Assembly (NCBI RefSeq): GCF_004634425.1
Contig: NZ_SBJL01000003.1
Span: 310,001 to 374,000 of the forward strand
Source of the DNA: Vitreimonas flagellata
GTDB taxonomy: Bacteria > Pseudomonadota > Alphaproteobacteria > Caulobacterales > Aquidulcibacteraceae
Direction of reading: 5' to 3'
Length of the DNA: 64,000 nucleotides
Shown here: positions 1 through 64,000 of the stretch, in pieces
Layout of the letters: each line of letters begins with the position of its first letter
How positions within the stretch are numbered: the first letter of the stretch is position 1
Program-made: the position numbers and the translations under genes
The notes under the pieces: generated by a model
Seen by the model: only the letters and a program-made list of their open reading frames with translations
Database searches by the model: none
Told to the model about the DNA's origin: nothing

Positions 1-738
1 GCGAAGGCATTCAACGAAGGCGCGCGCGCCTTTACGTTCTGGACCGCGCTCTATGGCGATCTCATGCATGCGTCGCCGGACGAGAAGGTGCGTGAGAAGG
101 CCGGCGATTATATGGGCCTGATGACGCCGGTGCTGAAAAGCTATCTGACCGACAAGGGCTACGCGAACGCCACCAATTGCCAGCAAATCTTCGGCGGCCA
201 CGGCTATATCGAAGAATGGGGCATGAGCCAGTTCGTGCGCGATGCGCGCATTGCGATGATTTATGAAGGCGCCAACGGCATTCAGGCGCTTGATCTTGTC
301 GGTCGCAAGCTGGGCGCCAATGGCGGCCGCGCGATCTTCTCGTTCTTCAACGAGATCGACGATTTCGTGCACAACCACGAAGACGACGCGGAGCTGAAGC
401 CGTTCACCGATGCGCTCGCGTCGAGCAAGGCGCAGCTGCAAGACGGCGCCATGTGGCTCATGCAAAACGGCATGACGAATTTCGACAATGCCGGCGCAGC
501 GAGCCACGATTTCCTCAACCTCTTCGGCATCACCGCGCTCACCTATATGTGGACGCTGCAGGCCAAGGCTGCGTTTGCGGCCAAGAAGAATGGCGGCGCG
601 TCCGATCCGTATTTCGATACGAAGATCGCGACGGGTCGTTATTTCATCGCCCGTGTCGTGCCGGATGCGGCGGCGCATTTGGCGAAGATGAAGACGGGCG
701 CCGATCCTGTGATGGCGCTGGCGGCGGACGCGTTCTGA
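1..738 (+). CDS. Acyl-CoA dehydrogenase, C-terminal part (5' end outside window)
   Basis: This is the last 245 codons of a gene that enters from the left edge, so no start is visible. Family knowledge: the enzyme is an FAD-dependent acyl-CoA dehydrogenase that makes the first double bond in beta-oxidation. The segment GGHGYIEEWG followed by IYEGANGIQ is the conserved C-terminal helix region; the Glu of YEG (codon at 265-267) matches the catalytic base. The last 120 or so residues form the extra C-terminal domain found in the long (about 600-residue) class that includes DmdC-like enzymes. The stop codon overlaps the next start by one base (TGATG), so the OsmC gene is translationally coupled. 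The exact chain-length specificity cannot be told. Confidence 0.93.
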   Translation, partial: AKAFNEGARAFTFWTALYGDLMHASPDEKVREKAGDYMGLMTPVLKSYLTDKGYANATNCQQIFGGHGYIEEWGMSQFVRDARIAMIYEGANGIQALDLVGRKLGANGGRAIFSFFNEIDDFVHNHEDDAELKPFTDALASSKAQLQDGAMWLMQNGMTNFDNAGAASHDFLNLFGITALTYMWTLQAKAAFAAKKNGGASDPYFDTKIATGRYFIARVVPDAAAHLAKMKTGADPVMALAADAF

Positions 739-1196
739 TGAGCGCGCACGTCGCCACCATCTCGTGGAAGCGGGGCGAGCAGGCATTTGCCGACGGCAAA
801 TATTCGCGCGCGCACCTGATTTCGTTTGACGGCGGCGTGTCGATTGCAGGCTCTTCCTCGCCGAGCGTGGTGAAGCTGCCGCTCTCGAAGGAAGACGCGG
901 CGGACCCGGAAGAGCTGCTGATCGCGGCGCTTTCGTCGTGCCACATGCTGACGTTCTTGGATCTCGCGCGCCGCGCGGGCTTTGTGATCGACAGCTACGA
1001 TGACACCGCTGAAGGCAAGATGGGCAAGAACGCCAAAGGCGCGATCGCGGTCACGCGTGTCGTGCTGAAGCCGAAGATTGTTTGGATCGGCGAGAAAACG
1101 CCGACCGCCGAAGAACTTCACGATCTGCATCACCGGTCACATGAGCTGTGCTTCATCGCCAATTCGTTCGCCGGTGAGGTGGTGGTCGAAGAATAG
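738..1196 (+). CDS. OsmC family peroxiredoxin
   Basis: The product has 152 residues, normal for OsmC/Ohr-type thiol peroxidases, which reduce organic hydroperoxides in the cytoplasm. The two conserved cysteines are visible: Cys68 in SSCHM and Cys138 in ELCFIA, the peroxidatic and resolving pair of the family. The start ATG overlaps the stop of the acyl-CoA dehydrogenase by one base. Being coupled to a fatty-acid oxidation gene suggests it protects against peroxides produced by, or from, fatty acids; that link is inference. OsmC is more likely than Ohr from the wording of the second Cys region, but I cannot separate them firmly. Confidence 0.9.
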   Translation: MSAHVATISWKRGEQAFADGKYSRAHLISFDGGVSIAGSSSPSVVKLPLSKEDAADPEELLIAALSSCHMLTFLDLARRAGFVIDSYDDTAEGKMGKNAKGAIAVTRVVLKPKIVWIGEKTPTAEELHDLHHRSHELCFIANSFAGEVVVEE

Positions 1197-1241
1197 ATTT
1201 GCCGCGCTTTCGCCGGCCCGGCGGAAGCGGTCAGCGGAGTA

Positions 1242-1259
1242 GGCGCGAAGCTTCGCGCC
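1242..1259. repeat. Perfect 18-bp palindrome
   Basis: The sequence GGCGCGAAGCTTCGCGCC is its own reverse complement. It lies after the OsmC stop, just left of a longer GC-rich repeat element. No run of T follows, so it is not a convincing rho-independent terminator. Confidence 0.5.
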
Positions 1260-1294
1260 ACGGGACGACTCCGGTCCTATGGAGGGCTCAAACT

Positions 1295-1410
1295 GCTCAC
1301 CCGTTTACGGGGGAGCTGTCAGCGCGCGCAGCGCGATGACGGAGGGGGTGTTTCTGGAGTTTCCCCCTCCGTCTCGCTTCGCTCGCCACCTCCCCCGCAC
1401 GCGGGGGAGG
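1295..1410. repeat. GC-rich palindromic repeat, family 1, copy A
   Basis: This is a full-length copy, about 116 bases, of an element found five times in the window. It begins with a hairpin of the form CCCGTTTACGGGGGAGC, has a middle section with GCGCGCAGCGC and a GGAGGGGG/CCCCCTCC pair, and ends with the hairpin CCTCCCCC-GCAC-GCGGGGGAGG. It separates the OsmC gene from the thiolase gene. Copies B (4928), C (35175, half), D (57395) and E (63220) share both terminal hairpins. Confidence 0.85.
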
Positions 1411-1428
1411 AGTTAGAAGGGTAAGAAA

Positions 1429-2643
1429 ATGGCTGAGGCCTATATCTATGACGCGGTGCGTACGCCGCGTGGCAAAGGCAAGAACACCGGCTCACTGCAC
1501 GAAGTGACCTCGCTGTCGCTGGCGACGCAGGCGCTGCAGGCGATCCGTGATCGCAACAATCTCGACACCTCGAAGGTCGATGACGTTTACCTCGGCTGCG
1601 TCACGCCGATCGGCGAGCAAGGCTCGGACATCGCGCGCATTGCGGTGCTCAACGCCAATTACGCGGAAACTGTCGCGGGCGTGCAGATCGATCGCTTCTG
1701 CGCTTCGGGCCTCGAAGCGGTGAACATCGCCGCGGCGAAGGTGAAGTCCGGCGAAGCGCATCTGGCGATCGGCGGCGGTGTCGAGGCCATGAGCCGCGTG
1801 CCGATGGGCGCCAATGGCGGCTCGTGGGCGTCCGATCCCTCGATCGCGATGAAAACGTATTTCGTGCCGCAAGGCATTGGCGCGGACACGATCGCGACCA
1901 AGTACGGTTTCTCGCGCGACGACGTGGACGGCTACGCGATCCAATCGCAGCAGCGCGCGGCGAAGGCCTGGAAGGAAGGCCGCTTCAAGAAGTCGATCGT
2001 GCCGGTGAAGGATCAACTCGGCGTCACGCTGCTCGACCATGACGAGCACATGCGCCCCGACACCACGATGCAATCGCTCGCTTCGCTTGAGCCGAGCTTC
2101 AAGATGCAAGGCGAGATGATGCCGGGCTTCGACGCTGTGATCCAACAGCGTTATCCAGAGCTGGAGCGCATCAATCACGTGCACCACGCCGGCAATTCGT
2201 CCGGCATCGTCGATGGCGCCTCGGCTGTGCTGATCGGCACCAAGGAAATGGGCGACGCGTTGGGCTTGAAGCCGCGCGCGAAAATCCTCGGCGGCGCGTC
2301 GATCGGCTCCGAGCCGTCGATCATGCTCACCGGCCCGGAATTCGTCACTAAGAAGCTGCTCGACAAGCTCGGCATGACGAAGAAGGACATCGATCTGTGG
2401 GAGCTGAACGAAGCTTTCGCCGCCGTCGTGTTGCGTTGGGTGCAGGCGCTCGATCTCGATATGGATGCCGTGAACGTCAATGGCGGCTCGATCGCGATGG
2501 GCCACCCGCTGGGCGCCACTGGCGCGATGATCCTCGGCACGATGGTCGATGAACTGGAGCGTTCAAACAAAGAACGTGCGCTCATCACCTTGTGCGTCGG
2601 CGCCGGCATGGGCACCGCCACCGTGATTGAACGCGTGAACTAA
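1429..2643 (+). CDS. Acetyl-CoA C-acyltransferase (thiolase)
   Basis: The product has 404 residues and catalyses the last step of beta-oxidation, splitting 3-ketoacyl-CoA with CoA. The thiolase triad is complete: nucleophile Cys91 in RFCASG, His359 in GHPLG, and Cys389 in LCVGAGMG. The start ATG follows AGAAGGGTAAGAAA, a purine-rich ribosome-binding stretch. It stands upstream of a FadJ-like fusion gene and downstream of acyl-CoA dehydrogenase and OsmC genes on the same strand, with repeat element A between. This is consistent with a beta-oxidation complex of thiolase plus hydratase/dehydrogenase. FadA or FadI naming is avoided because the subclass cannot be settled by eye. Confidence 0.95.
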
Positions 2644-2714
2644 GAAAGTGCGGGCTGGCGGCGGCGTTCGCGTCGCCGCCAGTTCAATTTGAAAGGTATA
2701 AAGGGGTAGGTCCG

Positions 2715-4919
2715 ATGGAAAATTTTAAGATTGACGTCGATGGCGATGGCATCGCGCTTGTTACGTTCGACGTGCCGGGCCGCTCCATGAACACGGTGAC
2801 GGGTAGCGTGATGCGCGAGCTCGTCGAACTCGTGAACACGATCAAGGGCGACGACAAAATCAAAGGCGCCGTGATCTGCTCGGGCAAGACGACCGGCTTC
2901 TGCGCCGGCGCCGATCTTGGCGAATTGAATGAGCGTGGCGCTGCCGGCGCCGCTGCCGCCCCGAAGAGCGAAGAAGAAAAGCTCAAGACGCAGTTTGAGC
3001 AGAGCTTCACGCTGAACAAATCCCTGCGTGCGCTGGAAACCTGCGGCAAGCCGGTGGCGATCGCGCTTGAGGGCTTGGCGCTGGGCGGCGGTTTGGAAAT
3101 CGCGCTGGCGTGCCATTATCGCGTCGCCGCCGACAATCCGAAGATCAAGTTCGGCCTACCGGAAGCGAAGGTCGGCCTGTTGCCGGGCGCTGGCGGCACG
3201 CAACGTCTGCCGCGTCTGATCGGCGTGCAAAACGCTGCGATGATGATCCTGCAAGGCGCCGATAAGTCGCCGCAGGAGGCCAAGAGCTTGGGCTTCATCA
3301 ATGACGTTGTGCCGGCCGGCTCAACCATCGAAGCCGCGAAGACGTGGGTGAAGGCCAACCCGAAGGCCGTCGCGCCGTGGGACGTCAAAGGCTACAAGGT
3401 GAAGGACAATCCGTATTCGCCGGGCGGCGCGATGGCGTCTGTTGGCGGCAATGCGATGGTCTCCAAGCAAACCAATCTGAATTATCCGGCGCAGCGCCAC
3501 ATTCTGTCGTGCATCTATGAAGGCACGCAGGTGCCGATCGACGCTGCACTGCGCATCGAGAGCCGCTATTTCATCAAGACCGCCAACACGCCGCAAGCGA
3601 AGGGCATGATCCGCTCGCTGTTCGTGTCGATGCAAGCGCTGGCCAAGGGCGGCAACCGCCCGCAGAACATTCCGGAATATGCCGTGAAGAAGGTCGCCGT
3701 GATCGGCGCCGGCCTCATGGGCGCGGGCATCGCCTATGTGCAAGCCAAGGCTGGCATCGAGACGGTGTTGCTCGATGTGAACCAAGAGGCGGCCGAGAAG
3801 GGCAAGGCCTATTCCAAGCGCATCGTTGATAAGGACGTGTCGCGCGGCAAGCTCACCAAGGAAAAGGGCGACGAATTGCTCGCTCGCATCACGCCCTCGA
3901 CCGACTACGCGATGATCAAAGGCGCGGACCTCGTCGTTGAAGCCGTGTTCGAAAGCCCGGCGCTCAAAGCAGAAGTCACCAAGAAGGCCGAGCAATTCCT
4001 GGGCGACACCGCTGTGTTCGGCTCCAATACGTCGACGCTGCCGATCACCGGTCTCGCCGAAGCTTCGGTGCGGCCGAAGAATTTCATCGGCATCCACTTC
4101 TTCTCGCCGGTCGAGCGCATGGGCCTCGTGGAATTGATCCGCGGCAAGGAAACGACGGATGAAACCGTCGCCAAGGCGATCGACTATGTCCTCAAGATCA
4201 AGAAGACGCCGATCATCGTGAACGACTTCCGCGGCTTCTACACCTCGCGTTGCTTCGGCACCTATCCGGCCGAAGGCGTCGAGATGCTGATGGAAGGGAT
4301 TGCGCCGGCGATCATCGAAAATGTCGGCCGCCAATGCGGCATGCCGATGGGCGCGCTCGAAGTGTCCGACAGCGTCGGCCTCGATACCGCACTGAAGATC
4401 GGCAAGACCAACGCCGAGCTCAATCAGCAGGATTACAGGAAGGACCCGCGCGCGGCGATGCTGTCGTGGCTGGTCGAAGATAAGGGCCGTGTCGGCCGTA
4501 AGGGCGGCAAGGGCTATTATGAGTACGGCGAAGACGGCAAGCCGACGCGTATCTGGCCGGGGCTCTCTGAAAAGATCGAAGTGAAGACGAAGGAATGTCC
4601 GCCGGCGCTGAAGGAGGAGCTGACCCAGCGTTTCCTCTTCCGCCAATGCATCGAAGTGGCGCGCTGCTTCGAAGAAGGCGTGATCACCGATCCGCGCGAC
4701 GCCGACGTCGGCTCGATCCTGGCATGGGGCTTTGCGCCGTATTCCGGCGGCTGCATCAGCTACATCGATCTCTTCTGGGGCACGAAGAAATTCGTGGAAG
4801 AAGCCGATCGTCTCGCCGACACGTATGGCGAACGCTTCCGCCCGAACAAGCTCCTGCGCGACATGGCCGCGAAGAACGAAAGCTTCTACGACCGCTTCGG
4901 CGCGAAGAAGGCGGCTTGA
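2715..4919 (+). CDS. 3-hydroxyacyl-CoA dehydrogenase / enoyl-CoA hydratase fusion (FadJ-like)
   Basis: This 734-residue two-enzyme protein hydrates enoyl-CoA and oxidises the 3-hydroxyacyl-CoA formed. The N-terminal crotonase domain (about 1-290) carries the two catalytic glutamates Glu128 (GGGLEIA) and Glu150 (GLPEAKVG). The NAD-binding dehydrogenase begins near residue 327 with VAVIGAGLMG, and His461 in GIHFFSPVE is the catalytic His. The all-alpha C-terminal dehydrogenase domains follow. The gap to the upstream thiolase is 71 bases, so one operon is likely. Length and order match FadJ/FadB alpha subunits. Repeat copy B starts just after the stop. Confidence 0.95.
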   Translation: MENFKIDVDGDGIALVTFDVPGRSMNTVTGSVMRELVELVNTIKGDDKIKGAVICSGKTTGFCAGADLGELNERGAAGAAAAPKSEEEKLKTQFEQSFTLNKSLRALETCGKPVAIALEGLALGGGLEIALACHYRVAADNPKIKFGLPEAKVGLLPGAGGTQRLPRLIGVQNAAMMILQGADKSPQEAKSLGFINDVVPAGSTIEAAKTWVKANPKAVAPWDVKGYKVKDNPYSPGGAMASVGGNAMVSKQTNLNYPAQRHILSCIYEGTQVPIDAALRIESRYFIKTANTPQAKGMIRSLFVSMQALAKGGNRPQNIPEYAVKKVAVIGAGLMGAGIAYVQAKAGIETVLLDVNQEAAEKGKAYSKRIVDKDVSRGKLTKEKGDELLARITPSTDYAMIKGADLVVEAVFESPALKAEVTKKAEQFLGDTAVFGSNTSTLPITGLAEASVRPKNFIGIHFFSPVERMGLVELIRGKETTDETVAKAIDYVLKIKKTPIIVNDFRGFYTSRCFGTYPAEGVEMLMEGIAPAIIENVGRQCGMPMGALEVSDSVGLDTALKIGKTNAELNQQDYRKDPRAAMLSWLVEDKGRVGRKGGKGYYEYGEDGKPTRIWPGLSEKIEVKTKECPPALKEELTQRFLFRQCIEVARCFEEGVITDPRDADVGSILAWGFAPYSGGCISYIDLFWGTKKFVEEADRLADTYGERFRPNKLLRDMAAKNESFYDRFGAKKAA

Positions 4920-4927
4920 GTTTTCAT

Positions 4928-5055
4928 CCTCCCCCGCGCGCGGGGGAGGTGCTGAGCAAAGCGAAGCGGGGGGGGGGCAAGTCCGGCGGCGGTTGTGCTC
5001 GCCCCCTCAGTCATCGCGCGATGCGCGCTGACAGCTCCCCGGTAAACGGGGGAGC
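4928..5055. repeat. GC-rich palindromic repeat, family 1, copy B
   Basis: A full-length copy of about 128 bases, beginning CCTCCCCCGCGCGCGGGGGAGG and ending with the CCGGTAAACGGGGGAGC arm. Its centre contains a run of nine or more G at about 4968-4977. It is in the opposite arm order to copy A. It lies between the FadJ-like gene and the next hypothetical gene. Confidence 0.85.
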
Positions 5056-5107
5056 ATTTGTTTGTGCGCCTTGCTCGCGCCACGCGGCGCGCTTAACTCG
5101 CGGCGTT

Positions 5108-5842
5108 ATGCGCAAGGATATGTCCAAAGTTATCGTCGAGCGCCCGCGAATGGGCCGCGCCGCCGCCGGTTTGCGGGCGGGCCGCACGCGCGTTGTCGAA
5201 GATGACGACGGCGAGCCGATCCGTGCGACGCGCGGCGGGCGCGCGCCCAAACGCGACAAGCCGGAGAAAACCAAGCGCCTGAACGAGACGCTCAATCCGC
5301 TGCGGCGCTATTTGCAAAGCCAAGTCGAGCGGCCGTGGAATAAGGTCTATTCGGAAATCAGCGAACATCTGAAGCCGACATCGACCGTGCAGCAGCACGT
5401 GCGCGATCACATCGAGGATTTCGTTGCGATCAAGACGCGCACGCGCGATGGCGTGCTGGTCGCTGTCGGTCGTTGGGGCGGGGAGCGGCCGCTGGCGGAT
5501 GATCATCGCCGTTTCTACGTGCATCCGCGCACCGGCCTGCTGCGCGAAAACCCGAACTATCGCTCCTGGAGCAAGCGCCATCGCGAGAAGCTGGAAGCTG
5601 AGGCGCGCGATCGCTTCACCCGCATGCGTGAGATCGATGGCAAGACGCAGCTGCACAAGCTGAAGGACGACATCTGGTGGGAAGTGAAGCTCGGGCGCTT
5701 GGGTGATGGGCGCGAGCCAGACGTGGTGCTGTCCGCCGGACTTTCAACTCTGCCGCCGGAAATTCTCTACGCGCGCTACGGCGCCCGCGCGACCGCAAAG
5801 CGTATGCTCAACAAAGCCGAGAAAAAGAAATACGGGCTCTAG
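5108..5842 (+). CDS. Conserved hypothetical protein, basic
   Basis: The product is a 244-residue soluble protein with no signal peptide or membrane segment. Residues 1-65 are very basic and probably disordered; the rest is rich in Trp, Arg and Lys, with motifs such as NKVYSEI and KLKDDIWWEVKLG. I do not recognise the family. The start is uncertain: an ATG at 5120 (MSKVIVERP) has an AAGGA only one base upstream, while 5108 has no clear ribosome-binding site. It follows repeat copy B. It faces the GDSL gene, with the two 3' ends overlapping by a few bases. Confidence 0.7.
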   Translation: MRKDMSKVIVERPRMGRAAAGLRAGRTRVVEDDDGEPIRATRGGRAPKRDKPEKTKRLNETLNPLRRYLQSQVERPWNKVYSEISEHLKPTSTVQQHVRDHIEDFVAIKTRTRDGVLVAVGRWGGERPLADDHRRFYVHPRTGLLRENPNYRSWSKRHREKLEAEARDRFTRMREIDGKTQLHKLKDDIWWEVKLGRLGDGREPDVVLSAGLSTLPPEILYARYGARATAKRMLNKAEKKKYGL

Positions 5843-6714
5843 CGCGGCAGCATCGCGTGCAGCGCGTCGGCGATCGCTGTCATGCCGACGAGCTTCAGAT
5901 GATACGCGACGCCATCGATCGGCGTTGGATTGGTGGAGCCGTTCATCCAGGCCTCGGCCGCGGCGCATGCATCGTGGCCTTCAGACAGACGCGAGGCTTG
6001 CAGCAGATCCGTATTGTTGCGGGTCGCTACATCGGCCGTGATCGCGATCAGGCGGCGCGCGATTTCGCGCGCGGCGTTTGCGTCCGCTTCAGTCATCGGC
6101 GTCGCCGCGCACACGCCCTGCATCGGCAGCACGTGCGGATAATCCACAAACACGATGCGCGTTTCCGGCGCGCGAGTGCGGATGGCGGCGACGATCTGAT
6201 CCATGCGCGCGGCGAGGTCGGCATACGCTTGTTCGCTCGGCGCAGCGATCGCAGGGCATGGTGGCTGCGCACATGAGGCGCGGAAGAGGCCGCTCATATA
6301 GCCCAGATCATTGCCGCCGATCGTGATGGTGACGAGACGCGTGTCGGCGCTGACCGCATCGAGTTGCGCCGGCAATTCTTCCCAGGGCCCGAGCAAGAAG
6401 CGTGTCGTGGCCCCGCCGCAGGTTACATCCGCCAACAGAAACTGGCGCTGGCGCGCCAGCTGGTGCGCGTAATTGTCGTTCGAGCGCCCGCAGCGCGGTG
6501 GCGATCCTTCGGCCGAATGCATAACGCCCGGCCCCGACGCAAAAGAAGAGCCCATCGCCACGTAGAGGCTTCCAGGCGGAAAATGAGCCACGGGGGCAGG
6601 CGGCGGCTCCTCGATTGGCGTTGTGGGCACGCTCGGCGCGGCAGTCGTCGCGCATGCCGAGAGGCCGAGTGTGAGTGCGATGAGCGCGGCGCGCGCGGAA
6701 AGTCTGATCCCCAT
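5839..6714 (-). CDS. SGNH/GDSL-type hydrolase lipoprotein
   Basis: The product has 291 residues. It begins with a lipoprotein signal (MGIRLSARAALIAL) and a lipobox ending LSAC, with Cys21 the predicted lipidated residue. A Pro-rich tether follows. The SGNH blocks can be seen: AMGSSFASG (nucleophile Ser57, the usual Asp of GDS replaced by Ser), Gly100 region (TCGGATT), and TIGGNDLGY with Asn135. A His in the segment GVAYHLK near the C-terminus fits the catalytic His. It is likely an outer-membrane-anchored esterase or lipase; the substrate is unknown. The start was chosen because it places the signal peptide at the N-terminus. Confidence 0.85.
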   Translation of the reverse strand: MGIRLSARAALIALTLGLSACATTAAPSVPTTPIEEPPPAPVAHFPPGSLYVAMGSSFASGPGVMHSAEGSPPRCGRSNDNYAHQLARQRQFLLADVTCGGATTRFLLGPWEELPAQLDAVSADTRLVTITIGGNDLGYMSGLFRASCAQPPCPAIAAPSEQAYADLAARMDQIVAAIRTRAPETRIVFVDYPHVLPMQGVCAATPMTEADANAAREIARRLIAITADVATRNNTDLLQASRLSEGHDACAAAEAWMNGSTNPTPIDGVAYHLKLVGMTAIADALHAMLPR

Positions 6715-6817
6715 GAACGCCGTGTAACCGCGCCTTTGGGCGAGACAAGGGCGCGGGGCGGAAGCGCGCCAAGAGTTCGCCATTATGGTTATGCGCGCGC
6801 CTAGGCCGCCCGTATTA

Positions 6818-6846
6818 TTGACTTCGCAACGCTTTTCCTTGATACG
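6818..6846 (+). promoter_or_regulatory. Predicted sigma-70-type promoter of DEAD-box helicase gene
   Basis: TTGACT at 6818-6823 and GATACG at 6841-6846 are separated by 17 bases, a good housekeeping promoter arrangement. Transcription would begin near 6853, leaving a 5' leader of about 165 bases before the GTG at 7018. The rest of the 303-base gap 6715-7017 holds this leader, which has several pyrimidine-rich tracts, and no convincing gene. Confidence 0.5.
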
Positions 6847-7017
6847 CAGCCCTAGCGACCGTTCGCGGGCCAAATGTGCCCAGCGCGAACGCGGTCCCTT
6901 TAGGAACGCCACCATCGACGTTCGGCTTTGAGCTTCGCTCGCCGCCTTTCTTCGCCGTCGCATCGTTCCAGGCCTTTAAGCGCCCACGCGATGCCGCGTT
7001 GGGCGGAAAGTACATTC

Positions 7018-8439
7018 GTGACTCAATTCCAAGACTTAAGCCTCGCGGCGCCTATCTTGAAGGCGCTCGCCGCGGAAGGCTACGCAACGCCGACCCCCAT
7101 CCAACAACAAGCGATCCCGATCGTGATGGGCGGGCGCGACCTCATTGGTCTGGCGCAAACCGGCACCGGCAAGACGGCGGCGTTCGCGTTGCCGATCCTG
7201 CATCGCCTGCACGCCGATCGCCGCCATGCCGGCGAGAAGGCGTGCCGTACGCTCGTGCTCGCGCCGACGCGCGAACTCGCCAGCCAAATCGGCGATAGCT
7301 TCCGCGCCTATGGCCGCTTTCTGGGCCTCTCGACCGCGGTCGTCTTCGGCGGCGCCTCGATGCACAAGCAAAAGCAAGCGATCTATCGCGGTGTCGACGT
7401 GCTCGTGGCCACGCCGGGCCGTTTGCTTGACCATATCTCGCAGCGTTCGCTGCGGCTGGATCAAGTCGAGATCCTGGTGCTCGACGAAGCCGACCACATG
7501 CTGGACATGGGCTTCATTCACGATCTGCGCCGCATCGCGACGCTCGTGCCGAAGAAGCGCCAGACCTTGTTCTTCTCGGCCACCATGCCCGATCCGATCG
7601 CGGAATTGGCTGGCCAATTCCTCAACGGCTCGCCGGAGCGCATCGCCGTGACGCCGGTGTCGTCCACGGCCGAGCGCGTCGAGCAGGCGGTGGTGCACGT
7701 CGATCACTCGCGCAAGCAAGATCTGCTGCACGCGATGCTGGCCGACGAAGGCATCAGCCGCGCTCTCGTTTTCGCTCGCACGAAGCACGGCGCTGACCGC
7801 GTGATGCGTAAACTGCAAGCCGCTGGCTTCGCCGCCGACGCGATCCACGGCAACAAGAGCCAAGGCCAACGTGAGCGCGCGCTCGACGCCTTCAAGAAGG
7901 GCAAGGCGCGCGTACTGGTCGCCACCGAGATCGCCGCGCGCGGCATCGACGTGGATGAGGTCAGCCACGTGATCAATTTCGATCTGCCGAACGTACCGGA
8001 GCAATATGTCCACCGCATCGGCCGTACCGCCCGCGGCGGCAAGGCCGGTATGGCGGTGTCGTTCTGCGCGCCGGACGAACGCGCGTATTTGAAGGACATT
8101 CAGCGTCTCACCAAGCAAGACGTGCCGGTCATGAAACATGCGCTGTCGCTGCCGACGCCAAAGGCTGATGAGCGTACGCCGAAGCCGCGTCCGCAGGGAC
8201 AGAAGCAGGGCCGTCCGCAGCAACCGCGCCGTCCGGGCGCTGGGCCGAAGAGACATCACGCTTCGGATGCGCACGGTCATGCGCACGCCAAACAGGGTCA
8301 CGGCCCGACCAAGGCGCGCGATGATCAGCAGCCGCGTGATCGCGGCGATCGTCGCGACCGCAAGGGTAATGGCGTGTGGTCGAACGACGGCGCGCCGCCG
8401 AAATATCGCAAGCAGCGCAAGCCCACGCAGCGCGGCTAA
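7018..8439 (+). CDS. DEAD-box ATP-dependent RNA helicase (RhlE-like)
   Basis: The product has 473 residues. It remodels RNA duplexes, for example in ribosome assembly or mRNA decay. All helicase motifs are seen in order: the Q motif (PTPIQQQAIP), motif I (AQTGTGKT), PTRELA, TPGR, DEAD (LDEADHML), SAT (FFSATMP), ARGID and HRIGRTARG. After residue 370 or so the tail is basic, with Gln, Arg, Gly and His, as in RhlE proteins. The GTG start gives the typical N-terminus TQFQDLSL and has GCGGAAAG seven bases upstream. The long leader suggests post-transcriptional, perhaps cold-responsive, control (inference). Confidence 0.93.
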   Translation: MTQFQDLSLAAPILKALAAEGYATPTPIQQQAIPIVMGGRDLIGLAQTGTGKTAAFALPILHRLHADRRHAGEKACRTLVLAPTRELASQIGDSFRAYGRFLGLSTAVVFGGASMHKQKQAIYRGVDVLVATPGRLLDHISQRSLRLDQVEILVLDEADHMLDMGFIHDLRRIATLVPKKRQTLFFSATMPDPIAELAGQFLNGSPERIAVTPVSSTAERVEQAVVHVDHSRKQDLLHAMLADEGISRALVFARTKHGADRVMRKLQAAGFAADAIHGNKSQGQRERALDAFKKGKARVLVATEIAARGIDVDEVSHVINFDLPNVPEQYVHRIGRTARGGKAGMAVSFCAPDERAYLKDIQRLTKQDVPVMKHALSLPTPKADERTPKPRPQGQKQGRPQQPRRPGAGPKRHHASDAHGHAHAKQGHGPTKARDDQQPRDRGDRRDRKGNGVWSNDGAPPKYRKQRKPTQRG

Positions 8440-8443
8440 AATA

Positions 8444-8477
8444 AAAAGGCCCGTCGGTTTTGCCGGCGGGCCTTTTG
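8444..8477. terminator. Bidirectional rho-independent terminator
   Basis: The hairpin AAAAGGCCCGTCGG-TTTTG-CCGGCGGGCCTTTT has A-rich and T-rich flanks. It lies between the convergent helicase gene and the lipoprotein gene that ends at 8479, and can serve both. Confidence 0.85.
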
Positions 8478-8478
8478 C

Positions 8479-8943
8479 TTACACGCTCTTGCCGCAGCCG
8501 TTCAGCGTGCGGTCGTCGATGACGAGTTCAACCGTTGACGGATAGGGCTCGCCGCTCATCACGTCCTCGCATGGTGCGCGCCTGATCGTGATCGTGAGCG
8601 CGCGGCCTTCCGCTTGCGTTGCATATTGCGTCGCGCTTTCGGCCGGATAGGTCGGCGTGGGCAGCGGGAAGTCCAGCAGGGTTTCGCCGTAGTCGAGCAA
8701 CACGCGAATGCGGTCGCGCTGATAGATATCGACGATCCAGCCAGGCTCTTGGCCGACACCGCGGAAATCGACGCCGGCGGCGCGCGCGCTGTCAGCTGGC
8801 GGCATTTGCGCCAATGCCTCTTGCACTGAATTGGCGGCGGCGACCTCTGCTTCCACACTTGCATCGGCGGTCGGTGGGGCTTCGTCCGCCGATTGCGTGC
8901 AAGCGCCGAGCAACAAAGCGATCCCCATCAAAGCAGCGCGCAT
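8479..8943 (-). CDS. COG3650-like lipoprotein
   Basis: The product has 154 residues with a short signal peptide and lipobox (ALLLGAC). After a low-complexity Ala/Glu linker, the folded part contains GQEPGWIVDIY and, near the end, APCEDVMSGEPYPSTVEL and LNGCGKS, a cysteine pair typical of the COG3650 periplasmic domain. The function is unknown. A longer lipoprotein at 13798 carries a related segment (NQACTSSGGELPY ... GCARR), so two relatives occur here. The gene is separated from the OmpA-like gene to its right by a terminator. Confidence 0.8.
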   Translation of the reverse strand: MRAALMGIALLLGACTQSADEAPPTADASVEAEVAAANSVQEALAQMPPADSARAAGVDFRGVGQEPGWIVDIYQRDRIRVLLDYGETLLDFPLPTPTYPAESATQYATQAEGRALTITIRRAPCEDVMSGEPYPSTVELVIDDRTLNGCGKSV

Positions 8944-8961
8944 CTTTTCTCCAATCTATCC

Positions 8962-8998
8962 CAACACAAACGCCGCCGCGCTTGGGGCGCGACGGCGT
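8962..8998 (-). terminator. Rho-independent terminator of OmpA-like gene
   Basis: Read on the minus strand, ACGCCGTCGCG pairs with CGCGGCGGCGT (one G-U) and is followed by TTTGTGTTG. It lies just downstream of the OmpA-family stop at 9022. Confidence 0.7.
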
Positions 8999-9021
8999 CT
9001 CTTGTTCAGTCAGTTCAAAGC

Positions 9022-9678
9022 TTAGCCTTGGAACGCGCTGATATACACTTCAACGCGACGGTTGCGGGCGCGGCCCGAGTCCGTACCGTTGTCGGCGATC
9101 GGGCGGGTTTCGCCGTAGCCTTGCGCGATCAGACGCTGACGGATCACGCCGCCTTGCATCAGCACCGAAGCGACGTTCATCGCGCGGCGCTCAGAGAGGT
9201 CTTGATTGTAGGCGTCCGAACCCGTCGAGTCCGCATGGCCATACACGTCGACCGTGGTTTGGTTGTAGTCGCGCAGCACGCTGCCGACTTGCTGCAGCGT
9301 TGGCACGAATTGGCTCTTCACCGCGTCACGGTCGTAATCGAATGTAAGGTCAGATGGGAAGTTCAGCAGGATCTGGCTTTGCGACACGCGCGTCACGCCA
9401 ACGCCGGTGCCGGCAAGGCGCTCGCGCAGGTTCTGGTAGGTGCGATCCATATAATGGCCGATGCCGGCGCCCGCGAGCGCGCCGATGCCCGCGCCGATCA
9501 TGGCGTTGCGACGATCATCGCCGCCAGCCAGCGTGCCGGCCGCAGCGCCAGCGATCGCGCCGATGATGGCGCCGGTGCCTGTGTTGTTACGGGTGCGCTC
9601 ACCGGTGACCGGGTCGACGTTGGTGCAACCCACCATGAGCATAACTGCGGCAGCCATGGCTGCGAATTTGCGGATCAT
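9022..9678 (-). CDS. OmpA family lipoprotein with glycine zipper (YiaD-like)
   Basis: The product has 218 residues: signal peptide and lipobox (MLMVGC), a glycine-zipper segment (about 35-75, repeated GAGIGALAGAGIG), and a C-terminal OmpA domain (about 110-218) with YGHADSTGS and the peptidoglycan-binding LSERRAMNV and RNRRVEVYI motifs. It anchors the outer membrane to peptidoglycan. The start has GGAGGG seven bases upstream. It appears to be transcribed alone. Similar proteins are called YiaD or Lpp-like OmpA; I give no symbol. Confidence 0.92.
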   Translation of the reverse strand: MIRKFAAMAAAVMLMVGCTNVDPVTGERTRNNTGTGAIIGAIAGAAAGTLAGGDDRRNAMIGAGIGALAGAGIGHYMDRTYQNLRERLAGTGVGVTRVSQSQILLNFPSDLTFDYDRDAVKSQFVPTLQQVGSVLRDYNQTTVDVYGHADSTGSDAYNQDLSERRAMNVASVLMQGGVIRQRLIAQGYGETRPIADNGTDSGRARNRRVEVYISAFQG

Positions 9679-9778
9679 TGAAATCCCTCCAGTTCAAAAA
9701 GGGGGCGACTAAAAATCGAGCCCTATCCCGACGCGGAAAATGACGACGCCTGTCTGAGCACATCCTGAACAGACACGC

Positions 9779-10321
9779 CTAATTGGCCGATCCGGACGTG
9801 CTAAAGCGTTCGAGCCGCCCGAATTGTTCCATCACCACCGTATCTACCAGCGGAGCGATCCGGTCGAGCCCTAAACCGGCGTCTCCCGCTACGCGATAGG
9901 TCATTATGATTTTCGCGCCAGAGGCGTGCGGCGCAATCGTGAAGGTCAAAACGCCGCTAGCCCCAAGTTCTTGGAGCGGGCCGAGCGCGGTATCGAACCG
10001 GAGCGTGCGCACGCCCTCGTGCTCCATCACAAGAACCACGCGGCCGTGCTCGACTGATTGGCCGTCCCAGCGCTCGCACCAGCATCCGCCGGCGCGAAGA
10101 TCGACGCTCATGCGCCGCGCGTCGCCGGAATAGGTGTGCTCGGAATTCCACCAGCGGTTCAGTCGCGACAGCGCCCGCCAAGCTTCCTCCGGACTTGCCG
10201 ACGTTTCGGCTTCAGCGCGGAGAAGAAAGGCGCTTGGGCTGGATGAGGTGACTTCGGCGTGAGCGAGTGGCGACGCTAAGAGCGCGCAAACGAACGTGGC
10301 GGCAAAAGCAAAGAGACGCAT
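9779..10321 (-). CDS. Secreted SRPBCC-fold protein
   Basis: The product has 180 residues with a clear signal peptide ending LAHA. The remainder resembles the START/polyketide-cyclase (SRPBCC) ligand-binding fold: ASPEEAWRALSRLNRWW at the start and GLDRIAPLVDTVVMEQFGRLERF as the long C-terminal helix. Such proteins bind small hydrophobic ligands; here it would act in the periplasm. No catalytic site can be named. It is divergent from the kinase-like gene to the right. Confidence 0.75.
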   Translation of the reverse strand: MRLFAFAATFVCALLASPLAHAEVTSSSPSAFLLRAEAETSASPEEAWRALSRLNRWWNSEHTYSGDARRMSVDLRAGGCWCERWDGQSVEHGRVVLVMEHEGVRTLRFDTALGPLQELGASGVLTFTIAPHASGAKIIMTYRVAGDAGLGLDRIAPLVDTVVMEQFGRLERFSTSGSAN

Positions 10322-10422
10322 GTGTTCCTCCCGGGCCGTCAGCCAAACGCCGCTTGGCCGAAATCGGCAAGTCCCGTGCGTTGGTTAACCAGATTTCAGG
10401 AACCGATTTCCACAATGGCTCG

Positions 10423-11796
10423 GTGAATGCCGACGCTCATTCCGAGGCGCGGCCAGATCGGCCGCCGCTCGCTGGCTTAGTTGACCAGCGTACGCGCGCG
10501 CTTTTGCAAGTCGGCCAAGCCCGCGTTGCCAATGCGTGGATGCGGCTTGGCTCGTGTGCGATCGTCGCCATCGTCGCGATGTCGATCCTGGGCAATCTGT
10601 GGCCGATCGCGTGGTGGATCGGGCTCAGCGTCGTCATTTTCTTCGACCGCTCGCTCCACCAGCGTTTGCTGAAAGCGATTGACGCTGGCGAACAGCCGTC
10701 GATGACGTGGCTGGTGGTCTGGACGGCGGCGCAGAGCATCTACGGCAACACGCTCGCCATCATGTTGTGGTTCGCGCCTTATGTGCCGGGTGAATCGCTG
10801 GCGGTGATCTATCTGTGCGGCGGTTTGGCCAACGCGATCGCGACGCTGCGCGCGCATGCGGGGCTCACGCTCGCGGGGGCCGTGCCGACGCTTGGCTTTC
10901 TAATGGGGCTGCCGATCTTCAATTTCTTCGCGAACGGCGCGACCAATACCGCCGATCTGATGCTTGTCGTTGGCGCGCTGTTGTTGCTCGGGTTCGGCGT
11001 CAATCTCTGGAAGAGTTTGCTCGCTTCCGACGCCGCACACGCGCGCGCCGAAGAAGCGGCGATCCGCGAACAACAAGCTGCGGCGGCCGCCGCGCTCGCC
11101 AAAACCGACACGATTCAGCGTATGAACGATGAATTGCGCACGCCGATGATGGCCTTAATTGGCGCAGCTGAACATCTGCATCGCGTCGCCGCAACGCCTT
11201 CCGCGCGCGCACACATTGCGACGCTGGTGCAAGCGGGTGAGGTGTTGAAGCAGGTGCTCGATGATCTGACCGATCTTGATCGCCTTGAGAACGGAAGCCT
11301 TGAGGTCGAGCCAGCGCCGACCTCGGTGCGTGATATCGTGCGCAGCGCTCTAAGCGCGTTTCGCTCTGCCGCAGACGACAAAGGCCTTGAACTCTTCGCC
11401 GACATCAGCGCCGATATGCCAACGAGCATTGAGATGGATGCGCGACGGGTGCGCCAAATCCTCTTCAACCTGCTCGCGAACGCCGTGCGCTATACGCAGC
11501 ATGGCGGTGTGCGCGTGCGGGTGAGCGCGCAAGTCGCGCCATTGCCCGGGCGCGTGCGTCTGAGCTTCGTCGTTGCGGATACAGGGCTCGGCATGAGCCG
11601 CGCGCAATTGTCCGCGATTTTCGGGCGCGAGCGCGTGGCCGGCGCCAGCGACGGGCTTGGGCTTGCGATCTCGCTCAAGCTCGCGCGCGCGATGGGCGGC
11701 CACATCACGGCCAAGTCTGAGCCAGGCGAGGGCTCCGTTTTCACATTCACCTTCGACGCTCCGGTGATCAGCCGCAGCGCAAACGCCGCAGCCTAA
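10423..11796 (+). CDS. Histidine-kinase-like membrane protein with Asp in place of phospho-acceptor His
   Basis: The product has 457 residues. Five or six membrane segments lie between about residues 35 and 200, then a short coiled coil rich in Ala/Glu leads to the kinase core. The dimerisation box reads MNDELRTPM: Asp236 stands where the phosphorylated His of the canonical SHELRTP is expected. The ATPase domain looks intact, with the N box (FNLLANAVRYT), VVADTGLGMS and DGLGLAIS. It therefore may bind ATP but should not autophosphorylate in the normal way, as in DivL, where Tyr replaces His. No response regulator is adjacent. The GTG start at 10423 is a choice that avoids overlap with the divergent gene. 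Confidence 0.85.
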   Translation: MNADAHSEARPDRPPLAGLVDQRTRALLQVGQARVANAWMRLGSCAIVAIVAMSILGNLWPIAWWIGLSVVIFFDRSLHQRLLKAIDAGEQPSMTWLVVWTAAQSIYGNTLAIMLWFAPYVPGESLAVIYLCGGLANAIATLRAHAGLTLAGAVPTLGFLMGLPIFNFFANGATNTADLMLVVGALLLLGFGVNLWKSLLASDAAHARAEEAAIREQQAAAAAALAKTDTIQRMNDELRTPMMALIGAAEHLHRVAATPSARAHIATLVQAGEVLKQVLDDLTDLDRLENGSLEVEPAPTSVRDIVRSALSAFRSAADDKGLELFADISADMPTSIEMDARRVRQILFNLLANAVRYTQHGGVRVRVSAQVAPLPGRVRLSFVVADTGLGMSRAQLSAIFGRERVAGASDGLGLAISLKLARAMGGHITAKSEPGEGSVFTFTFDAPVISRSANAAA

Positions 11797-11807
11797 ACTC
11801 CCGGAGC

Positions 11808-11835
11808 GCCGGCGCCTCGCCGGCTATCTTTCTTT
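11808..11835 (+). terminator. Rho-independent terminator after the kinase-like gene
   Basis: The hairpin GCCGGCG-CCT-CGCCGGC is followed by TATCTTTCTTT, 11 bases past the stop codon. Confidence 0.7.
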
Positions 11836-11906
11836 CCACCGAGCCTCATGCCGGCGGGGCGGGCTCCGAATTACGCTTGACCGCCGCCGTCCGCTCATGC
11901 ATTGCT

Positions 11907-11925
11907 ATTGCGAGTGATTTGCAAT
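11907..11925. promoter_or_regulatory. Fur-box-like 19-bp palindrome
   Basis: ATTGCGAGTGATTTGCAAT has nine-base arms that match in seven of nine positions around a single central base. Length and the ATTGC/GCAAT ends resemble alphaproteobacterial Fur boxes. It lies in the 371-base gap 11797-12167, which otherwise holds a terminator, a 19-codon ORF and an inverted repeat. No iron gene is next to it. Confidence 0.45.
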
Positions 11926-11937
11926 AAAGGCGCGGCC

Positions 11938-11997
11938 ATGCTGACAATCGCCCGCTTGCTGAAGGCGCGCCGGCGCGCCCGGCGCCGGAAAGTTTGA
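11938..11997 (+). CDS. Possible 19-residue basic peptide
   Basis: This ATG-started ORF encodes MLTIARLLKARRARRRRKV. It has AAAGG seven bases upstream and begins 12 bases after the Fur-box-like site. The second half is almost all Arg and Lys. It may be a real iron-regulated peptide, or chance. Confidence is low because length gives no statistical support. Confidence 0.25.
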   Translation: MLTIARLLKARRRARRRKV

Positions 11998-12116
11998 GGG
12001 CGCGCGCATGGCGGTTGTTTTGATGCTCGGCGCAGGCTCCCTCGCGGACCTCATTGAAGTCGAGCGCATCGTATTGGGGCGGGGGCAAGCGTCCTGCCGC
12101 GGGTCCAGCGCCCCGA

Positions 12117-12161
12117 TCTCCTCTCCCGCGCGCGTTTCGGCCACGCCAGCGGGAGAGGAGA
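12117..12161. repeat. 13-bp inverted repeat next to vsr 3' end
   Basis: TCTCCTCTCCCGC (12117-12129) is matched exactly in reverse by GCGGGAGAGGAGA (12149-12161). It lies a few bases beyond the vsr stop and could end vsr transcription, but no T run is seen. It resembles the arms of repeat family 1. Confidence 0.6.
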
Positions 12162-12167
12162 CCCAAT

Positions 12168-12593
12168 TTACTTTGCGAGAAAAGCGTCGAGCTTGCGAGA
12201 CAGCGGCGCGGCTTGGCGTGTCTCGCATTCCCACACTGTAAGACTAACCCAGCCTCGCGCCTTTAGTGAGGCGAGAGCCGAGGCGTCGCGCGCGCGATTG
12301 CGTGCGATCTTGTTTTGCCAATAGGCAGCATTGTCTTTCGGTTGACGCGCGCCGCGTTTGCAATCGTGGCCGTGCCAGAAACAGCCATGCACGAAGATGA
12401 CTTTGCGCATCGCGCCGAACACGAGATCCGGTTTGCCCGGAAGCGCTGCGCCGTTCAGCCGATAGCGGCGGCCGTAGCCAAGTGCGCGTACGGCGGTCCG
12501 AACAGCAAGCTCAGGCGCGGTGCCGCTCGACTTCACCGCGCGCATGATGGCGGAGCGTTTGGTTTGATCGAAGACGTCGTGACCGCGCGCCAT
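12168..12593 (-). CDS. vsr: Very short patch repair endonuclease Vsr
   Basis: The product has 141 residues, the normal size. Vsr nicks 5' of the T in T:G mismatches that arise when 5-methylcytosine is deaminated. Seen motifs: DVFDQTKRSAIMRAVKS at the start, GKPDLVF with the catalytic Asp, VFVHGCFWHGHDC, and NAAYWQNKIARNRARD. The ATG overlaps the stop of the methyltransferase gene by one base (TAATG), so the two are co-translated. This pairing is well known from E. coli dcm-vsr. The mismatch context should follow the site of the neighbouring methyltransferase, which is unknown. Confidence 0.93.
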   Translation of the reverse strand: MARGHDVFDQTKRSAIMRAVKSSGTAPELAVRTAVRALGYGRRYRLNGAALPGKPDLVFGAMRKVIFVHGCFWHGHDCKRGARQPKDNAAYWQNKIARNRARDASALASLKARGWVSLTVWECETRQAAPLSRKLDAFLAK

Positions 12594-13729
12594 TAGGCGG
12601 TTCGGCGAGTCGCCGCTGCGCCGACGAGCGGACGAAGAAGGTGCTGCGAAAGCCAGCGCACGACGGGTACACACACGGCGTCGCCGATCAGGTGAAGTGC
12701 AGCGGTTTGGCTCGCAGGCAATGGGTATTCGTCCGGAACGCCCATCAAACGTGCGGCTTCACGCGGTGTAAGCAGGCGCGAGCGAATGTTGTCGCCTTCG
12801 ACGAAGAGCAGCAATTGACGGCTCGAACCGCCGGTGGGCGTACGCAGGCAACCGGCGATGCCGTCAAAGCGGGCTTCGGCGCGTTGGACACGTTCGCCGT
12901 GCTCGATGCGGATGCGGCGGAAAACGGCGCCAACTTCGCGTCGGCCGCTTTCGCGCAACGCGTCGACGCGGGCGCGTTGCAGCGGGCTCATCTGAGAAAG
13001 CAGCTTCGCGGTTTGCTCGTCGCTATTCCACGCGACGCCCTCGTCTTCGAGCACATCGGCCAAACGCGTGTTGCGCTTGGGCGGCGTGTCGAGGCGCCAC
13101 CAGACGAAATGCTTGCGGAGAGTGTCCGGCAAGCGGGCGACGACGTTGCGGAGCGCCATCGAATGAAACGGTTCAATTGGGCCGGACGAAATGAGGTGCG
13201 ACGGCGCGGTGCGCGCGGCGATGATGAAGAGGCGCGGCCGCGATTGCGGCGTGAAGAGTGCGGCGTCGATCTCCAGCGCGCCAACGCGATAGCCCAAGCC
13301 ATCGAGCGCGTGGACGAGCGCTGTGAAGTCCGCGCCGCCGTGTGAGCTCAAAAGCCCCGAGACGTTTTCGAGCGCGAGCACCTCGGGCGCGCGCTTCTCG
13401 TGGGCGAGCTTTTCGATCAGGCGATGGAAGCCCCAGAAGGCGCCCGAGCGCGGGGCCGCCAGACCCCGTCGCGCGCCGGCGAGGGAGAGGTCTTGGCAGG
13501 GGAAGCTGGCCCAGGCGAGTGACGCCTGGCCGGGCAGGTCGGCGCTGGCCAGGTTCCAGATGTCGCCCTGGCGCATATCGGCTTCGCCCCAGGCGGTGCG
13601 GTAGGCGCTGGCCTTGGCCGGATCGAAGTCATTGGCGAAAACGCAGGCGAAATCCGGTTCCAAGCCCAGCCGCGCCAGACCGCCACCCGCGAAAAACTCA
13701 TAAAGTGGGGCGCCGGAATCACGCTGCAT
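12593..13729 (-). CDS. DNA (cytosine-5)-methyltransferase
   Basis: The product has 378 residues. It transfers methyl from SAM to C5 of cytosine. Motif I is FFAGGG (residues 12-17), motif IV is FPCQD with catalytic Cys78, motif VI is ALENVSG (Glu121), and motif VIII is SRPRLFII. The C-terminal motifs LTPREAARLMGVPDEY and IGDAVCVPV are present. It is coupled to vsr and no restriction endonuclease gene lies nearby, so it is probably an orphan, Dcm-like enzyme. The recognition site cannot be read from sequence. The start at 13729 puts motif I close to the N-terminus, as is usual. Confidence 0.92.
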   Translation of the reverse strand: MQRDSGAPLYEFFAGGGLARLGLEPDFACVFANDFDPAKASAYRTAWGEADMRQGDIWNLASADLPGQASLAWASFPCQDLSLAGARRGLAAPRSGAFWGFHRLIEKLAHEKRAPEVLALENVSGLLSSHGGADFTALVHALDGLGYRVGALEIDAALFTPQSRPRLFIIAARTAPSHLISSGPIEPFHSMALRNVVARLPDTLRKHFVWWRLDTPPKRNTRLADVLEDEGVAWNSDEQTAKLLSQMSPLQRARVDALRESGRREVGAVFRRIRIEHGERVQRAEARFDGIAGCLRTPTGGSSRQLLLFVEGDNIRSRLLTPREAARLMGVPDEYPLPASQTAALHLIGDAVCVPVVRWLSQHLLRPLVGAAATRRTA

Positions 13730-13797
13730 TGTTTTATGGTACAGGTTCTCGGCGGCTCTGGCTCCCTTGGGGGGCGCCGGCCAAGTGGGGGACGCCC

Positions 13798-14667
13798 ATG
13801 CGGGCCTTTGTGCGCGGACTGTGCTTGGCCTCGGCGCTTGCGCTGGGGGCGGTGACGATTGCGGGCTGCCAGCGCGAACAGCAGGCGACCGAAGAAGGCC
13901 CAACCACGCCGAGCAACGCCGAGCGCGAAGCCGCGATGGCGGCCGAGCAATTGGCGGCGTTGGGCGGGCCGGCCAACGCGCAACAGCGCGCCTTGTTTGA
14001 AGGTGAGTTTCAGGCCTCGGGCGGCATTGGCGCGCTCGACACTGGCGAAGGCTCGTCCGAAGGCGCGTGGGAGCTCCGACTGCTGCCGGACTATGCGCAA
14101 TTCTCGCGGCCGGGCCTTGGCGAGGACGGCGGCATTCCGGGCGAACGCGATTATCGCGAACGCGGCATGCGTGTCGTCGCCGGCGCCGTGACGATCACGA
14201 TCATGAACCAGGCCTGCACGTCGAGCGGCGGCGAACTGCCCTACACGGCGCACGTGCTGTTTGAGGGCGTGGCGTACACGGGCTGCGCGCGGCGCGGCAT
14301 TAGTGATGGCCCGCGGCCAACGTGGGCGTCGGTGTTGCCGGAATTGATTCCGGCGATCGATGCGTGCCTTGCGCGCGCGGAAACGCGGCCGGCGCGGGTG
14401 ACGTTCGCGACCACGCTCGGCGAAGGCGAAGTGAGCGTGCGGATTCGCGAAGCCAATGGCTCGCGCCATGAATGCATTTCCAATAGCGCGGGCTCGGAAG
14501 TGTTCGTGTTCGAACCGCTCTCCGATCTCGACCGCAGACCCGGCGAAGGTGATCCGGAATTCGTCCGCGGCGGCGGCCAGCCGGCGGCGCAAAATTGCCG
14601 GACGTCGGAGGCGGCGGTTTCGCGCGCGGGCGAACAATTGGGCTGGCTGGTGCGCCGCTCCTGCTAG
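13798..14667 (+). CDS. Lipoprotein with COG3650-like segment
   Basis: The product has 289 residues with a signal peptide and lipobox (VTIAGC). Residues 45-165 contain FEGEFQASG, MNQACTSSGGELPYTAHVLF and YTGCARRG, resembling the COG3650 cysteine pair also found in the lipoprotein at 8479. The second half has two further Cys positions (CLARAE, HECISNS, QNCRTS) and may be a second domain. GGGGGA stands upstream of the ATG. The function is unknown. It is divergent from the methyltransferase gene. Confidence 0.75.
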   Translation: MRAFVRGLCLASALALGAVTIAGCQREQQATEEGPTTPSNAEREAAMAAEQLAALGGPANAQQRALFEGEFQASGGIGALDTGEGSSEGAWELRLLPDYAQFSRPGLGEDGGIPGERDYRERGMRVVAGAVTITIMNQACTSSGGELPYTAHVLFEGVAYTGCARRGISDGPRPTWASVLPELIPAIDACLARAETRPARVTFATTLGEGEVSVRIREANGSRHECISNSAGSEVFVFEPLSDLDRRPGEGDPEFVRGGGQPAAQNCRTSEAAVSRAGEQLGWLVRRSC

Positions 14668-14668
14668 C

Positions 14669-14693
14669 GCGGGTCTGAAGACCCGCGCTCCGT
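14669..14693. repeat. Repeat family 3 (GCGGGTCTGAAGACCCGC)
   Basis: A short hairpin GCGCGGGTCTGAAGACCCGCGC directly after the lipoprotein stop. The same sequence recurs at 54706-54729, after ileS. It lacks a T tail. Confidence 0.7.
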
Positions 14694-14762
14694 AGTAATT
14701 CGTCGCAAGCGCGTTGCCATCGGCTCAAACCTCGCGTGCACTCCCCGCAAGGGGAGATCGTC

Positions 14763-15176
14763 ATGCTGCTTGGACCACGCGCGCACGCAGATCGCGTCGA
14801 GTTTTCGCTTTCGATCGTGCGCATCGCGCTCGCCATTCTGCTCTTCATTCATGGCGCGTTTCGCGCGTCGCATTGGGATCCGTACGTCACGGGCTTTGGC
14901 GAGTGGCTCGGCTCGATCGGATTTCCGTTCGGCTTCTATTGGGCGGCGGCCGTGACCTTGTACGAACTGATCGCGCCGCTCTTTCTCGTCGCCCGCCGTT
15001 TCGTGACGCTGGCGTGCTTGGGTCACATCGTCATCGTCGCTCTCGGCATGGTGCTGGTGCATTACCCGGACGGTTGGTTCGTTGTCGGCGCCGGGCGCAA
15101 CGGCATGGAATATTCCGTGATGCTGTTGGCGGGCTTGATCGCCGTGGCCTGGGCGTATGCGCCGCGCAAGGAATAG
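14763..15176 (+). CDS. DoxX family membrane protein
   Basis: The product has 137 residues with four predicted membrane helices, the DoxX/DoxD-like pattern: IVRIALAILLFIHG near the start, then WAAAVTLYELIAPLFL, LACLGHIVIVALG and YSVMLLAGLIAVAWAY. The family is linked loosely to redox or thiol handling at the membrane. The ATG has AGGGGAG six bases upstream, which selects it over a further-upstream ATG at 14736. Repeat family 2 copies follow it. Confidence 0.8.
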   Translation: MLLGPRAHADRVEFSLSIVRIALAILLFIHGAFRASHWDPYVTGFGEWLGSIGFPFGFYWAAAVTLYELIAPLFLVARRFVTLACLGHIVIVALGMVLVHYPDGWFVVGAGRNGMEYSVMLLAGLIAVAWAYAPRKE

Positions 15177-15217
15177 CGCCCGCGAAGGCGCCGCGCGCCG
15201 AGGCTTATGCGCTTGCC

Positions 15218-15257
15218 CGTCCCGGGTTCTCAGCTTCGCTGAGCCCCGGGATGACGG
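15218..15257. repeat. Repeat family 2, partial copy
   Basis: CCCGTCCCGGGTTCTCAGC...CCCGGGATGACGG is a half-length form of the element whose full copy begins at 15319. The small hairpin CTCAGC-TTC-GCTGAG is inside. Confidence 0.65.
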
Positions 15258-15318
15258 AGTTTAACTCGTGTCGCTTGGAGACCGCTTCTCGTATTCGGTG
15301 CGCGTGGCTGAGCTCAAT

Positions 15319-15419
15319 CGTCATCCCGGCCGTAGCGAAGCGGAGAGCCGGGACCCAGAGCCGCCTATTCATCTTTTGCCCTGGGCCCCGGATCGCGCTC
15401 CGCGCGTCCGGGATGACGG
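15319..15419. repeat. Repeat family 2, full copy
   Basis: This 100-base element starts CGTCATCCCGG and ends CCGGGATGACG, forming one long imperfect inverted repeat with inner hairpins (GGACCCAG/CTGGGCCC). Further copies lie at 21225 (short) and 58977 (full), and a fragment at 51602. Such REP-like elements are common in Alphaproteobacteria. Confidence 0.75.
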
Positions 15420-15474
15420 AGACTCTTGATTGAAGGACGTGTGTGATGCCGGCTGGAAGCCGGCGGTCCGCTAC

Positions 15475-16119
15475 TTAGTTGAACAGTGCTTGCATCCATT
15501 CGACGGCGTTGCCGAGTATGGCGACGCTGACGCGGGCGCCGACATAGACGGAAAGCACGGAGGCGAGGGCTGCGGGGATCGTCAGCAGCATGAGAATGCC
15601 GTCGCGTTGCAGAAGCGCGAGCGCGGTCATCGCCACGGTCATGCCGGGCGGCCAGTTCGCGAACGGGATCGGCAGGATCAGGATCAGCGCCATCAGCAGT
15701 GTTTGCAGGCCGATGACGATGGTCGCGGGAAAGCGTGTGAGCGCCGACCAGCGCGGCTTGATCAAATATTCGATGCGCTTCAGCGGCGGTGTCGCCACGC
15801 GCAGCGTCTTGCGCAGCGCCTCGCAATCGATGCGCATTTCGCGCATGCCGCGCGGAATCCAAAGTCGGTGCGAGCCGAACACCAATTGCAGCGCAGGCGC
15901 CAGCATCAGAAAGCCGAAGATGGTCGAGATGCCGGGGATGTTCGGGATGCACATCGGCAGCGCCAAAACAAGCAACAGCACGCCGTGCGCGCGCGAATCG
16001 AGTCGATCCAGCAATTCGCCAACGCTCACGCTCTCGCCTGGAAACGCCTCGACCAGATCGTCCAGGAGGGCGGAGGCCGCGTCAGAATGGGCGGCCGGGG
16101 AGGCGGAGGGCGGATTCAT
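15475..16119 (-). CDS. ExoD-like exopolysaccharide synthesis membrane protein
   Basis: The product has 214 residues with an N-terminal soluble stretch (about 1-50) followed by four or more membrane helices. The segment SVGELLDRLDSRAHGVLLLVLALPMCIPNIPGISTIFG has the repeated PxxPG pattern typical of ExoD (PF06055). ExoD affects exopolysaccharide production and alkali tolerance in rhizobia; the mechanism is unknown. An in-frame ATG at 16194 would add 25 residues, but that segment looks non-conserved. Confidence 0.8.
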   Translation of the reverse strand: MNPPSASPAAHSDAASALLDDLVEAFPGESVSVGELLDRLDSRAHGVLLLVLALPMCIPNIPGISTIFGFLMLAPALQLVFGSHRLWIPRGMREMRIDCEALRKTLRVATPPLKRIEYLIKPRWSALTRFPATIVIGLQTLLMALILILPIPFANWPPGMTVAMTALALLQRDGILMLLTIPAALASVLSVYVGARVSVAILGNAVEWMQALFN

Positions 16120-16220
16120 GTGGGCTGAATGCAGCGTCACATGGGGCGCCGGCGGAAGTTTGGCTAGGTGGTTGCGACGTTCAGACGTCATCAACCATAC
16201 CGGCGTACTCCCCTTATTTC

Positions 16221-16703
16221 ATGCGCGTCCGTTCGCATCTTGCCGCTCTCGGCCTCGCCCTCGCGGTCGCCAGCTGCGCAGGCTCGGAGCCGCCTGCCGA
16301 ATTGTCAGGGCTGTGGAGTGCCGGGCCGGCGGCGTGCGAGGCGGGTGTTGGCGTTCGTTTCGAGCGCGATGCGATCGAGGTGGTCTATGCACGGCAGACC
16401 GAAACCCTGTTCGACAATCCCCGCTACGAGCTTGAGCGCGGCGGCGACAATTTCCGCATTCGCATCACGTACGACCTGCCGCGCGTGGCGGGCGGGGCGC
16501 GCACGGTGGGCGCGCATGGCGTGGTCGTGCTGATGCGCACCAATGACGGGCGCATTTCGCCGGAGATGCACAATCTGGTCGATGGGCGCACGGGTGCGGC
16601 CCGGACGCGGATCGTTGATGATCCGGCAGTGACTGCGCTTTCGTTGCAGCCGTGCGGAGCGCATCCGTGGCGCGAGGGCCTGCGCGGGCGGCTCAACACA
16701 TAG
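16221..16703 (+). CDS. Hypothetical lipoprotein
   Basis: The product has 160 residues with a signal peptide and lipobox (AVASC). The mature part starts PPAELSGLWSAGPAACEAG and ends LQPCGAHPWREG, with two Cys that could form a disulfide. No family recognised. The predicted beta-rich pattern (alternating hydrophobics in RYELERGGDNFRIRITY) suggests a small lipocalin-like or START-like barrel, but this is a guess. It is followed closely by a terminator. Confidence 0.65.
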   Translation: MRVRSHLAALGLALAVASCAGSEPPAELSGLWSAGPAACEAGVGVRFERDAIEVVYARQTETLFDNPRYELERGGDNFRIRITYDLPRVAGGARTVGAHGVVVLMRTNDGRISPEMHNLVDGRTGAARTRIVDDPAVTALSLQPCGAHPWREGLRGRLNT

Positions 16704-16704
16704 A

Positions 16705-16738
16705 AAAACCGCCGGCTTTCACCGGCGGCTTTCCCATT
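16705..16738. terminator. Rho-independent terminator
   Basis: AAAAACCGCCGG-CTTTCA-CCGGCGGCTTTCCCATTTT lies between the convergent lipoprotein and CC_3452-like genes and can act in both directions. Confidence 0.8.
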
Positions 16739-16759
16739 TTGCCCGGGCTGAGGGCGATT

Positions 16760-17098
16760 TTAGTTCGACGCTTGCTGCGTGACGGGCGCAGCGTCGCCGT
16801 TGCAGCGCGCGAGTTCGTCGGCGGTGAGTTCAGCGCCTTCGGGGCCGTAGGCGCTGACGCGCACGCCGGCTTCACGGACGAATTGGCGGCAGGCGCGAAC
16901 GCTGGCGGCGTGCTGGGCGCGGGCGCGGCAGGTGTCGCCTTCGCAGGTCCAGATCGTGTTTTGCGTGATGTATTGCGTGCGTTCGGCGACCGGCGTGTCC
17001 AGCTTCACGGTGAAAACACCGGCGTCGCGGGCGTAAGCCGCGCCGACGAGGGCGGTCGAGGCGAGCGCCGCCACGACGACAGATTTGATGATATTCAT
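16760..17098 (-). CDS. CC_3452-family small secreted protein
   Basis: The product has 112 residues with a signal peptide ending AAYA. The mature part has the pattern FTVKLDTPVAERTQYITQ, TIWTCEGDTCRA, and VRACRQFVREAGVRVSAYG ... LTADELARCNG, which matches my memory of the CC_3452 family of Caulobacterales and Sphingomonadales. Four cysteines would allow two disulfides. The function is unknown. It has its own transcription unit. Confidence 0.75.
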   Translation of the reverse strand: MNIIKSVVVAALASTALVGAAYARDAGVFTVKLDTPVAERTQYITQNTIWTCEGDTCRARAQHAASVRACRQFVREAGVRVSAYGPEGAELTADELARCNGDAAPVTQQASN

Positions 17099-17362
17099 GA
17101 GCGATTACCCCTGGTGATCGCGCTTCTGGGGAGGAGCGCAGGGGCACAATGCCGGGCGGCGTCGGGGCTGACAAGAGAAAATTGAAGGAAACGAAAAATA
17201 TTCACTGGATAGTGATTACGGGCGCGTAAGGCGGGGCTATGGGGCTCCGCCCTTATGGTCAAAAAAGCCCAACCGCGTTTCTGCAGAGTGCGCTAGTAAG
17301 GGCGTCTTGCTGTGGCGCGCGCGCGGGGATGGCGCGCGTGAAAAGGCGGAGGGGATCAGGCC

Positions 17363-18508
17363 ATGACTTTGTACAAGTTCGGCGTGGGCGTGGTGCTCGC
17401 GGTGGCGATGACGGGCGTACTGACGATGAGCGCGCTCGTGTTCAGCTCGCGCGATTTCCAATTCGGCGTGGCGCAGATTTCGCCGTCGACCAATGGGCTG
17501 ATCTCGTTCGCGCAACTCGAAGAGGTCGATCGCCAGGTGCAGGAGATCGAAGCGGAGTCCGCGGGGCCGCGCGGTGAGCAGTTGCAGATCGAACAACAAA
17601 TCGCGACGCTAGATGCGGAAACGCAAACGGCCGAAGCGAACGCGAACGACGCGCGCGCGGCTATGGTCGGCGCGATCGCGGAAATTGAAACGCGCGCCAA
17701 TGTCGCCACCGCCGAAAGCGCGGCCGCGGATATGAGCGCGCAGGGCTTGTCGCAACGGATCAATGCGTTGGCGTCGCGGCCGGGCTTGCCGCCGGCGGAT
17801 CAGCAAGGCGTGGCGCAGCTGCAGGCGCAAGTGCAGCAGCTCGCAAGCCAAGAGGAGAATTTGGACGATCGCGGCGCGGAGCGTGCGCAATTGGTGGCGC
17901 GTCAGCGTTTGGTGGCGGGGCAAGTGGCGGAAGCCAACCGCCGCGTGTTCGCGCTGCAGCAGACGGTGGTGCCAGACTATGAGCATTTCACGCGCGTGCG
18001 TGGTGAAGCGCATGCGCTGGCGGCGATGAGTCCGTTGGGTGTGAGCGCGTTCTTGGCGCAGGGGCATCCGGCGTTGTTGTCGACGGTGCTGGTGTTGCTG
18101 ATGGGCGCGCTGGGCTCTTTGCTCTATCTTTTCCCAGCGTATCTCAATCGGCCTGAGCCGGTGACGATGGCCGAGATCGTGGTGCGCCTGATCTTCGGCA
18201 TGTGCGCCGCACTCGCGTTCTATGTGTTGGCCAACGCGGCGATCGCGGGCTTCTCGATCGCATCTTCGGTGCAGCAGGCGACGACGTCGTCGATGCTCAA
18301 TCCGTTCACGGTGTCCCTGGTCGGGATCGTGGCCGGCGTGTTGTCGGAAGACATCGCCAAATGGATCCAGGATCGCGGCCGTGGGATTTTCACCCAGGGC
18401 GGCGGGAGCGCGCCGGCGCCGAGCACAGCGGCTGCGCCAGCGTCCTCGAACAACAACGATGACGGCCCGCCCGGCGGGGGGCTCGTGAACAATCAGGCCA
18501 TTTCTTGA
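17363..18508 (+). CDS. Coiled-coil membrane protein of unknown function
   Basis: The product has 381 residues. One membrane helix lies at the N-terminus (about 5-28), then about 170 residues of Gln/Ala/Glu-rich coiled coil (50-220) on one side of the membrane, then three membrane helices (about 232-252, 268-290, 312-332), and a Pro/Ala/Asn-rich tail. I do not recognise the family. The arrangement would suit a scaffold or envelope-sensing protein. The next gene downstream, a thiolase, is 92 bases away and seems unrelated. Confidence 0.75.
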   Translation: MTLYKFGVGVVLAVAMTGVLTMSALVFSSRDFQFGVAQISPSTNGLISFAQLEEVDRQVQEIEAESAGPRGEQLQIEQQIATLDAETQTAEANANDARAAMVGAIAEIETRANVATAESAAADMSAQGLSQRINALASRPGLPPADQQGVAQLQAQVQQLASQEENLDDRGAERAQLVARQRLVAGQVAEANRRVFALQQTVVPDYEHFTRVRGEAHALAAMSPLGVSAFLAQGHPALLSTVLVLLMGALGSLLYLFPAYLNRPEPVTMAEIVVRLIFGMCAALAFYVLANAAIAGFSIASSVQQATTSSMLNPFTVSLVGIVAGVLSEDIAKWIQDRGRGIFTQGGGSAPAPSTAAAPASSNNNDDGPPGGGLVNNQAIS

Positions 18509-18600
18509 GCTAAAGCGCGGCAGCACAGCGCGGCTCGGGCTCTTTCGCAGCAGCGAAGGGGCGTCTAGGGTGCGCGCCGAAAACACTTGAGGAGACGCCG

Positions 18601-19791
<1,191 letters not shown>

Positions 19792-19819
19792 GAGCTGAAC
19801 ACTCAAGGGGGCGCGTGAG

Positions 19820-20431
19820 ATGAAGCGGATGATCCTCGCCGGATTGGCGGCTCTTGGCTTGGCGTTGGCTGCGTGCGGCCAGCAGCAACAAGCGCCGACC
19901 AGCGGCGAGGAGACGCCTGCCGCGCAAGCGCCCACGCTCAACACCAATATCGGTCCAGACGGCGCGGCGGGCATTTCCACCGCGCTGTCGATGGATGTGG
20001 CGAGCGTGCGTGCGGCGGCGCCGCTCTATGACGTGGCGCTGGTGGAAGACCAGGTCGAAGGTGAACCCTTCATGGCGATCACGCTCTCCTCGGCTGGCGA
20101 AGAAATATTCCGCGCCTTACCGACGGCAGACGGCCGCCACATCCATTCGATCGTGACGCGCGCCACGCAGGCGCACAGCCCCACGCAAGAAGTGGTGGGC
20201 GCCGCACGCTTCGCCGTGGCGCCGCCCGAGCAGGTGGAATTCTGTGGCGCAGAGCTTGTGGACGGCAGTCCAGGCTTTGCATGCTCCACCGCCGAGGACG
20301 GTAATTTTTGGCGCGTCTATAAGGCGCCGGAAGGCTATGACGGTCCGAGCGATCCGTTCGACGCGATCGATCCGGACGTGCTGCACGATTCCGTATTGGT
20401 CGAAATGCGCTGGATCGCGCCGCGCGTTTAA
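19820..20431 (+). CDS. Lipoprotein, possibly DUF1131-like
   Basis: The product has 203 residues with a signal peptide and lipobox (LALAAC). The mature domain begins IGPDGAAGISTALSMDVASVRAAAPLYDV and includes IFRALPTADGRHIHSIV, a pattern that reminds me of DUF1131 (RpoE-regulated lipoprotein) but I am not sure. Cys at FCGAE and FACST could pair. The gap to the thiolase is 28 bases, so it may be co-transcribed. It meets the hotdog gene end to end at 20431/20439. Confidence 0.7.
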   Translation: MKRMILAGLAALGLALAACGQQQQAPTSGEETPAAQAPTLNTNIGPDGAAGISTALSMDVASVRAAAPLYDVALVEDQVEGEPFMAITLSSAGEEIFRALPTADGRHIHSIVTRATQAHSPTQEVVGAARFAVAPPEQVEFCGAELVDGSPGFACSTAEDGNFWRVYKAPEGYDGPSDPFDAIDPDVLHDSVLVEMRWIAPRV

Positions 20432-20438
20432 GGGCGCG

Positions 20439-20681
20439 CTATTCCGCTATTTTGTGCACGCTGGAGGCCGCGGCGATGCGCGCGCCGCCAGCCGAAAAGA
20501 GTTCGGCTTCCACGAACATGAGCGTCCGCGTTTGACGCGCGATGCGGGTGCGGATTTCGCCGAGGGCTGCATCGTCCGTCAGCGTCATTTCCATCGACAC
20601 GAGTTTGGCGCCGGCGCGTTCGGCGCGCGCGGCGGCGTTCAATGCTTCAGCAAATTGCGCCGCGATTTGAGCTTCGCTCAT
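20439..20681 (-). CDS. Small hotdog-fold (PaaI-like) protein
   Basis: The product has only 80 residues. The segment VSMEMTLTDDAALGEIRTRIARQTRTLMFVEAEL looks like the central sheet of a hotdog-fold thioesterase, with the closing strand GARIAAASSVHKI. A full hotdog is 120 to 140 residues, so the N-terminal helix half is missing and this is either a minimal form or a truncation. The ATG overlaps the ppa stop in an ATGA arrangement, so it depends on ppa for translation. No catalytic residue can be named. Confidence 0.6.
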   Translation of the reverse strand: MSEAQIAAQFAEALNAAARAERAGAKLVSMEMTLTDDAALGEIRTRIARQTRTLMFVEAELFSAGGARIAAASSVHKIAE

Positions 20682-21202
20682 TGGGCGCGCTTCACCGCGG
20701 CCATGATGCGCTCGTGCGCGACTTCGACGGCGGCCCATTCGCCGACGCTCGCCATCTTGCCGGGTTCGAGATCTTTGTAGTGGGTGAAGAAGTGGCCGAT
20801 CTGCGCGACGAGCAGCGGCGGCAGATCTTCGTGCGTCTTCACGTCGGCGTAGAAGGGGTTCAGCGCATCGACGGGCACGGCGAGGATTTTTTCGTCTTCG
20901 CCTTTTTCGTCGCTCATCAGCAGCACGCCGACGGGGCGGGCGCGGATCACGGCGCCGGCGACAACAGGCATGGGAGTGACGACCAGAATGTCGATCGGGT
21001 CGCCGTCATCGCCGAGCGTGTTCGGGATGAAGCCGTAATTGCTCGGATACAACATCGACGTGTGCAGGAAGCGATCCACGAACAGCGCGCCGGAGCGTTC
21101 GTCCAACTCATACTTTACCGGCAAACCGCCCTGCGGGATTTCGATGAAGGCGTTGACCTCGTGCGGCGGGTTTCTGCCCGGCGGAATAAATCGAACGTCC
21201 AT
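20678..21202 (-). CDS. ppa: Inorganic pyrophosphatase
   Basis: The product has 174 residues, normal for family I pyrophosphatase. It hydrolyses PPi to phosphate with Mg2+, pulling biosynthetic reactions forward. Seen: KYELDERSGALFVDR, YPSNYGFIPNT, the signature GDDGDPIDILV with metal-binding Asp residues, and the C-terminal HFFTHYKDLEPGK. It is the first gene of a two-gene unit with the small hotdog ORF. Confidence 0.96.
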   Translation of the reverse strand: MDVRFIPPGRNPPHEVNAFIEIPQGGLPVKYELDERSGALFVDRFLHTSMLYPSNYGFIPNTLGDDGDPIDILVVTPMPVVAGAVIRARPVGVLLMSDEKGEDEKILAVPVDALNPFYADVKTHEDLPPLLVAQIGHFFTHYKDLEPGKMASVGEWAAVEVAHERIMAAVKRAQ

Positions 21203-21224
21203 AGCGCCACTCTTTCAGAACTGC

Positions 21225-21258
21225 CGTCATCCGGCCCGCCCAAGGGGCCGGGATGACG
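21225..21258. repeat. Repeat family 2, short copy
   Basis: CGTCATCCGGCCC-GCCCAAG-GGGCCGGGATGACG is a compact inverted repeat, with only the outer arms of family 2. It lies between the ppa start and the dienoyl-isomerase-like stop. Confidence 0.7.
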
Positions 21259-21283
21259 GCGCTTAAAGCATCGGCGTGTTAAA

Positions 21284-22126
21284 TCACATCTTCTTCTTCA
21301 GCGGCGCCAGGTCTGCGAAATTGGGCGCCCGTTTTTGCGCCTTGGCGGCGAAAGCTTCCATCATGTGCGGGGGCGCGAACATGCCAGCTTGCCAGGTGGC
21401 GATGTAATCGAGGCCGTCGGCGATGGTATGGTCGCGCGCGTAATTGATCATGCGCTTGGAGCCAGCGACCGCGACCGGCGCTTTCGCGGCGATCTCGGCG
21501 GCGATCTCCATCACGTGCGCCAGCATCGCCTCTTGCGACGGGAAGGTCTCGTTGACGAGGCCGATTTCCTTGGCGCGTTGCGCGGGCAGGCGCCGACCCG
21601 CGTAAGCAAGCTCGCGCACCCAACCTTCGGGGATGAGTTTGCAGAGGCGCGGGAAGGTGCCGACGTCGGCGGTCATGCCGATATTGATTTCTTGGATTTG
21701 GAAGAACGCGTCTTCGGTTGCGTAGCGGATGTCGCACGCGGACACGAAATCGACGCCGCCGCCGATGCAGCCGCCCTGGATCGCGACCAGCACCGGCATG
21801 CGCGCATTGTCCAAGCAATTGAAACTGCCCTGTAGCGTCAGCACGAATTGCCGGAAGGCTTCAGCGCGCGAATAGGGGTCGCCGCCGCTTGCGCCCACGC
21901 CTTCGCCGTCGGTGAAGACGGAAAGATCCATACCGGCGGTGAAGTGCTTGCCGGTGGAGGAAATGACGATGACGCGCGCTTTGGCGTGATCGTCGATGTC
22001 ATGCACAAGCGCCGGCAATTCGTTCCAGAATGCGCGCGGCATGGAATTCATCGCCTCGGGCCGATTGAGCACGATGTGGGCGATGTTGTTCTCGATGCTG
22101 AGCTTGAAGCAGGTGGTTTCCGTCAT
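21284..22126 (-). CDS. Crotonase, delta3,5-delta2,4-dienoyl-CoA isomerase-like
   Basis: The product has 280 residues. The segment GGGVDFVSACDIRYATEDAF followed by QEINIGMTADVGT closely follows the eukaryotic ECH1 peroxisomal/mitochondrial dienoyl-CoA isomerase. Its three acidic catalytic positions are all present and correctly spaced: Asp126, Glu146 and Asp154 (spacing 20 and 8). This distinguishes it from ordinary enoyl-CoA hydratases. It would help degrade fatty acids with odd-position double bonds. It appears to be alone in its transcription unit, with the start 15 bases after a purine-rich GGAGC. Confidence 0.88.
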   Translation of the reverse strand: MTETTCFKLSIENNIAHIVLNRPEAMNSMPRAFWNELPALVHDIDDHAKARVIVISSTGKHFTAGMDLSVFTDGEGVGASGGDPYSRAEAFRQFVLTLQGSFNCLDNARMPVLVAIQGGCIGGGVDFVSACDIRYATEDAFFQIQEINIGMTADVGTFPRLCKLIPEGWVRELAYAGRRLPAQRAKEIGLVNETFPSQEAMLAHVMEIAAEIAAKAPVAVAGSKRMINYARDHTIADGLDYIATWQAGMFAPPHMMEAFAAKAQKRAPNFADLAPLKKKM

Positions 22127-22244
22127 GGCGTTTGCTCCCTGAGCGGGAGGTTAGCACGGGCGGAAAGCGCGGTCGCCGGTGTCGCTACGCGAAGCAAGCA
22201 TCGACGCCGCTATGGGCGTGGCGTAAACTTCCGGTGAGGACGCC

Positions 22245-22397
22245 ATGCAGCACCCGAAAACACTCCAGCGCCTAGCAGGTTTGATCGCCAAACCGAAAAC
22301 GCCTGTCTCGCTTGAAAAGATGGACGAGGCTATCGCCGCCGGCGTTGCGCAGCAGAAGTCGACCAGTTCGACGCGTCGTAAGCGCAAATGGTCGTGA
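22245..22397 (+). CDS. Small ORF, 50 residues, AbrB-antitoxin-tail-like
   Basis: The ORF starts with ATG after GGTGAGGA at a good distance. It encodes MQHPKTLQRLAGLI, then PVSLEKMDEAIAAGVAQQ, then a basic tail RRKRKW. The middle looks like the C-terminal tail of AbrB/VapB-type antitoxins (SLEEMDEAIARGA). The DNA-binding half is missing, and the frame upstream is closed by a stop at 22224. It may be an antitoxin relic or an independent small basic protein. No toxin gene is adjacent. Confidence 0.4.
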   Translation: MQHPKTLQRLAGLIAKPKTPVSLEKMDEAIAAGVAQQKSTSSTRRKRKWS

Positions 22398-22404
22398 TGC
22401 GAGG

Positions 22405-22860
22405 CTAAGGCCGTAGTCGCTCGTGTAGCGCGGGGATCTCCATGAGTGCGGCGGAGCCGTACCAGGGATAGGCTTCGTAGGCGAAGACGCCGGCTTCAAC
22501 GGCTGGATCGGTGGCGACGAGAGCGGCGGCTTCTTCGATCGTGCTGACGGTGAAAATGAAGATGCCGCGATACTGACGCTCATTGGCGCCGAGGGGGCCG
22601 GCGACGACGAGGCGGCCTTCGTCGGCGAGGCGGTTGATGTTGGCCATGTGGCCGTTGAAGAGGCGCGTACGCTCTTCGTCGGAGAGGTTCGTGGCGGGGC
22701 CGGTTTTCAAGATGACGAGCACGTATTGGCGCATGCCGCGCTCGTCGGCGCCGACGCGTTGGGCGAGCGCTGCGTCGTAGCCGCTTGGTGCGGGCGGCGC
22801 GGCGGGCGCTGTGGCGCAGGCGAGAAGCGCGCTGCAGAGGGCGAGGGCGGCGAGGCGCAT
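22405..22860 (-). CDS. Secreted YciI-like lipoprotein
   Basis: The product has 151 residues. After a signal peptide and lipobox (ALLAC), the domain QYVLVILKTGP ... FNGHMANINRLADEGRLVVAGPLG ... RGIFIFTVSTIEEAAALVATDPAV is that of the YciI-like (dimeric alpha-beta barrel) family. Most YciI proteins are cytoplasmic; this one is exported. The His and Asp residues used in cytoplasmic YciI proteins are partly present (HMANI). The substrate is unknown. Confidence 0.8.
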   Translation of the reverse strand: MRLAALALCSALLACATAPAAPPAPSGYDAALAQRVGADERGMRQYVLVILKTGPATNLSDEERTRLFNGHMANINRLADEGRLVVAGPLGANERQYRGIFIFTVSTIEEAAALVATDPAVEAGVFAYEAYPWYGSAALMEIPALHERLRP

Positions 22861-22904
22861 GATTGTGCTCCGTTTCACGCGCCTAAAGGGTGGGCGCCGG
22901 CTAT

Positions 22905-23042
22905 TCAACGAGCTGTTATGAGCCAGGCGTCGCTGCCGAGTGCGAACGTGTTGAGGATTACGCTTCCGCCAACGAACAGCAGAACAAAGCCAACACAAAG
23001 TATCGCGGGAGAAAGTGAGGCAATCTTATTGGTCAGGCGCAT
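22905..23042 (-). CDS. Small single-span membrane protein (45 residues)
   Basis: The ORF encodes MRLTNKIASLSPAI, a hydrophobic helix (about residues 12-32, with LCVGFVLLFVGGSVIL) and a short tail ending LITAR. The composition is plausible for a real small membrane protein. The ribosome-binding site is weak (TTTGGGA next to the ATG). The gene lies between the HlyIII and YciI-like genes on the same strand. Not recognised. Confidence 0.35.
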   Translation of the reverse strand: MRLTNKIASLSPAILCVGFVLLFVGGSVILNTFALGSDAWLITAR

Positions 23043-23079
23043 TCCCAAATGCTAGCGAAACCGTAGCCGTACGTCACGC

Positions 23080-23742
23080 TTAAGCGAACACGACGCCCGT
23101 CAGCACGGCGGCGTAGTGCACGCCGGCGGCGGCCATGACGAAGCCGTGCCAGATGGCGCGGCGGAAGGGGAGATTTTCGGCGACGTAGAAGGGGATGCCG
23201 ATCGTGTAGAGGAGGCCGCCAATGGCGAGCAGAATGATGCCGGCGAGCGGCACGCCTTCAACCATCGGCCCCATCGCGGCGACGACGAGCCAGCCCATCA
23301 CCACATAAAAGGCGATCCAGATCTTCTTGCCGATGTTCGGCAGGAAGAGTTTGCCGGCGGCGCCGATGATCGCGAGCGCCCAGATGATGGTGGTCATCGA
23401 GATCGCCCAGGCGCCGTCGAAACGGATCGTGGTGAAGGGCGTGTAGGTGCCCGCGATCATTAGGAAGATGGCGGCGTGGTCGAAGCGGCGCAGCAGCGAT
23501 TTGCGCTTATGGTTCTCGGCCAGATTATAGGCCATCGAGCAGCCGATCATGGTGATGACGCAGATGGCGTACACGCCGACGGCCGCCGCCATGCCGAGCC
23601 CGCCTTGCCAAATGGCGAGGCCGAGGCCCACGCCCACAGCGAAGGTGAACACGCCGAGCGCCACGCCATGCACCCAGCCGTCGACGAGTTTTTCCAGGCG
23701 CGTCGGGTAATGGAGGTTGGGGATCAGGTCAGAGAGCGTCAT
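23080..23742 (-). CDS. Hemolysin III / PAQR family membrane protein
   Basis: The product has 220 residues with seven predicted membrane helices. The PAQR/HlyIII marks are seen: SMAYNLAENHKRKSLLRRFDHAAIFLMIAGTYTPF, with the conserved Asp and His (FDHAAI), and the C-terminal IWHGFVMAAAGVHYAAV with two His residues; these residues bind zinc in PAQR hydrolases. Despite the name, a hemolytic role is doubtful; ceramidase-like or membrane-homeostasis roles are more likely. Monocistronic. Confidence 0.9.
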   Translation of the reverse strand: MTLSDLIPNLHYPTRLEKLVDGWVHGVALGVFTFAVGVGLGLAIWQGGLGMAAAVGVYAICVITMIGCSMAYNLAENHKRKSLLRRFDHAAIFLMIAGTYTPFTTIRFDGAWAISMTTIIWALAIIGAAGKLFLPNIGKKIWIAFYVVMGWLVVAAMGPMVEGVPLAGIILLAIGGLLYTIGIPFYVAENLPFRRAIWHGFVMAAAGVHYAAVLTGVVFA

Positions 23743-23828
23743 CGGAGGGCAGCATGCCGCATTTGTACGGCGGTGTCAGGGCCGGATCGGTCACAGATGG
23801 CGACGAAATGTTGCGCTATGCTGGAACC

Positions 23829-24524
23829 ATGCAGAATCATTTCGCTCGGCGCGTGTTTTTAGCTTCGCTCTTGGCCGCCGCCGCTTCGCCCGCGTTGGCG
23901 CAGCAGCAGCGTATCCTCGATAGCTTGACGCAAGCAGATGCGAGCCGGGGCATTCGCGATGCTTTGGGCTTGGCGGCGATGAACGCGACGACGCGGTTGG
24001 GCCAGCCCAATGGGTTCTGGAATGACGGGCGGGTGCGGATTCCGTTGCCAGGCGTGCTCGGCCAATCGCAGCGCACATTGGCGGGGTTCGGCATGTCGGC
24101 GCCGTTGGACCAATTGCAGGAAAGCCTGAACCACGCCGCCGAACGCACCATGCCGGAGGCGGCGGGGCTGTTCACCAATGCCGTTCGGACAATCACGATT
24201 GGCGATGCGATCGATATCGTGCGCGGCGGCGCCGACAGCGCCACGCGCTATTTACGCGGCCGCACCGAGACGCGGCTGACGACATTGCTGAAGCCGCCGA
24301 TGACGGAGGCGCTGACGCAGTCGGGCGCGTTTACCTTGATGCGCACGGCGCTGCGTGAAGTAGGCCTCGCCAGCATGACGCGCGATCTGCGCACCGAAGT
24401 GATCAATTTCGCGACCACGAAAGCCATCGAAGGCGCCTTCTTTTTCATCGCCGAAGAAGAGCGCGCCATCCGTCGCGATCCGGCGCGGCGCACGACGGAT
24501 ATTCTACGCCGGGTGTTTGGCTAA
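23829..24524 (+). CDS. DUF4197 domain exported protein
   Basis: The product has 231 residues with a Tat-like or Sec signal peptide (RRVFLASLLAAAASPALA). The rest resembles DUF4197: GIRDALGLAAMNATTRLGQPNGFWND, IPLPGVLGQSQ, ESLNHAAERTMPEAAGLF, ISIGDA-type TIGDAIDIVRGGADSATRYL, and the ending EGAFFFIAEEERAIRRDPARRTTDILRRVFG. It would be periplasmic; the function is unknown. An upstream in-frame ATG at 23808 is possible. Confidence 0.82.
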   Translation: MQNHFARRVFLASLLAAAASPALAQQQRILDSLTQADASRGIRDALGLAAMNATTRLGQPNGFWNDGRVRIPLPGVLGQSQRTLAGFGMSAPLDQLQESLNHAAERTMPEAAGLFTNAVRTITIGDAIDIVRGGADSATRYLRGRTETRLTTLLKPPMTEALTQSGAFTLMRTALREVGLASMTRDLRTEVINFATTKAIEGAFFFIAEEERAIRRDPARRTTDILRRVFG

Positions 24525-24595
24525 ATGTTCGCGCGGCAAGCGAGCCATGCTGCGTTGCGCTTGATTGATCGCGGCCGCGTCGTCATGGTCCGCGC

Positions 24596-25522
24596 GTGAC
24601 AGAGAATTCAGATTTTCGCCGCGTAAGCTTTGAGCTGCCGGGCGGGCGCATGGCCGGCATCGCTTTCGGCGCCGAGACGCCGGCGCCCGACATCGTCTTC
24701 ATCCACGCCACCGGCTTTAACGCGCGCACGTATCGTTCGCTGCTCGCGCCTTTGGGCGATCGCTTTCATGTGCTGGCGCTGGACATGCGCGGGCATGGGC
24801 TGACGACGCTGCCGGCGCGCACCTTTGGCTACACGTCGTGGGGGCGCCATCGCGACGATCTGATTGCAGTGCTGGAGCATTTCAACGCGCCGGTGACGCT
24901 CGCGGGCCATTCGATGGGCGGCATCGTCTCGCTGCTGACGGCGGGCCAGCGCACTGATCTTGTTTGCGGGCTGGCGCTGATCGATCCGGTGATCTTGCCG
25001 AGTGCGGGTTACGCCGTGTCGCAAATGCCGTTCGCGCCTTTGATCCAGCGCCACACGATGGGCATGGCGAAGGGCGCTGCGAAACGCCGCTCGGAGTTTG
25101 CCGATCGCGCGAGCGCTGTCGAAGGCTTCACCGGGCGCGGTATCTTCAAGACGTTTCCGCGCGAGGTGATTGAGGATTATGTCGCCGATGGTTTGATCGA
25201 GGACGGCAAAGGGGGCTTCAAGCTCGCGTGCCGGCCCGAATACGAAGCGGCGACCTATTGCGCGCAACGGCATGATCCGTGGGGCGCGCTACGCCGCGTG
25301 ACCGATCCGTTGGTGCTGCTGCGCGCCGAGCGTCAGTCCACGATCTCGGAGGCGGCGATGCATCGGATTGCAGCGCTCAAGCCGGATGCGCGTGTCGCCA
25401 CCGTCGAAGGCGTCGGCCACATGATCCCGATGGAGCGGCCCGATCGCGTGCGTGCGGCCATCGAAAGCGCGCATCTGCTCGCGCGCGCTGGGCGCAAATA
25501 CCACGACGCTTTGGTGCAATAG
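24596..25522 (+). CDS. Alpha/beta-fold hydrolase
   Basis: The product has 308 residues. The nucleophile elbow is AGHSMGG (Ser106), the oxyanion segment IHATGFNA lies after the second strand, and GVGHMIPMERPD near residue 277 holds the catalytic His. The fold resembles esterases, haloalkane dehalogenases and lipases; the substrate is unknown. The GTG start is used because no ATG is in frame near it. It meets the thioesterase gene tail to tail with no gap. Confidence 0.88.
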   Translation: MTENSDFRRVSFELPGGRMAGIAFGAETPAPDIVFIHATGFNARTYRSLLAPLGDRFHVLALDMRGHGLTTLPARTFGYTSWGRHRDDLIAVLEHFNAPVTLAGHSMGGIVSLLTAGQRTDLVCGLALIDPVILPSAGYAVSQMPFAPLIQRHTMGMAKGAAKRRSEFADRASAVEGFTGRGIFKTFPREVIEDYVADGLIEDGKGGFKLACRPEYEAATYCAQRHDPWGALRRVTDPLVLLRAERQSTISEAAMHRIAALKPDARVATVEGVGHMIPMERPDRVRAAIESAHLLARAGRKYHDALVQ

Positions 25523-26455
25523 CTAGATCTCGAGCGCGACCAAGCGCTTTTCCATCCGCGCGCGCACTTCGGGGCTCGCGGTGATCGTCTTGCGCGTGGC
25601 GATGTCGAATGTGAGCGCGGTGACTTCCATGCTCATCCAGGTTTTGCCGCTGGCTGGATCGCAGAGCCAGTGCACCAGGCGCAGCGTCTTTTCGCCAACC
25701 TCGATGATGCCGGAATAGATTTCGATCAGATCGCCGGGGCGCGGCCATTGGCGATAGATGTAGCGCGCCTCAACAACGGCGCCGGCGGGGGCCGCGCCTT
25801 TGCCAGCGGCCGCATCCGCGCGCCATTGCGCGAGCAGGTTCGGCACGGAATCCGATACGCGCCCCATCAAATGATCGAAGCGCATGCGGCCGAACGTGTC
25901 GCAATGCTCGGCGAGCACCATCGCGCCGCCGATGCGCAATGCGCCAAGTTCAATCGCACGATCGCGGCTGGCTTCGCCGGGCGCCTTCGTCACGTCGACA
26001 GAGCGCGGCTTGGCGTGTGCAGGTAATTCGACCTGCAGGCGTTTCGCAGCATCGCGCGTCCGCGGCGACCAGCCGAAGGGGCGGAAATCGCGCGTGTCCG
26101 TGTGCGCGACTTTGAGTGTGAAGCTTGAGGACGAAGCGCCGTCCGCGTGGCGCATGTCGAGGCAGAATTTGGCGTCGGTTTCGCCCATCTCGGCCACGCC
26201 GCCATGCATGACGAGCGGCGCGCCGGGTAGCGCTTCCTTGTTGAAGCGCACATGCAATTCGAGCGGCGTCAGCGTCGAGGCCGCCGCGCTCGTGAAAGCG
26301 CGCGGCAGTTCTAGCGCATGCGCCATGTGAGCCAGCCCGATATAGGCGCGCTCGAGATGGAAGCGGATATTGAGATGGCCGCCGTCGTCGCATTCCCACG
26401 TATTGACGCTGCCCTGATAGAGCGGCGCGGGCAGAGGCGCAGGCGGATTGCTCAT
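25523..26455 (-). CDS. Double-hotdog thioesterase-family protein
   Basis: The product has 310 residues made of two hotdog halves. The N-terminal half has WECDDGGHLNIRFHLERAYIGLAHM, typical of the 4-hydroxybenzoyl-CoA thioesterase fold; the second has FDHLMGRVSDSVPNLL and RYIYRQWPRPGDLIEIYSG. It likely hydrolyses acyl-CoA or acyl-ACP. It overlaps the Fur-family gene by four bases (ATGA), so the two are co-translated. Confidence 0.82.
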   Translation of the reverse strand: MSNPPAPLPAPLYQGSVNTWECDDGGHLNIRFHLERAYIGLAHMAHALELPRAFTSAAASTLTPLELHVRFNKEALPGAPLVMHGGVAEMGETDAKFCLDMRHADGASSSSFTLKVAHTDTRDFRPFGWSPRTRDAAKRLQVELPAHAKPRSVDVTKAPGEASRDRAIELGALRIGGAMVLAEHCDTFGRMRFDHLMGRVSDSVPNLLAQWRADAAAGKGAAPAGAVVEARYIYRQWPRPGDLIEIYSGIIEVGEKTLRLVHWLCDPASGKTWMSMEVTALTFDIATRKTITASPEVRARMEKRLVALEI

Positions 26456-26919
26456 GCGGCGTGCTGGCACGTCGCGCAGAGGCCGCTGGCTTCGATCATG
26501 GTGCGGCGAATGGTGAAGCCGTCTTTCTTGGCCGCTTCGCCAAGATCGATGAGCGCGTGGCCGGCGTCGAACTCTTCGGCAGCGCCGCACTTTTCGCAGA
26601 TCAGGAAGATGGTGGAGCGCTCGCAGCCGCCGACTTCGCAGGCGACGAAGGCGTTCAAGCTTTCGATGCGATGGGCGAGGCCCATCCGCACGAGAAAATC
26701 GAGCGCGCGATAGATCGTCGGCGGCTTCGCGGTCTTGTCGCCGTCTAGCAGCGGGAGGAGATCATAGGCCTTCGCCGGCGCGTGTTGTGTGATGAGCAAT
26801 TCGAGCACGCGGCGGCGCAACGGCGTCAGGCTTTCGCCCGCCGCTTGGCAGGCTTGCTCAGCCTCGGCCAATTGCGTCGTGTGGTCGTGTGCGCAGTGCG
26901 TGTGTGCCATGCCGGCCAT
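26452..26919 (-). CDS. Fur-family transcriptional regulator (Zur-like)
   Basis: The product has 155 residues. The N-terminal winged helix is LTPLRRRVLELL ... KPPTIYRALDFLVRMGL; the metal/dimer part is HRIESLNAFVACEV, LICEKCG and LCATCQHA with two CxxC pairs that bind structural zinc. A His-rich start (HTHCAHDHTT) is more common in Zur than Fur. It lies divergently from a GIY-YIG gene, and a 18-bp palindrome 47 bases upstream could be its own operator. Zinc would act as cofactor if Zur. The start could also be the ATG at 26910. Confidence 0.85.
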   Translation of the reverse strand: MAGMAHTHCAHDHTTQLAEAEQACQAAGESLTPLRRRVLELLITQHAPAKAYDLLPLLDGDKTAKPPTIYRALDFLVRMGLAHRIESLNAFVACEVGGCERSTIFLICEKCGAAEEFDAGHALIDLGEAAKKDGFTIRRTMIEASGLCATCQHAA

Positions 26920-26965
26920 GATCGCAGGGTCCGTCCTTTCGCGGAAGATGGGGAGCGGCGCGCGA

Positions 26966-26983
26966 GAATTTGAGATCAAATTC
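26966..26983. promoter_or_regulatory. Palindromic operator candidate upstream of the Fur-family gene
   Basis: GAATTTGAGATCAAATTC has perfect seven-base arms (GAATTTG / CAAATTC) around four bases. It lies 47 to 64 bases upstream of the regulator start, in the shared control region with the GIY-YIG gene. Confidence 0.45.
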
Positions 26984-27076
26984 GTCTCACGCGCGGAATA
27001 GAACTTTACAAGAACATCTGACTCGCGTACCAATCTGGAACATAGAGCGAACGAAGAATTTCGAGGGGCATAAGCA

Positions 27077-27451
27077 ATGAGCGAAGCGATCTTCCGTGGT
27101 TTGTCCGGCCGTCTGCACCGTTTCAGTGTGCATCGCCCGCATGAGGATTTCGCGTCGGCTCCGGCCGTCTATTGCTTTGCCCGCCCAGGCCCTGGCGGTC
27201 GCGGCTGGACGCCACTCTTCCTGTCCAGGACGGGCAATCTTTCCAAGCGCTTAGCCAATCACGAGCAATGGCCGGAAGCCAAGCTCCTGGGCGCCACGCA
27301 CATCCTCATCCACGAGCACGACGAACGCGACGCCCGCGAATATGTCGAGGCCGACCTCGCCGAAGCGCTCCGCCCGGTGATGAACGGCCCCTTCCTGGAA
27401 GCCGAGGTCGAAGAAGCTGAGAGCAATCTCCGCCTGATCTGGGCGGCTTAA
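27077..27451 (+). CDS. Small GIY-YIG-superfamily protein
   Basis: The product has 124 residues. The GIY-like strand is AVYCFARPG (Tyr32), the YIG-like strand is LFLSRTGNLSKRL (Arg58), then NHEQWPEAKLLGATHILIHEH and EADLAEALRPVMN with a Glu, as in the nuclease core of about 90 residues. It is a stand-alone GIY-YIG protein. Whether it cuts DNA is not known: YIG is replaced by FLS, but Tyr and Arg are kept. GAGGGG stands before the ATG. Confidence 0.75.
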   Translation: MSEAIFRGLSGRLHRFSVHRPHEDFASAPAVYCFARPGPGGRGWTPLFLSRTGNLSKRLANHEQWPEAKLLGATHILIHEHDERDAREYVEADLAEALRPVMNGPFLEAEVEEAESNLRLIWAA

Positions 27452-27481
27452 GGCTCCTGACCCGAAGTTCCAAAAGAGAAG

Positions 27482-27515
27482 AGGGCGCTCCTTTGCGGGA
27501 GCGCCCTTTGAGTTT
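27482..27515. terminator. Bidirectional rho-independent terminator
   Basis: AGGGCGCTCC-TTTGC-GGGAGCGCCCT followed by TTGAGTTT on the plus strand and by CTTCTCTTTT on the minus strand. It lies between the convergent GIY-YIG and VWA genes. Confidence 0.8.
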
Positions 27516-27533
27516 GCTACGAGGGTTTATGCT

Positions 27534-29279
27534 TTAGCGCGAGCCTTGCGGCGTGGGCCTTGGCGCGGGGCGGGGCTCCGGCCTTGGCTGCTGCGGCAGC
27601 GGGTTGAGGGCGGCTGCACTTGAGGCGGCGCGCGCGAGTTGAAGGAATTCCGCGCGCCAGCCGAATTCGTCGCGGCCGCGTGCGGTTTGCGCGAGATTGA
27701 TCACGTCGTCCCAATCATAACCCTGGTCGAGATAGGGATCGCCGCGCAGCAATTGGCCGTAGCCGGCGACGGCGGTGGCCCAGCGCGCCGATTCATTCGC
27801 TTGTGCGATGGATGCGACGGCGTCGGCGTTGGTGATCGGGCGTTCGATCAGGCGCGAATTGTCCTCGCCTGGCAGCTTGTAGCGAATGCGCAGGAAGGCG
27901 AGTTCGTTGGCTGTGCCGGCGGCGGGGCGTTGGCCCGGCTGATAGCGCAGCTCATCGTTGAACGTGCGCCCGCCAACGGGGACGATCTCATAGATCGCGG
28001 TGACCGAGTGGCCGGCGCCGATTTCGCCCGCATCGACTTGGTCGTTGTTGAAGTCCTCGCGGCGGAGCATGCGTGTTTCGTAACCGATCAGGCGATATTC
28101 AGCGACGCGTGCGGGATTGAACTCGACCTGGATTTTCACGTCGTTGGCGATCGAGAACATGTTCGACGCCATTTCGTCGCGCAGCACGCGGCGGGCTTCG
28201 TTCAGCGTATCGATGTAGGTCGCGATTCCGTTGCCGTTTTGCGCGAGGCGCTGCATCAGCGCGTCGTTGTAATTGCCGCCGCCGAAGCCGAACACCGAAA
28301 GATAGATGCCGGTTTCGCGCTTGCGCGAGACGAAGTCTTGCAGCTGTTGCGGGTCGTTGATGCCGACGTTGAAATCGCCGTCGGTGCCGATGATGACGCG
28401 GTTGATGCTGTTGCGATTGAAGTTCTGTTCGGCCAGCGCATAGGCTTGGCGTAAGCCTTCCGCGCCCGCGGTCGATCCGCCCGGCTGCAACGAATTGAGC
28501 GCCGCCAGAATGCGACCGTGTTCATTGCCCGGTGTCGGTTCGAGCACCGTGCCGGCCGCGCCCGCATAGACCACGATGGCCACGCGATCGCGCGCATTGA
28601 GCTGATCGATCAGCATCGAGAAGCTTTGCTGCAGAAGCGGCAGCTTGTTCGGCGCGTTCATCGAGCCCGACACGTCGAGCAGGAGCACGAGGTTCAGCGG
28701 CGGGCGTTCGCGCGGCACGATATTGTAGCCCTGCAAGCCGATATGCACGAGCTGGCGGCCTTCGGCCCAAGGCGAGGGCGCGACGGTGACACTGGTGGAG
28801 AAGGGTTGCTCGCGATTTTGCGGCAGCGGGTAATCGTAGCGGAAATAATTGACCAGCTCTTCGATGCGCACGGCGTCGCGCGGCGGCAGACGGCCTTGGT
28901 TCAGCATGCGGCGCACGTTGGAGTAAGAAGCGGTGTCGACATCGATGGAGAAGGTCGAGACCGGATCATCGGCCACGACGTGGATCGGATTGACCTCAAC
29001 GTCTTCGTAACGCTCGCGGTCCACGTCGCCCGGCATCGGTTGCGGCGCGGTCTGTGCGTAAGGCGCGGCGACAGCGCCCAACATGCGTTGCTCCATCATC
29101 GGCGCTGGCGGCGGTGGTGGTGGCGACGGCGGTGGAACCACCGGTGCTTGGTCGCGGCGATTGCCGGTGACGACGACGCTTTCGTCGCTCTCTTGCGCGG
29201 TTTGCGTGGATGGCCCGGCGCATGCGGCGAGTGCGAAGGCGCACGCCATCAGCGCCGCGCGAGCGGAATGTTTCAGCAT
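27534..29279 (-). CDS. VWA-domain lipoprotein (YfbK-like)
   Basis: The product has 581 residues. Signal peptide and lipobox (LAAC) come first, then a Pro-rich linker, the VWA N-terminal domain (about 80-200, FSIDVDTASYSNVRRML), a VWA domain with the MIDAS motif DVSGSMN (near 220) and TDGDFNVG, and a C-terminal domain (DUF3520-like, KLPGEDNSR...). The domain layout matches YfbK. The linker also has SVVVTGNRRD, close to the plug start of TonB receptors. Metal-dependent binding to an unknown partner is likely. GGAGGGA lies before the ATG. Confidence 0.9.
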   Translation of the reverse strand: MLKHSARAALMACAFALAACAGPSTQTAQESDESVVVTGNRRDQAPVVPPPSPPPPPPAPMMEQRMLGAVAAPYAQTAPQPMPGDVDRERYEDVEVNPIHVVADDPVSTFSIDVDTASYSNVRRMLNQGRLPPRDAVRIEELVNYFRYDYPLPQNREQPFSTSVTVAPSPWAEGRQLVHIGLQGYNIVPRERPPLNLVLLLDVSGSMNAPNKLPLLQQSFSMLIDQLNARDRVAIVVYAGAAGTVLEPTPGNEHGRILAALNSLQPGGSTAGAEGLRQAYALAEQNFNRNSINRVIIGTDGDFNVGINDPQQLQDFVSRKRETGIYLSVFGFGGGNYNDALMQRLAQNGNGIATYIDTLNEARRVLRDEMASNMFSIANDVKIQVEFNPARVAEYRLIGYETRMLRREDFNNDQVDAGEIGAGHSVTAIYEIVPVGGRTFNDELRYQPGQRPAAGTANELAFLRIRYKLPGEDNSRLIERPITNADAVASIAQANESARWATAVAGYGQLLRGDPYLDQGYDWDDVINLAQTARGRDEFGWRAEFLQLARAASSAAALNPLPQQPRPEPRPAPRPTPQGSR

Positions 29280-29378
29280 GGATGGTCCCTCCCGACCCGT
29301 CCGGACACGGTGTGTGTGACGCACCACGAAAGCGCGCCGAACACGGCAAGTGTGCGGCATGTGCGCGGCGTTTTGTGA

Positions 29379-29407
29379 ACACACGCGCGTGAATCACGCG
29401 CTTGTGT
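29379..29407 (-). terminator. Hairpin after the DUF885 gene
   Basis: ACACACGCGCGTG-AAT-CACGCGCTTGTGT pairs with one mismatch. On the minus strand it follows the DUF885 stop by about 20 bases, but only TTCACAAAA follows, so termination is probable rather than sure. Confidence 0.5.
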
Positions 29408-29428
29408 GAATTAGGTCGCTCTGGAGTG

Positions 29429-31315
29429 TCAACGCCGGCGCCGTTCGCGTTCGGCTTGGAGGCGCTGCTGGGGTATCCAATCGCGGACGATGTCATCGAG
29501 CACGCTCAAAGGTACTTCGCCATTGAGCAGCACGGCGTCATGGAAGCCGCGCAGATCGAAATCGGGGCCGAGTTCGTTGCGGGCCATCTCGCGCAGACGC
29601 GCGATTTCGCGTCGTCCGAGTTCGTAGCCGCAGGCCTGGCCGGGCCAGACGATATAGCGATCGACCTCGGTGACGATCACGCCCGGCGCATCGCCCGTGG
29701 TTTGGATCAGATAATCGATGGCCTGCTGGCGCGTCCAATTTTGTGAATGAAGCCCGGTGTCGACGACCAAACGCGCGGCGCGCCAGAGCTGCCAGCGCAG
29801 ATAGCCGATGCGGCCGACGGGATCGCCGTCGTGGAAGCCGAGTTCGTCGGCGAGTTCTTCGGCGTAGAGCCCCCAGCCTTCGCTATAGGCGTTGAAGGTG
29901 ATGAGCCGCGTGAGCAGTGGCGCGTCGCTCAATTCTTGCGCCAGAGCGATCTGGAAATGGTGGCCTGGAACGGCTTCGTGGAAATCCTGCGTCGGCAAAT
30001 CGATGCGGGTCATTTCGCCGAGATTGCGCAGATTGATGTAATAGATGCCGGGCGTGCGGCCATCGAGAGAGGGCGGCGAGTAATAAGCCCCGGGCGAGCC
30101 CTCTTCGGCGAACAGCGGCACGCGGCGCACTTCGAGCCGCGCTTGCGGCAGGCGGCCGAACCATTGCGGCGCGCGCTCCGTGAAGCGGCCGACGCGACGC
30201 TGCACATCGGCCATCAATTCAGCACGGCCTTCGTCCGTATCGGCGTAACGATAGCGCGGATCGGCCGTCATTTGGCTCAGGCGCTGTCCGATCGGACCTT
30301 CTGTGAGGCCAACGCGGCGGAGTGCGATGTCGAGTTCGCGGTTGAGCGCGTTGACACGGTCGAGGCCGATGCGATGGATTTCGGCGGGCGTGAGATCGGT
30401 GGTCGTCTCGATGCGCAAGGCGGCGGCGTAATATTCGGCGCCTTGCGGGAGATTAGAAACGCCGGCGTTGTCTTTCGCATTGCCGCGATCAGTGCGGAGG
30501 AATTGCGCGGCGCGCTGGTGTGCGGGGATGATGTTGTCGCGCACAATGATCTCAGCGCGCGCCAACAAAGCCAGATTGGCGCGTTCGATTTCGGCGCGGC
30601 GGTTCACGTCTTGCTCGGCGGCGGCGAGCGCATCGAGTTTGCGGCGGAAGCTTGTGATGTAAGGCTGCGACATGGGCGCGACCTGCAGCACGCCTTGAAG
30701 CGCATTGAAGGTGGCGTCCATGATGAAGCCAGGCGGGCGCACGCCTTGCGCTGCGTCGAGACGCGCGCGCTCGGTTTCTTGATCGATCGCGGTGGCGACT
30801 GCGCGCAGACGCGCGAGATAGTTCTCAGCGTCGGCGACGTTGGCGATGGCGTGACGTTCGTCGAGGAAGGAGGGCAGCGTGAGAAACGCGCTGTCCATCT
30901 GATTGAGCACGTAGGGGCGCATGCCGGAAAGCGCGGTGAACTCGCCATAGGGAAACGCAGCGGCTGCGGCCGTGTTGGCGAATTGCGTTTCAAGAATGGA
31001 ATAGGCGCGTGCGTTGCTTTCGCCGACCGAAGCGCGATCGATGGCGCGCAATTCGGCTAAGCGGCGCAATGCTGCGCTGCGACGCGCCTCGACGGCGATT
31101 GCGGAGCGATCGTCAAGACGTGCTGCATACGCGCCGCCCGCTGCATCATCGGAGACGCCCGATTGCGAGGCGAGTTCAGGGCTATCGGCAAGGATTTCGC
31201 GCGACCAATCGTTAAGCCGGCCCTCGAAGGCGGTCAGGGGTTGCGCTTGGCGCTGGCCGCATGCGCCCAGAATGAGGGCCAAGGCCAATAGAGCCGCCGA
31301 ACCAATCCGTCCCAT
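29429..31315 (-). CDS. DUF885 family putative metallopeptidase lipoprotein
   Basis: The product has 628 residues with signal peptide and lipobox (LILGAC). The family signature HEAVPGHHFQ is present (from about 475), and AYSEGWGLYAEELADELGF holds the glutamate expected third ligand. DUF885 proteins are often annotated as M32-like peptidases; their substrates are not defined. Envelope location is expected. It is divergent from sapC and upstream of the VWA gene, 149 bases away on the same strand. Confidence 0.88.
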   Translation of the reverse strand: MGRIGSAALLALALILGACGQRQAQPLTAFEGRLNDWSREILADSPELASQSGVSDDAAGGAYAARLDDRSAIAVEARRSAALRRLAELRAIDRASVGESNARAYSILETQFANTAAAAAFPYGEFTALSGMRPYVLNQMDSAFLTLPSFLDERHAIANVADAENYLARLRAVATAIDQETERARLDAAQGVRPPGFIMDATFNALQGVLQVAPMSQPYITSFRRKLDALAAAEQDVNRRAEIERANLALLARAEIIVRDNIIPAHQRAAQFLRTDRGNAKDNAGVSNLPQGAEYYAAALRIETTTDLTPAEIHRIGLDRVNALNRELDIALRRVGLTEGPIGQRLSQMTADPRYRYADTDEGRAELMADVQRRVGRFTERAPQWFGRLPQARLEVRRVPLFAEEGSPGAYYSPPSLDGRTPGIYYINLRNLGEMTRIDLPTQDFHEAVPGHHFQIALAQELSDAPLLTRLITFNAYSEGWGLYAEELADELGFHDGDPVGRIGYLRWQLWRAARLVVDTGLHSQNWTRQQAIDYLIQTTGDAPGVIVTEVDRYIVWPGQACGYELGRREIARLREMARNELGPDFDLRGFHDAVLLNGEVPLSVLDDIVRDWIPQQRLQAERERRRR

Positions 31316-31469
31316 GTTCCCCCACAAGTTCCGCCCGAAAACCCGACATAGCATGCGTCGCCCGGTGGAAAAGCGGCCCGGGCGCAGCTCATTTGCGGTC
31401 CACTGTTGCGGTCGGCCCGCATTCGTGGTTGGACATCGCCCCTGTGGTAGGGAACTCGCGGAGACACCC

Positions 31470-32279
31470 ATGACGACCGCCCAAGGCGGCCAGCAGACGC
31501 TGGGCAAAATTCTGTTCTATCGCCAGCTTGAGCCGCTCTCGATTGAGAAGCATCGCTCACTCGGCGTAAGCCAAGTCTCGACACCGTTCTCGTTCTTGGC
31601 CGACACGCATCTCGTGCCGCTCACGGTGGACGAGTTCGGCCTTGCGGCTGTGTGCTATCCGATCATTTTCGACACGCAGTCGAAGACGCCGCTTGCTGTC
31701 ATGGGCCTCCGCCCCGGCATGAACGTTTTCCTCGGCGCTGACGGCTCGCTTGATCCGGAAGTGTATCTGCCTGCGTTCGCGCGCCGCTATCCGTTCCTGC
31801 CGGTGATGGCGGGTCAGGAAGGCCAGCAACAAGCCGCTGAGGGTGGCGACCGCGTGCTCGTTTGCATCGATCGCGCCGCGAAGATGCTGTCCTCGACGCC
31901 GGAAATGCCGTTCTTCGAGGGCGACCAACCGTCGCGCTACACCCAAGAAGCGATCCAATTCTGCAAGGAATTCGACGTTCTGGGCCGTCGCACGAGCGAA
32001 TTCGTGAAGCTGATGGATCAGCACAATCTGTTTGAGCTGACCCCGCTCGCGCTGCCGCGCGCCAAGCCGGACGGCACGCCGGACGAGCCGATGAAGATCG
32101 GCGAGTATCTGCGGATCGACGAAAAGAAGCTCAATGCGCTTCCGAAAGAAACCTATCTCGAGCTGCGCGATCGCGGCGTCACTGCCGTGATGCACGCGCA
32201 CCTGCTCTCGCTGGGCCTGTGGCCGAAGATCCTGAGCCGCGCTGCGCGGATTCAGGCTTCGACGCCGCTCAGCAATTAA
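31470..32279 (+). CDS. SapC family protein
   Basis: The product has 269 residues and no signal peptide. The SapC (PF07277) pattern is clear: YRQLEPLSIEKHRSLGV, LVPLTVDEFGLAAVCYPIIF, RPGMNVFLGADGSL, YVPAFARRYPF-like (YLPAFARRYPFLPV), and MHAHLLSLGLWPKILSRA. The family is common in Caulobacterales near receptors and oxygenases; despite the name it is unrelated to the E. coli SapC permease. Its function is unknown. GCGGAG is about six bases before the ATG. Confidence 0.9.
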   Translation: MTTAQGGQQTLGKILFYRQLEPLSIEKHRSLGVSQVSTPFSFLADTHLVPLTVDEFGLAAVCYPIIFDTQSKTPLAVMGLRPGMNVFLGADGSLDPEVYLPAFARRYPFLPVMAGQEGQQQAAEGGDRVLVCIDRAAKMLSSTPEMPFFEGDQPSRYTQEAIQFCKEFDVLGRRTSEFVKLMDQHNLFELTPLALPRAKPDGTPDEPMKIGEYLRIDEKKLNALPKETYLELRDRGVTAVMHAHLLSLGLWPKILSRAARIQASTPLSN

Positions 32280-32303
32280 GAGCGTCGCTCGTACGTATAA
32301 GAG

Positions 32304-32338
32304 AGCGCCTCTCCCTCGCGGGAGGGGCGCTTTTTCTT
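32304..32338 (+). terminator. Rho-independent terminator after sapC-like gene
   Basis: GCGCCTCTCCC-TCGC-GGGAGGGGCGC followed by TTTTTCTTT, 25 bases past the stop. Confidence 0.88.
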
Positions 32339-32390
32339 TGGGCGGGCTGCCGGACAGGCGGTCGCACTGGACGGTTCGGCTGGGGAGCTT

Positions 32391-34526
32391 ATGTCGCCAA
32401 ACATGCTGCGATTTCTTGCTGGACTGATTTTTCTCGCGTTTTCATTCGCCGCTCCGGCGATGGCGCAGCCTTTGCCGGGCGAGCGGCAGGTCGAAGGCTC
32501 GCTGCATGCGGCGCGCGCGGCGGTGGCGCCGGGCGAGACGTTTACGATCGTGCTGCGTCAGAACATTCGCGAGCACTGGCACACCTATTGGATCAATCCG
32601 GGCGACAGCGGTGAGCCGACGGAGCTGACATGGGCGGCGCCGCAGGGCTGGGAGATCGGGCCGATCCAATGGCCAACGCCGCAAGCGATCCCGTTCGCGA
32701 TGCTGGTGAACTTTGGCTACGAAGGTGAAGTGCTGTTTCCGATCGAGGTGACGGCGCCGGCGAATGCTCCTGTGGGCTCGACGGTGACGTTGCCGGTGAA
32801 TGCGTATTGGCTCGTTTGCTCCGACATCTGCATTCCCGAAGAAATGGATTTGACGTTGGATGTCGCCATCGCCGCGCAAGGACGCGACGATCCGCAATGG
32901 GCGCCGCGTATTGCCGAAGCTGTGGCGGCGCTGCCTAGCAATGCGCAGCGTGTCGATGCGCGCATCACCAGCGGCGCACCGGCGCGTCTGAGTGTGGCGC
33001 TGCCGAATGCGCGTGAGCTACGCAATCTGCGCTTCTTTGCCTTCGATCGCGACGTGATGCGCGCGGGCGAGGCGCAATCGGCGCGCGTCGGCGCGGGCGG
33101 GGCGAGCTTTAATCTGACGCCGGGTGTGGCGAACAATCTGGGCGCCGTGCCGCTGGCGGGCGTCGTCGCTTACGAAGCGCAAGACGGCGGCGCATGGGTG
33201 TTGCGCGGCGTAGAGATTGAAGCAACGCCAGGTGAGGTGATCGCGGGCACGGATGAAATTGCGGCGCAGATCTCGGATGATTACAAGCTGTCTGAGCTTG
33301 AGGGCGGTGGCGCTGCGCCTGCTGTGACTGTTGAGCCGTTGTCCGCAGTGGCGTTGATTGCTGCGCTTGGCTTAGCGTTTTTGGGTGGTTTGATCCTCAA
33401 CATCATGCCGTGCGTGTTGCCGGTGCTGTCGGTGAAGGCGCTCTCGTTTGCGGGCGGTGCGCAGAATGGCGAAGCGCGCAAGCATGGCGCGCTTTATTTT
33501 GCTGGCGTGATGGTGACGTTTCTGGCGCTGGCGGGCGTGCTGATCGCGTTGCGCGGCGCGGGCGAAGCGGTGGGCTGGGGTTTCCAGTTACAAGCGCCGT
33601 GGGTGACGAGTGCGTTGGCGCTGTTGTTCTTTGTGATCGGCTTGAATTTGCTCAGCGTGTTCGAGTTTGGCGGTTCGCTGCAGAACGCGGGCTCGGGGCT
33701 CGCCACGCGCGGCGGCGATGCGGGCGCGTTCTTTACGGGCGCGCTTGCGGTGATCGCGGCGACGCCGTGCACAGCGCCGTTCATGGCGGGCGCGATCGGC
33801 GCCGCACTCACGCAATCGGCTGGTGTGACGTTGCTGATCTTTGCCGCGCTCGGCTTGGGTTTCGCGCTGCCGCTGACATTGCTGCATTTCCTGCCGGGCT
33901 TGCAGAAACTTGTACCGAAGCCGGGGCCGTGGATGGAGCGCGCGAAGAACGTGCTCGCGTTCCCGATGTTTGGCGCAGCCGTGTGGCTCGTGTGGGTGTT
34001 GGCGGAGCAGACGGGCTCGGCCGGCGTGATGGCGTTGTTGAGCGTTGCGGCGGCGTTGGCGTTTGCACTGTTCGTGGCGCGTTGGGGCCGCGTGTGGTTG
34101 GCGATTGGCGCGGTGGCGCTTGTGGTGACAGGCGCGTTGATGTGGCGACCGTTGGTGGGCGCGCAAACGCAATCGGTGCTGGTCTCGGAAGCTTGGTCGC
34201 CGGAGCGCGTGGCGGAACTTCAGGGCGAGGGGCGCGGCGTGTTCGTGAATTTCACGGCCGCCTGGTGCGTGACCTGCAAGGTGAATGAAGCCACCTCACT
34301 CGCGACACCGCGCGTGGCGCAGGCGCTCGCGGAAGCCAACGTGGCCTACCTCGTCGGCGATTGGACCAATCGCGATGAAACGATTGCGGGGGAACTCGCC
34401 GCGCATGGACGCGCGGGCGTGCCGCTCTATCTGTTTTATCCGGCCGATGGCGGTGCGCCCCAAGTGTTGCCGCAGATGCTGAGCCAGGATTTAATTCTGC
34501 AGACGATCCAGGGAGAGACGGAATGA
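32391..34526 (+). CDS. DsbD-family thiol:disulfide interchange protein
   Basis: The product has 711 residues. Order: signal peptide; periplasmic N-terminal domain with CSDICIPEE (about 135-145); eight membrane helices (about 320-590) with the conserved Cys in IMPCVLPVLS and TPCTAPFMAG; C-terminal thioredoxin domain with AAWCVTCKVNE. It carries electrons from cytoplasmic thioredoxin to the periplasm. It overlaps the next thioredoxin-like gene by four bases (ATGA), so both act together. The start may alternatively be the ATG at 32403. Confidence 0.92.
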   Translation: MSPNMLRFLAGLIFLAFSFAAPAMAQPLPGERQVEGSLHAARAAVAPGETFTIVLRQNIREHWHTYWINPGDSGEPTELTWAAPQGWEIGPIQWPTPQAIPFAMLVNFGYEGEVLFPIEVTAPANAPVGSTVTLPVNAYWLVCSDICIPEEMDLTLDVAIAAQGRDDPQWAPRIAEAVAALPSNAQRVDARITSGAPARLSVALPNARELRNLRFFAFDRDVMRAGEAQSARVGAGGASFNLTPGVANNLGAVPLAGVVAYEAQDGGAWVLRGVEIEATPGEVIAGTDEIAAQISDDYKLSELEGGGAAPAVTVEPLSAVALIAALGLAFLGGLILNIMPCVLPVLSVKALSFAGGAQNGEARKHGALYFAGVMVTFLALAGVLIALRGAGEAVGWGFQLQAPWVTSALALLFFVIGLNLLSVFEFGGSLQNAGSGLATRGGDAGAFFTGALAVIAATPCTAPFMAGAIGAALTQSAGVTLLIFAALGLGFALPLTLLHFLPGLQKLVPKPGPWMERAKNVLAFPMFGAAVWLVWVLAEQTGSAGVMALLSVAAALAFALFVARWGRVWLAIGAVALVVTGALMWRPLVGAQTQSVLVSEAWSPERVAELQGEGRGVFVNFTAAWCVTCKVNEATSLATPRVAQALAEANVAYLVGDWTNRDETIAGELAAHGRAGVPLYLFYPADGGAPQVLPQMLSQDLILQTIQGETE

Positions 34527-35173
34527 ACGAGATGTCACGACGCGCACTTCTGATCGGCGGCGGCGCGCTGGTCGCGTTTGGCGCTGCGGGCGGCGTCAAT
34601 ATGCTGCTGAGTGAAGAAGCGCAGGCGGCGATCGCGAACGGCGCCCAAGCGCCAGATTTCTCGGTGCAGGACGCGAATGGCGCAACGCGTACGTTGACGG
34701 AATTCCGTGGGCGCACGGTAGTGCTTGAATGGACCAACAATGGCTGCCCGTACGTGCGAAAGCATTATGACTCGCGCAACATGCAGACGCTGCAACAAGA
34801 AGCGACGTCTGATGGCGTGGTGTGGCTGCAGATCATTTCGTCCGCGCCGGGCGAGCAGGGCTATCTCGATGCGGCCGGCGCACGCGCGCGGGTGCAAACC
34901 GATGGCGCTTCGCCGACGGCGACTTTGCTTGATCCGACGGGTGTGGTCGGCCGCGCCTATGGCGCGCTGACGACGCCGCATATGTACATCATCAATCCGG
35001 CGGGCGTGTTGGTGTACCAAGGCGCGATCGATGATCGCCCGTCCGCGCGTCCGTCGTCGTTGGAAGGCGCAACGAATTATGTGCGTGCAGCGCTCGCCGA
35101 TCTCGACGCTGGCCGCGCCGTGCGCACAGCGCAAACGACGCCGTATGGCTGCAATGTGAAGTACGCGACGTAG
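34523..35173 (+). CDS. Exported thioredoxin-like protein with one active-site cysteine
   Basis: The product has 216 residues with a Tat-like signal (SRRALLIGGG). The AhpC/TSA-like domain has PDFSVQDANGATRTLTEFRG, LEWTNNGCPYVRKHYDSRNM and TTPHMYIINPAGVLVYQGAIDD. The CxxC of thioredoxin is reduced to one Cys (GCPYVR); the second Cys lies near the C-terminus (YGCNVKY) and may be the resolving residue, as in peroxiredoxins. Translational coupling to DsbD suggests DsbD reduces it. It may reduce peroxides or lipoprotein thiols. Confidence 0.86.
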   Translation: MNEMSRRALLIGGGALVAFGAAGGVNMLLSEEAQAAIANGAQAPDFSVQDANGATRTLTEFRGRTVVLEWTNNGCPYVRKHYDSRNMQTLQQEATSDGVVWLQIISSAPGEQGYLDAAGARARVQTDGASPTATLLDPTGVVGRAYGALTTPHMYIINPAGVLVYQGAIDDRPSARPSSLEGATNYVRAALADLDAGRAVRTAQTTPYGCNVKYAT

Positions 35174-35174
35174 G

Positions 35175-35220
35175 TCGCCCCTCAGTCGCTTCGCGACGGC
35201 TCCCCCGTAAACGGGGGAGC
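35175..35220. repeat. GC-rich palindromic repeat, family 1, copy C (half)
   Basis: Only the CCCCTCAGTCGCTTCGCGACGG section and the terminal arm GCTCCCCCGTAAACGGGGGAGC are present (46 bases). It lies just after the thioredoxin-like gene stop. Confidence 0.8.
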
Positions 35221-35223
35221 ATT

Positions 35224-35604
35224 CTATTTCTGGCTATCGGCCGCCATGCTCGCCGCGATCGGGGCGAGTTGGATGGCGTCGTCGGTGAGCACGCGCAGAT
35301 TGGTGAAGGCGGCGGCGCGCTCGGCTTCGGTGTCGGCGTCGCGGAATTCGCTCATGCGCAGGCGCGCGTCGGTGGCGATGTCCTGAAAGATGCAGGGCAG
35401 CTCTTGTTCGACGCCAGCCTCGTTGAGCGCGATCGAGAGGCGCTCGGCGTCGCCGGAGAAATCGGCCAGATCGGCGAACAGGCGGGGCGTGATTTCGGTT
35501 TGGGCGTTGAGGGCGCGGGCGCCCGTTTCAACCTCGGACGATAGTGCGGAAACGTCGGTGAGCGCGAGCGAGCTCAGGAACGTCAAAGCGGCACAACTCA
35601 GCAT
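35224..35604 (-). CDS. Small hypothetical secreted protein
   Basis: The product has 126 residues starting MLSCAALTFLSSLALTDVSA, a likely signal peptide. The mature part is mostly helical and acidic (DLADFSGDAERLSIALNEAGVEQELPCIFQDI, AERAAAFTNLRVLTDDAIQ). One Cys pair is not formed, as only one Cys remains after cleavage. GGAGG stands six bases before the ATG. Not recognised. It is convergent with the DsbD operon and divergent from hisS. Confidence 0.65.
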   Translation of the reverse strand: MLSCAALTFLSSLALTDVSALSSEVETGARALNAQTEITPRLFADLADFSGDAERLSIALNEAGVEQELPCIFQDIATDARLRMSEFRDADTEAERAAAFTNLRVLTDDAIQLAPIAASMAADSQK

Positions 35605-35669
35605 GACGGGCCTCCCAGCGCCGATGGTAGGCATAGCCGCTGCAAGGCGGGCGCCGGATACTCTGTTCT

Positions 35670-35760
35670 GGGGATCGGGTTCTCGGGATTGGGGATTGGG
35701 ACGATTGGGCCGGCCTTGCCCAAAGCGCCCCCAATCCCTAATCCCCAATCCCTAATCCCG
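35670..35760. repeat. Repeat family 4 (GGGATTGGGGATTGGG inverted repeat)
   Basis: GGGATTGGGGATTGGG near 35685-35700 is opposed by CCCCCAATCCCTAATCCCC and CAATCCCTAATCCCG ending at 35760. The right side is partly a tandem of CCCTAATCCCCAAT. It fills the region just upstream of hisS. Confidence 0.7.
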
Positions 35761-35774
35761 CCCCGAGAAACATC

Positions 35775-37211
35775 ATGTCAGACACTAACGCCAATCGCCC
35801 GAAGCCCCGCCGCGCGCGGGGGCTGATGGATCGGCGCGGACCGGGGCTGGCGCTGGAGCGCGGCCTGATCCAGCGTATCGCCAAGGTGTACGAGACCTGG
35901 GGCTTTGAGCCGTTGGAGACGCCGGCGTTCGAATACGCCGACGCGCTGGGCAAGTTTCTGCCGGACCAGGATCGCCCGAACGAGGGCGTGTTTGCGCTGC
36001 AGGACGACGACGAGCAATGGCTGGCGCTGCGCTATGATTTAACCGCGCCGCTCGCGCGCTTCGTGGCCGAGAATTTCGACGCGCTGCCGAAGCCATATCG
36101 CCGTTGGGCGGCGGGCCCGGTGTGGCGCAATGAAAAGCCGGGGCCGGGGCGCTTCCGTGAATTCTGGCAGTGCGATGCTGACACCGTGGGCGCAGCTTCG
36201 CCGGCAGCAGACGCGGAAATGATCGCTGTTGCGTGCGCTGGCCTGGAAGCGGCGGGCGTGAAGCGCGGCGGATATCAGGTCAAATTCTCGACGCGTAAAT
36301 TGCTCGACGCGGTGTTGGAGAACATCGGCATCGCGGCCGATGCGTATTCGACGCGGCTTGTCGTGCTGCGCGCGATCGACAAGTTCGATCGTTTGGGACG
36401 CCAAGGTGTTGAGCTCTTGCTCGGCGATGGCCGCAAAGACGAGTCTGGTGATTTCACCAAGGGCGCGGGGCTCGACGCGAAGCAGCGCGCGGCCGTGATC
36501 GATCTGGTGATGGCGGGCGCAGGCTCGCGCGGCGATGTGTTGGCGCGTTTGGCCAAACTTGCGGGTGAGGCGGCGATCGCGGAATTGCGCGAGATTGATG
36601 CAGCGCTTTCGGCGCTTGGCATGGATGATGCGGCCGCGGCGATCGATCCGACGATCGTGCGTGGGCTTGAATATTACACCGGCGCGGTGTTCGAAGCGCA
36701 GCTGATCGGCGAGGGCGGGGCGAACTTTGGTTCGGTCGGCGGCGGTGGGCGTTACGATGACCTTGTCTCGCGCTTCCGAGGCGAACGCATTCCGGCCACG
36801 GGCTTCTCGATCGGTGTGTCGCGCTTAGCGGCGGCGTTGCAGGCGCAAGCGGCGGCTGAGGCGGATGGGCCGGTTGTTGTGCTGGTGATGGATCAGGCGC
36901 GCATCGCCGACGCGTTGGGCATGGCCGCTGAACTGCGGGCCGCTGGTGTGCGCGCGGAGGCCTATCTGGGCGGCGGCGGCATGAAGGCGCAGCTCAAATA
37001 TGCCGATAAGCGCGCAGCGCCTGTGGCCGTGATCCAAGGCGGCGATGAATTGGCCAAGGGCGTCGTCACGCTGAAAGATTTGAAGCTCGGCGCAAGGATC
37101 GCCTCGGAATTTGGCGAGGACCGGGAAGCCTATGCCAAGGCGCGGGAGAAGGTGCAGCAAGACGCGCCCCGTGCTCAACTGGTGGCTGCCGTCAAGTCCA
37201 TGCTCGGTTGA
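35775..37211 (+). CDS. hisS: Histidyl-tRNA synthetase
   Basis: The product has 478 residues and joins His to tRNA-His. Class II motif 2 is VWRNEKPGPGRFREFWQCDADTVG and the His-binding segments are RGLEYYTGAVFEA and GGGGRYDDLV. The C-terminal anticodon domain begins VVVLVMDQARIADALGMAAELRAAG. The QCDADTVG version of motif 2 belongs to the alphaproteobacterial HisRS type, which is known to read a tRNA-His without the extra G at position -1. The gene starts 14 bases after repeat family 4. Confidence 0.95.
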   Translation: MSDTNANRPKPRRARGLMDRRGPGLALERGLIQRIAKVYETWGFEPLETPAFEYADALGKFLPDQDRPNEGVFALQDDDEQWLALRYDLTAPLARFVAENFDALPKPYRRWAAGPVWRNEKPGPGRFREFWQCDADTVGAASPAADAEMIAVACAGLEAAGVKRGGYQVKFSTRKLLDAVLENIGIAADAYSTRLVVLRAIDKFDRLGRQGVELLLGDGRKDESGDFTKGAGLDAKQRAAVIDLVMAGAGSRGDVLARLAKLAGEAAIAELREIDAALSALGMDDAAAAIDPTIVRGLEYYTGAVFEAQLIGEGGANFGSVGGGGRYDDLVSRFRGERIPATGFSIGVSRLAAALQAQAAAEADGPVVVLVMDQARIADALGMAAELRAAGVRAEAYLGGGGMKAQLKYADKRAAPVAVIQGGDELAKGVVTLKDLKLGARIASEFGEDREAYAKAREKVQQDAPRAQLVAAVKSMLG

Positions 37212-37382
37212 TTTCGTGGCATTGGCGAAACAAGCAGCATTCTTTGGTTAGCGGCGCGCAAAAGTGCGACAAACTGCCTTGACCGACGAAGGGTATATCG
37301 TCAGTCTGCCACTCGATCGCCGCAAAGCGTCGTCTGGCGGTCGCGTTTCGGGGAGGAGACGCCCTCTTATAAGCGACGCTCG

Positions 37383-37418
37383 CGGCCCGCGCCTCAAAGC
37401 GCGGGCCGTAGTCGTTTT
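37383..37418 (+). terminator. Rho-independent terminator
   Basis: CGGCCCGCGC-CTCAAA-GCGCGGGCCG followed by TAGTCGTTTTAG. It lies 170 bases past the hisS stop and 40 bases from the nhaA stop, so it could end either, or a small RNA from the gap. Confidence 0.65.
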
Positions 37419-37460
37419 AGCGGCTTTGTTTGATTAGCGGGCTTGTTTGAAGCTTTCGCG

Positions 37461-38720
37461 TCAGCCGCGCGGCGGGGCGTCGATATTTTCGATCACCCCG
37501 CGCGCTTCGGCCAAATCTTCCCCCGGCCCCAATGTCGCGTGCGCGCCTGGCGCAAGCTTGCGGCAGCACCACCAAAGCACGGCGAGGCCGGCCAGCGCGG
37601 AAATGAGCGAGCCGCCCAGCACGCCGAAGCGCACGGGCGTGGCGATGTCGCCGGCGCCGAAGGCGAGGTTGCCAATAAAGAGGCTCATGGTGAAGCCGAT
37701 GCCGGCAAGCATCGCTGTGCCGATCATCTGCATCAAGGTGCCAGGCAGGCGTTGGCGGAACGCTGCGGAAGCGACGAGCGCCGCGATCGTGATGCCGATC
37801 GGCTTGCCGAGGACGAGGCCTGCGGAGATGCCGAGTGCGACCGGGTGCAGCAGCGCCTCGAGACCCGCGCCGTGCAGCACCACGCCGGCATTGGCGAGCG
37901 CGAAGATCGGCATGATGGCGAATTGCACCCAGCGCTTCAGTGCGTGTTCGGCGGTGATGAGCGGGGAGCCGCCAGCCTTGTCGCGCATCGGTACGGCAAG
38001 CGCCGTCAGTACGCCGGCGATGGTGGCGTGCACGCCGGACACCAGCATGAAGCCCCAAAGCACGAGCCCGAGCGCCCAGTAGAAAAGCAGATTGGTTACG
38101 CCGCCGCGGTTCATCATCAGCATGACGAGGAAGGTCACGGCAGCGCCCCCGAGCGCCCAGCCGGTCAAGTGCGTCGAATAGAAGAGCGCGATCACGACGA
38201 TGGCGCCCAAATCGTCGATGATGGCGAGCGCCAACAGGAAGAGGCGCAGGCCCCCCGGCACGCGTGGGCCGAGCAGGGACATCACCCCCAGCGCAAAGGC
38301 GATGTCGGTGGCGGCCGGGATGGCCCAACCGCGCAGATATTCAGGATGCGAGAGATTGATGGCCACATAGATGAGCGCAGGGACGGCCATGCCGCCGATC
38401 GCGCCGGCCATTGGCAGCGCTGCTTCGCGTGGGTTTTTGAATGGGCCTTCGACGGTCTCGCGCTTCAGCTCAAGGCCGACATAGAGAAAGAAGATCACCA
38501 TCAGCGCGTCGTTGATGACGAGGTGCAGGTTCACCGCGTGCGCGGCGGCGCCGAATCCCACGGAAAGGCCGGCGATTTGGTCCTCGAGCAGGTGGTGGAA
38601 GGCCTCGCCCGTCGGCCCATTCAGAAGAATGAAGGACAGGATCGTCGCGGCGATCAGAATGTAGCCGGGTGTGGTGTCTTTATCCCACCAGGATGTCGCC
38701 TGACCTTGCGCGGCCGCCAT
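37461..38720 (-). CDS. nhaA: Na+/H+ antiporter NhaA
   Basis: The product has 419 residues with twelve predicted membrane helices. It exchanges two H+ for one Na+ and protects against sodium and alkali. Asp139 in PAATDIAFALG and the pair Asp169/Asp170 in AIIDDLGAI correspond to E. coli Asp133, Asp163 and Asp164. AAGGAG lies seven bases before the ATG at 38720, better than a TTG one codon earlier. Monocistronic. Confidence 0.95.
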   Translation of the reverse strand: MAAAQGQATSWWDKDTTPGYILIAATILSFILLNGPTGEAFHHLLEDQIAGLSVGFGAAAHAVNLHLVINDALMVIFFLYVGLELKRETVEGPFKNPREAALPMAGAIGGMAVPALIYVAINLSHPEYLRGWAIPAATDIAFALGVMSLLGPRVPGGLRLFLLALAIIDDLGAIVVIALFYSTHLTGWALGGAAVTFLVMLMMNRGGVTNLLFYWALGLVLWGFMLVSGVHATIAGVLTALAVPMRDKAGGSPLITAEHALKRWVQFAIMPIFALANAGVVLHGAGLEALLHPVALGISAGLVLGKPIGITIAALVASAAFRQRLPGTLMQMIGTAMLAGIGFTMSLFIGNLAFGAGDIATPVRFGVLGGSLISALAGLAVLWWCCRKLAPGAHATLGPGEDLAEARGVIENIDAPPRG

Positions 38721-39001
38721 CAACTTGCTCCTTCTTGCTTGGGCGCGAACCTAAGGCGCTGATCTCACGAGGCAATCAAAATAGGTGCGACCAAGGCGCG
38801 CCCATTCTGGGTCGCGCAATCCACAACTTGCTCACAAGGGGCGCGGCGCGCGCTGCGGCAGCGTGTGGTCAAAAGTGTGGCGAACAAGCTGCGACGCAAC
38901 AAAAGTTTCATCAACCCGTAGCCGATTTGTTGAAAACCCTCTTTAGCTCCCCGCACGCAACAGGGCGGCTGAACGCCCTAAGATTGCCCGGGGGTGTTCA
39001 A

Positions 39002-41506
39002 ATGTTCTCCAAAAAGTTTTTGTCTGGCGCGGCTCTGACCGCGCTATCGATCGCGGCGTCAACGGGCGCCGCCCACGCGCAATCGACTGCTTCGCAGGTG
39101 GCCGAAGAAGAGATGATCGTCGTCACCGGTTCTCGCCGTGACGCGGACGGCCTGCTGATCGAGCAAGCGCCGAAGGCTCGTACGACGATCACGGAAGAGT
39201 ACATCACGACGCAAACGGCGGGTCAGTCGATCCTCAACACTGTAAACTTGGTGCCAGGCGTCAACTTCACCAACAACGACGCGTACGGCAGCTCGGGCGG
39301 CAACATCCGCATGCGCGGTTTCGACGGCAATCGCATCTCGCTGACGGTCGATGGCGTGCCGCTGAACGACACCGGCAATTACGCGATCTATTCGAACCAG
39401 CAGCTTGATCCGGAACTGATCTCGCGCGCCAGCGTGAACATGGGCACAACCGACGTCGACAGCCCGACCGCATCGGCCACGGGCGGCACGATCAATTACA
39501 CCACGCGCGTGCCGAGCGATGAGTTCGGCCTGACGGTGCAGCCGTCGATCGGTTCGGACAATTTCTTCCGTGGCTTCGCGATGCTCGACACCGGCGCGTT
39601 TGGCCCGACGGACGCGACGGCGTTCATCGCCGGCTCGTACACGACCTATGATCAATTCGTCGGCCCGGGCGATCTGGAAAAAATCCAGCTCAACGGCCGT
39701 CTCTATCAGCCGCTCGGCGGCGATGATTTCATCAGCATTTCCGGTCACTACAACCGCAACCGCAATGCGTTCTATCGCCAGGGCAGCGCGGCGGAGTGGG
39801 CGGCTAACCCGAACTTCTCGAACATCGACACCTGCGTGCGCGACACCATCGCGGGCGACAATGGCGACGTCGCGGGCCGAACCAACGACAATTTCGGCAG
39901 CTCATCGAACAACAACGACCCGGCCAGCTGCACGAACTATTACGGCCTGCGCATCAACCCGTCGGATACGGCCAACATCCGCGCGCAATCGCGGTTCTCG
40001 CTCGGCGAAAACCTGACACTGACGGTTGACCCGACCGTGCAATACACGATGGCCAATGGCGGCGGCACGACCGTGATCAACGAAACCGACAACCGCCTCC
40101 GCGCGGGCGTCGTCGGCATCGCCAACAGCGACAGCGTCAACGATGCGTGCGCCGTGTTCGTTGGCACCACCGCGGGCGTCGACTTGAACGGCGATTGCGA
40201 TACGCTCGACAGCGTTCGTCTCTATTCGCCGTCTAACACCAACACGCTGCGCTACGCCGTGACGGCGTCGCTGATTTGGGACCTGAATGACAGCAACCGC
40301 GTGATCTTCGGCTACACCTATGACACGGGCCGTCACCGCCAGACCGGCGAGTACGGCTTGCTCGACTCGAGCGGCGATCCGCTCGACGTTTGGGGCGGCA
40401 AGGACGAGATCGGCGCCGATCCGATCCTGACTCTCGCTGGCGACGTGTTCCAGAAGCGCAACCGCTTGTCGGTGGCGAGCCTCTCGCAGCCAAGCATCCG
40501 CTACATCGGCGACTTCCTGGACGACACGGTGACCGTTGACCTCGGCGTCCGCGCGCCGTTCTTCACGCGTGAACTGGATCAACGCTGCTACGTCACGGCC
40601 GGCAGCTCGAGCGATCCGACCTGCCCGAGCGGCACGTTCGTGCCGTCGGGCGTGGCGCCGTTCGAAGCGGAAGTTGAATACGAAGACGTGCTGCCGAGCG
40701 TTGGTCTGACGTTCCGTCCGAGCGACACGCAGCAAGTCTATTTTAGCTACGCGGAAGGCCTCTCGGCGCCGCGCACGGACGACCTCTACAACGGTCTCTC
40801 CGCCGCGCAGCTCGACGTGGTCGAGCCGGAAACGACGCAATCGTTCGACATCGGCTATCGTTATAGCGGTGAGAACCTCTACGCATCGGTTGGCGCCTGG
40901 CACTCGCAGTTCCAGAACCGCATCGTGCGCGTGTTCGACCAAGATCAAGGCATCAACATCTCGCGCAACGTCGGTGACGTTGAAATGCAGGGTGCTGAAC
41001 TCTCGCTCGGCTATCAGGTCACGGACGCGCTCTCGGCGCTGTTCTCGACCGCTTACACCGAAAGCGAAGTGCAGGATAACCTGCAAACGGGCGTCGATGC
41101 CGATGGTCCGGACAACATCGCGGGCAATAGCGACGACAACGCGCCGATCTTCGCGTTGACGGGCGGCAAGACGCTGGTGGAAACGCCGGATTGGACGGCC
41201 ACGGCCCGCTTCGAGTACGAAATCGGCAACGTGCTGCTCGGTCTGCAAGGTCGCTATGTCGGCGAACGTTGGGCGACCGACGTCAACGACCAAGTCGCTG
41301 ACTCGTACACGACGTTCGACATCGACGCGCGATACAACGTGAACGACAATAGCTGGCTGCAGTTCAACATCATCAACGTGACCGACGAGTTCTATTTCGG
41401 CTCGATCAGCACGCAGGTGGCGACGACCGGTCCAGGCTCGGGCACTGTGCGCTACAATATCGGTGCGCCGCGCACGTTCATGATGTCGCTGCACACGCAG
41501 TTCTAA
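39002..41506 (+). CDS. TonB-dependent outer-membrane receptor
   Basis: The product has 834 residues. Signal peptide MFSKKFLSGAALTALSIAASTGAAHA; plug domain about 45-180 starting EMIVVTGSRRDADG, with RMRGFDGNRISLTVDGVPLNDTGNY; then a beta-barrel of about 620 residues ending RTFMMSLHTQF with terminal aromatic Phe, the outer-membrane insertion signal. The substrate (siderophore, vitamin, sugar) cannot be told from the sequence. No Fur-like site is visible upstream. A strong terminator follows. No transporter genes adjoin it. Confidence 0.92.
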   Translation: MFSKKFLSGAALTALSIAASTGAAHAQSTASQVAEEEMIVVTGSRRDADGLLIEQAPKARTTITEEYITTQTAGQSILNTVNLVPGVNFTNNDAYGSSGGNIRMRGFDGNRISLTVDGVPLNDTGNYAIYSNQQLDPELISRASVNMGTTDVDSPTASATGGTINYTTRVPSDEFGLTVQPSIGSDNFFRGFAMLDTGAFGPTDATAFIAGSYTTYDQFVGPGDLEKIQLNGRLYQPLGGDDFISISGHYNRNRNAFYRQGSAAEWAANPNFSNIDTCVRDTIAGDNGDVAGRTNDNFGSSSNNNDPASCTNYYGLRINPSDTANIRAQSRFSLGENLTLTVDPTVQYTMANGGGTTVINETDNRLRAGVVGIANSDSVNDACAVFVGTTAGVDLNGDCDTLDSVRLYSPSNTNTLRYAVTASLIWDLNDSNRVIFGYTYDTGRHRQTGEYGLLDSSGDPLDVWGGKDEIGADPILTLAGDVFQKRNRLSVASLSQPSIRYIGDFLDDTVTVDLGVRAPFFTRELDQRCYVTAGSSSDPTCPSGTFVPSGVAPFEAEVEYEDVLPSVGLTFRPSDTQQVYFSYAEGLSAPRTDDLYNGLSAAQLDVVEPETTQSFDIGYRYSGENLYASVGAWHSQFQNRIVRVFDQDQGINISRNVGDVEMQGAELSLGYQVTDALSALFSTAYTESEVQDNLQTGVDADGPDNIAGNSDDNAPIFALTGGKTLVETPDWTATARFEYEIGNVLLGLQGRYVGERWATDVNDQVADSYTTFDIDARYNVNDNSWLQFNIINVTDEFYFGSISTQVATTGPGSGTVRYNIGAPRTFMMSLHTQF

Positions 41507-41544
41507 GCCAAACGCGTCTATCCTCCCTAAGACGCAAACCTAGG

Positions 41545-41580
41545 AAGGAGCGGTCCCCCAGGGCCGCTCCTTTTGTTTTG
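41545..41580 (+). terminator. Rho-independent terminator after the TonB-dependent receptor
   Basis: AAGGAGCGGTCC-CCCAG-GGCCGCTCCTT followed by TTGTTTTG, 39 bases past the stop. Confidence 0.85.
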
Positions 41581-41672
41581 GGCGTTGGGGGAGCGGGCGG
41601 TGCGCAAACAGGAAGGGCGGCGCTTGCGCTTCGCCCTTTTTGCGTCGAGCGGGCTGGCGCGGGCGCGTGCGC

Positions 41673-42365
41673 TCAACGCGACGCGCGGCGGGCGGTGCGG
41701 CTTTGGGCGAAGTCGGGGAAGGTTTCTTCGAGCGAGTCGCGATCGGGCAAGATGTAGAACACGCCGCCGCGCGCGAAGGTGGGCTGGATGATGCGCTCGT
41801 AGAATTCGGGCGAGACGTTGATGCAGCCGTGGGTGATGCGGTTGTCGTTCGGCGTCGGCGAGGCGAGACGCTCGGCGCGTCGCTCGCGCGGCACCATCGC
41901 GATCGGATGGATGGAAACGGCAGAGTCGTAATCGACCCAGAGCACGGGCCCGGCGTCGACCGACGGGCCATAGCCGCCGACAAAACGCCCGGCCGGCGTC
42001 GTGCGGTCGCGGCCTGGAATTGCGGAGAGCGCAAGGCCTGCGACGCCCGGCGCGATGTGATCGCCACGCGCGGAGCCAAACAAGCCAGGCGCTGCGCCGC
42101 GCAGGCGTCCATCGGCGCCGAACACCAAGATTTGGGCTGTCTCTTTGTCGATGATCGCGAACGGATAGCCGTGGGCGTCGCGCGAGGCGAGAACCCAGCC
42201 CGCAAGTTCGATCGCTGTTGCGGAGACTTCTTGATCGGGCGGCAACTGATCTGCCGCGGAAAGGGGCTGCGCGCCGGCATCCTCGGCCTGGGCGATGCCC
42301 AAGGTCGAGAATGCCAGCGCCAGCGAGCCAAGTACGGCTCTGGTTGTTTGCACCCACATGTTCAT
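41673..42365 (-). CDS. L,D-transpeptidase (ErfK/YbiS/YcfS/YnhG family)
   Basis: The product has 230 residues with a signal peptide (VLGSLALAFSTLGIAQA). The catalytic site is ITHGCINVSPEFYERI with Cys in HGCINV and a His before it (SIHPIAM). Such enzymes make 3-3 peptidoglycan cross-links or attach lipoproteins. A periplasmic location is expected. The start was set at the ATG giving a proper signal peptide; ATG 42359 is also possible. Confidence 0.87.
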   Translation of the reverse strand: MNMWVQTTRAVLGSLALAFSTLGIAQAEDAGAQPLSAADQLPPDQEVSATAIELAGWVLASRDAHGYPFAIIDKETAQILVFGADGRLRGAAPGLFGSARGDHIAPGVAGLALSAIPGRDRTTPAGRFVGGYGPSVDAGPVLWVDYDSAVSIHPIAMVPRERRAERLASPTPNDNRITHGCINVSPEFYERIIQPTFARGGVFYILPDRDSLEETFPDFAQSRTARRASR

Positions 42366-42431
42366 GCGGCGGTTCCTTAGAACGATAGAAGAAGTCCTTG
42401 TCCGAACCGTCGTCATGAAATGTGCGCGAAA

Positions 42432-42680
42432 TTAGCCGCGCGGCCGACGGGCCGGTTGCGTTTCGAGCGCCGTGACACGGCCTTCGATCGCATCGAGGCG
42501 CTGGTTGGCGCGTTGCGAGTTTTGGTTCGCGGCCTGCGCGTTTTGCGCTGCGCTCTGCACCTGCGCGTCGATGGAATCGAGGCGCGTATTGATTTGGGCG
42601 ATATCGTCACGCGTCGCGCAAGCGCCGAGGCTCAAGGCCGCAACCATTGCCGCGCCGGTAAGGTACTTTGTAATACGCAT
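42432..42680 (-). CDS. Small coiled-coil lipoprotein (Lpp-like)
   Basis: The product has 82 residues: signal peptide and lipobox (LSLGAC), then a heptad-repeat helix (RDDIAQINTRLDSIDAQVQSAAQ, then NQNSQRANQRLDAIEGRV) and a basic tail ARRPRG. It resembles murein lipoprotein Lpp in layout but the C-terminal Lys needed for peptidoglycan attachment is missing. It lies upstream of the L,D-transpeptidase gene on the same strand, 66 bases away; such an enzyme could act on a lipoprotein, but no Lys tail supports this. Confidence 0.72.
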   Translation of the reverse strand: MRITKYLTGAAMVAALSLGACATRDDIAQINTRLDSIDAQVQSAAQNAQAANQNSQRANQRLDAIEGRVTALETQPARRPRG

Positions 42681-42911
42681 TCTAATATCCCTCATTCTGC
42701 GGAACGCAGTTCTGCGCCCACCCCAACGGCGGTAACAATCTTAACCGCTATTGGTTCCGCGAGCTACTCGGCGTTGACCGCGTTTTTTCTGAGGCAAAGA
42801 AAGCAGCGTTGAGCGTTCCGCTCGCGCTTGATGCTTGGGTGCTTGGTTTTGCTGAAGTTTCGCCTCTCGCGCGAATGCAGCGAAGGGCGCGTGATCCAAC
42901 AAAACAAACGA

Positions 42912-42941
42912 CAAAAAAACGGCGGAGCTTGCGCTCCGCCG
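42912..42941 (-). terminator. Rho-independent terminator of groESL
   Basis: On the minus strand CGGCGGAGC-GCAA-GCTCCGCCG is followed by seven T. It lies 28 bases downstream of the groEL stop. The rest of the 42681-42968 gap holds no gene I can support. Confidence 0.9.
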
Positions 42942-42968
42942 TTTCCGTTTTCGTAGCCGGTGGCTGGA

Positions 42969-44713
<1,745 letters not shown>

Positions 44714-44732
44714 GCTTCGCCGCGAAGCGCCC

Positions 44733-45050
44733 TTAGGCCGCTTCCTTCTTCGCCTTCTTCGTTTCGATGACGCCCAGGATGTCGGACTCCTTCATGATGA
44801 GGAGCTCTTCGCCGTCCACTTTCACTTCCGTGCCCGACCACTTGCCGAACAGGATGCGATCGCCGACTTTCACGTCGAGCTTGATGTACTCGCCGTCTTC
44901 ATCGCGCGTACCGGGGCCGACGGCGACGACTTCACCTTCTTGCGGCTTCTCTTGAGCCGTCTCGGGGATGATGATCCCGCCGCGGGTCTTTTCTTCTTCC
45001 TTCACGCGCTTCACGAGCACGCGATCGTGCAGGGGACGAAAGCTGGCCAC
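44733..45050 (-). CDS. groES: Co-chaperonin GroES (10 kDa)
   Basis: The product has 105 residues. It caps the GroEL ring. Seen: [18 protein letters not shown], the mobile loop [15 protein letters not shown] that binds GroEL, and [40 protein letters not shown] start at 45050 is chosen: it gives the normal N-terminus and has AAGGGAGA seven bases upstream. An ATG at 45074 would add eight atypical residues. The tail KKAKKEAA is slightly longer than usual. First gene of the groESL operon. Confidence 0.95.
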
Positions 45051-45103
45051 GTCCTGATCTCCCTTAGGTTGCATAGAGCCTATTTGAGCCCCCGGGCGGC
45101 GCG

Positions 45104-45130
45104 TTAGCACTCGCCGCCGTCGGTTGCTAA
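45104..45130. promoter_or_regulatory. CIRCE element (HrcA operator)
   Basis: TTAGCACTC (45104-45112), nine spacer bases, then GGTTGCTAA (45122-45130). The consensus is TTAGCACTC-N9-GAGTGCTAA; the left arm is perfect and the right arm agrees in seven of nine. It lies 54 bases upstream of the groES GTG, so HrcA should repress groESL. hrcA itself is not in the window. Confidence 0.9.
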
Positions 45131-45234
45131 CGGCGCGTAGGTAGGGGGGCCGAGACGGAGGGTCAACACCCCACCCCAATCGTTCAGCACGATTTTTTTG
45201 GCGCCTAAGGACGAGATTGGGCGTTGGCTACCCC

Positions 45235-45402
45235 ATGAGCCTCCCGCCGAGCCACGATCCGCAACCCGACCAGCCTGAACCTCCAGCCCAGCCGCCGGTC
45301 GAGGTCCCAGAGCCCCCGATCGCCGACCCGCCGAAATCCCCCGGCGCGCCGCCGCCCGTGACGGCCGTCGGCATCATGTGGGGCGAGGCCTGGCTGCACT
45401 GA
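45235..45402 (+). CDS. Possible proline-rich 55-residue protein
   Basis: The ORF runs from MSLPPSHD through PEPPAQPPVEVPEPPIADPP to GIMWGEAWLH. About one third of residues are Pro. No ribosome-binding site is strong. Short Pro-rich proteins of this kind are found scattered in Alphaproteobacteria, but low complexity means the open frame may arise by chance. It is divergent from groES. Confidence 0.35.
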   Translation: MSLPPSHDPQPDQPEPPAQPPVEVPEPPIADPPKSPGAPPPVTAVGIMWGEAWLH

Positions 45403-45475
45403 AGCGGGCCCACGGTCACAGCGCGCATGGCCCTGTCGCCGCCAGTGTTGCACTGGGGCGGACAGGAGATGCGTG

Positions 45476-46171
45476 ATGCGTATGTTTACTCACAGCGCTT
45501 TTGCCGTACTTTCAGCGGCTCTGTTGGCGGCGCCGGCGTCGGCGCAAGGATTTCGTCCCGGCGATGTTGCGCGCGCGCCGCCGGCGGCGGAGGTGCAGCA
45601 AGCGCGACCGCGCGTGGTCGAGCGCCGCTACATGGTGATGCCCGTCAGCATCTACGCGAACGATGAGACAGGGCCGGATTGGGCGGGCTCGGACGAGGTC
45701 TATGCGATCTTTCGCGATGCTTCGACGAACTCCGCTGTGCGCACGCAAACCTTCGGCAACGTCGACACCGGGCATACGCGCTATTTCTCGCAGGCGCAGG
45801 CGTGCCTTGCGCCGCTCGGCGCTACCCAGACTGACAACGAAGGCAAGGTGATTGCGTGGCGGTGCCGCGCGGGTGGGATGCGTGCGCCGTTTGCGTTCCG
45901 GGTTGAACTCTATGAGTCCGATGGCGACGGCGGCGCGCGCAGTCTTGTGGATTGGGGCGCGTGCCTTGGCGCAGCGCCAGGCGAAGTGCAGCGCGCGTGC
46001 TTGGACGATTTGGTCGGTGCGGCGGATGTGAGCTTGCGGCCGATGCATTTGGGGCGCTTGCGGCGTGCGGGCGACGAGCGGGCGTTTAACGTTCGCCTTG
46101 GCGGCTATACGTTCACCTACAAGGTCGTGCGTCTGGAAGATCATGTCGTCGAAGCGACGTTCGGCCAATAA
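45476..46171 (+). CDS. Hypothetical exported protein
   Basis: The product has 231 residues with a signal peptide (MRMFTHSAFAVLSAALLAAPASA). The mature part contains ERRYMVMPVSIYANDETGPDWAGSDEVYAIFRD and three Cys-containing segments (QACLAPL, WRCRAGG, GACLGAAPGE, RACLDDL), so two disulfides are possible. The pattern 'A(N)DETGPDWAGSDEVY' recalls domains that bind calcium by an acidic loop. Not recognised. AGGAGA stands seven bases before the ATG. Confidence 0.7.
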   Translation: MRMFTHSAFAVLSAALLAAPASAQGFRPGDVARAPPAAEVQQARPRVVERRYMVMPVSIYANDETGPDWAGSDEVYAIFRDASTNSAVRTQTFGNVDTGHTRYFSQAQACLAPLGATQTDNEGKVIAWRCRAGGMRAPFAFRVELYESDGDGGARSLVDWGACLGAAPGEVQRACLDDLVGAADVSLRPMHLGRLRRAGDERAFNVRLGGYTFTYKVVRLEDHVVEATFGQ

Positions 46172-46177
46172 ACGAAA

Positions 46178-46213
46178 GAGCCGCCTCGCTTGCGCGGGGC
46201 GGCTCTCCGTTTG
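46178..46213. terminator. Bidirectional rho-independent terminator
   Basis: GAGCCGCCTCGC-TTGC-GCGGGGCGGCTC followed by TCCGTTTG on the plus strand and by TTTCGTTTATT on the minus strand. It serves the convergent exported-protein and RcnB-like genes. Confidence 0.82.
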
Positions 46214-46228
46214 TCCCTCTTTCGCGCG

Positions 46229-47494
46229 TCAGTAGTACATCAGCGCGTCGAGGACGATGCCTGAGGCGATGGCGACGAGAAGGATGTCGCGATCGACCAT
46301 CACATAGCGGCAGCCATAAGGGGCCGGCGGCAGACGATAATAGAGGTCGTACGGCACCGGCTCCCACCAGATGTGATCCGGCAGATAATAGCCGACGCGC
46401 CACGGGCGATACGGACGGCGCCAACCGTCATAGCCCCACCATTGATAGTTCCAGCCAAAGTAATTGTGGACGATGATGGTGTAGCCGCGGTCGAAATAAT
46501 GGCCGTGGCGGATGCCGCGCCAATCGTTGTAACGCGGGCGATCGAAGTCGCGGTGCGTGTGGCGATACTGGCGATAGCGATTGTCGTCGCGGCGATCGCG
46601 GCCCCAATCGTTTGACGCGAAATCGCGGCGGCGATTGTGATCGCGTGCGTTGTCGCGGTCGCGACCGCGATCATCGCGGCCCCAATCGCGATTGCGATCG
46701 TTGTTATTCCAGTCGCCACGGCCATCGCGGCCATCACGATTCCAGTCGCGGCCATCACCGCGCCCGTCACGGCGACCGTCCCAATCGCCGCGATTGCCAT
46801 CGCGCCGACCGTCCCATTGGCCTTGGTCACCGCGATCGCGTGGGCCGCGATTGTCGGCGACGGGCGGATTGCGATCGCCGCGACGTTCGCCGTTCCACTG
46901 ACTGGCGCGACTTTCACCGCGACCGCGATTAGTGTTGTCGGCCACGGCTGGAGGATTGCGTCCGCCGCGATCGCCGCCATTCCATTCGCCGCGCCGACCA
47001 TCGCCGCGTTGTGCGTCGCGTTGGCTTTCGCGCTGACGATTAGCCCAATCTGAGTTTGGCTGTTGTTGTGGCGGGCGTGCGCCGTCGCCGCGATTGCCTT
47101 GCCATTCACGGCGCGCTTCGCCGCGTTGGCCGCCATCGCCACGCTGGCCATCGCCGCGTTGGCCGTTCCATTGGCCGCGACGATCGCCGCCGCCATTGTT
47201 GCCGCCGAGCAGGGCGGGGTTGTCGGGCGCGCGCGGCGGCGGGGCGGATTGCTGTTGCGGCGGCGCTTGGTTTTGATTTCCGCGCCATTCGCCGCGACCG
47301 CGATTGTCATCGCCGCCACGGCCGCCGCGATCATTACGGTCGCCTCGATCGCCGCCACGTTGACCGTGGCCGCCATTGTCGTTGTTTCGTTCGTGACGAC
47401 CGCCTCGGTCGTCGTTGCGCTGTGCATAGGCGGGTGCGGCCGCCCAGGCTGTCGCGCTCAAGGCGGCGACGGCCGCGATGAGGGCTTTTTTCAT
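46229..47494 (-). CDS. RcnB-family protein with a long Arg/Gly/Asp-rich disordered domain
   Basis: The product has 421 residues: signal peptide (MKKALIAAVAALSATAWAAAPAYA), about 300 residues of low complexity rich in Arg, Gly, Asp, Asn, Trp and Gln (units such as DRGD, GRGEW, DGRRDG, RGDW), then an RcnB domain (about 320-421) with YTIIVHNYFGWNYQWWGYDGW, HIWWEPVPYDLYYRLPPAPYGCRYVMV and IASGIVLDALMYY. Normal RcnB is 110 to 160 residues and takes part in nickel/cobalt balance in the periplasm. The repeat region expands it nearly threefold. The high Arg, Asp and Trp content suggests a charged, phase-separating or surface-binding chain. Confidence 0.82.
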   Translation of the reverse strand: MKKALIAAVAALSATAWAAAPAYAQRNDDRGGRHERNNDNGGHGQRGGDRGDRNDRGGRGGDDNRGRGEWRGNQNQAPPQQQSAPPPRAPDNPALLGGNNGGGDRRGQWNGQRGDGQRGDGGQRGEARREWQGNRGDGARPPQQQPNSDWANRQRESQRDAQRGDGRRGEWNGGDRGGRNPPAVADNTNRGRGESRASQWNGERRGDRNPPVADNRGPRDRGDQGQWDGRRDGNRGDWDGRRDGRGDGRDWNRDGRDGRGDWNNNDRNRDWGRDDRGRDRDNARDHNRRRDFASNDWGRDRRDDNRYRQYRHTHRDFDRPRYNDWRGIRHGHYFDRGYTIIVHNYFGWNYQWWGYDGWRRPYRPWRVGYYLPDHIWWEPVPYDLYYRLPPAPYGCRYVMVDRDILLVAIASGIVLDALMYY

Positions 47495-47604
47495 AATGAG
47501 GCTCCCATGTGCGCCGTCTCCGGCACACCCTCGCAAATTTGAGCCTGCGCGTTGGCGTCTGAACGGCGTCTGAATCAAACCTGAGCGGCGTCGTGCGCTC
47601 GCGT

Positions 47605-48237
47605 TCAGGCCCCGCGGATCGCCCGCACGAGGAAACGCACCGCCGAATTCACGTGGTCGCGGCGCTCTTCTTCGGTGACGACGTAGGTGGTGTCGGCCAG
47701 CGCGCGATAATGGTGGCGGCTGAGCAGCAACGACAAGAAGTACGAAGCGTAGGTGTTGGCGTCCTCGCATTCGGACGCTGTGGTGCGGATGTGATTGGCG
47801 ACGACGTCGCGCACTTTGTCGGCGTTGGCCGAGACGTTGCGCTGCATGAGCTGCGGAAACTTGCGCGCTTCGCCAACCGTGATGCGATAAAATGAAAGAT
47901 GATCGCGCTCGAGAATGGTCTTCAGAAATTTCTCGCCGATCACCTGCAAGCCTTGCTCAAGCGGCAGGTTGTCCACGCAATCGGGCGTGATCGCGCGTAC
48001 GAAGCGTTCGTGCTGCTCCTGAGCAACCGCGAGGAAAAGGCCTTCTTTGTTGCCGAATTGCGCATAGAGCGTCGCGAGCGAACCGCCGGCCACACGCACC
48101 ACGTCGTTGACGCTGGCGGCCTCGTAGCCTTGTTCGAGAAAAACCTCGCGCGCGGCATCCAAAAACGCGTGCCGCCGCGCCACGCCGCGATCAATCGGCC
48201 GCGCGGATTTCGCTTCGTTAGGCGGCAATGCTGCCAA
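47605..48237 (-). CDS. TetR-family transcriptional regulator (AefR-like)
   Basis: The product has 210 residues. The helix-turn-helix is VARRHAFLDAAREVFLEQGYEAASVNDVVRVAGGSLATLYAQFGNKEGLFLAV; the rest is the ligand-binding helical bundle. It is transcribed away from emrAB-like genes, the usual layout for a repressor of the neighbouring efflux operon. The segment LERDHLSFYRITVGEARKFPQL recalls the C-terminal type TetR_C_7 (AefR). Derepression by toxic compounds is expected. Confidence 0.88.
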   Translation of the reverse strand: MAALPPNEAKSARPIDRGVARRHAFLDAAREVFLEQGYEAASVNDVVRVAGGSLATLYAQFGNKEGLFLAVAQEQHERFVRAITPDCVDNLPLEQGLQVIGEKFLKTILERDHLSFYRITVGEARKFPQLMQRNVSANADKVRDVVANHIRTTASECEDANTYASYFLSLLLSRHHYRALADTTYVVTEEERRDHVNSAVRFLVRAIRGA

Positions 48238-48294
48238 ATCGCTCCTCCCGCGTGCGACGATAGAACGCTTGGACTAGCGCGCAAGCCCATCTTG

Positions 48295-48325
48295 TTCCAA
48301 CGTAGCATTGGCTACATCTTTGGAA
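48295..48325. promoter_or_regulatory. Candidate TetR operator
   Basis: GTAGC-ATTG-GCTAC (48302-48315) is a perfect inner inverted repeat, flanked by TTCCAA (48295-48300) and TTGGAA (48320-48325). It lies between the divergent TetR and EmrA-like genes. Confidence 0.5.
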
Positions 48326-48355
48326 TTGCGAGTAATTCGCAGGACATGTCCCGAA

Positions 48356-49327
48356 ATGCCAGATGACGTAGCGTCCCAACTGGACGCAGAAGCTGCACCC
48401 GCCACAGTGCGCGGCGTGACACGCAAATTCAGTCGTCGCACGTTCGCGCTGATTGGCGCGGGCATTGTGTTTTTGCTCCTGGCCTATTGGGCCGGGCATT
48501 GGCTGCTCGTGGGCCGTCACCTAGTTTCAACCGACAATGCATACGTGCGCGCCGACATTTCGCTGATGTCGGCGAAGATCGAAGGCTATGTGCGCGCGGT
48601 GCCAATCGCTGAAAACAGCAATGTGCGTGCGGGCGACGTGCTCGTTGAAATCGATCCGACAGATTATGAGGCGCGCGTAGCCGCAGCGCGTGCGGCTTTG
48701 GCGCAAGCGGAGGGCGCGCGTTCGTCCGAACAGGCGGCGCGAGCTTTGGCGGCGGCAGACGTGGCGCGCTACCGGCCTTTGGCTGAGCGTGGGCTCTTGT
48801 CGCCGGCGCGCATGCAGCAGCTGGAAATCCAATCACGCCAAGCGGGCGCTGGCGTTGAAGCAGCGAATGCGGCTGTCGAAGCGGCGCGCGCGGATTTGCG
48901 CGCGGCCGAGCTTGATCTGGAACGCACCATTGTGCGCGCGCCAATCGATGGCGTTGTTGGCGATCGCCAAGTACAGGTTGGCCAATTGGTGCGGCCTGGC
49001 TCGCCGCTCATGTCAGTGGTGCCACTGCAATCGGTGTATGTGGTCGCGAATTTCAAAGAGACCCAGATCGCGAATTTTCACGGCGGTCAGCCGGTCATTG
49101 TTCGCCCGGACATCGAACATGATCTGCGGCTCTACGGGACGATTGAATCGCTCGCGCCCGCCTCTGGCACGGAATTCTCGGTGATCCCAACCGACACGGC
49201 GACGGGCAATTTCACCAAGATCGTGCAACGCGTGCCGGTGCGCATTCATTTGGAGCCGGGGCAAGAAGGGCTTGAGCTCTTGCGGCCCGGCCTCTCGGCC
49301 AGCGTCACGGTGGACACACGCGAATGA
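48356..49327 (+). CDS. HlyD/EmrA-type membrane fusion protein
   Basis: The product has 323 residues with one membrane helix (about 28-50). It links an inner-membrane pump to an outer-membrane channel. Seen: TDNAYVRADISLMSAKIEGYV, the lipoyl-like halves GDVLVEIDPTDY and LERTIVRAPIDGVVGDRQVQVGQLV, and an alpha hairpin with many Ala/Glu between (about 120-200). It overlaps the MFS gene by four bases (ATGA). Together with the MFS pump it is the EmrAB type. An outer-membrane channel gene (TolC-type) is not in the window. Confidence 0.9.
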   Translation: MPDDVASQLDAEAAPATVRGVTRKFSRRTFALIGAGIVFLLLAYWAGHWLLVGRHLVSTDNAYVRADISLMSAKIEGYVRAVPIAENSNVRAGDVLVEIDPTDYEARVAAARAALAQAEGARSSEQAARALAAADVARYRPLAERGLLSPARMQQLEIQSRQAGAGVEAANAAVEAARADLRAAELDLERTIVRAPIDGVVGDRQVQVGQLVRPGSPLMSVVPLQSVYVVANFKETQIANFHGGQPVIVRPDIEHDLRLYGTIESLAPASGTEFSVIPTDTATGNFTKIVQRVPVRIHLEPGQEGLELLRPGLSASVTVDTRE

Positions 49328-50925
49328 GCGACGCCGCTCTCGCGGCGCGGCCTGACGATACGCCGCCGGTTCATATCTGGATCGGCTTCATCGCCATGGT
49401 CGTTGGCCAGTTCATGGCCATTCTCGATATTCAGATTGTTGCGAGCGCCATTGGTTCGATCCAAGCGGGCGTTAGCGCCAGCCGCGATGAAATCTCTTGG
49501 GTGCAGACCTCGTACCTGATCGCGGAAGTGATCGGCATTCCGTTGTCGGGTTTCCTTGGGCGCGCGCTGGGCACGCGGCTGCTGTTTTGCATTTCGTCGC
49601 TCAGCTTTTCGATCGCGAGCCTGCTCTGCGCATTTTCGTGGGACATCGGTTCGCTGATTTTCTTCCGCGCGCTGCAGGGCTTCTCCGGCGCTGCGATGAT
49701 CCCGACGGTGATGGCGACGCTCTATCTCGCGTTCCCGCAGCGTTTGCAGGCGATGACGGGCGCGATGATGGGCATGGTGGTGACACTCGCGCCGTCGCTG
49801 GGGCCGACGATTGGCGGCTACGTGGCCGAGACGTTGGGCTGGCGCGCGCTCTTCTGGGTGAACCTCGTGCCTGGCCTGCTGATCACGGTGATCATCTGGA
49901 ACACGATGCAATCGCTGGATAAGCCGCAATTCAATCTGCTGAAGCGGATTGATGTCGTGGGCTTGATTGGCCTCGCGATGTTCTTGGGCGCGGCCGAATA
50001 CACGTTGGAAGAGGGCCCGGCGAACGAATGGTTCGCGTCGATGGAAGTGACGATGTGGGCGCTGGTGTCGCTCGCGGGCGGGATGCTGTTCTTCTGGCGC
50101 GTGCTTACGGTGGAGACGCCGATCGTCGATTTGAAGCCGTTTGGCACACCGACCTTTGCGATTGGTGCGGGGTTGGGCTTCGTGCTGGGCGTCGGCTTGT
50201 TCAGCTCCGTGTTTTTGACGCCGCTCTTTTTGGGCTCGGTGCGCGGCTACAACGCGCTGCAGATCGGGCACACGATGTTCGTGCAGGGCGCTGTGATGTT
50301 CTTGGCGGGGCCGATCGTCGGGCGGTTCGGGCGCACGCTGCAGGACCCGCGCTATTTCGGTATGCTGGGCTTTTTGCTGGTGGCGGCGTCCTGCCTTCTG
50401 CAGGCGCACATGACGCATGATGCGGGCTTTTGGGAATTGGTGTGGCCGCAGGCGCTCCGCGGCGTGGGGCTGATCATGACGTTCACGTCGGTGATGCAGC
50501 CGGCGCTGCAATCACTGCCGCCCCATCTCATTCACGCGGGCGCCGGCCTCTTCAACACGATGCGCAATTTGGGTGGCGCGTTTGGCATCGCGGGGCTGGC
50601 GACGATCCAGGCGCATGCGTTCGCGCTGCACCGGCAGGAATTGTATAGCGCCGTCGATCCCACGAACCCGCACGTGCAGGGCCTCTTGCAAGGCATTCAG
50701 GCGCACCTGGCGCAAACGGGCGCGTCCGATCCGGAGCGGCAGGCGTTGATGTATTACGCGCAGATCCTCGATCGCGAGGCGCTGGTGATGACCTTCAACG
50801 ATCAGTTTCTGACGTTGGGCGTCGTGATCGGCGTGTCGGCGTTCGCGATGTTGCTGATGAAGCCAAGCCCGGCGCGCATGCAGATGATGGCCGACCGCAA
50901 AGCCGAAATGGAGATGGCGCACTAA
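49324..50925 (+). CDS. DHA2-family MFS drug exporter (EmrB-like)
   Basis: The product has 533 residues with fourteen predicted membrane helices, the DHA2 (14-TMS) subfamily. Helix 1 is FIAMVVGQFMAILDIQIVASAIGSIQ with the motif D1 element LDIQIV, and motif A-like GRALGTRLLF follows helix 2; helix 5 has the antiporter motif GLGPTIGGYVAE-like (SLGPTIGGYV). It pumps drugs or hydrophobic compounds out using the proton gradient. It is translationally coupled to the EmrA-like gene and likely controlled by the divergent TetR. Confidence 0.92.
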   Translation: MSDAALAARPDDTPPVHIWIGFIAMVVGQFMAILDIQIVASAIGSIQAGVSASRDEISWVQTSYLIAEVIGIPLSGFLGRALGTRLLFCISSLSFSIASLLCAFSWDIGSLIFFRALQGFSGAAMIPTVMATLYLAFPQRLQAMTGAMMGMVVTLAPSLGPTIGGYVAETLGWRALFWVNLVPGLLITVIIWNTMQSLDKPQFNLLKRIDVVGLIGLAMFLGAAEYTLEEGPANEWFASMEVTMWALVSLAGGMLFFWRVLTVETPIVDLKPFGTPTFAIGAGLGFVLGVGLFSSVFLTPLFLGSVRGYNALQIGHTMFVQGAVMFLAGPIVGRFGRTLQDPRYFGMLGFLLVAASCLLQAHMTHDAGFWELVWPQALRGVGLIMTFTSVMQPALQSLPPHLIHAGAGLFNTMRNLGGAFGIAGLATIQAHAFALHRQELYSAVDPTNPHVQGLLQGIQAHLAQTGASDPERQALMYYAQILDREALVMTFNDQFLTLGVVIGVSAFAMLLMKPSPARMQMMADRKAEMEMAH

Positions 50926-50934
50926 GCGCCGGCG

Positions 50935-51453
50935 TTACGACGCTTGCTGCTGCGCTTGCGGCTCTGGCGTGCAGAGTGCGCTCTTGATCGCGTCCAGCAT
51001 GTCGGGACCAAGCGGGGCGGCCTTCGAAGGGAAGGCGCCGACGAGGTCGCCGTTCTTGTCAATCAGGTATTTATGGAAATTCCAACGTGGCAGCGCGCTC
51101 TCGCCCAGTTCTTCGACCACCCATTTGTAAAACGGGTGACGCTTGGCGGCGGAATTGATGTCGACCTTGGCCGTCATCGGGAAGGTGACGTGATATTTGC
51201 TGTCGCAGAATTCGCGGATTTCCTTTTCCGGGCCAGGCTCCTGGCCGCCGAAATCGTTGCACGGCACGCCGATGACAACGAGGCCCTTGCCGACCTTGGC
51301 TTCGTAGAGCGCTTCCAGCTCGCGGTATTGCGAGGTGAAGCCGCACGCGCTCGCCACGTTAACAATGAGCACCGCCTTGCCGGCGTAATCGCTGAGCTTG
51401 ATCTCGCCGGGCTCACCGAGCTTCGCGAAGGAGATGTTATGGGCGGTGGTCAT
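50935..51453 (-). CDS. Glutathione peroxidase (cysteine type)
   Basis: The product has 172 residues. The catalytic residues are Cys37 (ASACGFT), Gln71 (FGGQEPG), Trp124 and Asn125 (PRWNFHK). It has Cys where animals have selenocysteine, and like most bacterial members it probably uses thioredoxin. It is cytosolic. It is convergent with the MFS gene nine bases away and has its own promoter region. Confidence 0.94.
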   Translation of the reverse strand: MTTAHNISFAKLGEPGEIKLSDYAGKAVLIVNVASACGFTSQYRELEALYEAKVGKGLVVIGVPCNDFGGQEPGPEKEIREFCDSKYHVTFPMTAKVDINSAAKRHPFYKWVVEELGESALPRWNFHKYLIDKNGDLVGAFPSKAAPLGPDMLDAIKSALCTPEPQAQQQAS

Positions 51454-51601
51454 GGTTTGAATGGCGTTCTGGCCGGAAAGGCGGGCGGTTTAGACCTGAT
51501 GGCGTCCGGTAGCAATGCATGTGGCGCGTCCGTTTCAGGGATGCTACAGCCCAACACGTGACCGTGAAGTTGCGTTCCTTGATTAACGCGCCTCGAATTT
51601 G

Positions 51602-51650
51602 AGGCCCGGCTCGCGTTGAGCTCTCGCTCCGCGGGTCCGGGATCGCTACA
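51602..51650. repeat. Repeat family 2, fragment
   Basis: The sequence GAGGCCCGGCTC...CGCTCCGCGGGTCCGGGATCG resembles one half of the 15319 element, with the CGTCATCC outer arm missing. It lies in the intergenic gap before ileS. Confidence 0.45.
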
Positions 51651-51679
51651 CCCCATTCGCTTACCTGGAGATATGACCA

Positions 51680-54661
51680 ATGGCCGATGCGCCTGCTGGT
51701 CGCGATTACCGCGAAACCGTTTTTCTGCCCGACCTGCCGGGCGATCCCTTTCCGCTGCGCGCGGGGCTGCCGAAGAGGGAGCCGGAGCGGGTGAAGCATT
51801 GGGCCGAGATCGGGCTCTATCATTTGCTGCGCAAGGATGCGGCGGGGCGACCGAAATACATCCTGCACGACGGCCCGCCCTATGCAAACGGTGCGATCCA
51901 TATCGGGCACGCGGAAAACAAAATCCTGAAAGACCTTGTCGTGCGCTCGCGGCAGATGAGCGGCTTCGATAGCGATTACGTGCCCGGCTGGGATTGCCAC
52001 GGCCTGCCGATCGAATGGAAGGTCGAAGAGGATTTCCGCAAGGCGGGGCGCAAGAAGTCCGACGTGCCGGCGGTGGAATTCCGCAAGGCGTGCCGCGACT
52101 ACGCCGACAAATGGATCCCGTTGCAGCGCGATGAGTTTCGCCGCCTCGGCATCGAAGCCGATTGGGATAATTACTACACGACGATGAGCTTCCCGGCGGA
52201 AGCGGCGATCGCGGCGGAATTTCTGCGCGTGGTGCGTACGGGGTTGGTCTATCGCGGGAGCAAGCCCGTGATGTGGAGCCCGGTGGAGCGGACCTCGCTC
52301 GCGGAAGCGGAAGTGGAATATCAGGAAAAGACGAGCCCGACGATTTGGGTGAAGTTTCCGATCGCCGCCATCTCATCTCTGCAATGGGGCAGTGGTGAAC
52401 CGCTGCCAGAACTCGCTGTGCTTGGCGATTCAAAGATCGTCATCTGGACAACGACTCCTTGGACGATCCCGGGTAACAGAGCGATCTCGTTCAGTTCGAA
52501 GGTTTCGTACGGCGTTTATCGCATTGATGAAGTCGAAACGGGGCTGGCGTTCGATCCTTGGGTATCTGTGGGCGAAAAGCTCGTGCTCGCCGATAAGCTT
52601 GCCGATGACACACTGAAGACTGCTAAGGCGGCGAAATGGACGCGCTTGTCGGATGCGCCGACGCAGTTGCTCGCAAATACGACCTGCTGGCACCCGTTAC
52701 GAGACAAGGGCTACGAGTTCGATGTGCCCTTGCTCGATGGCGATCACGTCACGGACGAGGCGGGTACGGGCTTTGTGCATACGGCGCCGAGCCACGGCGC
52801 GGACGACTTTGTGATCTGGACGAAGCATTTCGGCCAGGAAGGCATCCCGTTCACGGTCGACGAGGAAGGCCGACTCACGAAGGAAGCGCCGGGCTTTGAG
52901 GGGCTAGAGATCATTCAGCTTGAGGGGAAGAATCTCGGCAAGGATGGGCCTGCGAACAAAGCCGTGATGGATGCGCTGATCGCGGTGGGCGCTTTGCTGG
53001 CGCGCGGGCAGTTGAAGCATTCGTATCCGCACTCGTGGCGCTCGAAGGCGCCGCTGATCTTCCGCAACACGCCGCAATGGTTCATTGCGCTTGATCGCGA
53101 ATTCCGCGATGGCAAGACGCTGCGCCAGATCGCACTCGATGAAATCGAACGCGTCGATTGGGGACAGAAGCGCACGGGCGAAACCAAGGATTACAACCGC
53201 ATCAAGGGTATGATCCAGGATCGCCCCGATTGGTTGATCTCACGCCAACGCGCCTGGGGCGTGCCGCTGCCGATCTTCGTGAAGAAGAGCGATGGTTCGA
53301 TCCTGCAGGACGATGACGTCGACGCGCGCATCATCGCCGCTATGAAAGAAGGCGGCGCCGATGTGTGGTGGGCGACGCCCGCGCAGGATTTCCTGGGCGC
53401 GAAGTACAAGGCCGACGATTTCGAAAAGGTCGAGGACATCTTGGATGTCTGGTTTGACTCGGGCTCGACACACGCGTTCGTCGTCGGAAATCCCGATGCG
53501 CCGACGCGGGCGTCCTTCGTGAACCCGGTGTCGACGATCTATCTTGAAGGCTCGGACCAGCATCGCGGCTGGTTTCATTCGTCGCTACTCGAAAGCTGCG
53601 CCACGCGCGGGCGTGCGCCGTACGACGAGGTGATCACGCACGGCTTCACGATGGACGAGAAGGGCATGAAGATGTCCAAATCCATCGGCAACACGATCGA
53701 ACCGCAAACCATCGCCGCGCAGAACGGCATCGAAATCCTGCGTCTGCTGATCGCGTCAGCGGAGTACGGCGACGATCTGCGCCTCGGCAAGATCATGATC
53801 GATCAATCCGGCGAGATGTATCGCAAGCTGCGCAACACGCTGCGCTATTGCTTGGGCTCGCTGAAGGGCTTTGAGGAGAGCGAGCGCATGCCGCTCGATC
53901 ACGATCTGCCGTTGATGGAGCGCTGGCTGCTGCATCGTTTGTGGCAATTGGATCGCGTGGTGCGCCAGGCGTACGACACGTATCAATTCCGCGTCGCACT
54001 CTCAGCGATCGTGGAATTCTGCAACGTCGACCTCTCGGCCTTCTATGTCGATGTGCGCAAGGACGCGCTCTATTGCGACGCGCCGACCAGCCTCCGCCGG
54101 CGCGCCTGCCGCACGGCGTTGGAAGAGACGTTCTCGCGCCTGACGGCGTGGCTTGCGCCGATCCTGCCGTTCACGGCGGAAGAAGCGTGGCTGACGCGCT
54201 TCCCGGACTCCGTTTCGGTTCACCTGCGCACATTCCCGGAGACGCCGGATTCTTGGGAGGATGATTTCGCGGGCGAGGAAATCGCGCGGCTGCGTGAAGC
54301 GCGCGCCGTCGTCACCGGCGCGCTCGAAGTGGCGCGGCGCGAGAAGAGCATCGGCGCAGCATTGGAAGCCGCGCCGCGCGTGTTCGTGGTCGATGATGAA
54401 TTGCGCGCGTCGTTGCAGGCGGTGGATTTCGCCGAACTCTGCATCACCAGCGGCGTCGTGATCGAAGCGGGCGAAGGGCCGGCGGATGCGTTCCGCTTGC
54501 CGGAGGTGGCCGGCGTTGCGGTCGTGGTCGAGAAAGCGAGCGGCGTGAAATGCGCGCGCTCGTGGAAGTATTTCGATCCGACGACCGCCGACCCGCGCTA
54601 CCCCGACATCACGCCGCGCGATGCCGAAGCTGTCGCGGCCTGGGACGCGGCGCGGGGGTAA
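51680..54661 (+). CDS. ileS: Isoleucyl-tRNA synthetase
   Basis: The product has 993 residues. The signature HIGH is at His74-His77 ([11 protein letters not shown]) and KMSKS at Lys664-Ser668. The CP1 editing domain contains [13 protein letters not shown] near residue 260. The tail ends [29 protein letters not shown]: only the first Cys of the C-terminal zinc-binding cluster remains, as in other alphaproteobacterial IleRS. The CTGGAGAT before the ATG is a fair ribosome-binding site. Next is lspA, a common order. Confidence 0.96.
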
Positions 54662-54663
54662 TG

Positions 54664-54730
54664 GAGCGCGCGTCTTCAGACGCGCGCTATTGGCCTTGGC
54701 TTGGTCGCGGGTCTGAAGACCCGCGCTCCG
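54664..54730. repeat. Repeat family 3, tandem pair
   Basis: Two short hairpins lie in a row: GCGCGCGTCTTCAGACGCGCGC (54666-54687) and CGCGGGTCTGAAGACCCGCG (54707-54726). The second is identical to the copy at 14669. Confidence 0.7.
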
Positions 54731-54776
54731 GGTTATCGCCTTGCCGCCGGCGCACGCGCCGGCCATAAGCCGGGCC

Positions 54777-55343
54777 ATGTTGCGTTTCGGGCTTATTCTT
54801 TCGGCGATCGTTTTCGTCGCGGACCAGTTCAGCAAATGGCTCGTTCTGGGACCGGGGCGGTTCAGCCCGCCGGGCTGCCTTGAAGCCGGCTATGGCTGCC
54901 GCTTCATCGAGCTGACGCCGTTTTTCGACCTGCAGATGGTCTGGAACCGGGGCGTGAGCTTTGGCCTGTTGCGGGCCGATCAGGATCTGGCGCGCTGGGG
55001 CCTGGTCGCGCTGTCGTTCGCGATCTCGGGGGTGTTTTTCTGGTGGTTGCGGACGGCCGAGCGGAAGTTGACGGCCATTGCGTTGGGGCTGGTGATCGGC
55101 GGGGCGCTGGGCAATGTGATTGACCGCATCCGCTTTGGCGCCGTGGCGGACTTCCTTGATTTCAATGGGCTTTGGTTCCCGTGGGTGTTCAATGTGGCCG
55201 ACGCCGCGATCACCGTGGGCGCGCTGCTTCTGGCCATCGACATGATCTTTTTGAGCGAGTCCGAGCCCGGCAAAGGCTCGACCTGGAGCCAGCTCAAAGC
55301 CCGGTTCGGCAAGGGCGGCGCGAACGGCGGCGCAGGCAACTGA
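54777..55343 (+). CDS. lspA: Signal peptidase II (lipoprotein signal peptidase)
   Basis: The product has 188 residues with four membrane helices. It cuts lipoprotein signal peptides just before the lipidated Cys. The two catalytic aspartates are Asp125 (AVADFLDF) and Asp142 (FNVADAAI); the conserved Asp116 in NVIDR is also seen. Family motif QMVWNRGVSFGLL is present. It follows ileS by 115 bases and precedes bamF; the many lipoproteins in this window depend on it. The start at the ATG 54777 gives the usual N-terminus. Confidence 0.94.
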   Translation: MLRFGLILSAIVFVADQFSKWLVLGPGRFSPPGCLEAGYGCRFIELTPFFDLQMVWNRGVSFGLLRADQDLARWGLVALSFAISGVFFWWLRTAERKLTAIALGLVIGGALGNVIDRIRFGAVADFLDFNGLWFPWVFNVADAAITVGALLLAIDMIFLSESEPGKGSTWSQLKARFGKGGANGGAGN

Positions 55344-55472
55344 TTTCCGAGGGAATTCGCCCCATAACCGTCTTATTCGGGCGCGATCCCTCTTCACTGC
55401 TGTCCGGCTTGGCTTGCCGGGCAGGGCCGGGCTAGAACCGGCGACGAATGATTTGAGGGAGGCGGACGTCCT

Positions 55473-56012
55473 ATGACGAAACCGATCGCAGTGGTTGCTT
55501 TGATGGTCGCGGCGGCGACGGCGAGCGGGTGCGCAAGCCTGTCACGCGCAGTCGGCGCCACGCGGAGTTCGCCGGATGAATTCCGCGTTGTGACGCAAGC
55601 GCCGCTGACCCTGCCGCCGGATTACAATCTGCGTCCGCCGCGGCCGGGCGATCCGCGCCCGAGCGAATTGCAGCCGTCGGAAGAAGCGCGCGCGGCGCTG
55701 TTCGGGGAAACCACCGGCGCAGCGGCCAGCCAAGGCGAGCGTCAGCTTGTCGCCGGCGCGGGCGCCACGACCGCGGACGCCACGATCCGCGACACGATCG
55801 ATTTTGAAAGCCAAGGCGTTGTGCGCCGCAACGAAGGCTTTGTGGATCGTCTGATTTCGTTTGGTGGTTCGAGCGCGCCGGTTGCGGCGCCGCTGAACGC
55901 CGAAGAAGAAGCTGCGCGTCTGCAGGATGAAGAAGCCACGCGCCGCGTCACGGGCGGCGGCCAGATCGTGATCGAACGCGATCGCGGCGGCTTCAAGCTG
56001 CCTGGCACCTGA
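55473..56012 (+). CDS. BamF-type lipoprotein (DUF3035)
   Basis: The product has 179 residues with a signal peptide and lipobox (ATASGC). The mature start SSPDEFRVVTQAPLTLPPDYNLRPPRPGDPRP is the conserved BamC-like motif shown in the alphaproteobacterial BAM subunit BamF (DUF3035). The rest is Ala/Glu-rich and probably disordered, ending GGFKLPGT. It would take part in beta-barrel assembly at the outer membrane. The position after lspA and before M16 peptidase genes is the usual neighbourhood in the group. Confidence 0.85.
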   Translation: MTKPIAVVALMVAAATASGCASLSRAVGATRSSPDEFRVVTQAPLTLPPDYNLRPPRPGDPRPSELQPSEEARAALFGETTGAAASQGERQLVAGAGATTADATIRDTIDFESQGVVRRNEGFVDRLISFGGSSAPVAAPLNAEEEAARLQDEEATRRVTGGGQIVIERDRGGFKLPGT

Positions 56013-56020
56013 GCCGAAGC

Positions 56021-57379
56021 GTGAGCTTGGGGCAGGGCGCGACGCGCATTCTCGCTTTTGTGCTAATGGCGTTCGTGGCGTTCGCCGCGCCGTCGTTTGC
56101 ACAAGAACTTCCGCGGCCTGAGACCTTCACGCTCAGCAATGGCCTCCAAGTCGTTGTGATCACCGACCGGCGCGCGCCGGTCGTGACGCATATGATTTGG
56201 TATCGTGTCGGCGCCGCTGACGAAGATCGCGGCCGTTCGGGCATCGCGCATTTCTTCGAGCATCTGATGTTCAAGGGCACGCGCGAGATTGGGCCTGGCG
56301 AATTCTCGCGCATGGTGGCGCGCAATGGCGGCCAGCTGAACGCGTTCACCTCGTGGGATTACACCGCTTATTACGAGCGTATCGCACGCGACCGGCTTGA
56401 GCTCGTCATGGGCATGGAAGCCGACCGGATGCGCAATCTGCGCTTCTCGGATGAGACGTTCGTGTCCGAGCGTGACGTGATTGGGGAAGAGCGCCGCCAG
56501 CGCATCGATAACAATCCAGGCGCGGTGATGGGCGAGCGCATGCGCGCGATGCTCTATCCGCATCATCCCTACGGCACGCCGATCATTGGCTGGGCGCACG
56601 AGATCGAAGCGCTGGATCGCGAAAGTGCACTCGCGTTTTACCAGACTTGGTACGCGCCGAATAACGCGATCCTGGTGGTCGCGGGCGACATCGATGCAGC
56701 CGAGTTGCGTCCACTGGCGCAGCGTTATTATGGGCGCTTACGGCCGACGCGAAATTTGCCGGCGCGGACCTGGGTGCAGGATCCGCCGAACGTCGGGCCG
56801 ATGCGTGTGACGCATCGCGACGAGAAAGTGCGCCAACCTTCGATCTCACGCATGTATCGCGCGATCAGCTACGCCACGGATGAAGGTCGCCAAGCGCATG
56901 CGCTGGATGTGGCGATCGATATTCTCGGTGGTTCGGAAACGAGCCGGCTCTATCGCGCTTTGGTCGAAGAGCAACGCATCGCGGTGAGCGCGGGCGCGAG
57001 CGCGAACACGGCGGGCTTGGGCGGCGGTTCGGTGTCGGTGTACGCGACCCCGGTGGAGGGCGTCAGCCTCGAGCAAGTCGAAGCCGCGATCGATGCGGTG
57101 ATCGCCGCGTATTTGCGCGACGGACCGACCGAAGCGGAATTGGCGCGCTCGAAATCCTCGCTGGCGGCGGCGGCGGTTTATTCGCGCGACAGCCAAGAGA
57201 GCTTGGCCAACATTTACGGCTCTTCATTGGCGCAAGGCGAAAGCATCGATGATGTCGTGAACTGGCCGCGCGACATCGAGGCGGTGACCCGGGATGAGGC
57301 GCTGACGATCGCGCGCGAGACGCTGGTGTTGGATGCGTCCGTGACGGGCTGGCTGCTGCCGCCGGAGGCTGGCCAATGA
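56021..57379 (+). CDS. M16 zinc peptidase, catalytic subunit
   Basis: The product has 452 residues with a signal peptide (FVLMAFVAFAAPSFA). The zinc site is the inverted motif HFFEH (His77, Glu80, His81), with the third ligand expected in VIGEERRQR. The two-domain M16B fold includes HPYGTPIIGW and NNAILVVAGDID. Exported M16B pairs in Alphaproteobacteria act in the periplasm; the substrate is unknown. The GTG start at 56021 lies eight bases after the bamF stop. It overlaps the next M16 gene by four bases (ATGA). Confidence 0.9.
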   Translation: MSLGQGATRILAFVLMAFVAFAAPSFAQELPRPETFTLSNGLQVVVITDRRAPVVTHMIWYRVGAADEDRGRSGIAHFFEHLMFKGTREIGPGEFSRMVARNGGQLNAFTSWDYTAYYERIARDRLELVMGMEADRMRNLRFSDETFVSERDVIGEERRQRIDNNPGAVMGERMRAMLYPHHPYGTPIIGWAHEIEALDRESALAFYQTWYAPNNAILVVAGDIDAAELRPLAQRYYGRLRPTRNLPARTWVQDPPNVGPMRVTHRDEKVRQPSISRMYRAISYATDEGRQAHALDVAIDILGGSETSRLYRALVEEQRIAVSAGASANTAGLGGGSVSVYATPVEGVSLEQVEAAIDAVIAAYLRDGPTEAELARSKSSLAAAAVYSRDSQESLANIYGSSLAQGESIDDVVNWPRDIEAVTRDEALTIARETLVLDASVTGWLLPPEAGQ

Positions 57380-58872
57380 AGCGCTTTTTCAAATCCTCCC
57401 CCGCATGCGGTGGAGGTGGCGAGCGAAGCGAGACGGTGGGGGTAGGTCTGGCGGAGGTGCGCGCGCGCCCCCTCAGTCATCGCGCTTCGCGCGCTGCCAG
57501 CTCCCCCGTAAACGGGGCTGCAGTTAGAGCGGCTGCGCTCGTGATGTTGGCGTTGTTTGCGAGCGCGCCGCTCCAACCGGCATTCGCACAGGCACGCGCA
57601 GAGAGTTCTGCGTCGCGACACGGCGTGCCGGTGCGCCAGATTACGTCTCCCGGCGGCATCAGTGCGTGGATCGTCTCTGACTCCACGGTGCCGATGATCG
57701 TGCTGCGCGCTTATTGGCGCGGCGGCTCGGCGATCGAGGCGGAGAATTTGACTGGCGTCACCGGCGTGATGACGGACATGCTCACCGAAGGCGCCGGCGC
57801 CTTGGACGCGAACGCGTTCAAGGAACGCTTGGAAGATCTGAACATGTCGGTCGGCTTTAGCGCCGGCTGGGACGGGATCGGCATGAGCGTGGTGACGCTC
57901 AGCGAAAATCGTGACGCGGCGTTCGAGATGGCGCGCTTGGCGTTGCATGAGCCCCGCTTTGATGCTGCGCCCCTGGAGCGGATCAAGCGGCAGATGCTCG
58001 TCGGTATTCGTACGCGCGACACCAATCCGAGCTACCTTGCCAATCTGGCGCTCGATCAGGCGCTTTATCCGAACCATCCTTATGCACGGCGCACGTCGCG
58101 CGAGAGCGTAGCCGCGATGAATGCGGCGACCTTGCGCGAACGCCGCGCGGCTTTGTTCAATCGCACAACGCTGCAGATCACGATTGTCGGCGACATTGAT
58201 GATGCTGGCGCCGGCGCTGCGATCGATCATGTGTTTGGCGCGCTCCCGCAAGGGTCTGCGCCGCCGGAGCCGGCGGATGTGAGCTTGGCCGCGCCGACGC
58301 CGCTCATAGTGCGTGAACTGCCGCAGCCGCAAAGCTTGGTGCTGTTCGCAGGGCCGGGCATTCAGGACGAAGATCCGGATTGGATTCCGCTGGCGGTCGC
58401 GAATTATATTTTAGGCGGCGGCGGGTTTTCGTCGCGGCTGATGGATCAGGTGCGCGAGCAGCGCGGACTTGTCTATGGCATCGGCACCAGCCCATCGGTG
58501 CGCGATCATTCGGCGATGGTGCGTGGTTCAGCGCAGACAGCGAACGGCAATGTGCGCGAAGCGATCGACGTGACGCGCGCGGAGATGGCGCGGCTTTACA
58601 GCGAAGGCGCCACGCAAGCGGAAGTGAATGACGCGATCACCTATCTCACGGGCTCATTTGCGCTTGAGCTCGACAGCAATTCTAAAATCGCGAGCGTCGT
58701 GCACTCGTATCAGACGGCAGGCCGAAGCATCGATTACATCAATCAGCGCAACGATCGCATCCGCGCGGTGACGCTGGAAGATGTCAATCGTGTCATCCGG
58801 CGTCTGTTCAATCCGGATGCGTTCACGTTTGTCGTTGTTGGTCAGCCCGAAGGGCTTGAGCCGAGCGAGTAA
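57376..58872 (+). CDS. M16 peptidase-like partner subunit carrying an in-frame repeat insertion
   Basis: The product has 498 residues. The zinc motif HxxEH is missing (the equivalent place reads GVTGVMTDML), so it is the non-catalytic partner of the preceding M16 gene, with which it overlaps in an ATGA. After MKRFFK, about 43 residues (7-49, SSPACGGGGERSE ... ASSPVNGAA) are encoded by repeat copy D; then AAALVMLALFASAPLQPAFA continues as a normal signal peptide. The insert therefore splits the n-region from the hydrophobic core of the signal. The M16 body (GGISAWIVSDSTVPMIVLRAYWRGG ... SRLMDQVREQRGLVYGIG) is intact. Confidence 0.9.
   Translation: MKRFFKSSPACGGGGERSETVGVGLAEVRARPLSHRASRAASSPVNGAAVRAAALVMLALFASAPLQPAFAQARAESSASRHGVPVRQITSPGGISAWIVSDSTVPMIVLRAYWRGGSAIEAENLTGVTGVMTDMLTEGAGALDANAFKERLEDLNMSVGFSAGWDGIGMSVVTLSENRDAAFEMARLALHEPRFDAAPLERIKRQMLVGIRTRDTNPSYLANLALDQALYPNHPYARRTSRESVAAMNAATLRERRAALFNRTTLQITIVGDIDDAGAGAAIDHVFGALPQGSAPPEPADVSLAAPTPLIVRELPQPQSLVLFAGPGIQDEDPDWIPLAVANYILGGGGFSSRLMDQVREQRGLVYGIGTSPSVRDHSAMVRGSAQTANGNVREAIDVTRAEMARLYSEGATQAEVNDAITYLTGSFALELDSNSKIASVVHSYQTAGRSIDYINQRNDRIRAVTLEDVNRVIRRLFNPDAFTFVVVGQPEGLEPSE
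57395..57521. repeat. GC-rich palindromic repeat, family 1, copy D, inside a coding region
   Basis: The sequence begins CCTCCCCCGCATGCGGTGGAGG and ends CTCCCCCGTAAACGGGGCTGC, 127 bases. It is the same element as copies A and B but lies wholly in the reading frame of the M16 partner gene, and keeps it open. Confidence 0.88.
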
Positions 58873-58884
58873 CGCGCGCGGAAA

Positions 58885-58969
58885 TGGTGGACAGAGTTGG
58901 ACCCGAACCAACGCACCCCGAAGGGACGGCGTTTACAGCGCCGCGGTTTTGCCGCTCACCCATCTGTCC
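58885..58969 (-). tRNA. tRNA-Tyr (GTA anticodon)
   Basis: Read on the minus strand it folds as a class-II tRNA of 85 bases including an encoded CCA. Acceptor GGACAGA pairs with TCTGTCC, discriminator A. The D arm has GGT/ACC with GG in the loop; the anticodon stem CGGCG/CGCCG encloses CTGTAAA, giving anticodon GTA; a long variable arm CCC-TTCG-GGG follows; the T arm GTTGG-TTCGGGT-CCAAC is perfect. The gene is about 12 bases past the M16 partner stop, in the opposite orientation. Confidence 0.93.
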
Positions 58970-58976
58970 AATTATT

Positions 58977-59080
58977 CGTCATTCCGGCCTTCGCGCAGCG
59001 AAGAACCCGGAACCCAGGGGCAACCAAATGGCTTGTCGCCCCTGGGTCCCGGATCACGCTCCGCGTGTCCGGGATGACGA
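58977..59080. repeat. Repeat family 2, full copy
   Basis: CGTCATTCCGGCC ... CCCAGGGG-CAACCAAATGGCTTG-CCCCTGGG ... CCGGGATGACGA, about 104 bases, the same plan as the 15319 copy. It sits just before the 5' end of tRNA-Tyr, and so covers its promoter side. Confidence 0.75.
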
Positions 59081-59085
59081 TTTCC

Positions 59086-59337
59086 TCAATCCTCGCGGAA
59101 ATAGTGTTTCCGCTCGGCTCCGTCGAAGCGACCGCTCTTTATGCAGCAGCGCTTGAAACAACCTCCGAGAGCCGCACGGGCAGAGATCGTTGCGCCCGAG
59201 TTTCTCGATCAGTTCGACATCGCCCGCGCACCGCTCGGTCGCCGCGCTTTACGCGCGTTTCCGACGGATAGCCTTTGCGCCGCTTTGAAGACGGCTCAAA
59301 AGCAAGGCTGTTCAAGCGGATCACGATGGCGGGTCAT
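59086..59337 (-). pseudogene. Decayed SEC-C-motif small protein gene
   Basis: A strong ribosome-binding site AGGAGG is five bases before an ATG at 59337, and the reading frame ends with GRFDGAERKHYFRED and TGA at 59086. Between them the frame is broken: MTRHRDPLEQPCF reaches a TGA, EPSSKRRKGYPSETRV lies one frame over, VELIEKLGRNDLCPCGS (first half of a SEC-C zinc motif) in the third, and FKRCCIKSG (second half) is back in the first. The total is 252 bases, a multiple of three, as if three single-base insertions had happened. One is likely TTGTTTCAAG instead of TTGTTCAAG. Pseudogene or sequencing errors. Confidence 0.6.
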
Positions 59338-59417
59338 TGTAGCCTCCTATTGTAGGTCGAAATTGCTTGCTCGTCGGGATGCGTGATGAAGTGTGAGATT
59401 GCTCTCACACTTCGCAC

Positions 59418-60626
59418 TCAGCCCTTCACACAAACCACCTGACGTAGCGTGTGCACCACGTCGATCAAATCGGACTGCGCGGCCATCACGGCGTCGATGT
59501 CCTTGTAGGCCATCGGCGTTTCGTCGATCACGCCCGCGTCCTTACGGCATTCCACGCCTTCGGTCGCCGCACGGTGGTCGGCGAGCGTGAAACGACGCTT
59601 GGCTTCGGTGCGGCTCATCGCGCGGCCTGCACCGTGCGAGCAGGTGCAAAACGAATCCGCGTTGCCCTTGCCGCGCACGATGAACGACTTCGCGCCCATC
59701 GAGCCGGGTATGATGCCGAGTTCGCCTTCACCTGCGCGCACAGCGCCCTTGCGGGTCACGTACACGTCGGCGCCGAAGTGCCGTTCACGCGCCACGTAAT
59801 TGTGGTGGCAGTTCACGGCGTGCTTCTCGAGCTTGAACTTGGGCAGGTTGTCACGCAGCGCACGCAGGGTGCGCTCCATCATCACCTCGCGGTTCAGGCG
59901 CGCGTAATCTTGCGCCCAGCCCACGGCTTCGACGTAGTCGGCGAACAGGGGTTCGCCTTCCATGAAGAAGGCCAAGTCCTTATCCGGCACGTGGTAGCCC
60001 AGCTCGCGGCGGAGCAATTCATCGCGCGCACGCTCGATGAAATATTGCCCGATGCGATTGCCTGAGCCACGTGAGCCGGAGTGCAGCATCACCCAGACGC
60101 GGTCCTCTTCGTCGAGGCAGACTTCGATGAAGTGGTTTCCGCCGCCGAGCGTGGCGAGTTGCGCGGTTTGCGCTTTCGCCGACGCTTTCGGGTGCTTGTC
60201 GATGATCGCCTCGTAGCGCTCCTGCAAACCGCTATCGCGGTAGGCAGTGTCGACCGAGGCGGGCGACTCGCGGTGATTGCCGTTCGGGCCGTTGCCGTGC
60301 GGCACGTTGCGTTCGATCGCGCCGCGGATACGCGCGAATGAATCCGGCAGATCGTTTGCGGTCAACGACGTACGCACCGCCATCATCCCGCAGCCGATGT
60401 CGACGCCGACAGCGGCAGGGATGATCGCGCCCTTGGTCGGGATCACCGAACCAACGGTGGCGCCAATGCCGAAGTGAACGTCCGGCATCACGGCGATGTG
60501 GCTGTGGATGAACGGCAGCGAAGCTACGTTGCGCAATTGGTTTTGCGCTTCGTGCTCCACCGGCACGCCGCTGATCCAGGCCTTGATCGGCGCATTCGCG
60601 CCGAGGATTTCTTCGTAACCGGCCAT
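59418..60626 (-). CDS. rtcB: RNA-splicing ligase RtcB
   Basis: The product has 402 residues. RtcB joins 2',3'-cyclic phosphate or 3'-phosphate ends to 5'-OH RNA ends with GTP and Mn2+, repairing cleaved tRNA and other RNA. Seen: DVHFGIGATVGSVIP, VGVDIGCGMMAVRT (metal Cys), GGGNHFIEV (metal His), HSGSRGSGN, NCHHNYVARE, and SHGAGRAMSR with the His that is guanylylated. It is the last gene of an apparent operon with a 75-residue protein 13 bases upstream. GGAGACC is the ribosome-binding site. Confidence 0.95.
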   Translation of the reverse strand: MAGYEEILGANAPIKAWISGVPVEHEAQNQLRNVASLPFIHSHIAVMPDVHFGIGATVGSVIPTKGAIIPAAVGVDIGCGMMAVRTSLTANDLPDSFARIRGAIERNVPHGNGPNGNHRESPASVDTAYRDSGLQERYEAIIDKHPKASAKAQTAQLATLGGGNHFIEVCLDEEDRVWVMLHSGSRGSGNRIGQYFIERARDELLRRELGYHVPDKDLAFFMEGEPLFADYVEAVGWAQDYARLNREVMMERTLRALRDNLPKFKLEKHAVNCHHNYVARERHFGADVYVTRKGAVRAGEGELGIIPGSMGAKSFIVRGKGNADSFCTCSHGAGRAMSRTEAKRRFTLADHRAATEGVECRKDAGVIDETPMAYKDIDAVMAAQSDLIDVVHTLRQVVCVKG

Positions 60627-60639
60627 GACCGGTCTCCTT

Positions 60640-60867
60640 TCAAACGATGTTTTTCATGATGCTGGAGAGCGATTTCCGATTGAGGCGTTGAAGGTCTTTC
60701 AGCGCGTCCTCTTTGAGAGGCGCACTTGAGACATCCTCAACGACCCAAGGGCCGTTGTCGTCCAGCGTTGTGAGTTCGACCTGTGCGCCGACCTTCGCAC
60801 CGCGCGCCTCTATCCACGCGACAGTGCGTTCAGATCCGCGCCGGAATCTGCATTGGAAATAAAGCAC
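60640..60867 (-). CDS. Small hypothetical protein upstream of rtcB
   Basis: The product has 75 residues. The GTG start at 60867 has GAGGAG seven bases upstream. The N-terminus (LYFQCRFRRGSERTVAWIEARGAKVGAQVELTT) looks beta-rich; the C-terminus (LKDLQRLNRKSLSSIMKNIV) is a basic helix. I do not recognise it. The gap to rtcB is 13 bases, so both are read from one mRNA. Basic charge and context suggest an RNA-related role, which is inference. Confidence 0.7.
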   Translation of the reverse strand: MLYFQCRFRRGSERTVAWIEARGAKVGAQVELTTLDDNGPWVVEDVSSAPLKEDALKDLQRLNRKSLSSIMKNIV

Positions 60868-60916
60868 GCGTCTTCTCCTCGTTTCCGAGTGTCGAGAGCG
60901 GCCTGGAGCACATACG

Positions 60917-60952
60917 AAGAACCCCTCCAGGCCGCGCCTTGGAGGGGTTCTT
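60917..60952. repeat. Perfect 13-bp hairpin in the rtcB leader
   Basis: AAGAACCCCTCCA-GGCCGCGCCT-TGGAGGGGTTCTT, 13 base pairs without mismatch and a ten-base loop. It lies 50 bases upstream of the GTG at 60867 and downstream of the 31-codon ORF. No T run follows on the minus strand. Confidence 0.75.
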
Positions 60953-60976
60953 GCATCGCTCCGATGTCCGAAGACG

Positions 60977-61072
60977 TCAGTTCGCCGAACTCCTCCGCGC
61001 ATACACATCCTCCTGCACGCCGCGATACGCGACGGGCATTTGGTTGCTCGGGATTTGCTTCAGCGTTTTCAC
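60977..61072 (-). CDS. Possible 31-residue leader peptide of the rtcB locus
   Basis: GTG start at 61072 with GGAG seven bases upstream; the peptide reads VKTLKQIPSNQMPVAYRGVQ then EDVYARRSSAN. Its stop is 25 bases before the hairpin at 60952. No known leader peptide is matched. Its presence ahead of a hairpin and an operon is the layout of attenuators or upstream ORFs, but no run of a single amino-acid codon is seen. Confidence 0.4.
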   Translation of the reverse strand: MKTLKQIPSNQMPVAYRGVQEDVYARRSSAN

Positions 61073-61166
61073 GACACGTCTCCGAATGGGCCGCGCGTGT
61101 ATCATACGATTTGACGCGATGTCACGCGCAAAAACTGCAAAGTGCGCGTGCTGTTGCGCGCGTGCC

Positions 61167-61964
61167 TCACATATCGCGCGCGAGGTCTTCGTCAGCATCC
61201 GTATCGTGCGCTGCGCCAAGGCCTTGCTCGAGGAGCGCTTCCCACGCGGCTTCGGCAGTGTCGGCGAAGCGGAAGAGCGTGAGATCAGCCGCGTCGATCA
61301 TGCCGTACTCAATGAATTTCTCGAAATTGATCACCGTGCGCCAATAATTTTCATCCATCAGCACGATGGGCACGTGCGAGGCTTTGCGCGTTTGGCGCAG
61401 TGTGAGGATCTCAAACAATTCGTCCATCGTGCCGAAGCCGCCGGGGAAAACTACGAGCGCATTGGCGCGCATCGCAAGGTGCATTTTGCGCATCGCGAAA
61501 TAATGGAACGCGAAGGTGAGCTCGGGCGTCGAATACGAGTTTGGCTCTTGCTCGTGCGGCAAGGTGATGTTGAAGCCGATGCTGGGTGCGCCAGCTTCGC
61601 GTGCGCCGCGATTGGCGGCTTCCATAGCGCCCGGGCCCCCGCCCGTGGCGATTACGTTGTAGCGCGTGCCGCCTTCCTCGCAGAGCGCGCCGCCGCGTTC
61701 GGACGCGAGGCGACCAAACTTGCGCGCCTCTGCATACCAATGCGCCTGCTTGCCTGGGCCGTCTTCGCGAATGCGAGCGCTGCCGAAGACGACGATGGTG
61801 GAGGCGATGTGCGCGCGCTTCAGAACCTGATCGGCCTTTTCATATTCCAACATGAAGCGCACGCCGCGCGTGGATTCGCCGAGCAGGAAATCCTGATCGA
61901 TGGCGGCAAGACGGTAGGAGGGCGAGGCGATTTGCGCCGCGTTCGGCTTGGGTGAGTCGGTCAT
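61167..61964 (-). CDS. LOG-family protein (TIGR00730)
   Basis: The product has 265 residues. The signature [12 protein letters not shown] and the Rossmann-like start [13 protein letters not shown] are those of the LOG family (cytokinin riboside 5'-monophosphate phosphoribohydrolase), often misnamed lysine decarboxylase. [16 protein letters not shown] is the nucleotide site. In bacteria it may hydrolyse nucleotide 5'-monophosphates; the substrate is not settled. It is longer than the roughly 190-residue plant-type LOG, due to N- and C-terminal extensions. Divergent from mutL. Confidence 0.9.
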
Positions 61965-62039
61965 GCAACGACCCTAAGGCGCCTGCGGCTCGTAGGGGAG
62001 CGGGCGCCGCACTATGTGCTAGGTTTGCGCCCGAATCTC

Positions 62040-63920
62040 ATGCCCATCCGCCGTCTGCCCCCCGAAGCTGTGAACCGCATCGCCGCTGGCGAGGTGATCG
62101 AACGCCCCGCCGCCGCCGTGAAGGAGTTGGTGGAGAACGCGCTGGACGCGGGCGCCAAACGTGTGGCGATCCGCATCGAGCGCGGCGGTTTGGGTCTCAT
62201 CTCGATCGAGGATGACGGCGGCGGTATTCCTCGGGATGAGTTGCCGCTGGCGGTGGAGCGTCACGCGACGTCGAAGCTGGTCGCCGAGACCAATGGCGAC
62301 GTCGATCTGTTGAACATTTTCACAATGGGCTTTCGCGGCGAGGCGTTGCCGTCGATCGGCGCAGTGGCGCGACTCTCGATCGTGTCGAAGGCGCGCGGCG
62401 CGAATGATGCGTGGGCGATCGAAGTTGAAGGCGGCGCGCTGCATCCGGTGAAGCCTTCGGCTTGGGCGGCTTTGAGTGAGCACGGCACGCGCGTTGAAGT
62501 CCGCGATCTTTTCTTTGCGACGCCTGCGCGTTTGAAATTCATGAAGTCTGAGCGCGCCGAGATGATGGCGGTGTCGGATGTGGTCAAGCGCCTGGCGATG
62601 GCGCGGCCGGACGTGGCGTTTCTGTTGGAGCATGATGGCCGCGCCAATTTACGGCTGAGTGCGGAGGCTGATCCAGAGAACGAAGGCCGGCGCGCACGGC
62701 TGGCCGCGATCCTCGGCGCGGACTTTGCGCCGAATTGTATTTTGCTCGATCAAAAGCGCGACAGTGTGCGGCTTTCGGGCTTTGCCGGTCTGCCGACGTT
62801 TCATCGCGGCACGCGCGAGCACCAGCATTTGTTCGTCAATGGCCGGCCGGTGAAAGACAAGCTGATTGTCGGTGCGGTGCGCGCGGCGTATCAGGATTTG
62901 TTGGCGCGTGATCGCCATCCGGTGGCGGCGTTGTTTCTGGATTTGCCGGCGGGCGATGTGGACGTGAACGTGCACCCGGCCAAGACGGAAGTGCGGTTTC
63001 GCGATGCGGCGTTGGTGCGTGGCTTGATCGTCGGTGCGCTGTCGCATGCGTTGGCAGGCGCTGGGCATCGTGCTTCGACGACGACGGCGCAGAGTGCTTT
63101 GGGCGCGGTGCGAGCGTATGAGGCGCCGCAGCCTTTCTTGCGCCCGGCGATGCAGAATTGGGCGCTTGCCGAGCGCGCAGCGGCCGGCGATTTCATGATG
63201 CCGAGCGGGCGTGTGGAACCCTCCCCCGTTTACGGGGGAGGCGCCGAGCGCGCGGAGGGGGGCGCACTCCCCCCTCATTCAGCTTCGCTGACAGCTCCCC
63301 CGCACGCGGGGGAGCATTACGCATCGGCTGATGCCGAGTATTTTCCGCTCGGCGCCGCGCGGGCCCAAATCCATGAGACGTATATCCTCGCGCAGACCGA
63401 AGACGGCATCGTCATTGTCGATCAGCACGCGGCGCACGAGCGACTTGTGTATGAGCGCATGAAGCAAATGCTCGCCAATGGCGGTGTGCGCAGGCAGGCG
63501 CTGCTCATTCCTGAAGTCGTTGAGCTTGATCCGAGCGAGGCGGAAGCGTTGGCGGCGCGCGCGGAAGAGCTGGGGCAATTGGGTTTGGTGATCGAGCCGT
63601 TTGGCCCAGGCGCTATTCTTGTGCGCGAAACGCCGGCGCTGCTTGGGCACATCGATGCTGCGGGGATGTTGAAAGACTTGGCTGACGACATCGCCGAGCT
63701 TGGCGAAGCGCATGCGCTGAAGGAGCGGCTGGAAGAGGTCTGTTCTTCGATGGCGTGTCGCGGTTCAGTGCGCGCGGGGCGCAGGCTCACGGGCGACGAA
63801 ATGAACGCGTTGCTCCGTCAAATGGAAGCGACGCCGTTTTCCGGCCAATGCAATCACGGCCGGCCTACCTACGTTGAGTTGAAGCTCTCCGACATCGAGA
63901 AGCTGTTCGGTCGGCGCTGA
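62040..63920 (+). CDS. mutL: DNA mismatch repair protein MutL, with in-frame repeat insertion
   Basis: The product has 626 residues. The GHKL ATPase occupies about 1-340 (Glu32/Asn33 and Asp36 in [31 protein letters not shown]). The endonuclease motif [12 protein letters not shown] lies at Asp461-Glu472, and the second C-terminal motif CNHGRP at Cys604-Pro609. So it should be a nicking MutL, unlike E. coli MutL. Residues about 394-426 ([13 protein letters not shown] ... TAPPHAGEH) are encoded by repeat copy E in the linker. The ATG 62040 gives the normal N-terminus [19 protein letters not shown]. Confidence 0.94.
63220..63315. repeat. GC-rich palindromic repeat, family 1, copy E, inside mutL
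   Basis: CCTCCCCCGTTTACGGGGGAGG at the left and GCTCCCCCGCACGCGGGGGAGC at the right enclose GGAGGGGGGC and CCCCCCTC. It is 96 bases, exactly 32 codons, and lies wholly in the mutL frame with no stop. Confidence 0.9.
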
Positions 63921-64000
63921 CGTCTCAAATACCTTGAAAACGCCCCGATTGGGCTCGTTCCGCGCTTGCGTTCGCACGCGCGGAGGAGAACATTGCCGCC

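Follow-up and report, generated by a model that had tools for sequence, protein, structure and literature searches.

A conserved orphan membrane pseudo-histidine kinase without the acceptor histidine in Vitreimonas flagellata and its genus, probably signalling through a partner protein

Whether a histidine kinase that lacks its phospho-acceptor histidine can still signal, and by what means, is the question raised by a gene of Vitreimonas flagellata at positions 10,423–11,796 of the window (the whole stretch of 64,000 nucleotides analysed here), where the frame at 11,122–11,154 reads MNDELRTPMMA. The open reading frame, on the forward strand, encodes 457 residues from an inferred GTG start at 10,423, with longer in-frame starts present, and is classed as an orphan pseudo-histidine kinase gene from its Pfam HisKA and HATPase_c domains and 19 further orthologues in the genus. 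The DHp domain (residues 231–289; 11,113–11,289) is matched by HisKA with 33.9 bits against a cut-off of 26.9 (E = 3e-8), and the CA domain (residues 297–450; 11,311–11,772), also delimited by AlphaFold2, by HATPase_c with 78.6 bits (E = 6e-22). They are preceded by a predicted six-TM membrane sensor domain (residues 22–200; 10,486–11,022) that belongs to no Pfam family, with AlphaFold2 helices at residues 22–56, 60–87, 95–116, 123–142, 146–170 and 176 to about 200. In the model (mean pLDDT 76.6, pTM 0.45) the six TM helices lead into one continuous helix entering the DHp, followed by the second DHp helix and the CA domain, after which the proteins of the genus end without a C-terminal receiver. 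The best PDB matches found by Foldseek are GacS, RetS, ShkA and DivL.

Asp236 (11,128–11,130) lies opposite the HisKA acceptor histidine in alignments with PDB structures and with the kinases of the same genome, and Pfam agrees, which bears out the original reading of the MNDELRTPM box. Our orthologue search covered 60 genomes of the family, 30 of them of the genus, and recovered the gene in 20 of these 30 (host included) at 56–85% identity, always as an open frame. The acceptor residue is Asp in 17 of the 20, Ala in two (L031, L036) and Ser in one (L025). The outcome that would have pointed to mutation or error, a lone deviating copy among orthologues with His, was looked for, and none of the 20 genus copies carries the phospho-acceptor His of a functional HisKA kinase, which rules out a sequencing error or private mutation at Asp236. 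In the alignment, then, His has been lost across the genus and Asp is not itself conserved; a special role for Asp is contradicted by the Ala and Ser of the genus and by an Arg in a sister genus, and a phospho-Asp mechanism is unlikely because Asp is replaceable among orthologues. The rest of the H box, E237-L-R-T240-P241 (11,131–11,145), is strongly kept, E237, R239, T240 and P241 being invariant in 19 orthologues.

The ATP site is partly preserved. Both Asn of the N box N349-L-L-A-N353 (11,467–11,481) and the DTGxG of the G1 box D386-T-G-L-G390 (11,578–11,592) are invariant, and in 19 orthologues N349, N353, D386 and its following Thr, G388, G390, G411 and G413 do not vary. The G2 box survives as a remnant, G411-L-G413 (11,653–11,661), where GTGLGL has become DGLGL with loss of the Thr, and FGRxR stands in place of the F box FxxF, by comparison with the canonical kinases of the same genome. 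The ATP lid (11,608–11,652; IFGRERVAGASD) is truncated and without an F box, some seven residues shorter than in canonical kinases, both of this genome and of the order, and AlphaFold2 gives pLDDT below 50 at residues 401–411; short lids also occur in the two DivL-like proteins of this genome. Of the features of a functional HisKA kinase, the protein therefore has the N and G1 boxes and lacks the F box, the full lid and a GTGLGL G2 box, so that the earlier description of the N and G boxes as intact stands for N and G1 and fails for G2. From these motifs nucleotide binding by the CA domain appears possible and efficient autokinase activity doubtful, and we infer that the Asp236 protein lacks autokinase activity.

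A profile search with the six-TM domain led to syntenic orthologues in three other genera, each represented by one genome, and these are disabled in different ways. The G023 orthologue, the closest match outside the genus (37% identity), is a hybrid with Arg at the acceptor position and a strong receiver-domain match. The G014 orthologue has His (RHELRTP), with its N, G1 and G2 boxes destroyed and HATPase_c at 21 bits, under the cut-off. In the G025 orthologue the H box is erased, there is no HisKA match, G2 is gone and much of the DHp is lost, with DTGxG retained. All three adjoin a gene for an OmpA-family glycine-zipper lipoprotein, the synteny anchor in all four genera (9,022–9,678, minus strand, in the window), within the same neighbourhood as the window gene (methyltransferase, SRPBCC or fatty-acid oxidation genes). 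Two signatures, E(L/F)F-x-D and GGVR(V/I), are also common to them and the genus proteins, and the former is missing from all 35 canonical relatives of the tree set; synteny and shared signature thus support the orthology of G023 and G014 independently. The absence of His from 20 genus orthologues and the loss of catalytic motifs at the same locus in three genera support the original prediction of a conserved, putatively non-phosphorylating sensor akin to DivL.

The best relatives elsewhere in the order (about 30–36% identity) are mostly hybrid kinases of some 580–630 residues with a canonical His. The nearest canonical relatives in the tree are 6TM-HisKA-CA-receiver hybrids of the order (for example L133, L134 and L136), which match over the sensor and kinase core at about 30–36% identity and retain His, F box, full lid and receiver, whereas the Asp236 protein has none of these. 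In a maximum-likelihood tree, from which G025 was left out, the genus, G023 and G014 group in a single clade (100/100) that falls among the canonical hybrids; the mutual grouping of G023 and G014 (92/80) is unsure because of long branches. Together with the full-length matches, this clade points to common descent with the 6TM hybrid kinase family, and on sequence grounds we take the Asp236 protein to descend from its canonical members. The simplest history is that a canonical 6TM hybrid ceased phosphorylating and then decayed by different routes, with loss of the receiver at least in the genus. Since G014 retains His, either the clade has undergone repeated loss of His or its internal branching order is wrong. 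Two canonical non-hybrid kinases of the same genome (L003, L015) align with the Asp236 protein over its full length, including the membrane domain, and the six-TM domain may be a sensor common to many kinases of the order.

Selection on the gene is strong. Whole-gene dN/dS is 0.09–0.18 in seven pairs (Nei-Gojobori), although these ratios are rough because dS is high, and such purifying selection argues for a functional gene. Pooled by region, dN/dS is 0.159 for TM, 0.058 for DHp and 0.125 for CA, against 0.192, 0.028 and 0.200 in the canonical hybrids of the order. The DHp is therefore the most constrained region of the genus gene, yet about twofold less so than the DHp of active kinases, whose CA domain is at least as relaxed as that of the genus. 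The notion of DHp-specific selection peculiar to the pseudokinase family was dropped, as the DHp is the most constrained region in the canonical relatives too. The protein thus joins a HisKA and CA fold to the absence of the acceptor residue, a combination conserved across species under selection, as is characteristic of a pseudo-histidine kinase.

Because relatives at the same locus are disabled differently yet remain under selection, the most likely way for the protein to signal is through a bound partner. Our preferred explanation, to which we give a probability of roughly 60%, is that it is an orphan membrane pseudo-histidine kinase working independently of phosphate, its DHp acting on a partner kinase, response regulator or receiver. 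A canonical six-TM hybrid ancestor would have lost autophosphorylation through replacement of His by Asp, Ala or Ser and decay of the F box and lid, and, in the genus, the receiver as well, retaining the membrane sensor and the surface of the DHp four-helix bundle. The continuous helix would carry the state of the 6TM domain into the DHp; this in turn would bind a partner histidine kinase and bias its kinase/phosphatase balance, or would dock a response regulator or receiver, after the fashion of DivL, RocA and RetS. Against this explanation, the DHp is somewhat less constrained than in canonical hybrids (0.058 versus 0.028), and the genus alignment shows invariant N and G1 boxes and an invariant general-base Glu237, for which a fully dead kinase would have no use. 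DHp docking may also not be universal in the orthogroup, given that G025 has lost much of the domain.

The gene stands alone, divergent from a gene for an exported SRPBCC-like protein (9,779–10,321, minus strand; a neighbour conserved in the genus and G025), and is followed, in almost all genomes of the genus, by oppositely oriented Vsr mismatch endonuclease and C5-cytosine methyltransferase genes (12,168–13,768), which serve as downstream synteny anchors. These two are retained there throughout the genus, as well as in G023, and resemble a resident Dcm-Vsr pair rather than a mobile element in transit. None of the 56 receiver-domain matches of the genome falls inside the 64-kb window; this agrees with the earlier statement that no response regulator is adjacent, excludes an adjacent or operonic one within the window as partner and, with the solitary position of the gene, marks the protein as an orphan. 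The gene is absent from five of 20 near-complete genus genomes and is therefore dispensable in some members, a further point against the preferred explanation; in G057 and G059 it is cleanly missing, with the SRPBCC and Vsr/methyltransferase genes closed up at the locus. Both the SRPBCC and OmpA genes remain in these two genomes, so that no dependence of either on the kinase is seen and they were rejected as partners. A guess by paralogue similarity gave nothing usable, the closest kinase core in the genome being 36% identical.

The best-surviving alternative, which we nevertheless regard as unlikely, is a dedicated response-regulator phosphatase that has no kinase activity and dephosphorylates its target under signal control via the retained ExxT (E237-L-R-T240). 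It is suggested by the retention of T240, the H+4 residue needed by HisKA phosphatases, which like P241 is invariant in the genus and persists in the orthologues of G023 and G014, and by the finding that His is dispensable for phosphatase activity in CrdS, the same being said of EnvZ (PMC3510030). However, His is needed in PleC, whose H610A variant loses both activities (PMC3510030), the whole motif is lost in the G025 orthologue, and DivL has neither phosphatase nor kinase activity (PMC4211667).

Less likely again is a nucleotide-sensing switch, in which ATP or ADP occupancy of the CA domain would be the signal that sets DHp conformation. The invariance of N349, N353, D386, G388, G390, G411 and G413 in 19 orthologues and the HATPase_c score of 78.6 bits would suit such a switch, but the lid and F box are lost, the ATP site is destroyed in G014 and G2 is lost in G025, and the affinity of DivL for TNP-ATP is low (57 µM; PMC4211667). 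The truncated lid and the ATP-site losses in two other genera make it unlikely that ATP is essential to the shared function. The ATP-bound signalling state first proposed thus fits the invariant nucleotide-binding residues of the genus and does not fit the shortened lid or the loss of much or all of the site in those genera.

That the gene is the remnant of a kinase turning into a pseudogene, without present function, is very improbable: differing motif decay in four genera and the clean absence from G057 and G059 with the neighbours closed up would be expected of it, but no internal stop occurs in any of the 20 genus copies, and both the whole-gene dN/dS of 0.09–0.18 and a CA and TM constraint like that of canonical relatives speak against it. 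A functional aspartyl kinase, with Asp236 phosphorylated in place of His and the phosphate passed on, is scarcely credible, for although Asp predominates and E237 never varies, the Ala of two orthologues is unable to take phosphate, G023 has Arg, and the lid and F box are lost.

Partner binding through the DHp thus remains our preferred reading, and a broader version can be put forward tentatively, at somewhat below even odds: the proteins may form a family-wide six-TM pseudo-histidine kinase orthogroup that occupies a fixed locus and has repeatedly given up autophosphorylation by losing the acceptor, the ATP site or the H box, inability to phosphorylate being the selected state and action on the partner purely conformational. 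Histidine kinases are mostly annotated by domain, with phosphorylation assumed, and at least five of the 41 HisKA matches in this genome lack His (D, D, S, Y, Y); since one genome holds several such proteins, kinase counts overstate phosphorelay inputs. The second Asp case, L016 (G000:C1:941306-942571; GDDLRTP), has an N-terminal protoglobin domain and is adjoined by a weak receiver match (C1:940968); it has three relatives in the family at E<=1e-50, and because both of those whose H box was read (L210, L211) have His, its Asp is not conserved. The Ser case, L008 (G000:C5:25572-26288), is a 707-residue HisKA protein (MSSELRSP).

The Tyr cases are the DivL-like proteins L010 (G000:C5:9599-10321; VSYQLRSP) and L011 (G000:C4:365990-366703; VSYQLRNP), whose frames span 1155 and 832 residues, respectively, L011 matching the DivL structure 4q20 at 1e-58. 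Descriptions of Caulobacter usually give it a single DivL, a protein with a PAS-type sensor part. Like the Asp236 protein, DivL of Caulobacter crescentus is a HisKA/CA pseudokinase of the same order without the acceptor His, and it is a top structure match (4q20); it differs in having Tyr (Tyr550) at the acceptor and no six-TM domain. With Asp in place of Tyr, a six-TM sensor, and two other proteins of the genome carrying the Tyr, the Asp236 protein was rejected as a DivL orthologue.

The sensor of RetS is of a different type from the six-TM domain, and RetS has receivers. Our search of the literature for surveys of His-less kinases found none, only single cases. DivL senses DivK~P, and its Y550H substitution is reported to be harmful (PMC4211667). 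RetS of Pseudomonas aeruginosa, whose kinase region is a top fold match of the Asp236 protein and offers a possible analogy, is a kinase-like protein working by DHp-DHp binding to another kinase, blocking GacS heterodimerically by replacing its DHp-DHp interface (PMC12148439). The pseudokinase ChrS forms heterodimers with its paralogue HrrS and promotes heme tolerance with cross-phosphorylation by HrrS (PMC9491836). RocA of group A Streptococcus is a comparable pseudokinase, with six predicted TM segments, a DHp and a degenerate CA domain, and acts through the kinase CovS (PMC7028121); it differs in coming from a Firmicute and in retaining a dispensable His (H246), as the G014 orthologue retains one. 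The original interpretation was right in outline and too strong on Asp and ATP. Partner-acting dead kinases are thus already known in DivL, RocA and RetS, and the Asp236 protein would be a new example; what is of interest to specialists is the four-way decay, in which one syntenic locus offers, beside canonical hybrids, four states that are each disabled in their own way, a natural series that bears on what a kinase fold does without catalysis.

Follow-up and report, generated by a model that had tools for sequence, protein, structure and literature searches.

The rtcB gene of Vitreimonas flagellata lies in a locus whose gene order, as comparison across the genus shows, is conserved: a leader containing a short open reading frame (ORF) and a predicted intrinsic terminator precedes the RNA ligase gene and extra tRNA genes follow it on the same strand, a linkage that is rare among the other rtcB loci sampled. 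In our judgement the chances are about even that this constitutes an attenuated operon of RtcB and replacement tRNAs that answers tRNA damage, with a 75-residue protein as an accessory. The locus was analysed in a window of 64,000 nucleotides taken from a genome of 3.9 Mb, in which leader ORF, perfect 13-bp hairpin, 75-residue gene, 13 bases and rtcB follow one another 5′ to 3′ on the minus strand, all present as an earlier note on this DNA had described them. Its parts are the following.

61076..61086, minus strand: 5′ strand of helix P1, UUCGGAGACGU, including the leader ribosome-binding site
60977..61072, minus strand: leader ORF of 31 codons, with GTG at 61072 and a stop ending at 60977
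60988..60996, minus strand: candidate antiterminator strand GGAGGAGUU, within the leader ORF, complementing 8/9 of the terminator 5′ arm
60967..60977, minus strand: 3′ strand of helix P1, ACGUCUUCGGA, beginning at the leader stop codon
60917..60952, minus strand: perfect 13-bp hairpin, the predicted intrinsic terminator of the leader, with arms at 60917-60929 and 60940-60952 and a 10-nt loop
60898..60908, minus strand: CUCCAGGCCGC, complement of the terminator 3′ arm and loop, a conserved alternative pairing
60640..60867, minus strand: gene of the 75-residue small protein, GTG start, strong ribosome-binding site GAGGAG 7 nt upstream
60627-60639, minus strand: 13-base gap between the 75-residue gene and rtcB
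59418..60626, minus strand: rtcB, RNA ligase of 402 residues (PF01139, E=8e-129)
approximately 59110..59200, minus strand: decayed fragment of a SEC-C motif gene in the interval between rtcB and tRNA-Tyr
58885..58969, minus strand: extra tRNA-Tyr(gta), 65% identical to the core tRNA-Tyr of the genome

An SD-like CGGAGA lies 5′ of the leader ORF, and further upstream there are a lysine-decarboxylase-family (LOG-like) gene on the same strand and MutL on the opposite one. The identity of the 402-residue product as RtcB is certain, residues 30-402 scoring 431 bits against a PF01139 gathering cut-off of 27. The layout had been held to differ from that of rtcBA under RtcR, and for the neighbours scanned this is borne out, as Pfam detected neither rtcA nor RtcR in the LOG-like neighbour and 10 further ORFs of the window.

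The locus was compared in samples of 30 genomes of the genus and 60 genomes of the family. Nineteen of the 30 genus genomes have rtcB and 11 have no rtcB match; the genus loci are mutually related, and counts of loci are therefore not independent. ARAGORN places same-strand tRNA genes downstream of rtcB in 14/19 loci, in surroundings scanned over 14 kb where contigs allow and over 3.2 kb at least, giving 38 array tRNAs in total, 0 to 6 per locus, the first of them 43-1042 nt after rtcB. Four loci (G034, G041, G052 and G053; genomes carry our own numbers, G000 being that of the window) lack tRNAs within 6 kb, and in a fifth tRNA-less locus, G037, the contig ends 570 nt after rtcB. The recurrent types are Asp(gtc), Gln(ttg), Tyr(gta), Pro(tgg), Glu(ttc) and an 87-88-nt class II tRNA with CAU, while Arg(tcg) is the sole array tRNA in two loci. 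Strand and order are kept, and the distance of 43 nt is identical in two species. Beyond the genus, a tRNA follows rtcB at 47-141 nt in 3/3 rtcB loci of a sister genus, g3; the other eight family rtcB loci outside the genus have no tRNA in the flanks examined (up to 1.5 kb), and in a control set of 29 rtcB loci drawn from the class sample a tRNA occurs in the flanks of one, on the opposite strand.

Measured against the two genomes whose tRNA sets were counted, the array tRNAs are supernumerary and divergent, and they resemble phage tRNAs. ARAGORN predicts 51 tRNA genes for G031 and 44 for the window genome, and the array tRNAs repeat an anticodon present elsewhere in their own genome in 5/5 cases in G031 and in 1/1 in the window genome. 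When the core tRNAs of these two genomes were used as reference, with a second cluster (L064) excluded, 36 of the 38 array tRNAs had a core tRNA with the same anticodon and were 58-78% identical to it, the remaining two both being Arg(tcg); the core tRNAs of G000, compared with their best same-anticodon match in G031, are 84-100% identical in 38/43 cases. Array and core copies differ in their anticodon stems and, for Asp and some Glu, Pro, Gln and Tyr copies, in the loop bases that flank the anticodon. The array tRNAs retain cloverleaf calls, with CCA encoded in 35/38, and the phage matches listed for the G046 array, short and 76-88% identical, fall on tRNAs wherever the matched place is annotated. 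We read the tRNA-Tyr of the window, which lies beyond the decayed SEC-C fragment, as a remnant of an rtcB-linked array; the same fragment recurs between the Asp and Gln tRNAs of G038 and G046.

Some observations concern individual tRNAs. The 87-88-nt tRNA with a long variable arm and CAU anticodon is found at L041 8248-8334 and L049 7982-8068 and also in the loci of G039, G046 and G054, and copies whose folds were seen have no Watson-Crick 1:72 pair. At L041 8077-8151, an array tRNA called as Ala(ggc) resembles the Asp type of other species with one anticodon base and the T arm altered, which represents either decay or a change of identity. The second cluster, L064 (G031 610500-613500), lies far from rtcB and comprises three 76-nt tRNAs that combine a short-arm body with a Leu anticodon, together with two divergent Ser tRNAs.

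Analysis of the region upstream indicated that the hairpin is the intrinsic terminator of a conserved rtcB leader, composed of the ORF, two further helices, the terminator and a candidate antiterminator, and that leader ORF and hairpin hence form a candidate attenuator. Such a leader precedes rtcB or the small gene in 19/19 rtcB loci of the genus, and in each of them, by sequence and model, the terminator sits between the leader ORF and the first structural gene. A leader model, R1, recovered all 19 loci at E<=2e-13 when run against the 60 family genomes, having been built from these same 19 leaders; beyond the genus it also matched three rtcB loci, that of G025 strongly and those of G023 and G012 weakly, gave borderline matches in G003, G036 and G018 and at a second place in G059 (E 9e-5 to 0.009), and its further matches are opposite-strand echoes of the hairpin. 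The leader of the window folds at -103.9 kcal/mol against a shuffle mean of -83.5 (z=-4.3, better than 200/200 dinucleotide shuffles), the terminator dominating the predicted structure.

Of the 18 loci with a complete region, 17 keep the short ORF, which has a ribosome-binding site and is predicted to be translated, open over 31-32 codons; it is lost in G032, and in G058 the region is cut by a contig end. In one clade the start codon has shifted and a 2-nt gap preserves the frame. Across 13 ungapped sequences pN/pS is 1.05, and we therefore regard the peptide as unconstrained: conservation extends to the frame and not to the residues. In helix P1 the leader ribosome-binding site is paired with nucleotides at the stop codon. 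For 16 sequences both strands were available, and in 15 of these the duplex reaches -12.1 kcal/mol or lower, the value for G053 being -6.1. Helix P2, inside the ORF, has changes on both sides in 3/9 pairs, and the terminator helix, with such changes in 1/18 pairs, is almost invariant. It may be added that in G053, which has the weakest P1, the rtcB match is split across two frames, as if the leader were decaying along with rtcB.

Several other readings of the leader were discarded. A frameshift element has as its sole Rfam match htlv_FSE (21 bits, E 0.8, plus strand), far below the gathering score, and an ORF spanning the terminator (ATG AAA AAC CCC...) would not keep its frame, as the count of A residues differs among loci. 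The idea that the leader lists the amino acids of the array finds 34/34 array isotypes in the leader of the same genome; as those leaders contain 16-19 different residues, 29.4 would be expected by chance, and we do not count this as evidence. An excess of residue diversity in the leader over chance is weak, the composition being assumed.

Among the 13 loci that lack the small gene, the CCCC arm of the terminator is separated from the start of rtcB by 77-93 nt in nine and by 140-166 nt in four. Because much of this interval is taken up by terminator and ribosome-binding site, a further promoter is unlikely in those nine loci, and this spacing suggests that rtcB is probably reached by transcriptional read-through of the terminator. 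A separate promoter within the hairpin region, which the earlier note had named as the finding that would speak against its proposal, is thus improbable. A sigma-70 scan of 59300-61200 returned no promoter-like site, and it should be noted that alphaproteobacterial promoters may escape such a scan.

A possible route to read-through is offered by the leader ORF itself, in which GGAGGAGUU (or GGAGGGAUU), as a rule 8 nt upstream of the stop codon, complements the terminator arm AACCCCUCC at 6-8 of 9 positions in the genus and at 9/9 in G025. In g3 (G010, G011) a leader GGAAGG stands opposite a CCUUCC terminator arm, a reciprocal change, and each leader type fits its own arm better than that of the other (-10.9 vs -7.6 and -11.1 vs -8.2 kcal/mol). 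Compared with shuffles the pairing is modest, the fraction as good being 0-0.32 per locus and above 0.05 in 12/24 loci, and the leader GGAGG is also an SD-like word. Just after the terminator, CUCCAGGCCGC pairs with the terminator 3′ side in 94.1% of cells with little covariation; at this 11-nt complement (window 60898-60908) wobble changes keep the pairing in several species. Ribosome-mediated attenuators, such as the leaders of amino-acid operons, consist of a short leader ORF, a terminator and a competing pairing, and the rtcB leader resembles them in its short ORF and its terminator and may do so in a competing pairing that overlaps the ORF. In contrast to amino-acid attenuators it contains no run of a single codon, and it would sense general failure of translation and control RNA repair. 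With no regulatory codon run visible in the ORF and a pN/pS of 1.05, which speaks against a conserved stalling peptide, we do not class it as a classical amino-acid attenuator; that it is an attenuator of some kind appears to us fairly likely.

The small protein, which the earlier note had put forward as a new partner of RtcB, has no NCBIfam match and matches 0 Pfam families at E<=10, the archease domain among them. Residues 1-65 of its 75 match positions 1-65 of the 70 in phrog_25356, a family of unknown function (E=2.2e-14). Its AlphaFold2 model (pLDDT 83, pTM 0.64) has no confident match in the PDB (best E-value 0.65), its best VIA Z of 3.5 belonging to the ARID4B Tudor domain, tied with others; the only BFVD matches under E 1e-3 are proteins of phages phiN3 and CcrColossus. 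Homology searches indicate that the family is rare. The gene occurs in 6/60 family genomes, all within the genus, and adjoins rtcB in 6/6; it is absent from 13/19 rtcB loci of the genus, is scattered over the rtcB tree and is missing from G052, the window's closest neighbour in that tree (rtcB 97% identical), and has therefore been gained or lost repeatedly. In the class sample two of 385 genomes gave a match, the genome itself and a weak one with an in-frame TGA, in the phylum sample one of 398, again its own, and other searches gave one viral contig and five genome contigs.

Outside the genus the family occurs in phages: tblastn against 50,697 phage records gave 17 at E<=0.01, representing eight distinct Rhizobium and four distinct Sinorhizobium phages. 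In four of the eight Rhizobium phages (RHph_TM21B, TM39, Y65 and TM61) an RtcB gene, its product 26% identical to that of the window, lies 0.2-0.8 kb upstream of the small gene; in TM2_3B, TM3_3_6, TM40 and TM30 the matched position carries a homing-endonuclease annotation, and the search for RtcB gave no match. Two Sinorhizobium phages were viewed, phiM12 and phiN3; in both the gene follows a tRNA-Met by about 110 nt and there is no RtcB match. In Caulobacter phage CcrColossus, whose homologue was found by fold (E 7e-4) and by profile (E 4e-5), 11 consecutive annotated tRNAs, of which two are labelled pseudo, end 189 nt ahead of the gene. The only match among 72,556 plasmid records, in Rhizobium leguminosarum pRlX5, lies within an array of 15 tRNAs and begins 45 nt downstream of one of them. 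The array of this megaplasmid is at L040 13508-17450, and several RtcB-family matches were seen elsewhere on the plasmid. Hence rtcB or tRNAs adjoin the small gene in all places viewed outside the genus except RHph_TM30, where RtcB had no match and the 32 kb read contain no tRNA, and by this comparison the common theme of its contexts is tRNA together with RtcB. The expected co-occurrence of the family with rtcB accordingly holds for the carriers in the genus and for half of the Rhizobium phages, and gives way to adjacency to tRNAs in the Sinorhizobium phages viewed, CcrColossus and the Rhizobium plasmid; partnership survives as linkage, and obligate pairing does not, so that on these distributions the small protein is not an obligate partner of RtcB.

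From this arrangement we infer co-transcription of rtcB and the tRNA genes under read-through control. Transcription would start 5′ of the leader ORF and normally end at the terminator; when ribosomes leave the leader unfinished, for instance because tRNAs are cleaved, the leader GGAGG would pair with the CCUCC arm of the terminator and RNA polymerase would continue into rtcB and the tRNA genes. RtcB would then religate cleaved tRNAs, the divergent phage-like tRNAs would substitute for lost ones, and the 75-residue protein, where a lineage or a phage possesses it, may play an accessory part with tRNA or RtcB as its target. Whether the operon serves tRNA damage is, in our estimate, evenly poised. 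A bolder version, to which we give a low probability, has phages and bacteria sharing a break-and-replace module for tRNA, in which a translated leader would sense the loss of usable tRNAs and, by antitermination, permit a single transcript for RtcB, a small tRNA-handling protein and divergent replacement tRNAs that escape the nuclease by their altered anticodon arms; if true, it would couple tRNA damage to RNA repair independently of RtcR.

The control step could be simpler than this. A constitutive partial terminator, or a gene for a small RNA or peptide, would fix rtcB at a low level by read-through with no switch involved, and the neutral pN/pS, a predicted fold dominated by the terminator and an antiterminator pairing just modestly above shuffles would all agree with it. 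It explains less well why the ORF holds its length of 31-32 codons despite a moved start, with the 2-nt gap keeping the frame, why P1 covers the leader ribosome-binding site in all but one of the sequences tested, and why leader and terminator have changed reciprocally in g3; we regard such a switchless leader as possible, at somewhat worse than even odds.

The region downstream of rtcB might instead be a hot spot at which phage-derived tRNAs and a small phage gene land without any joint function. The phage-like character of the array tRNAs, an array content varying from 0 to 6, the scattered small gene and the decayed SEC-C fragment at some loci are what such a landing site would leave behind. 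We nonetheless think it unlikely, since the arrays hold strand and order down to the same 43-nt distance in two species, their tRNAs retain cloverleaf calls and mostly an encoded CCA, and the small family also stands near rtcB in Rhizobium phages, an independent encounter with an RtcB only 26% identical. Similarly, the small protein could be a direct activator of RtcB in the manner of archease, as its position next to rtcB in every genus carrier and within 0.8 kb of it in half of the Rhizobium phages would suggest, but 13 of the genus loci do without the gene, and phiM12, phiN3 and CcrColossus carry it beside tRNAs, the first two with no RtcB match. An archease-like role is for these reasons doubtful, and we would give a direct action on RtcB of any kind a similarly low chance.

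The attenuated RtcB and replacement-tRNA operon that we favour has parallels among known systems. tRNA array units are large tRNA gene clusters with a threshold of about 20, and the arrays described here, with at most six tRNAs per locus, are smaller than that. Mycobacterial tRNA array units (PMC5966550, PMC12803027) likewise cluster divergent extra tRNAs, for which an antidefence role has been proposed; they are larger, and RtcB occurs 0 times in the main text of either paper. The nearest published parallel found is in Anabaena, where translational stress induces an operon of 26 tRNAs and TrcR acts as repressor of this operon and of rtcB alike (PMC10272220). Both cases would couple rtcB and a set of supernumerary tRNA genes to stress on translation; in Anabaena separate loci are joined by a repressor, whereas here they are physically linked on one strand behind a terminator leader. 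The rsr-yrlBA-rtcBA operon under RtcR (PMC7790460) also ties an operonic rtcB to broken tRNAs; here, by contrast, the scanned neighbours include no rtcA or RtcR, tRNA genes take the place of Y RNAs and the leader is attenuator-like. Phage tRNAs have been proposed to replace cleaved host tRNAs and to resist anticodon nucleases (PMC10264068, PMC7824862), and in phage tRNA clusters with RNA ligases, for example those of jumbo phages (PMC7824862), one genome similarly supplies tRNAs and RtcB against tRNA cleavage; unlike them, the present locus is a single one on a bacterial chromosome, conserved across a genus. Hence the idea of tRNA replacement by phages and the rtcB/tRNA stress response of Anabaena both appear here in one chromosomal locus. 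The literature searched yielded no account of rtcB physically joined to a tRNA array in one operon, nor of an attenuator before rtcB, and a description elsewhere is possible.

The locus bears on the cellular substrate of bacterial RtcB and on the switching of rtcB outside RtcR systems. A conserved locus of RtcB and spare tRNAs behind a terminator leader points to tRNA as the substrate, and it offers a testable signal in the failed translation of the leader. The small protein family, in turn, is a candidate tRNA-repair factor on both sides of the conflict between phage and host. Taken as a whole, the arrangement suggests a self-contained kit with which these bacteria may survive damage to their tRNAs.
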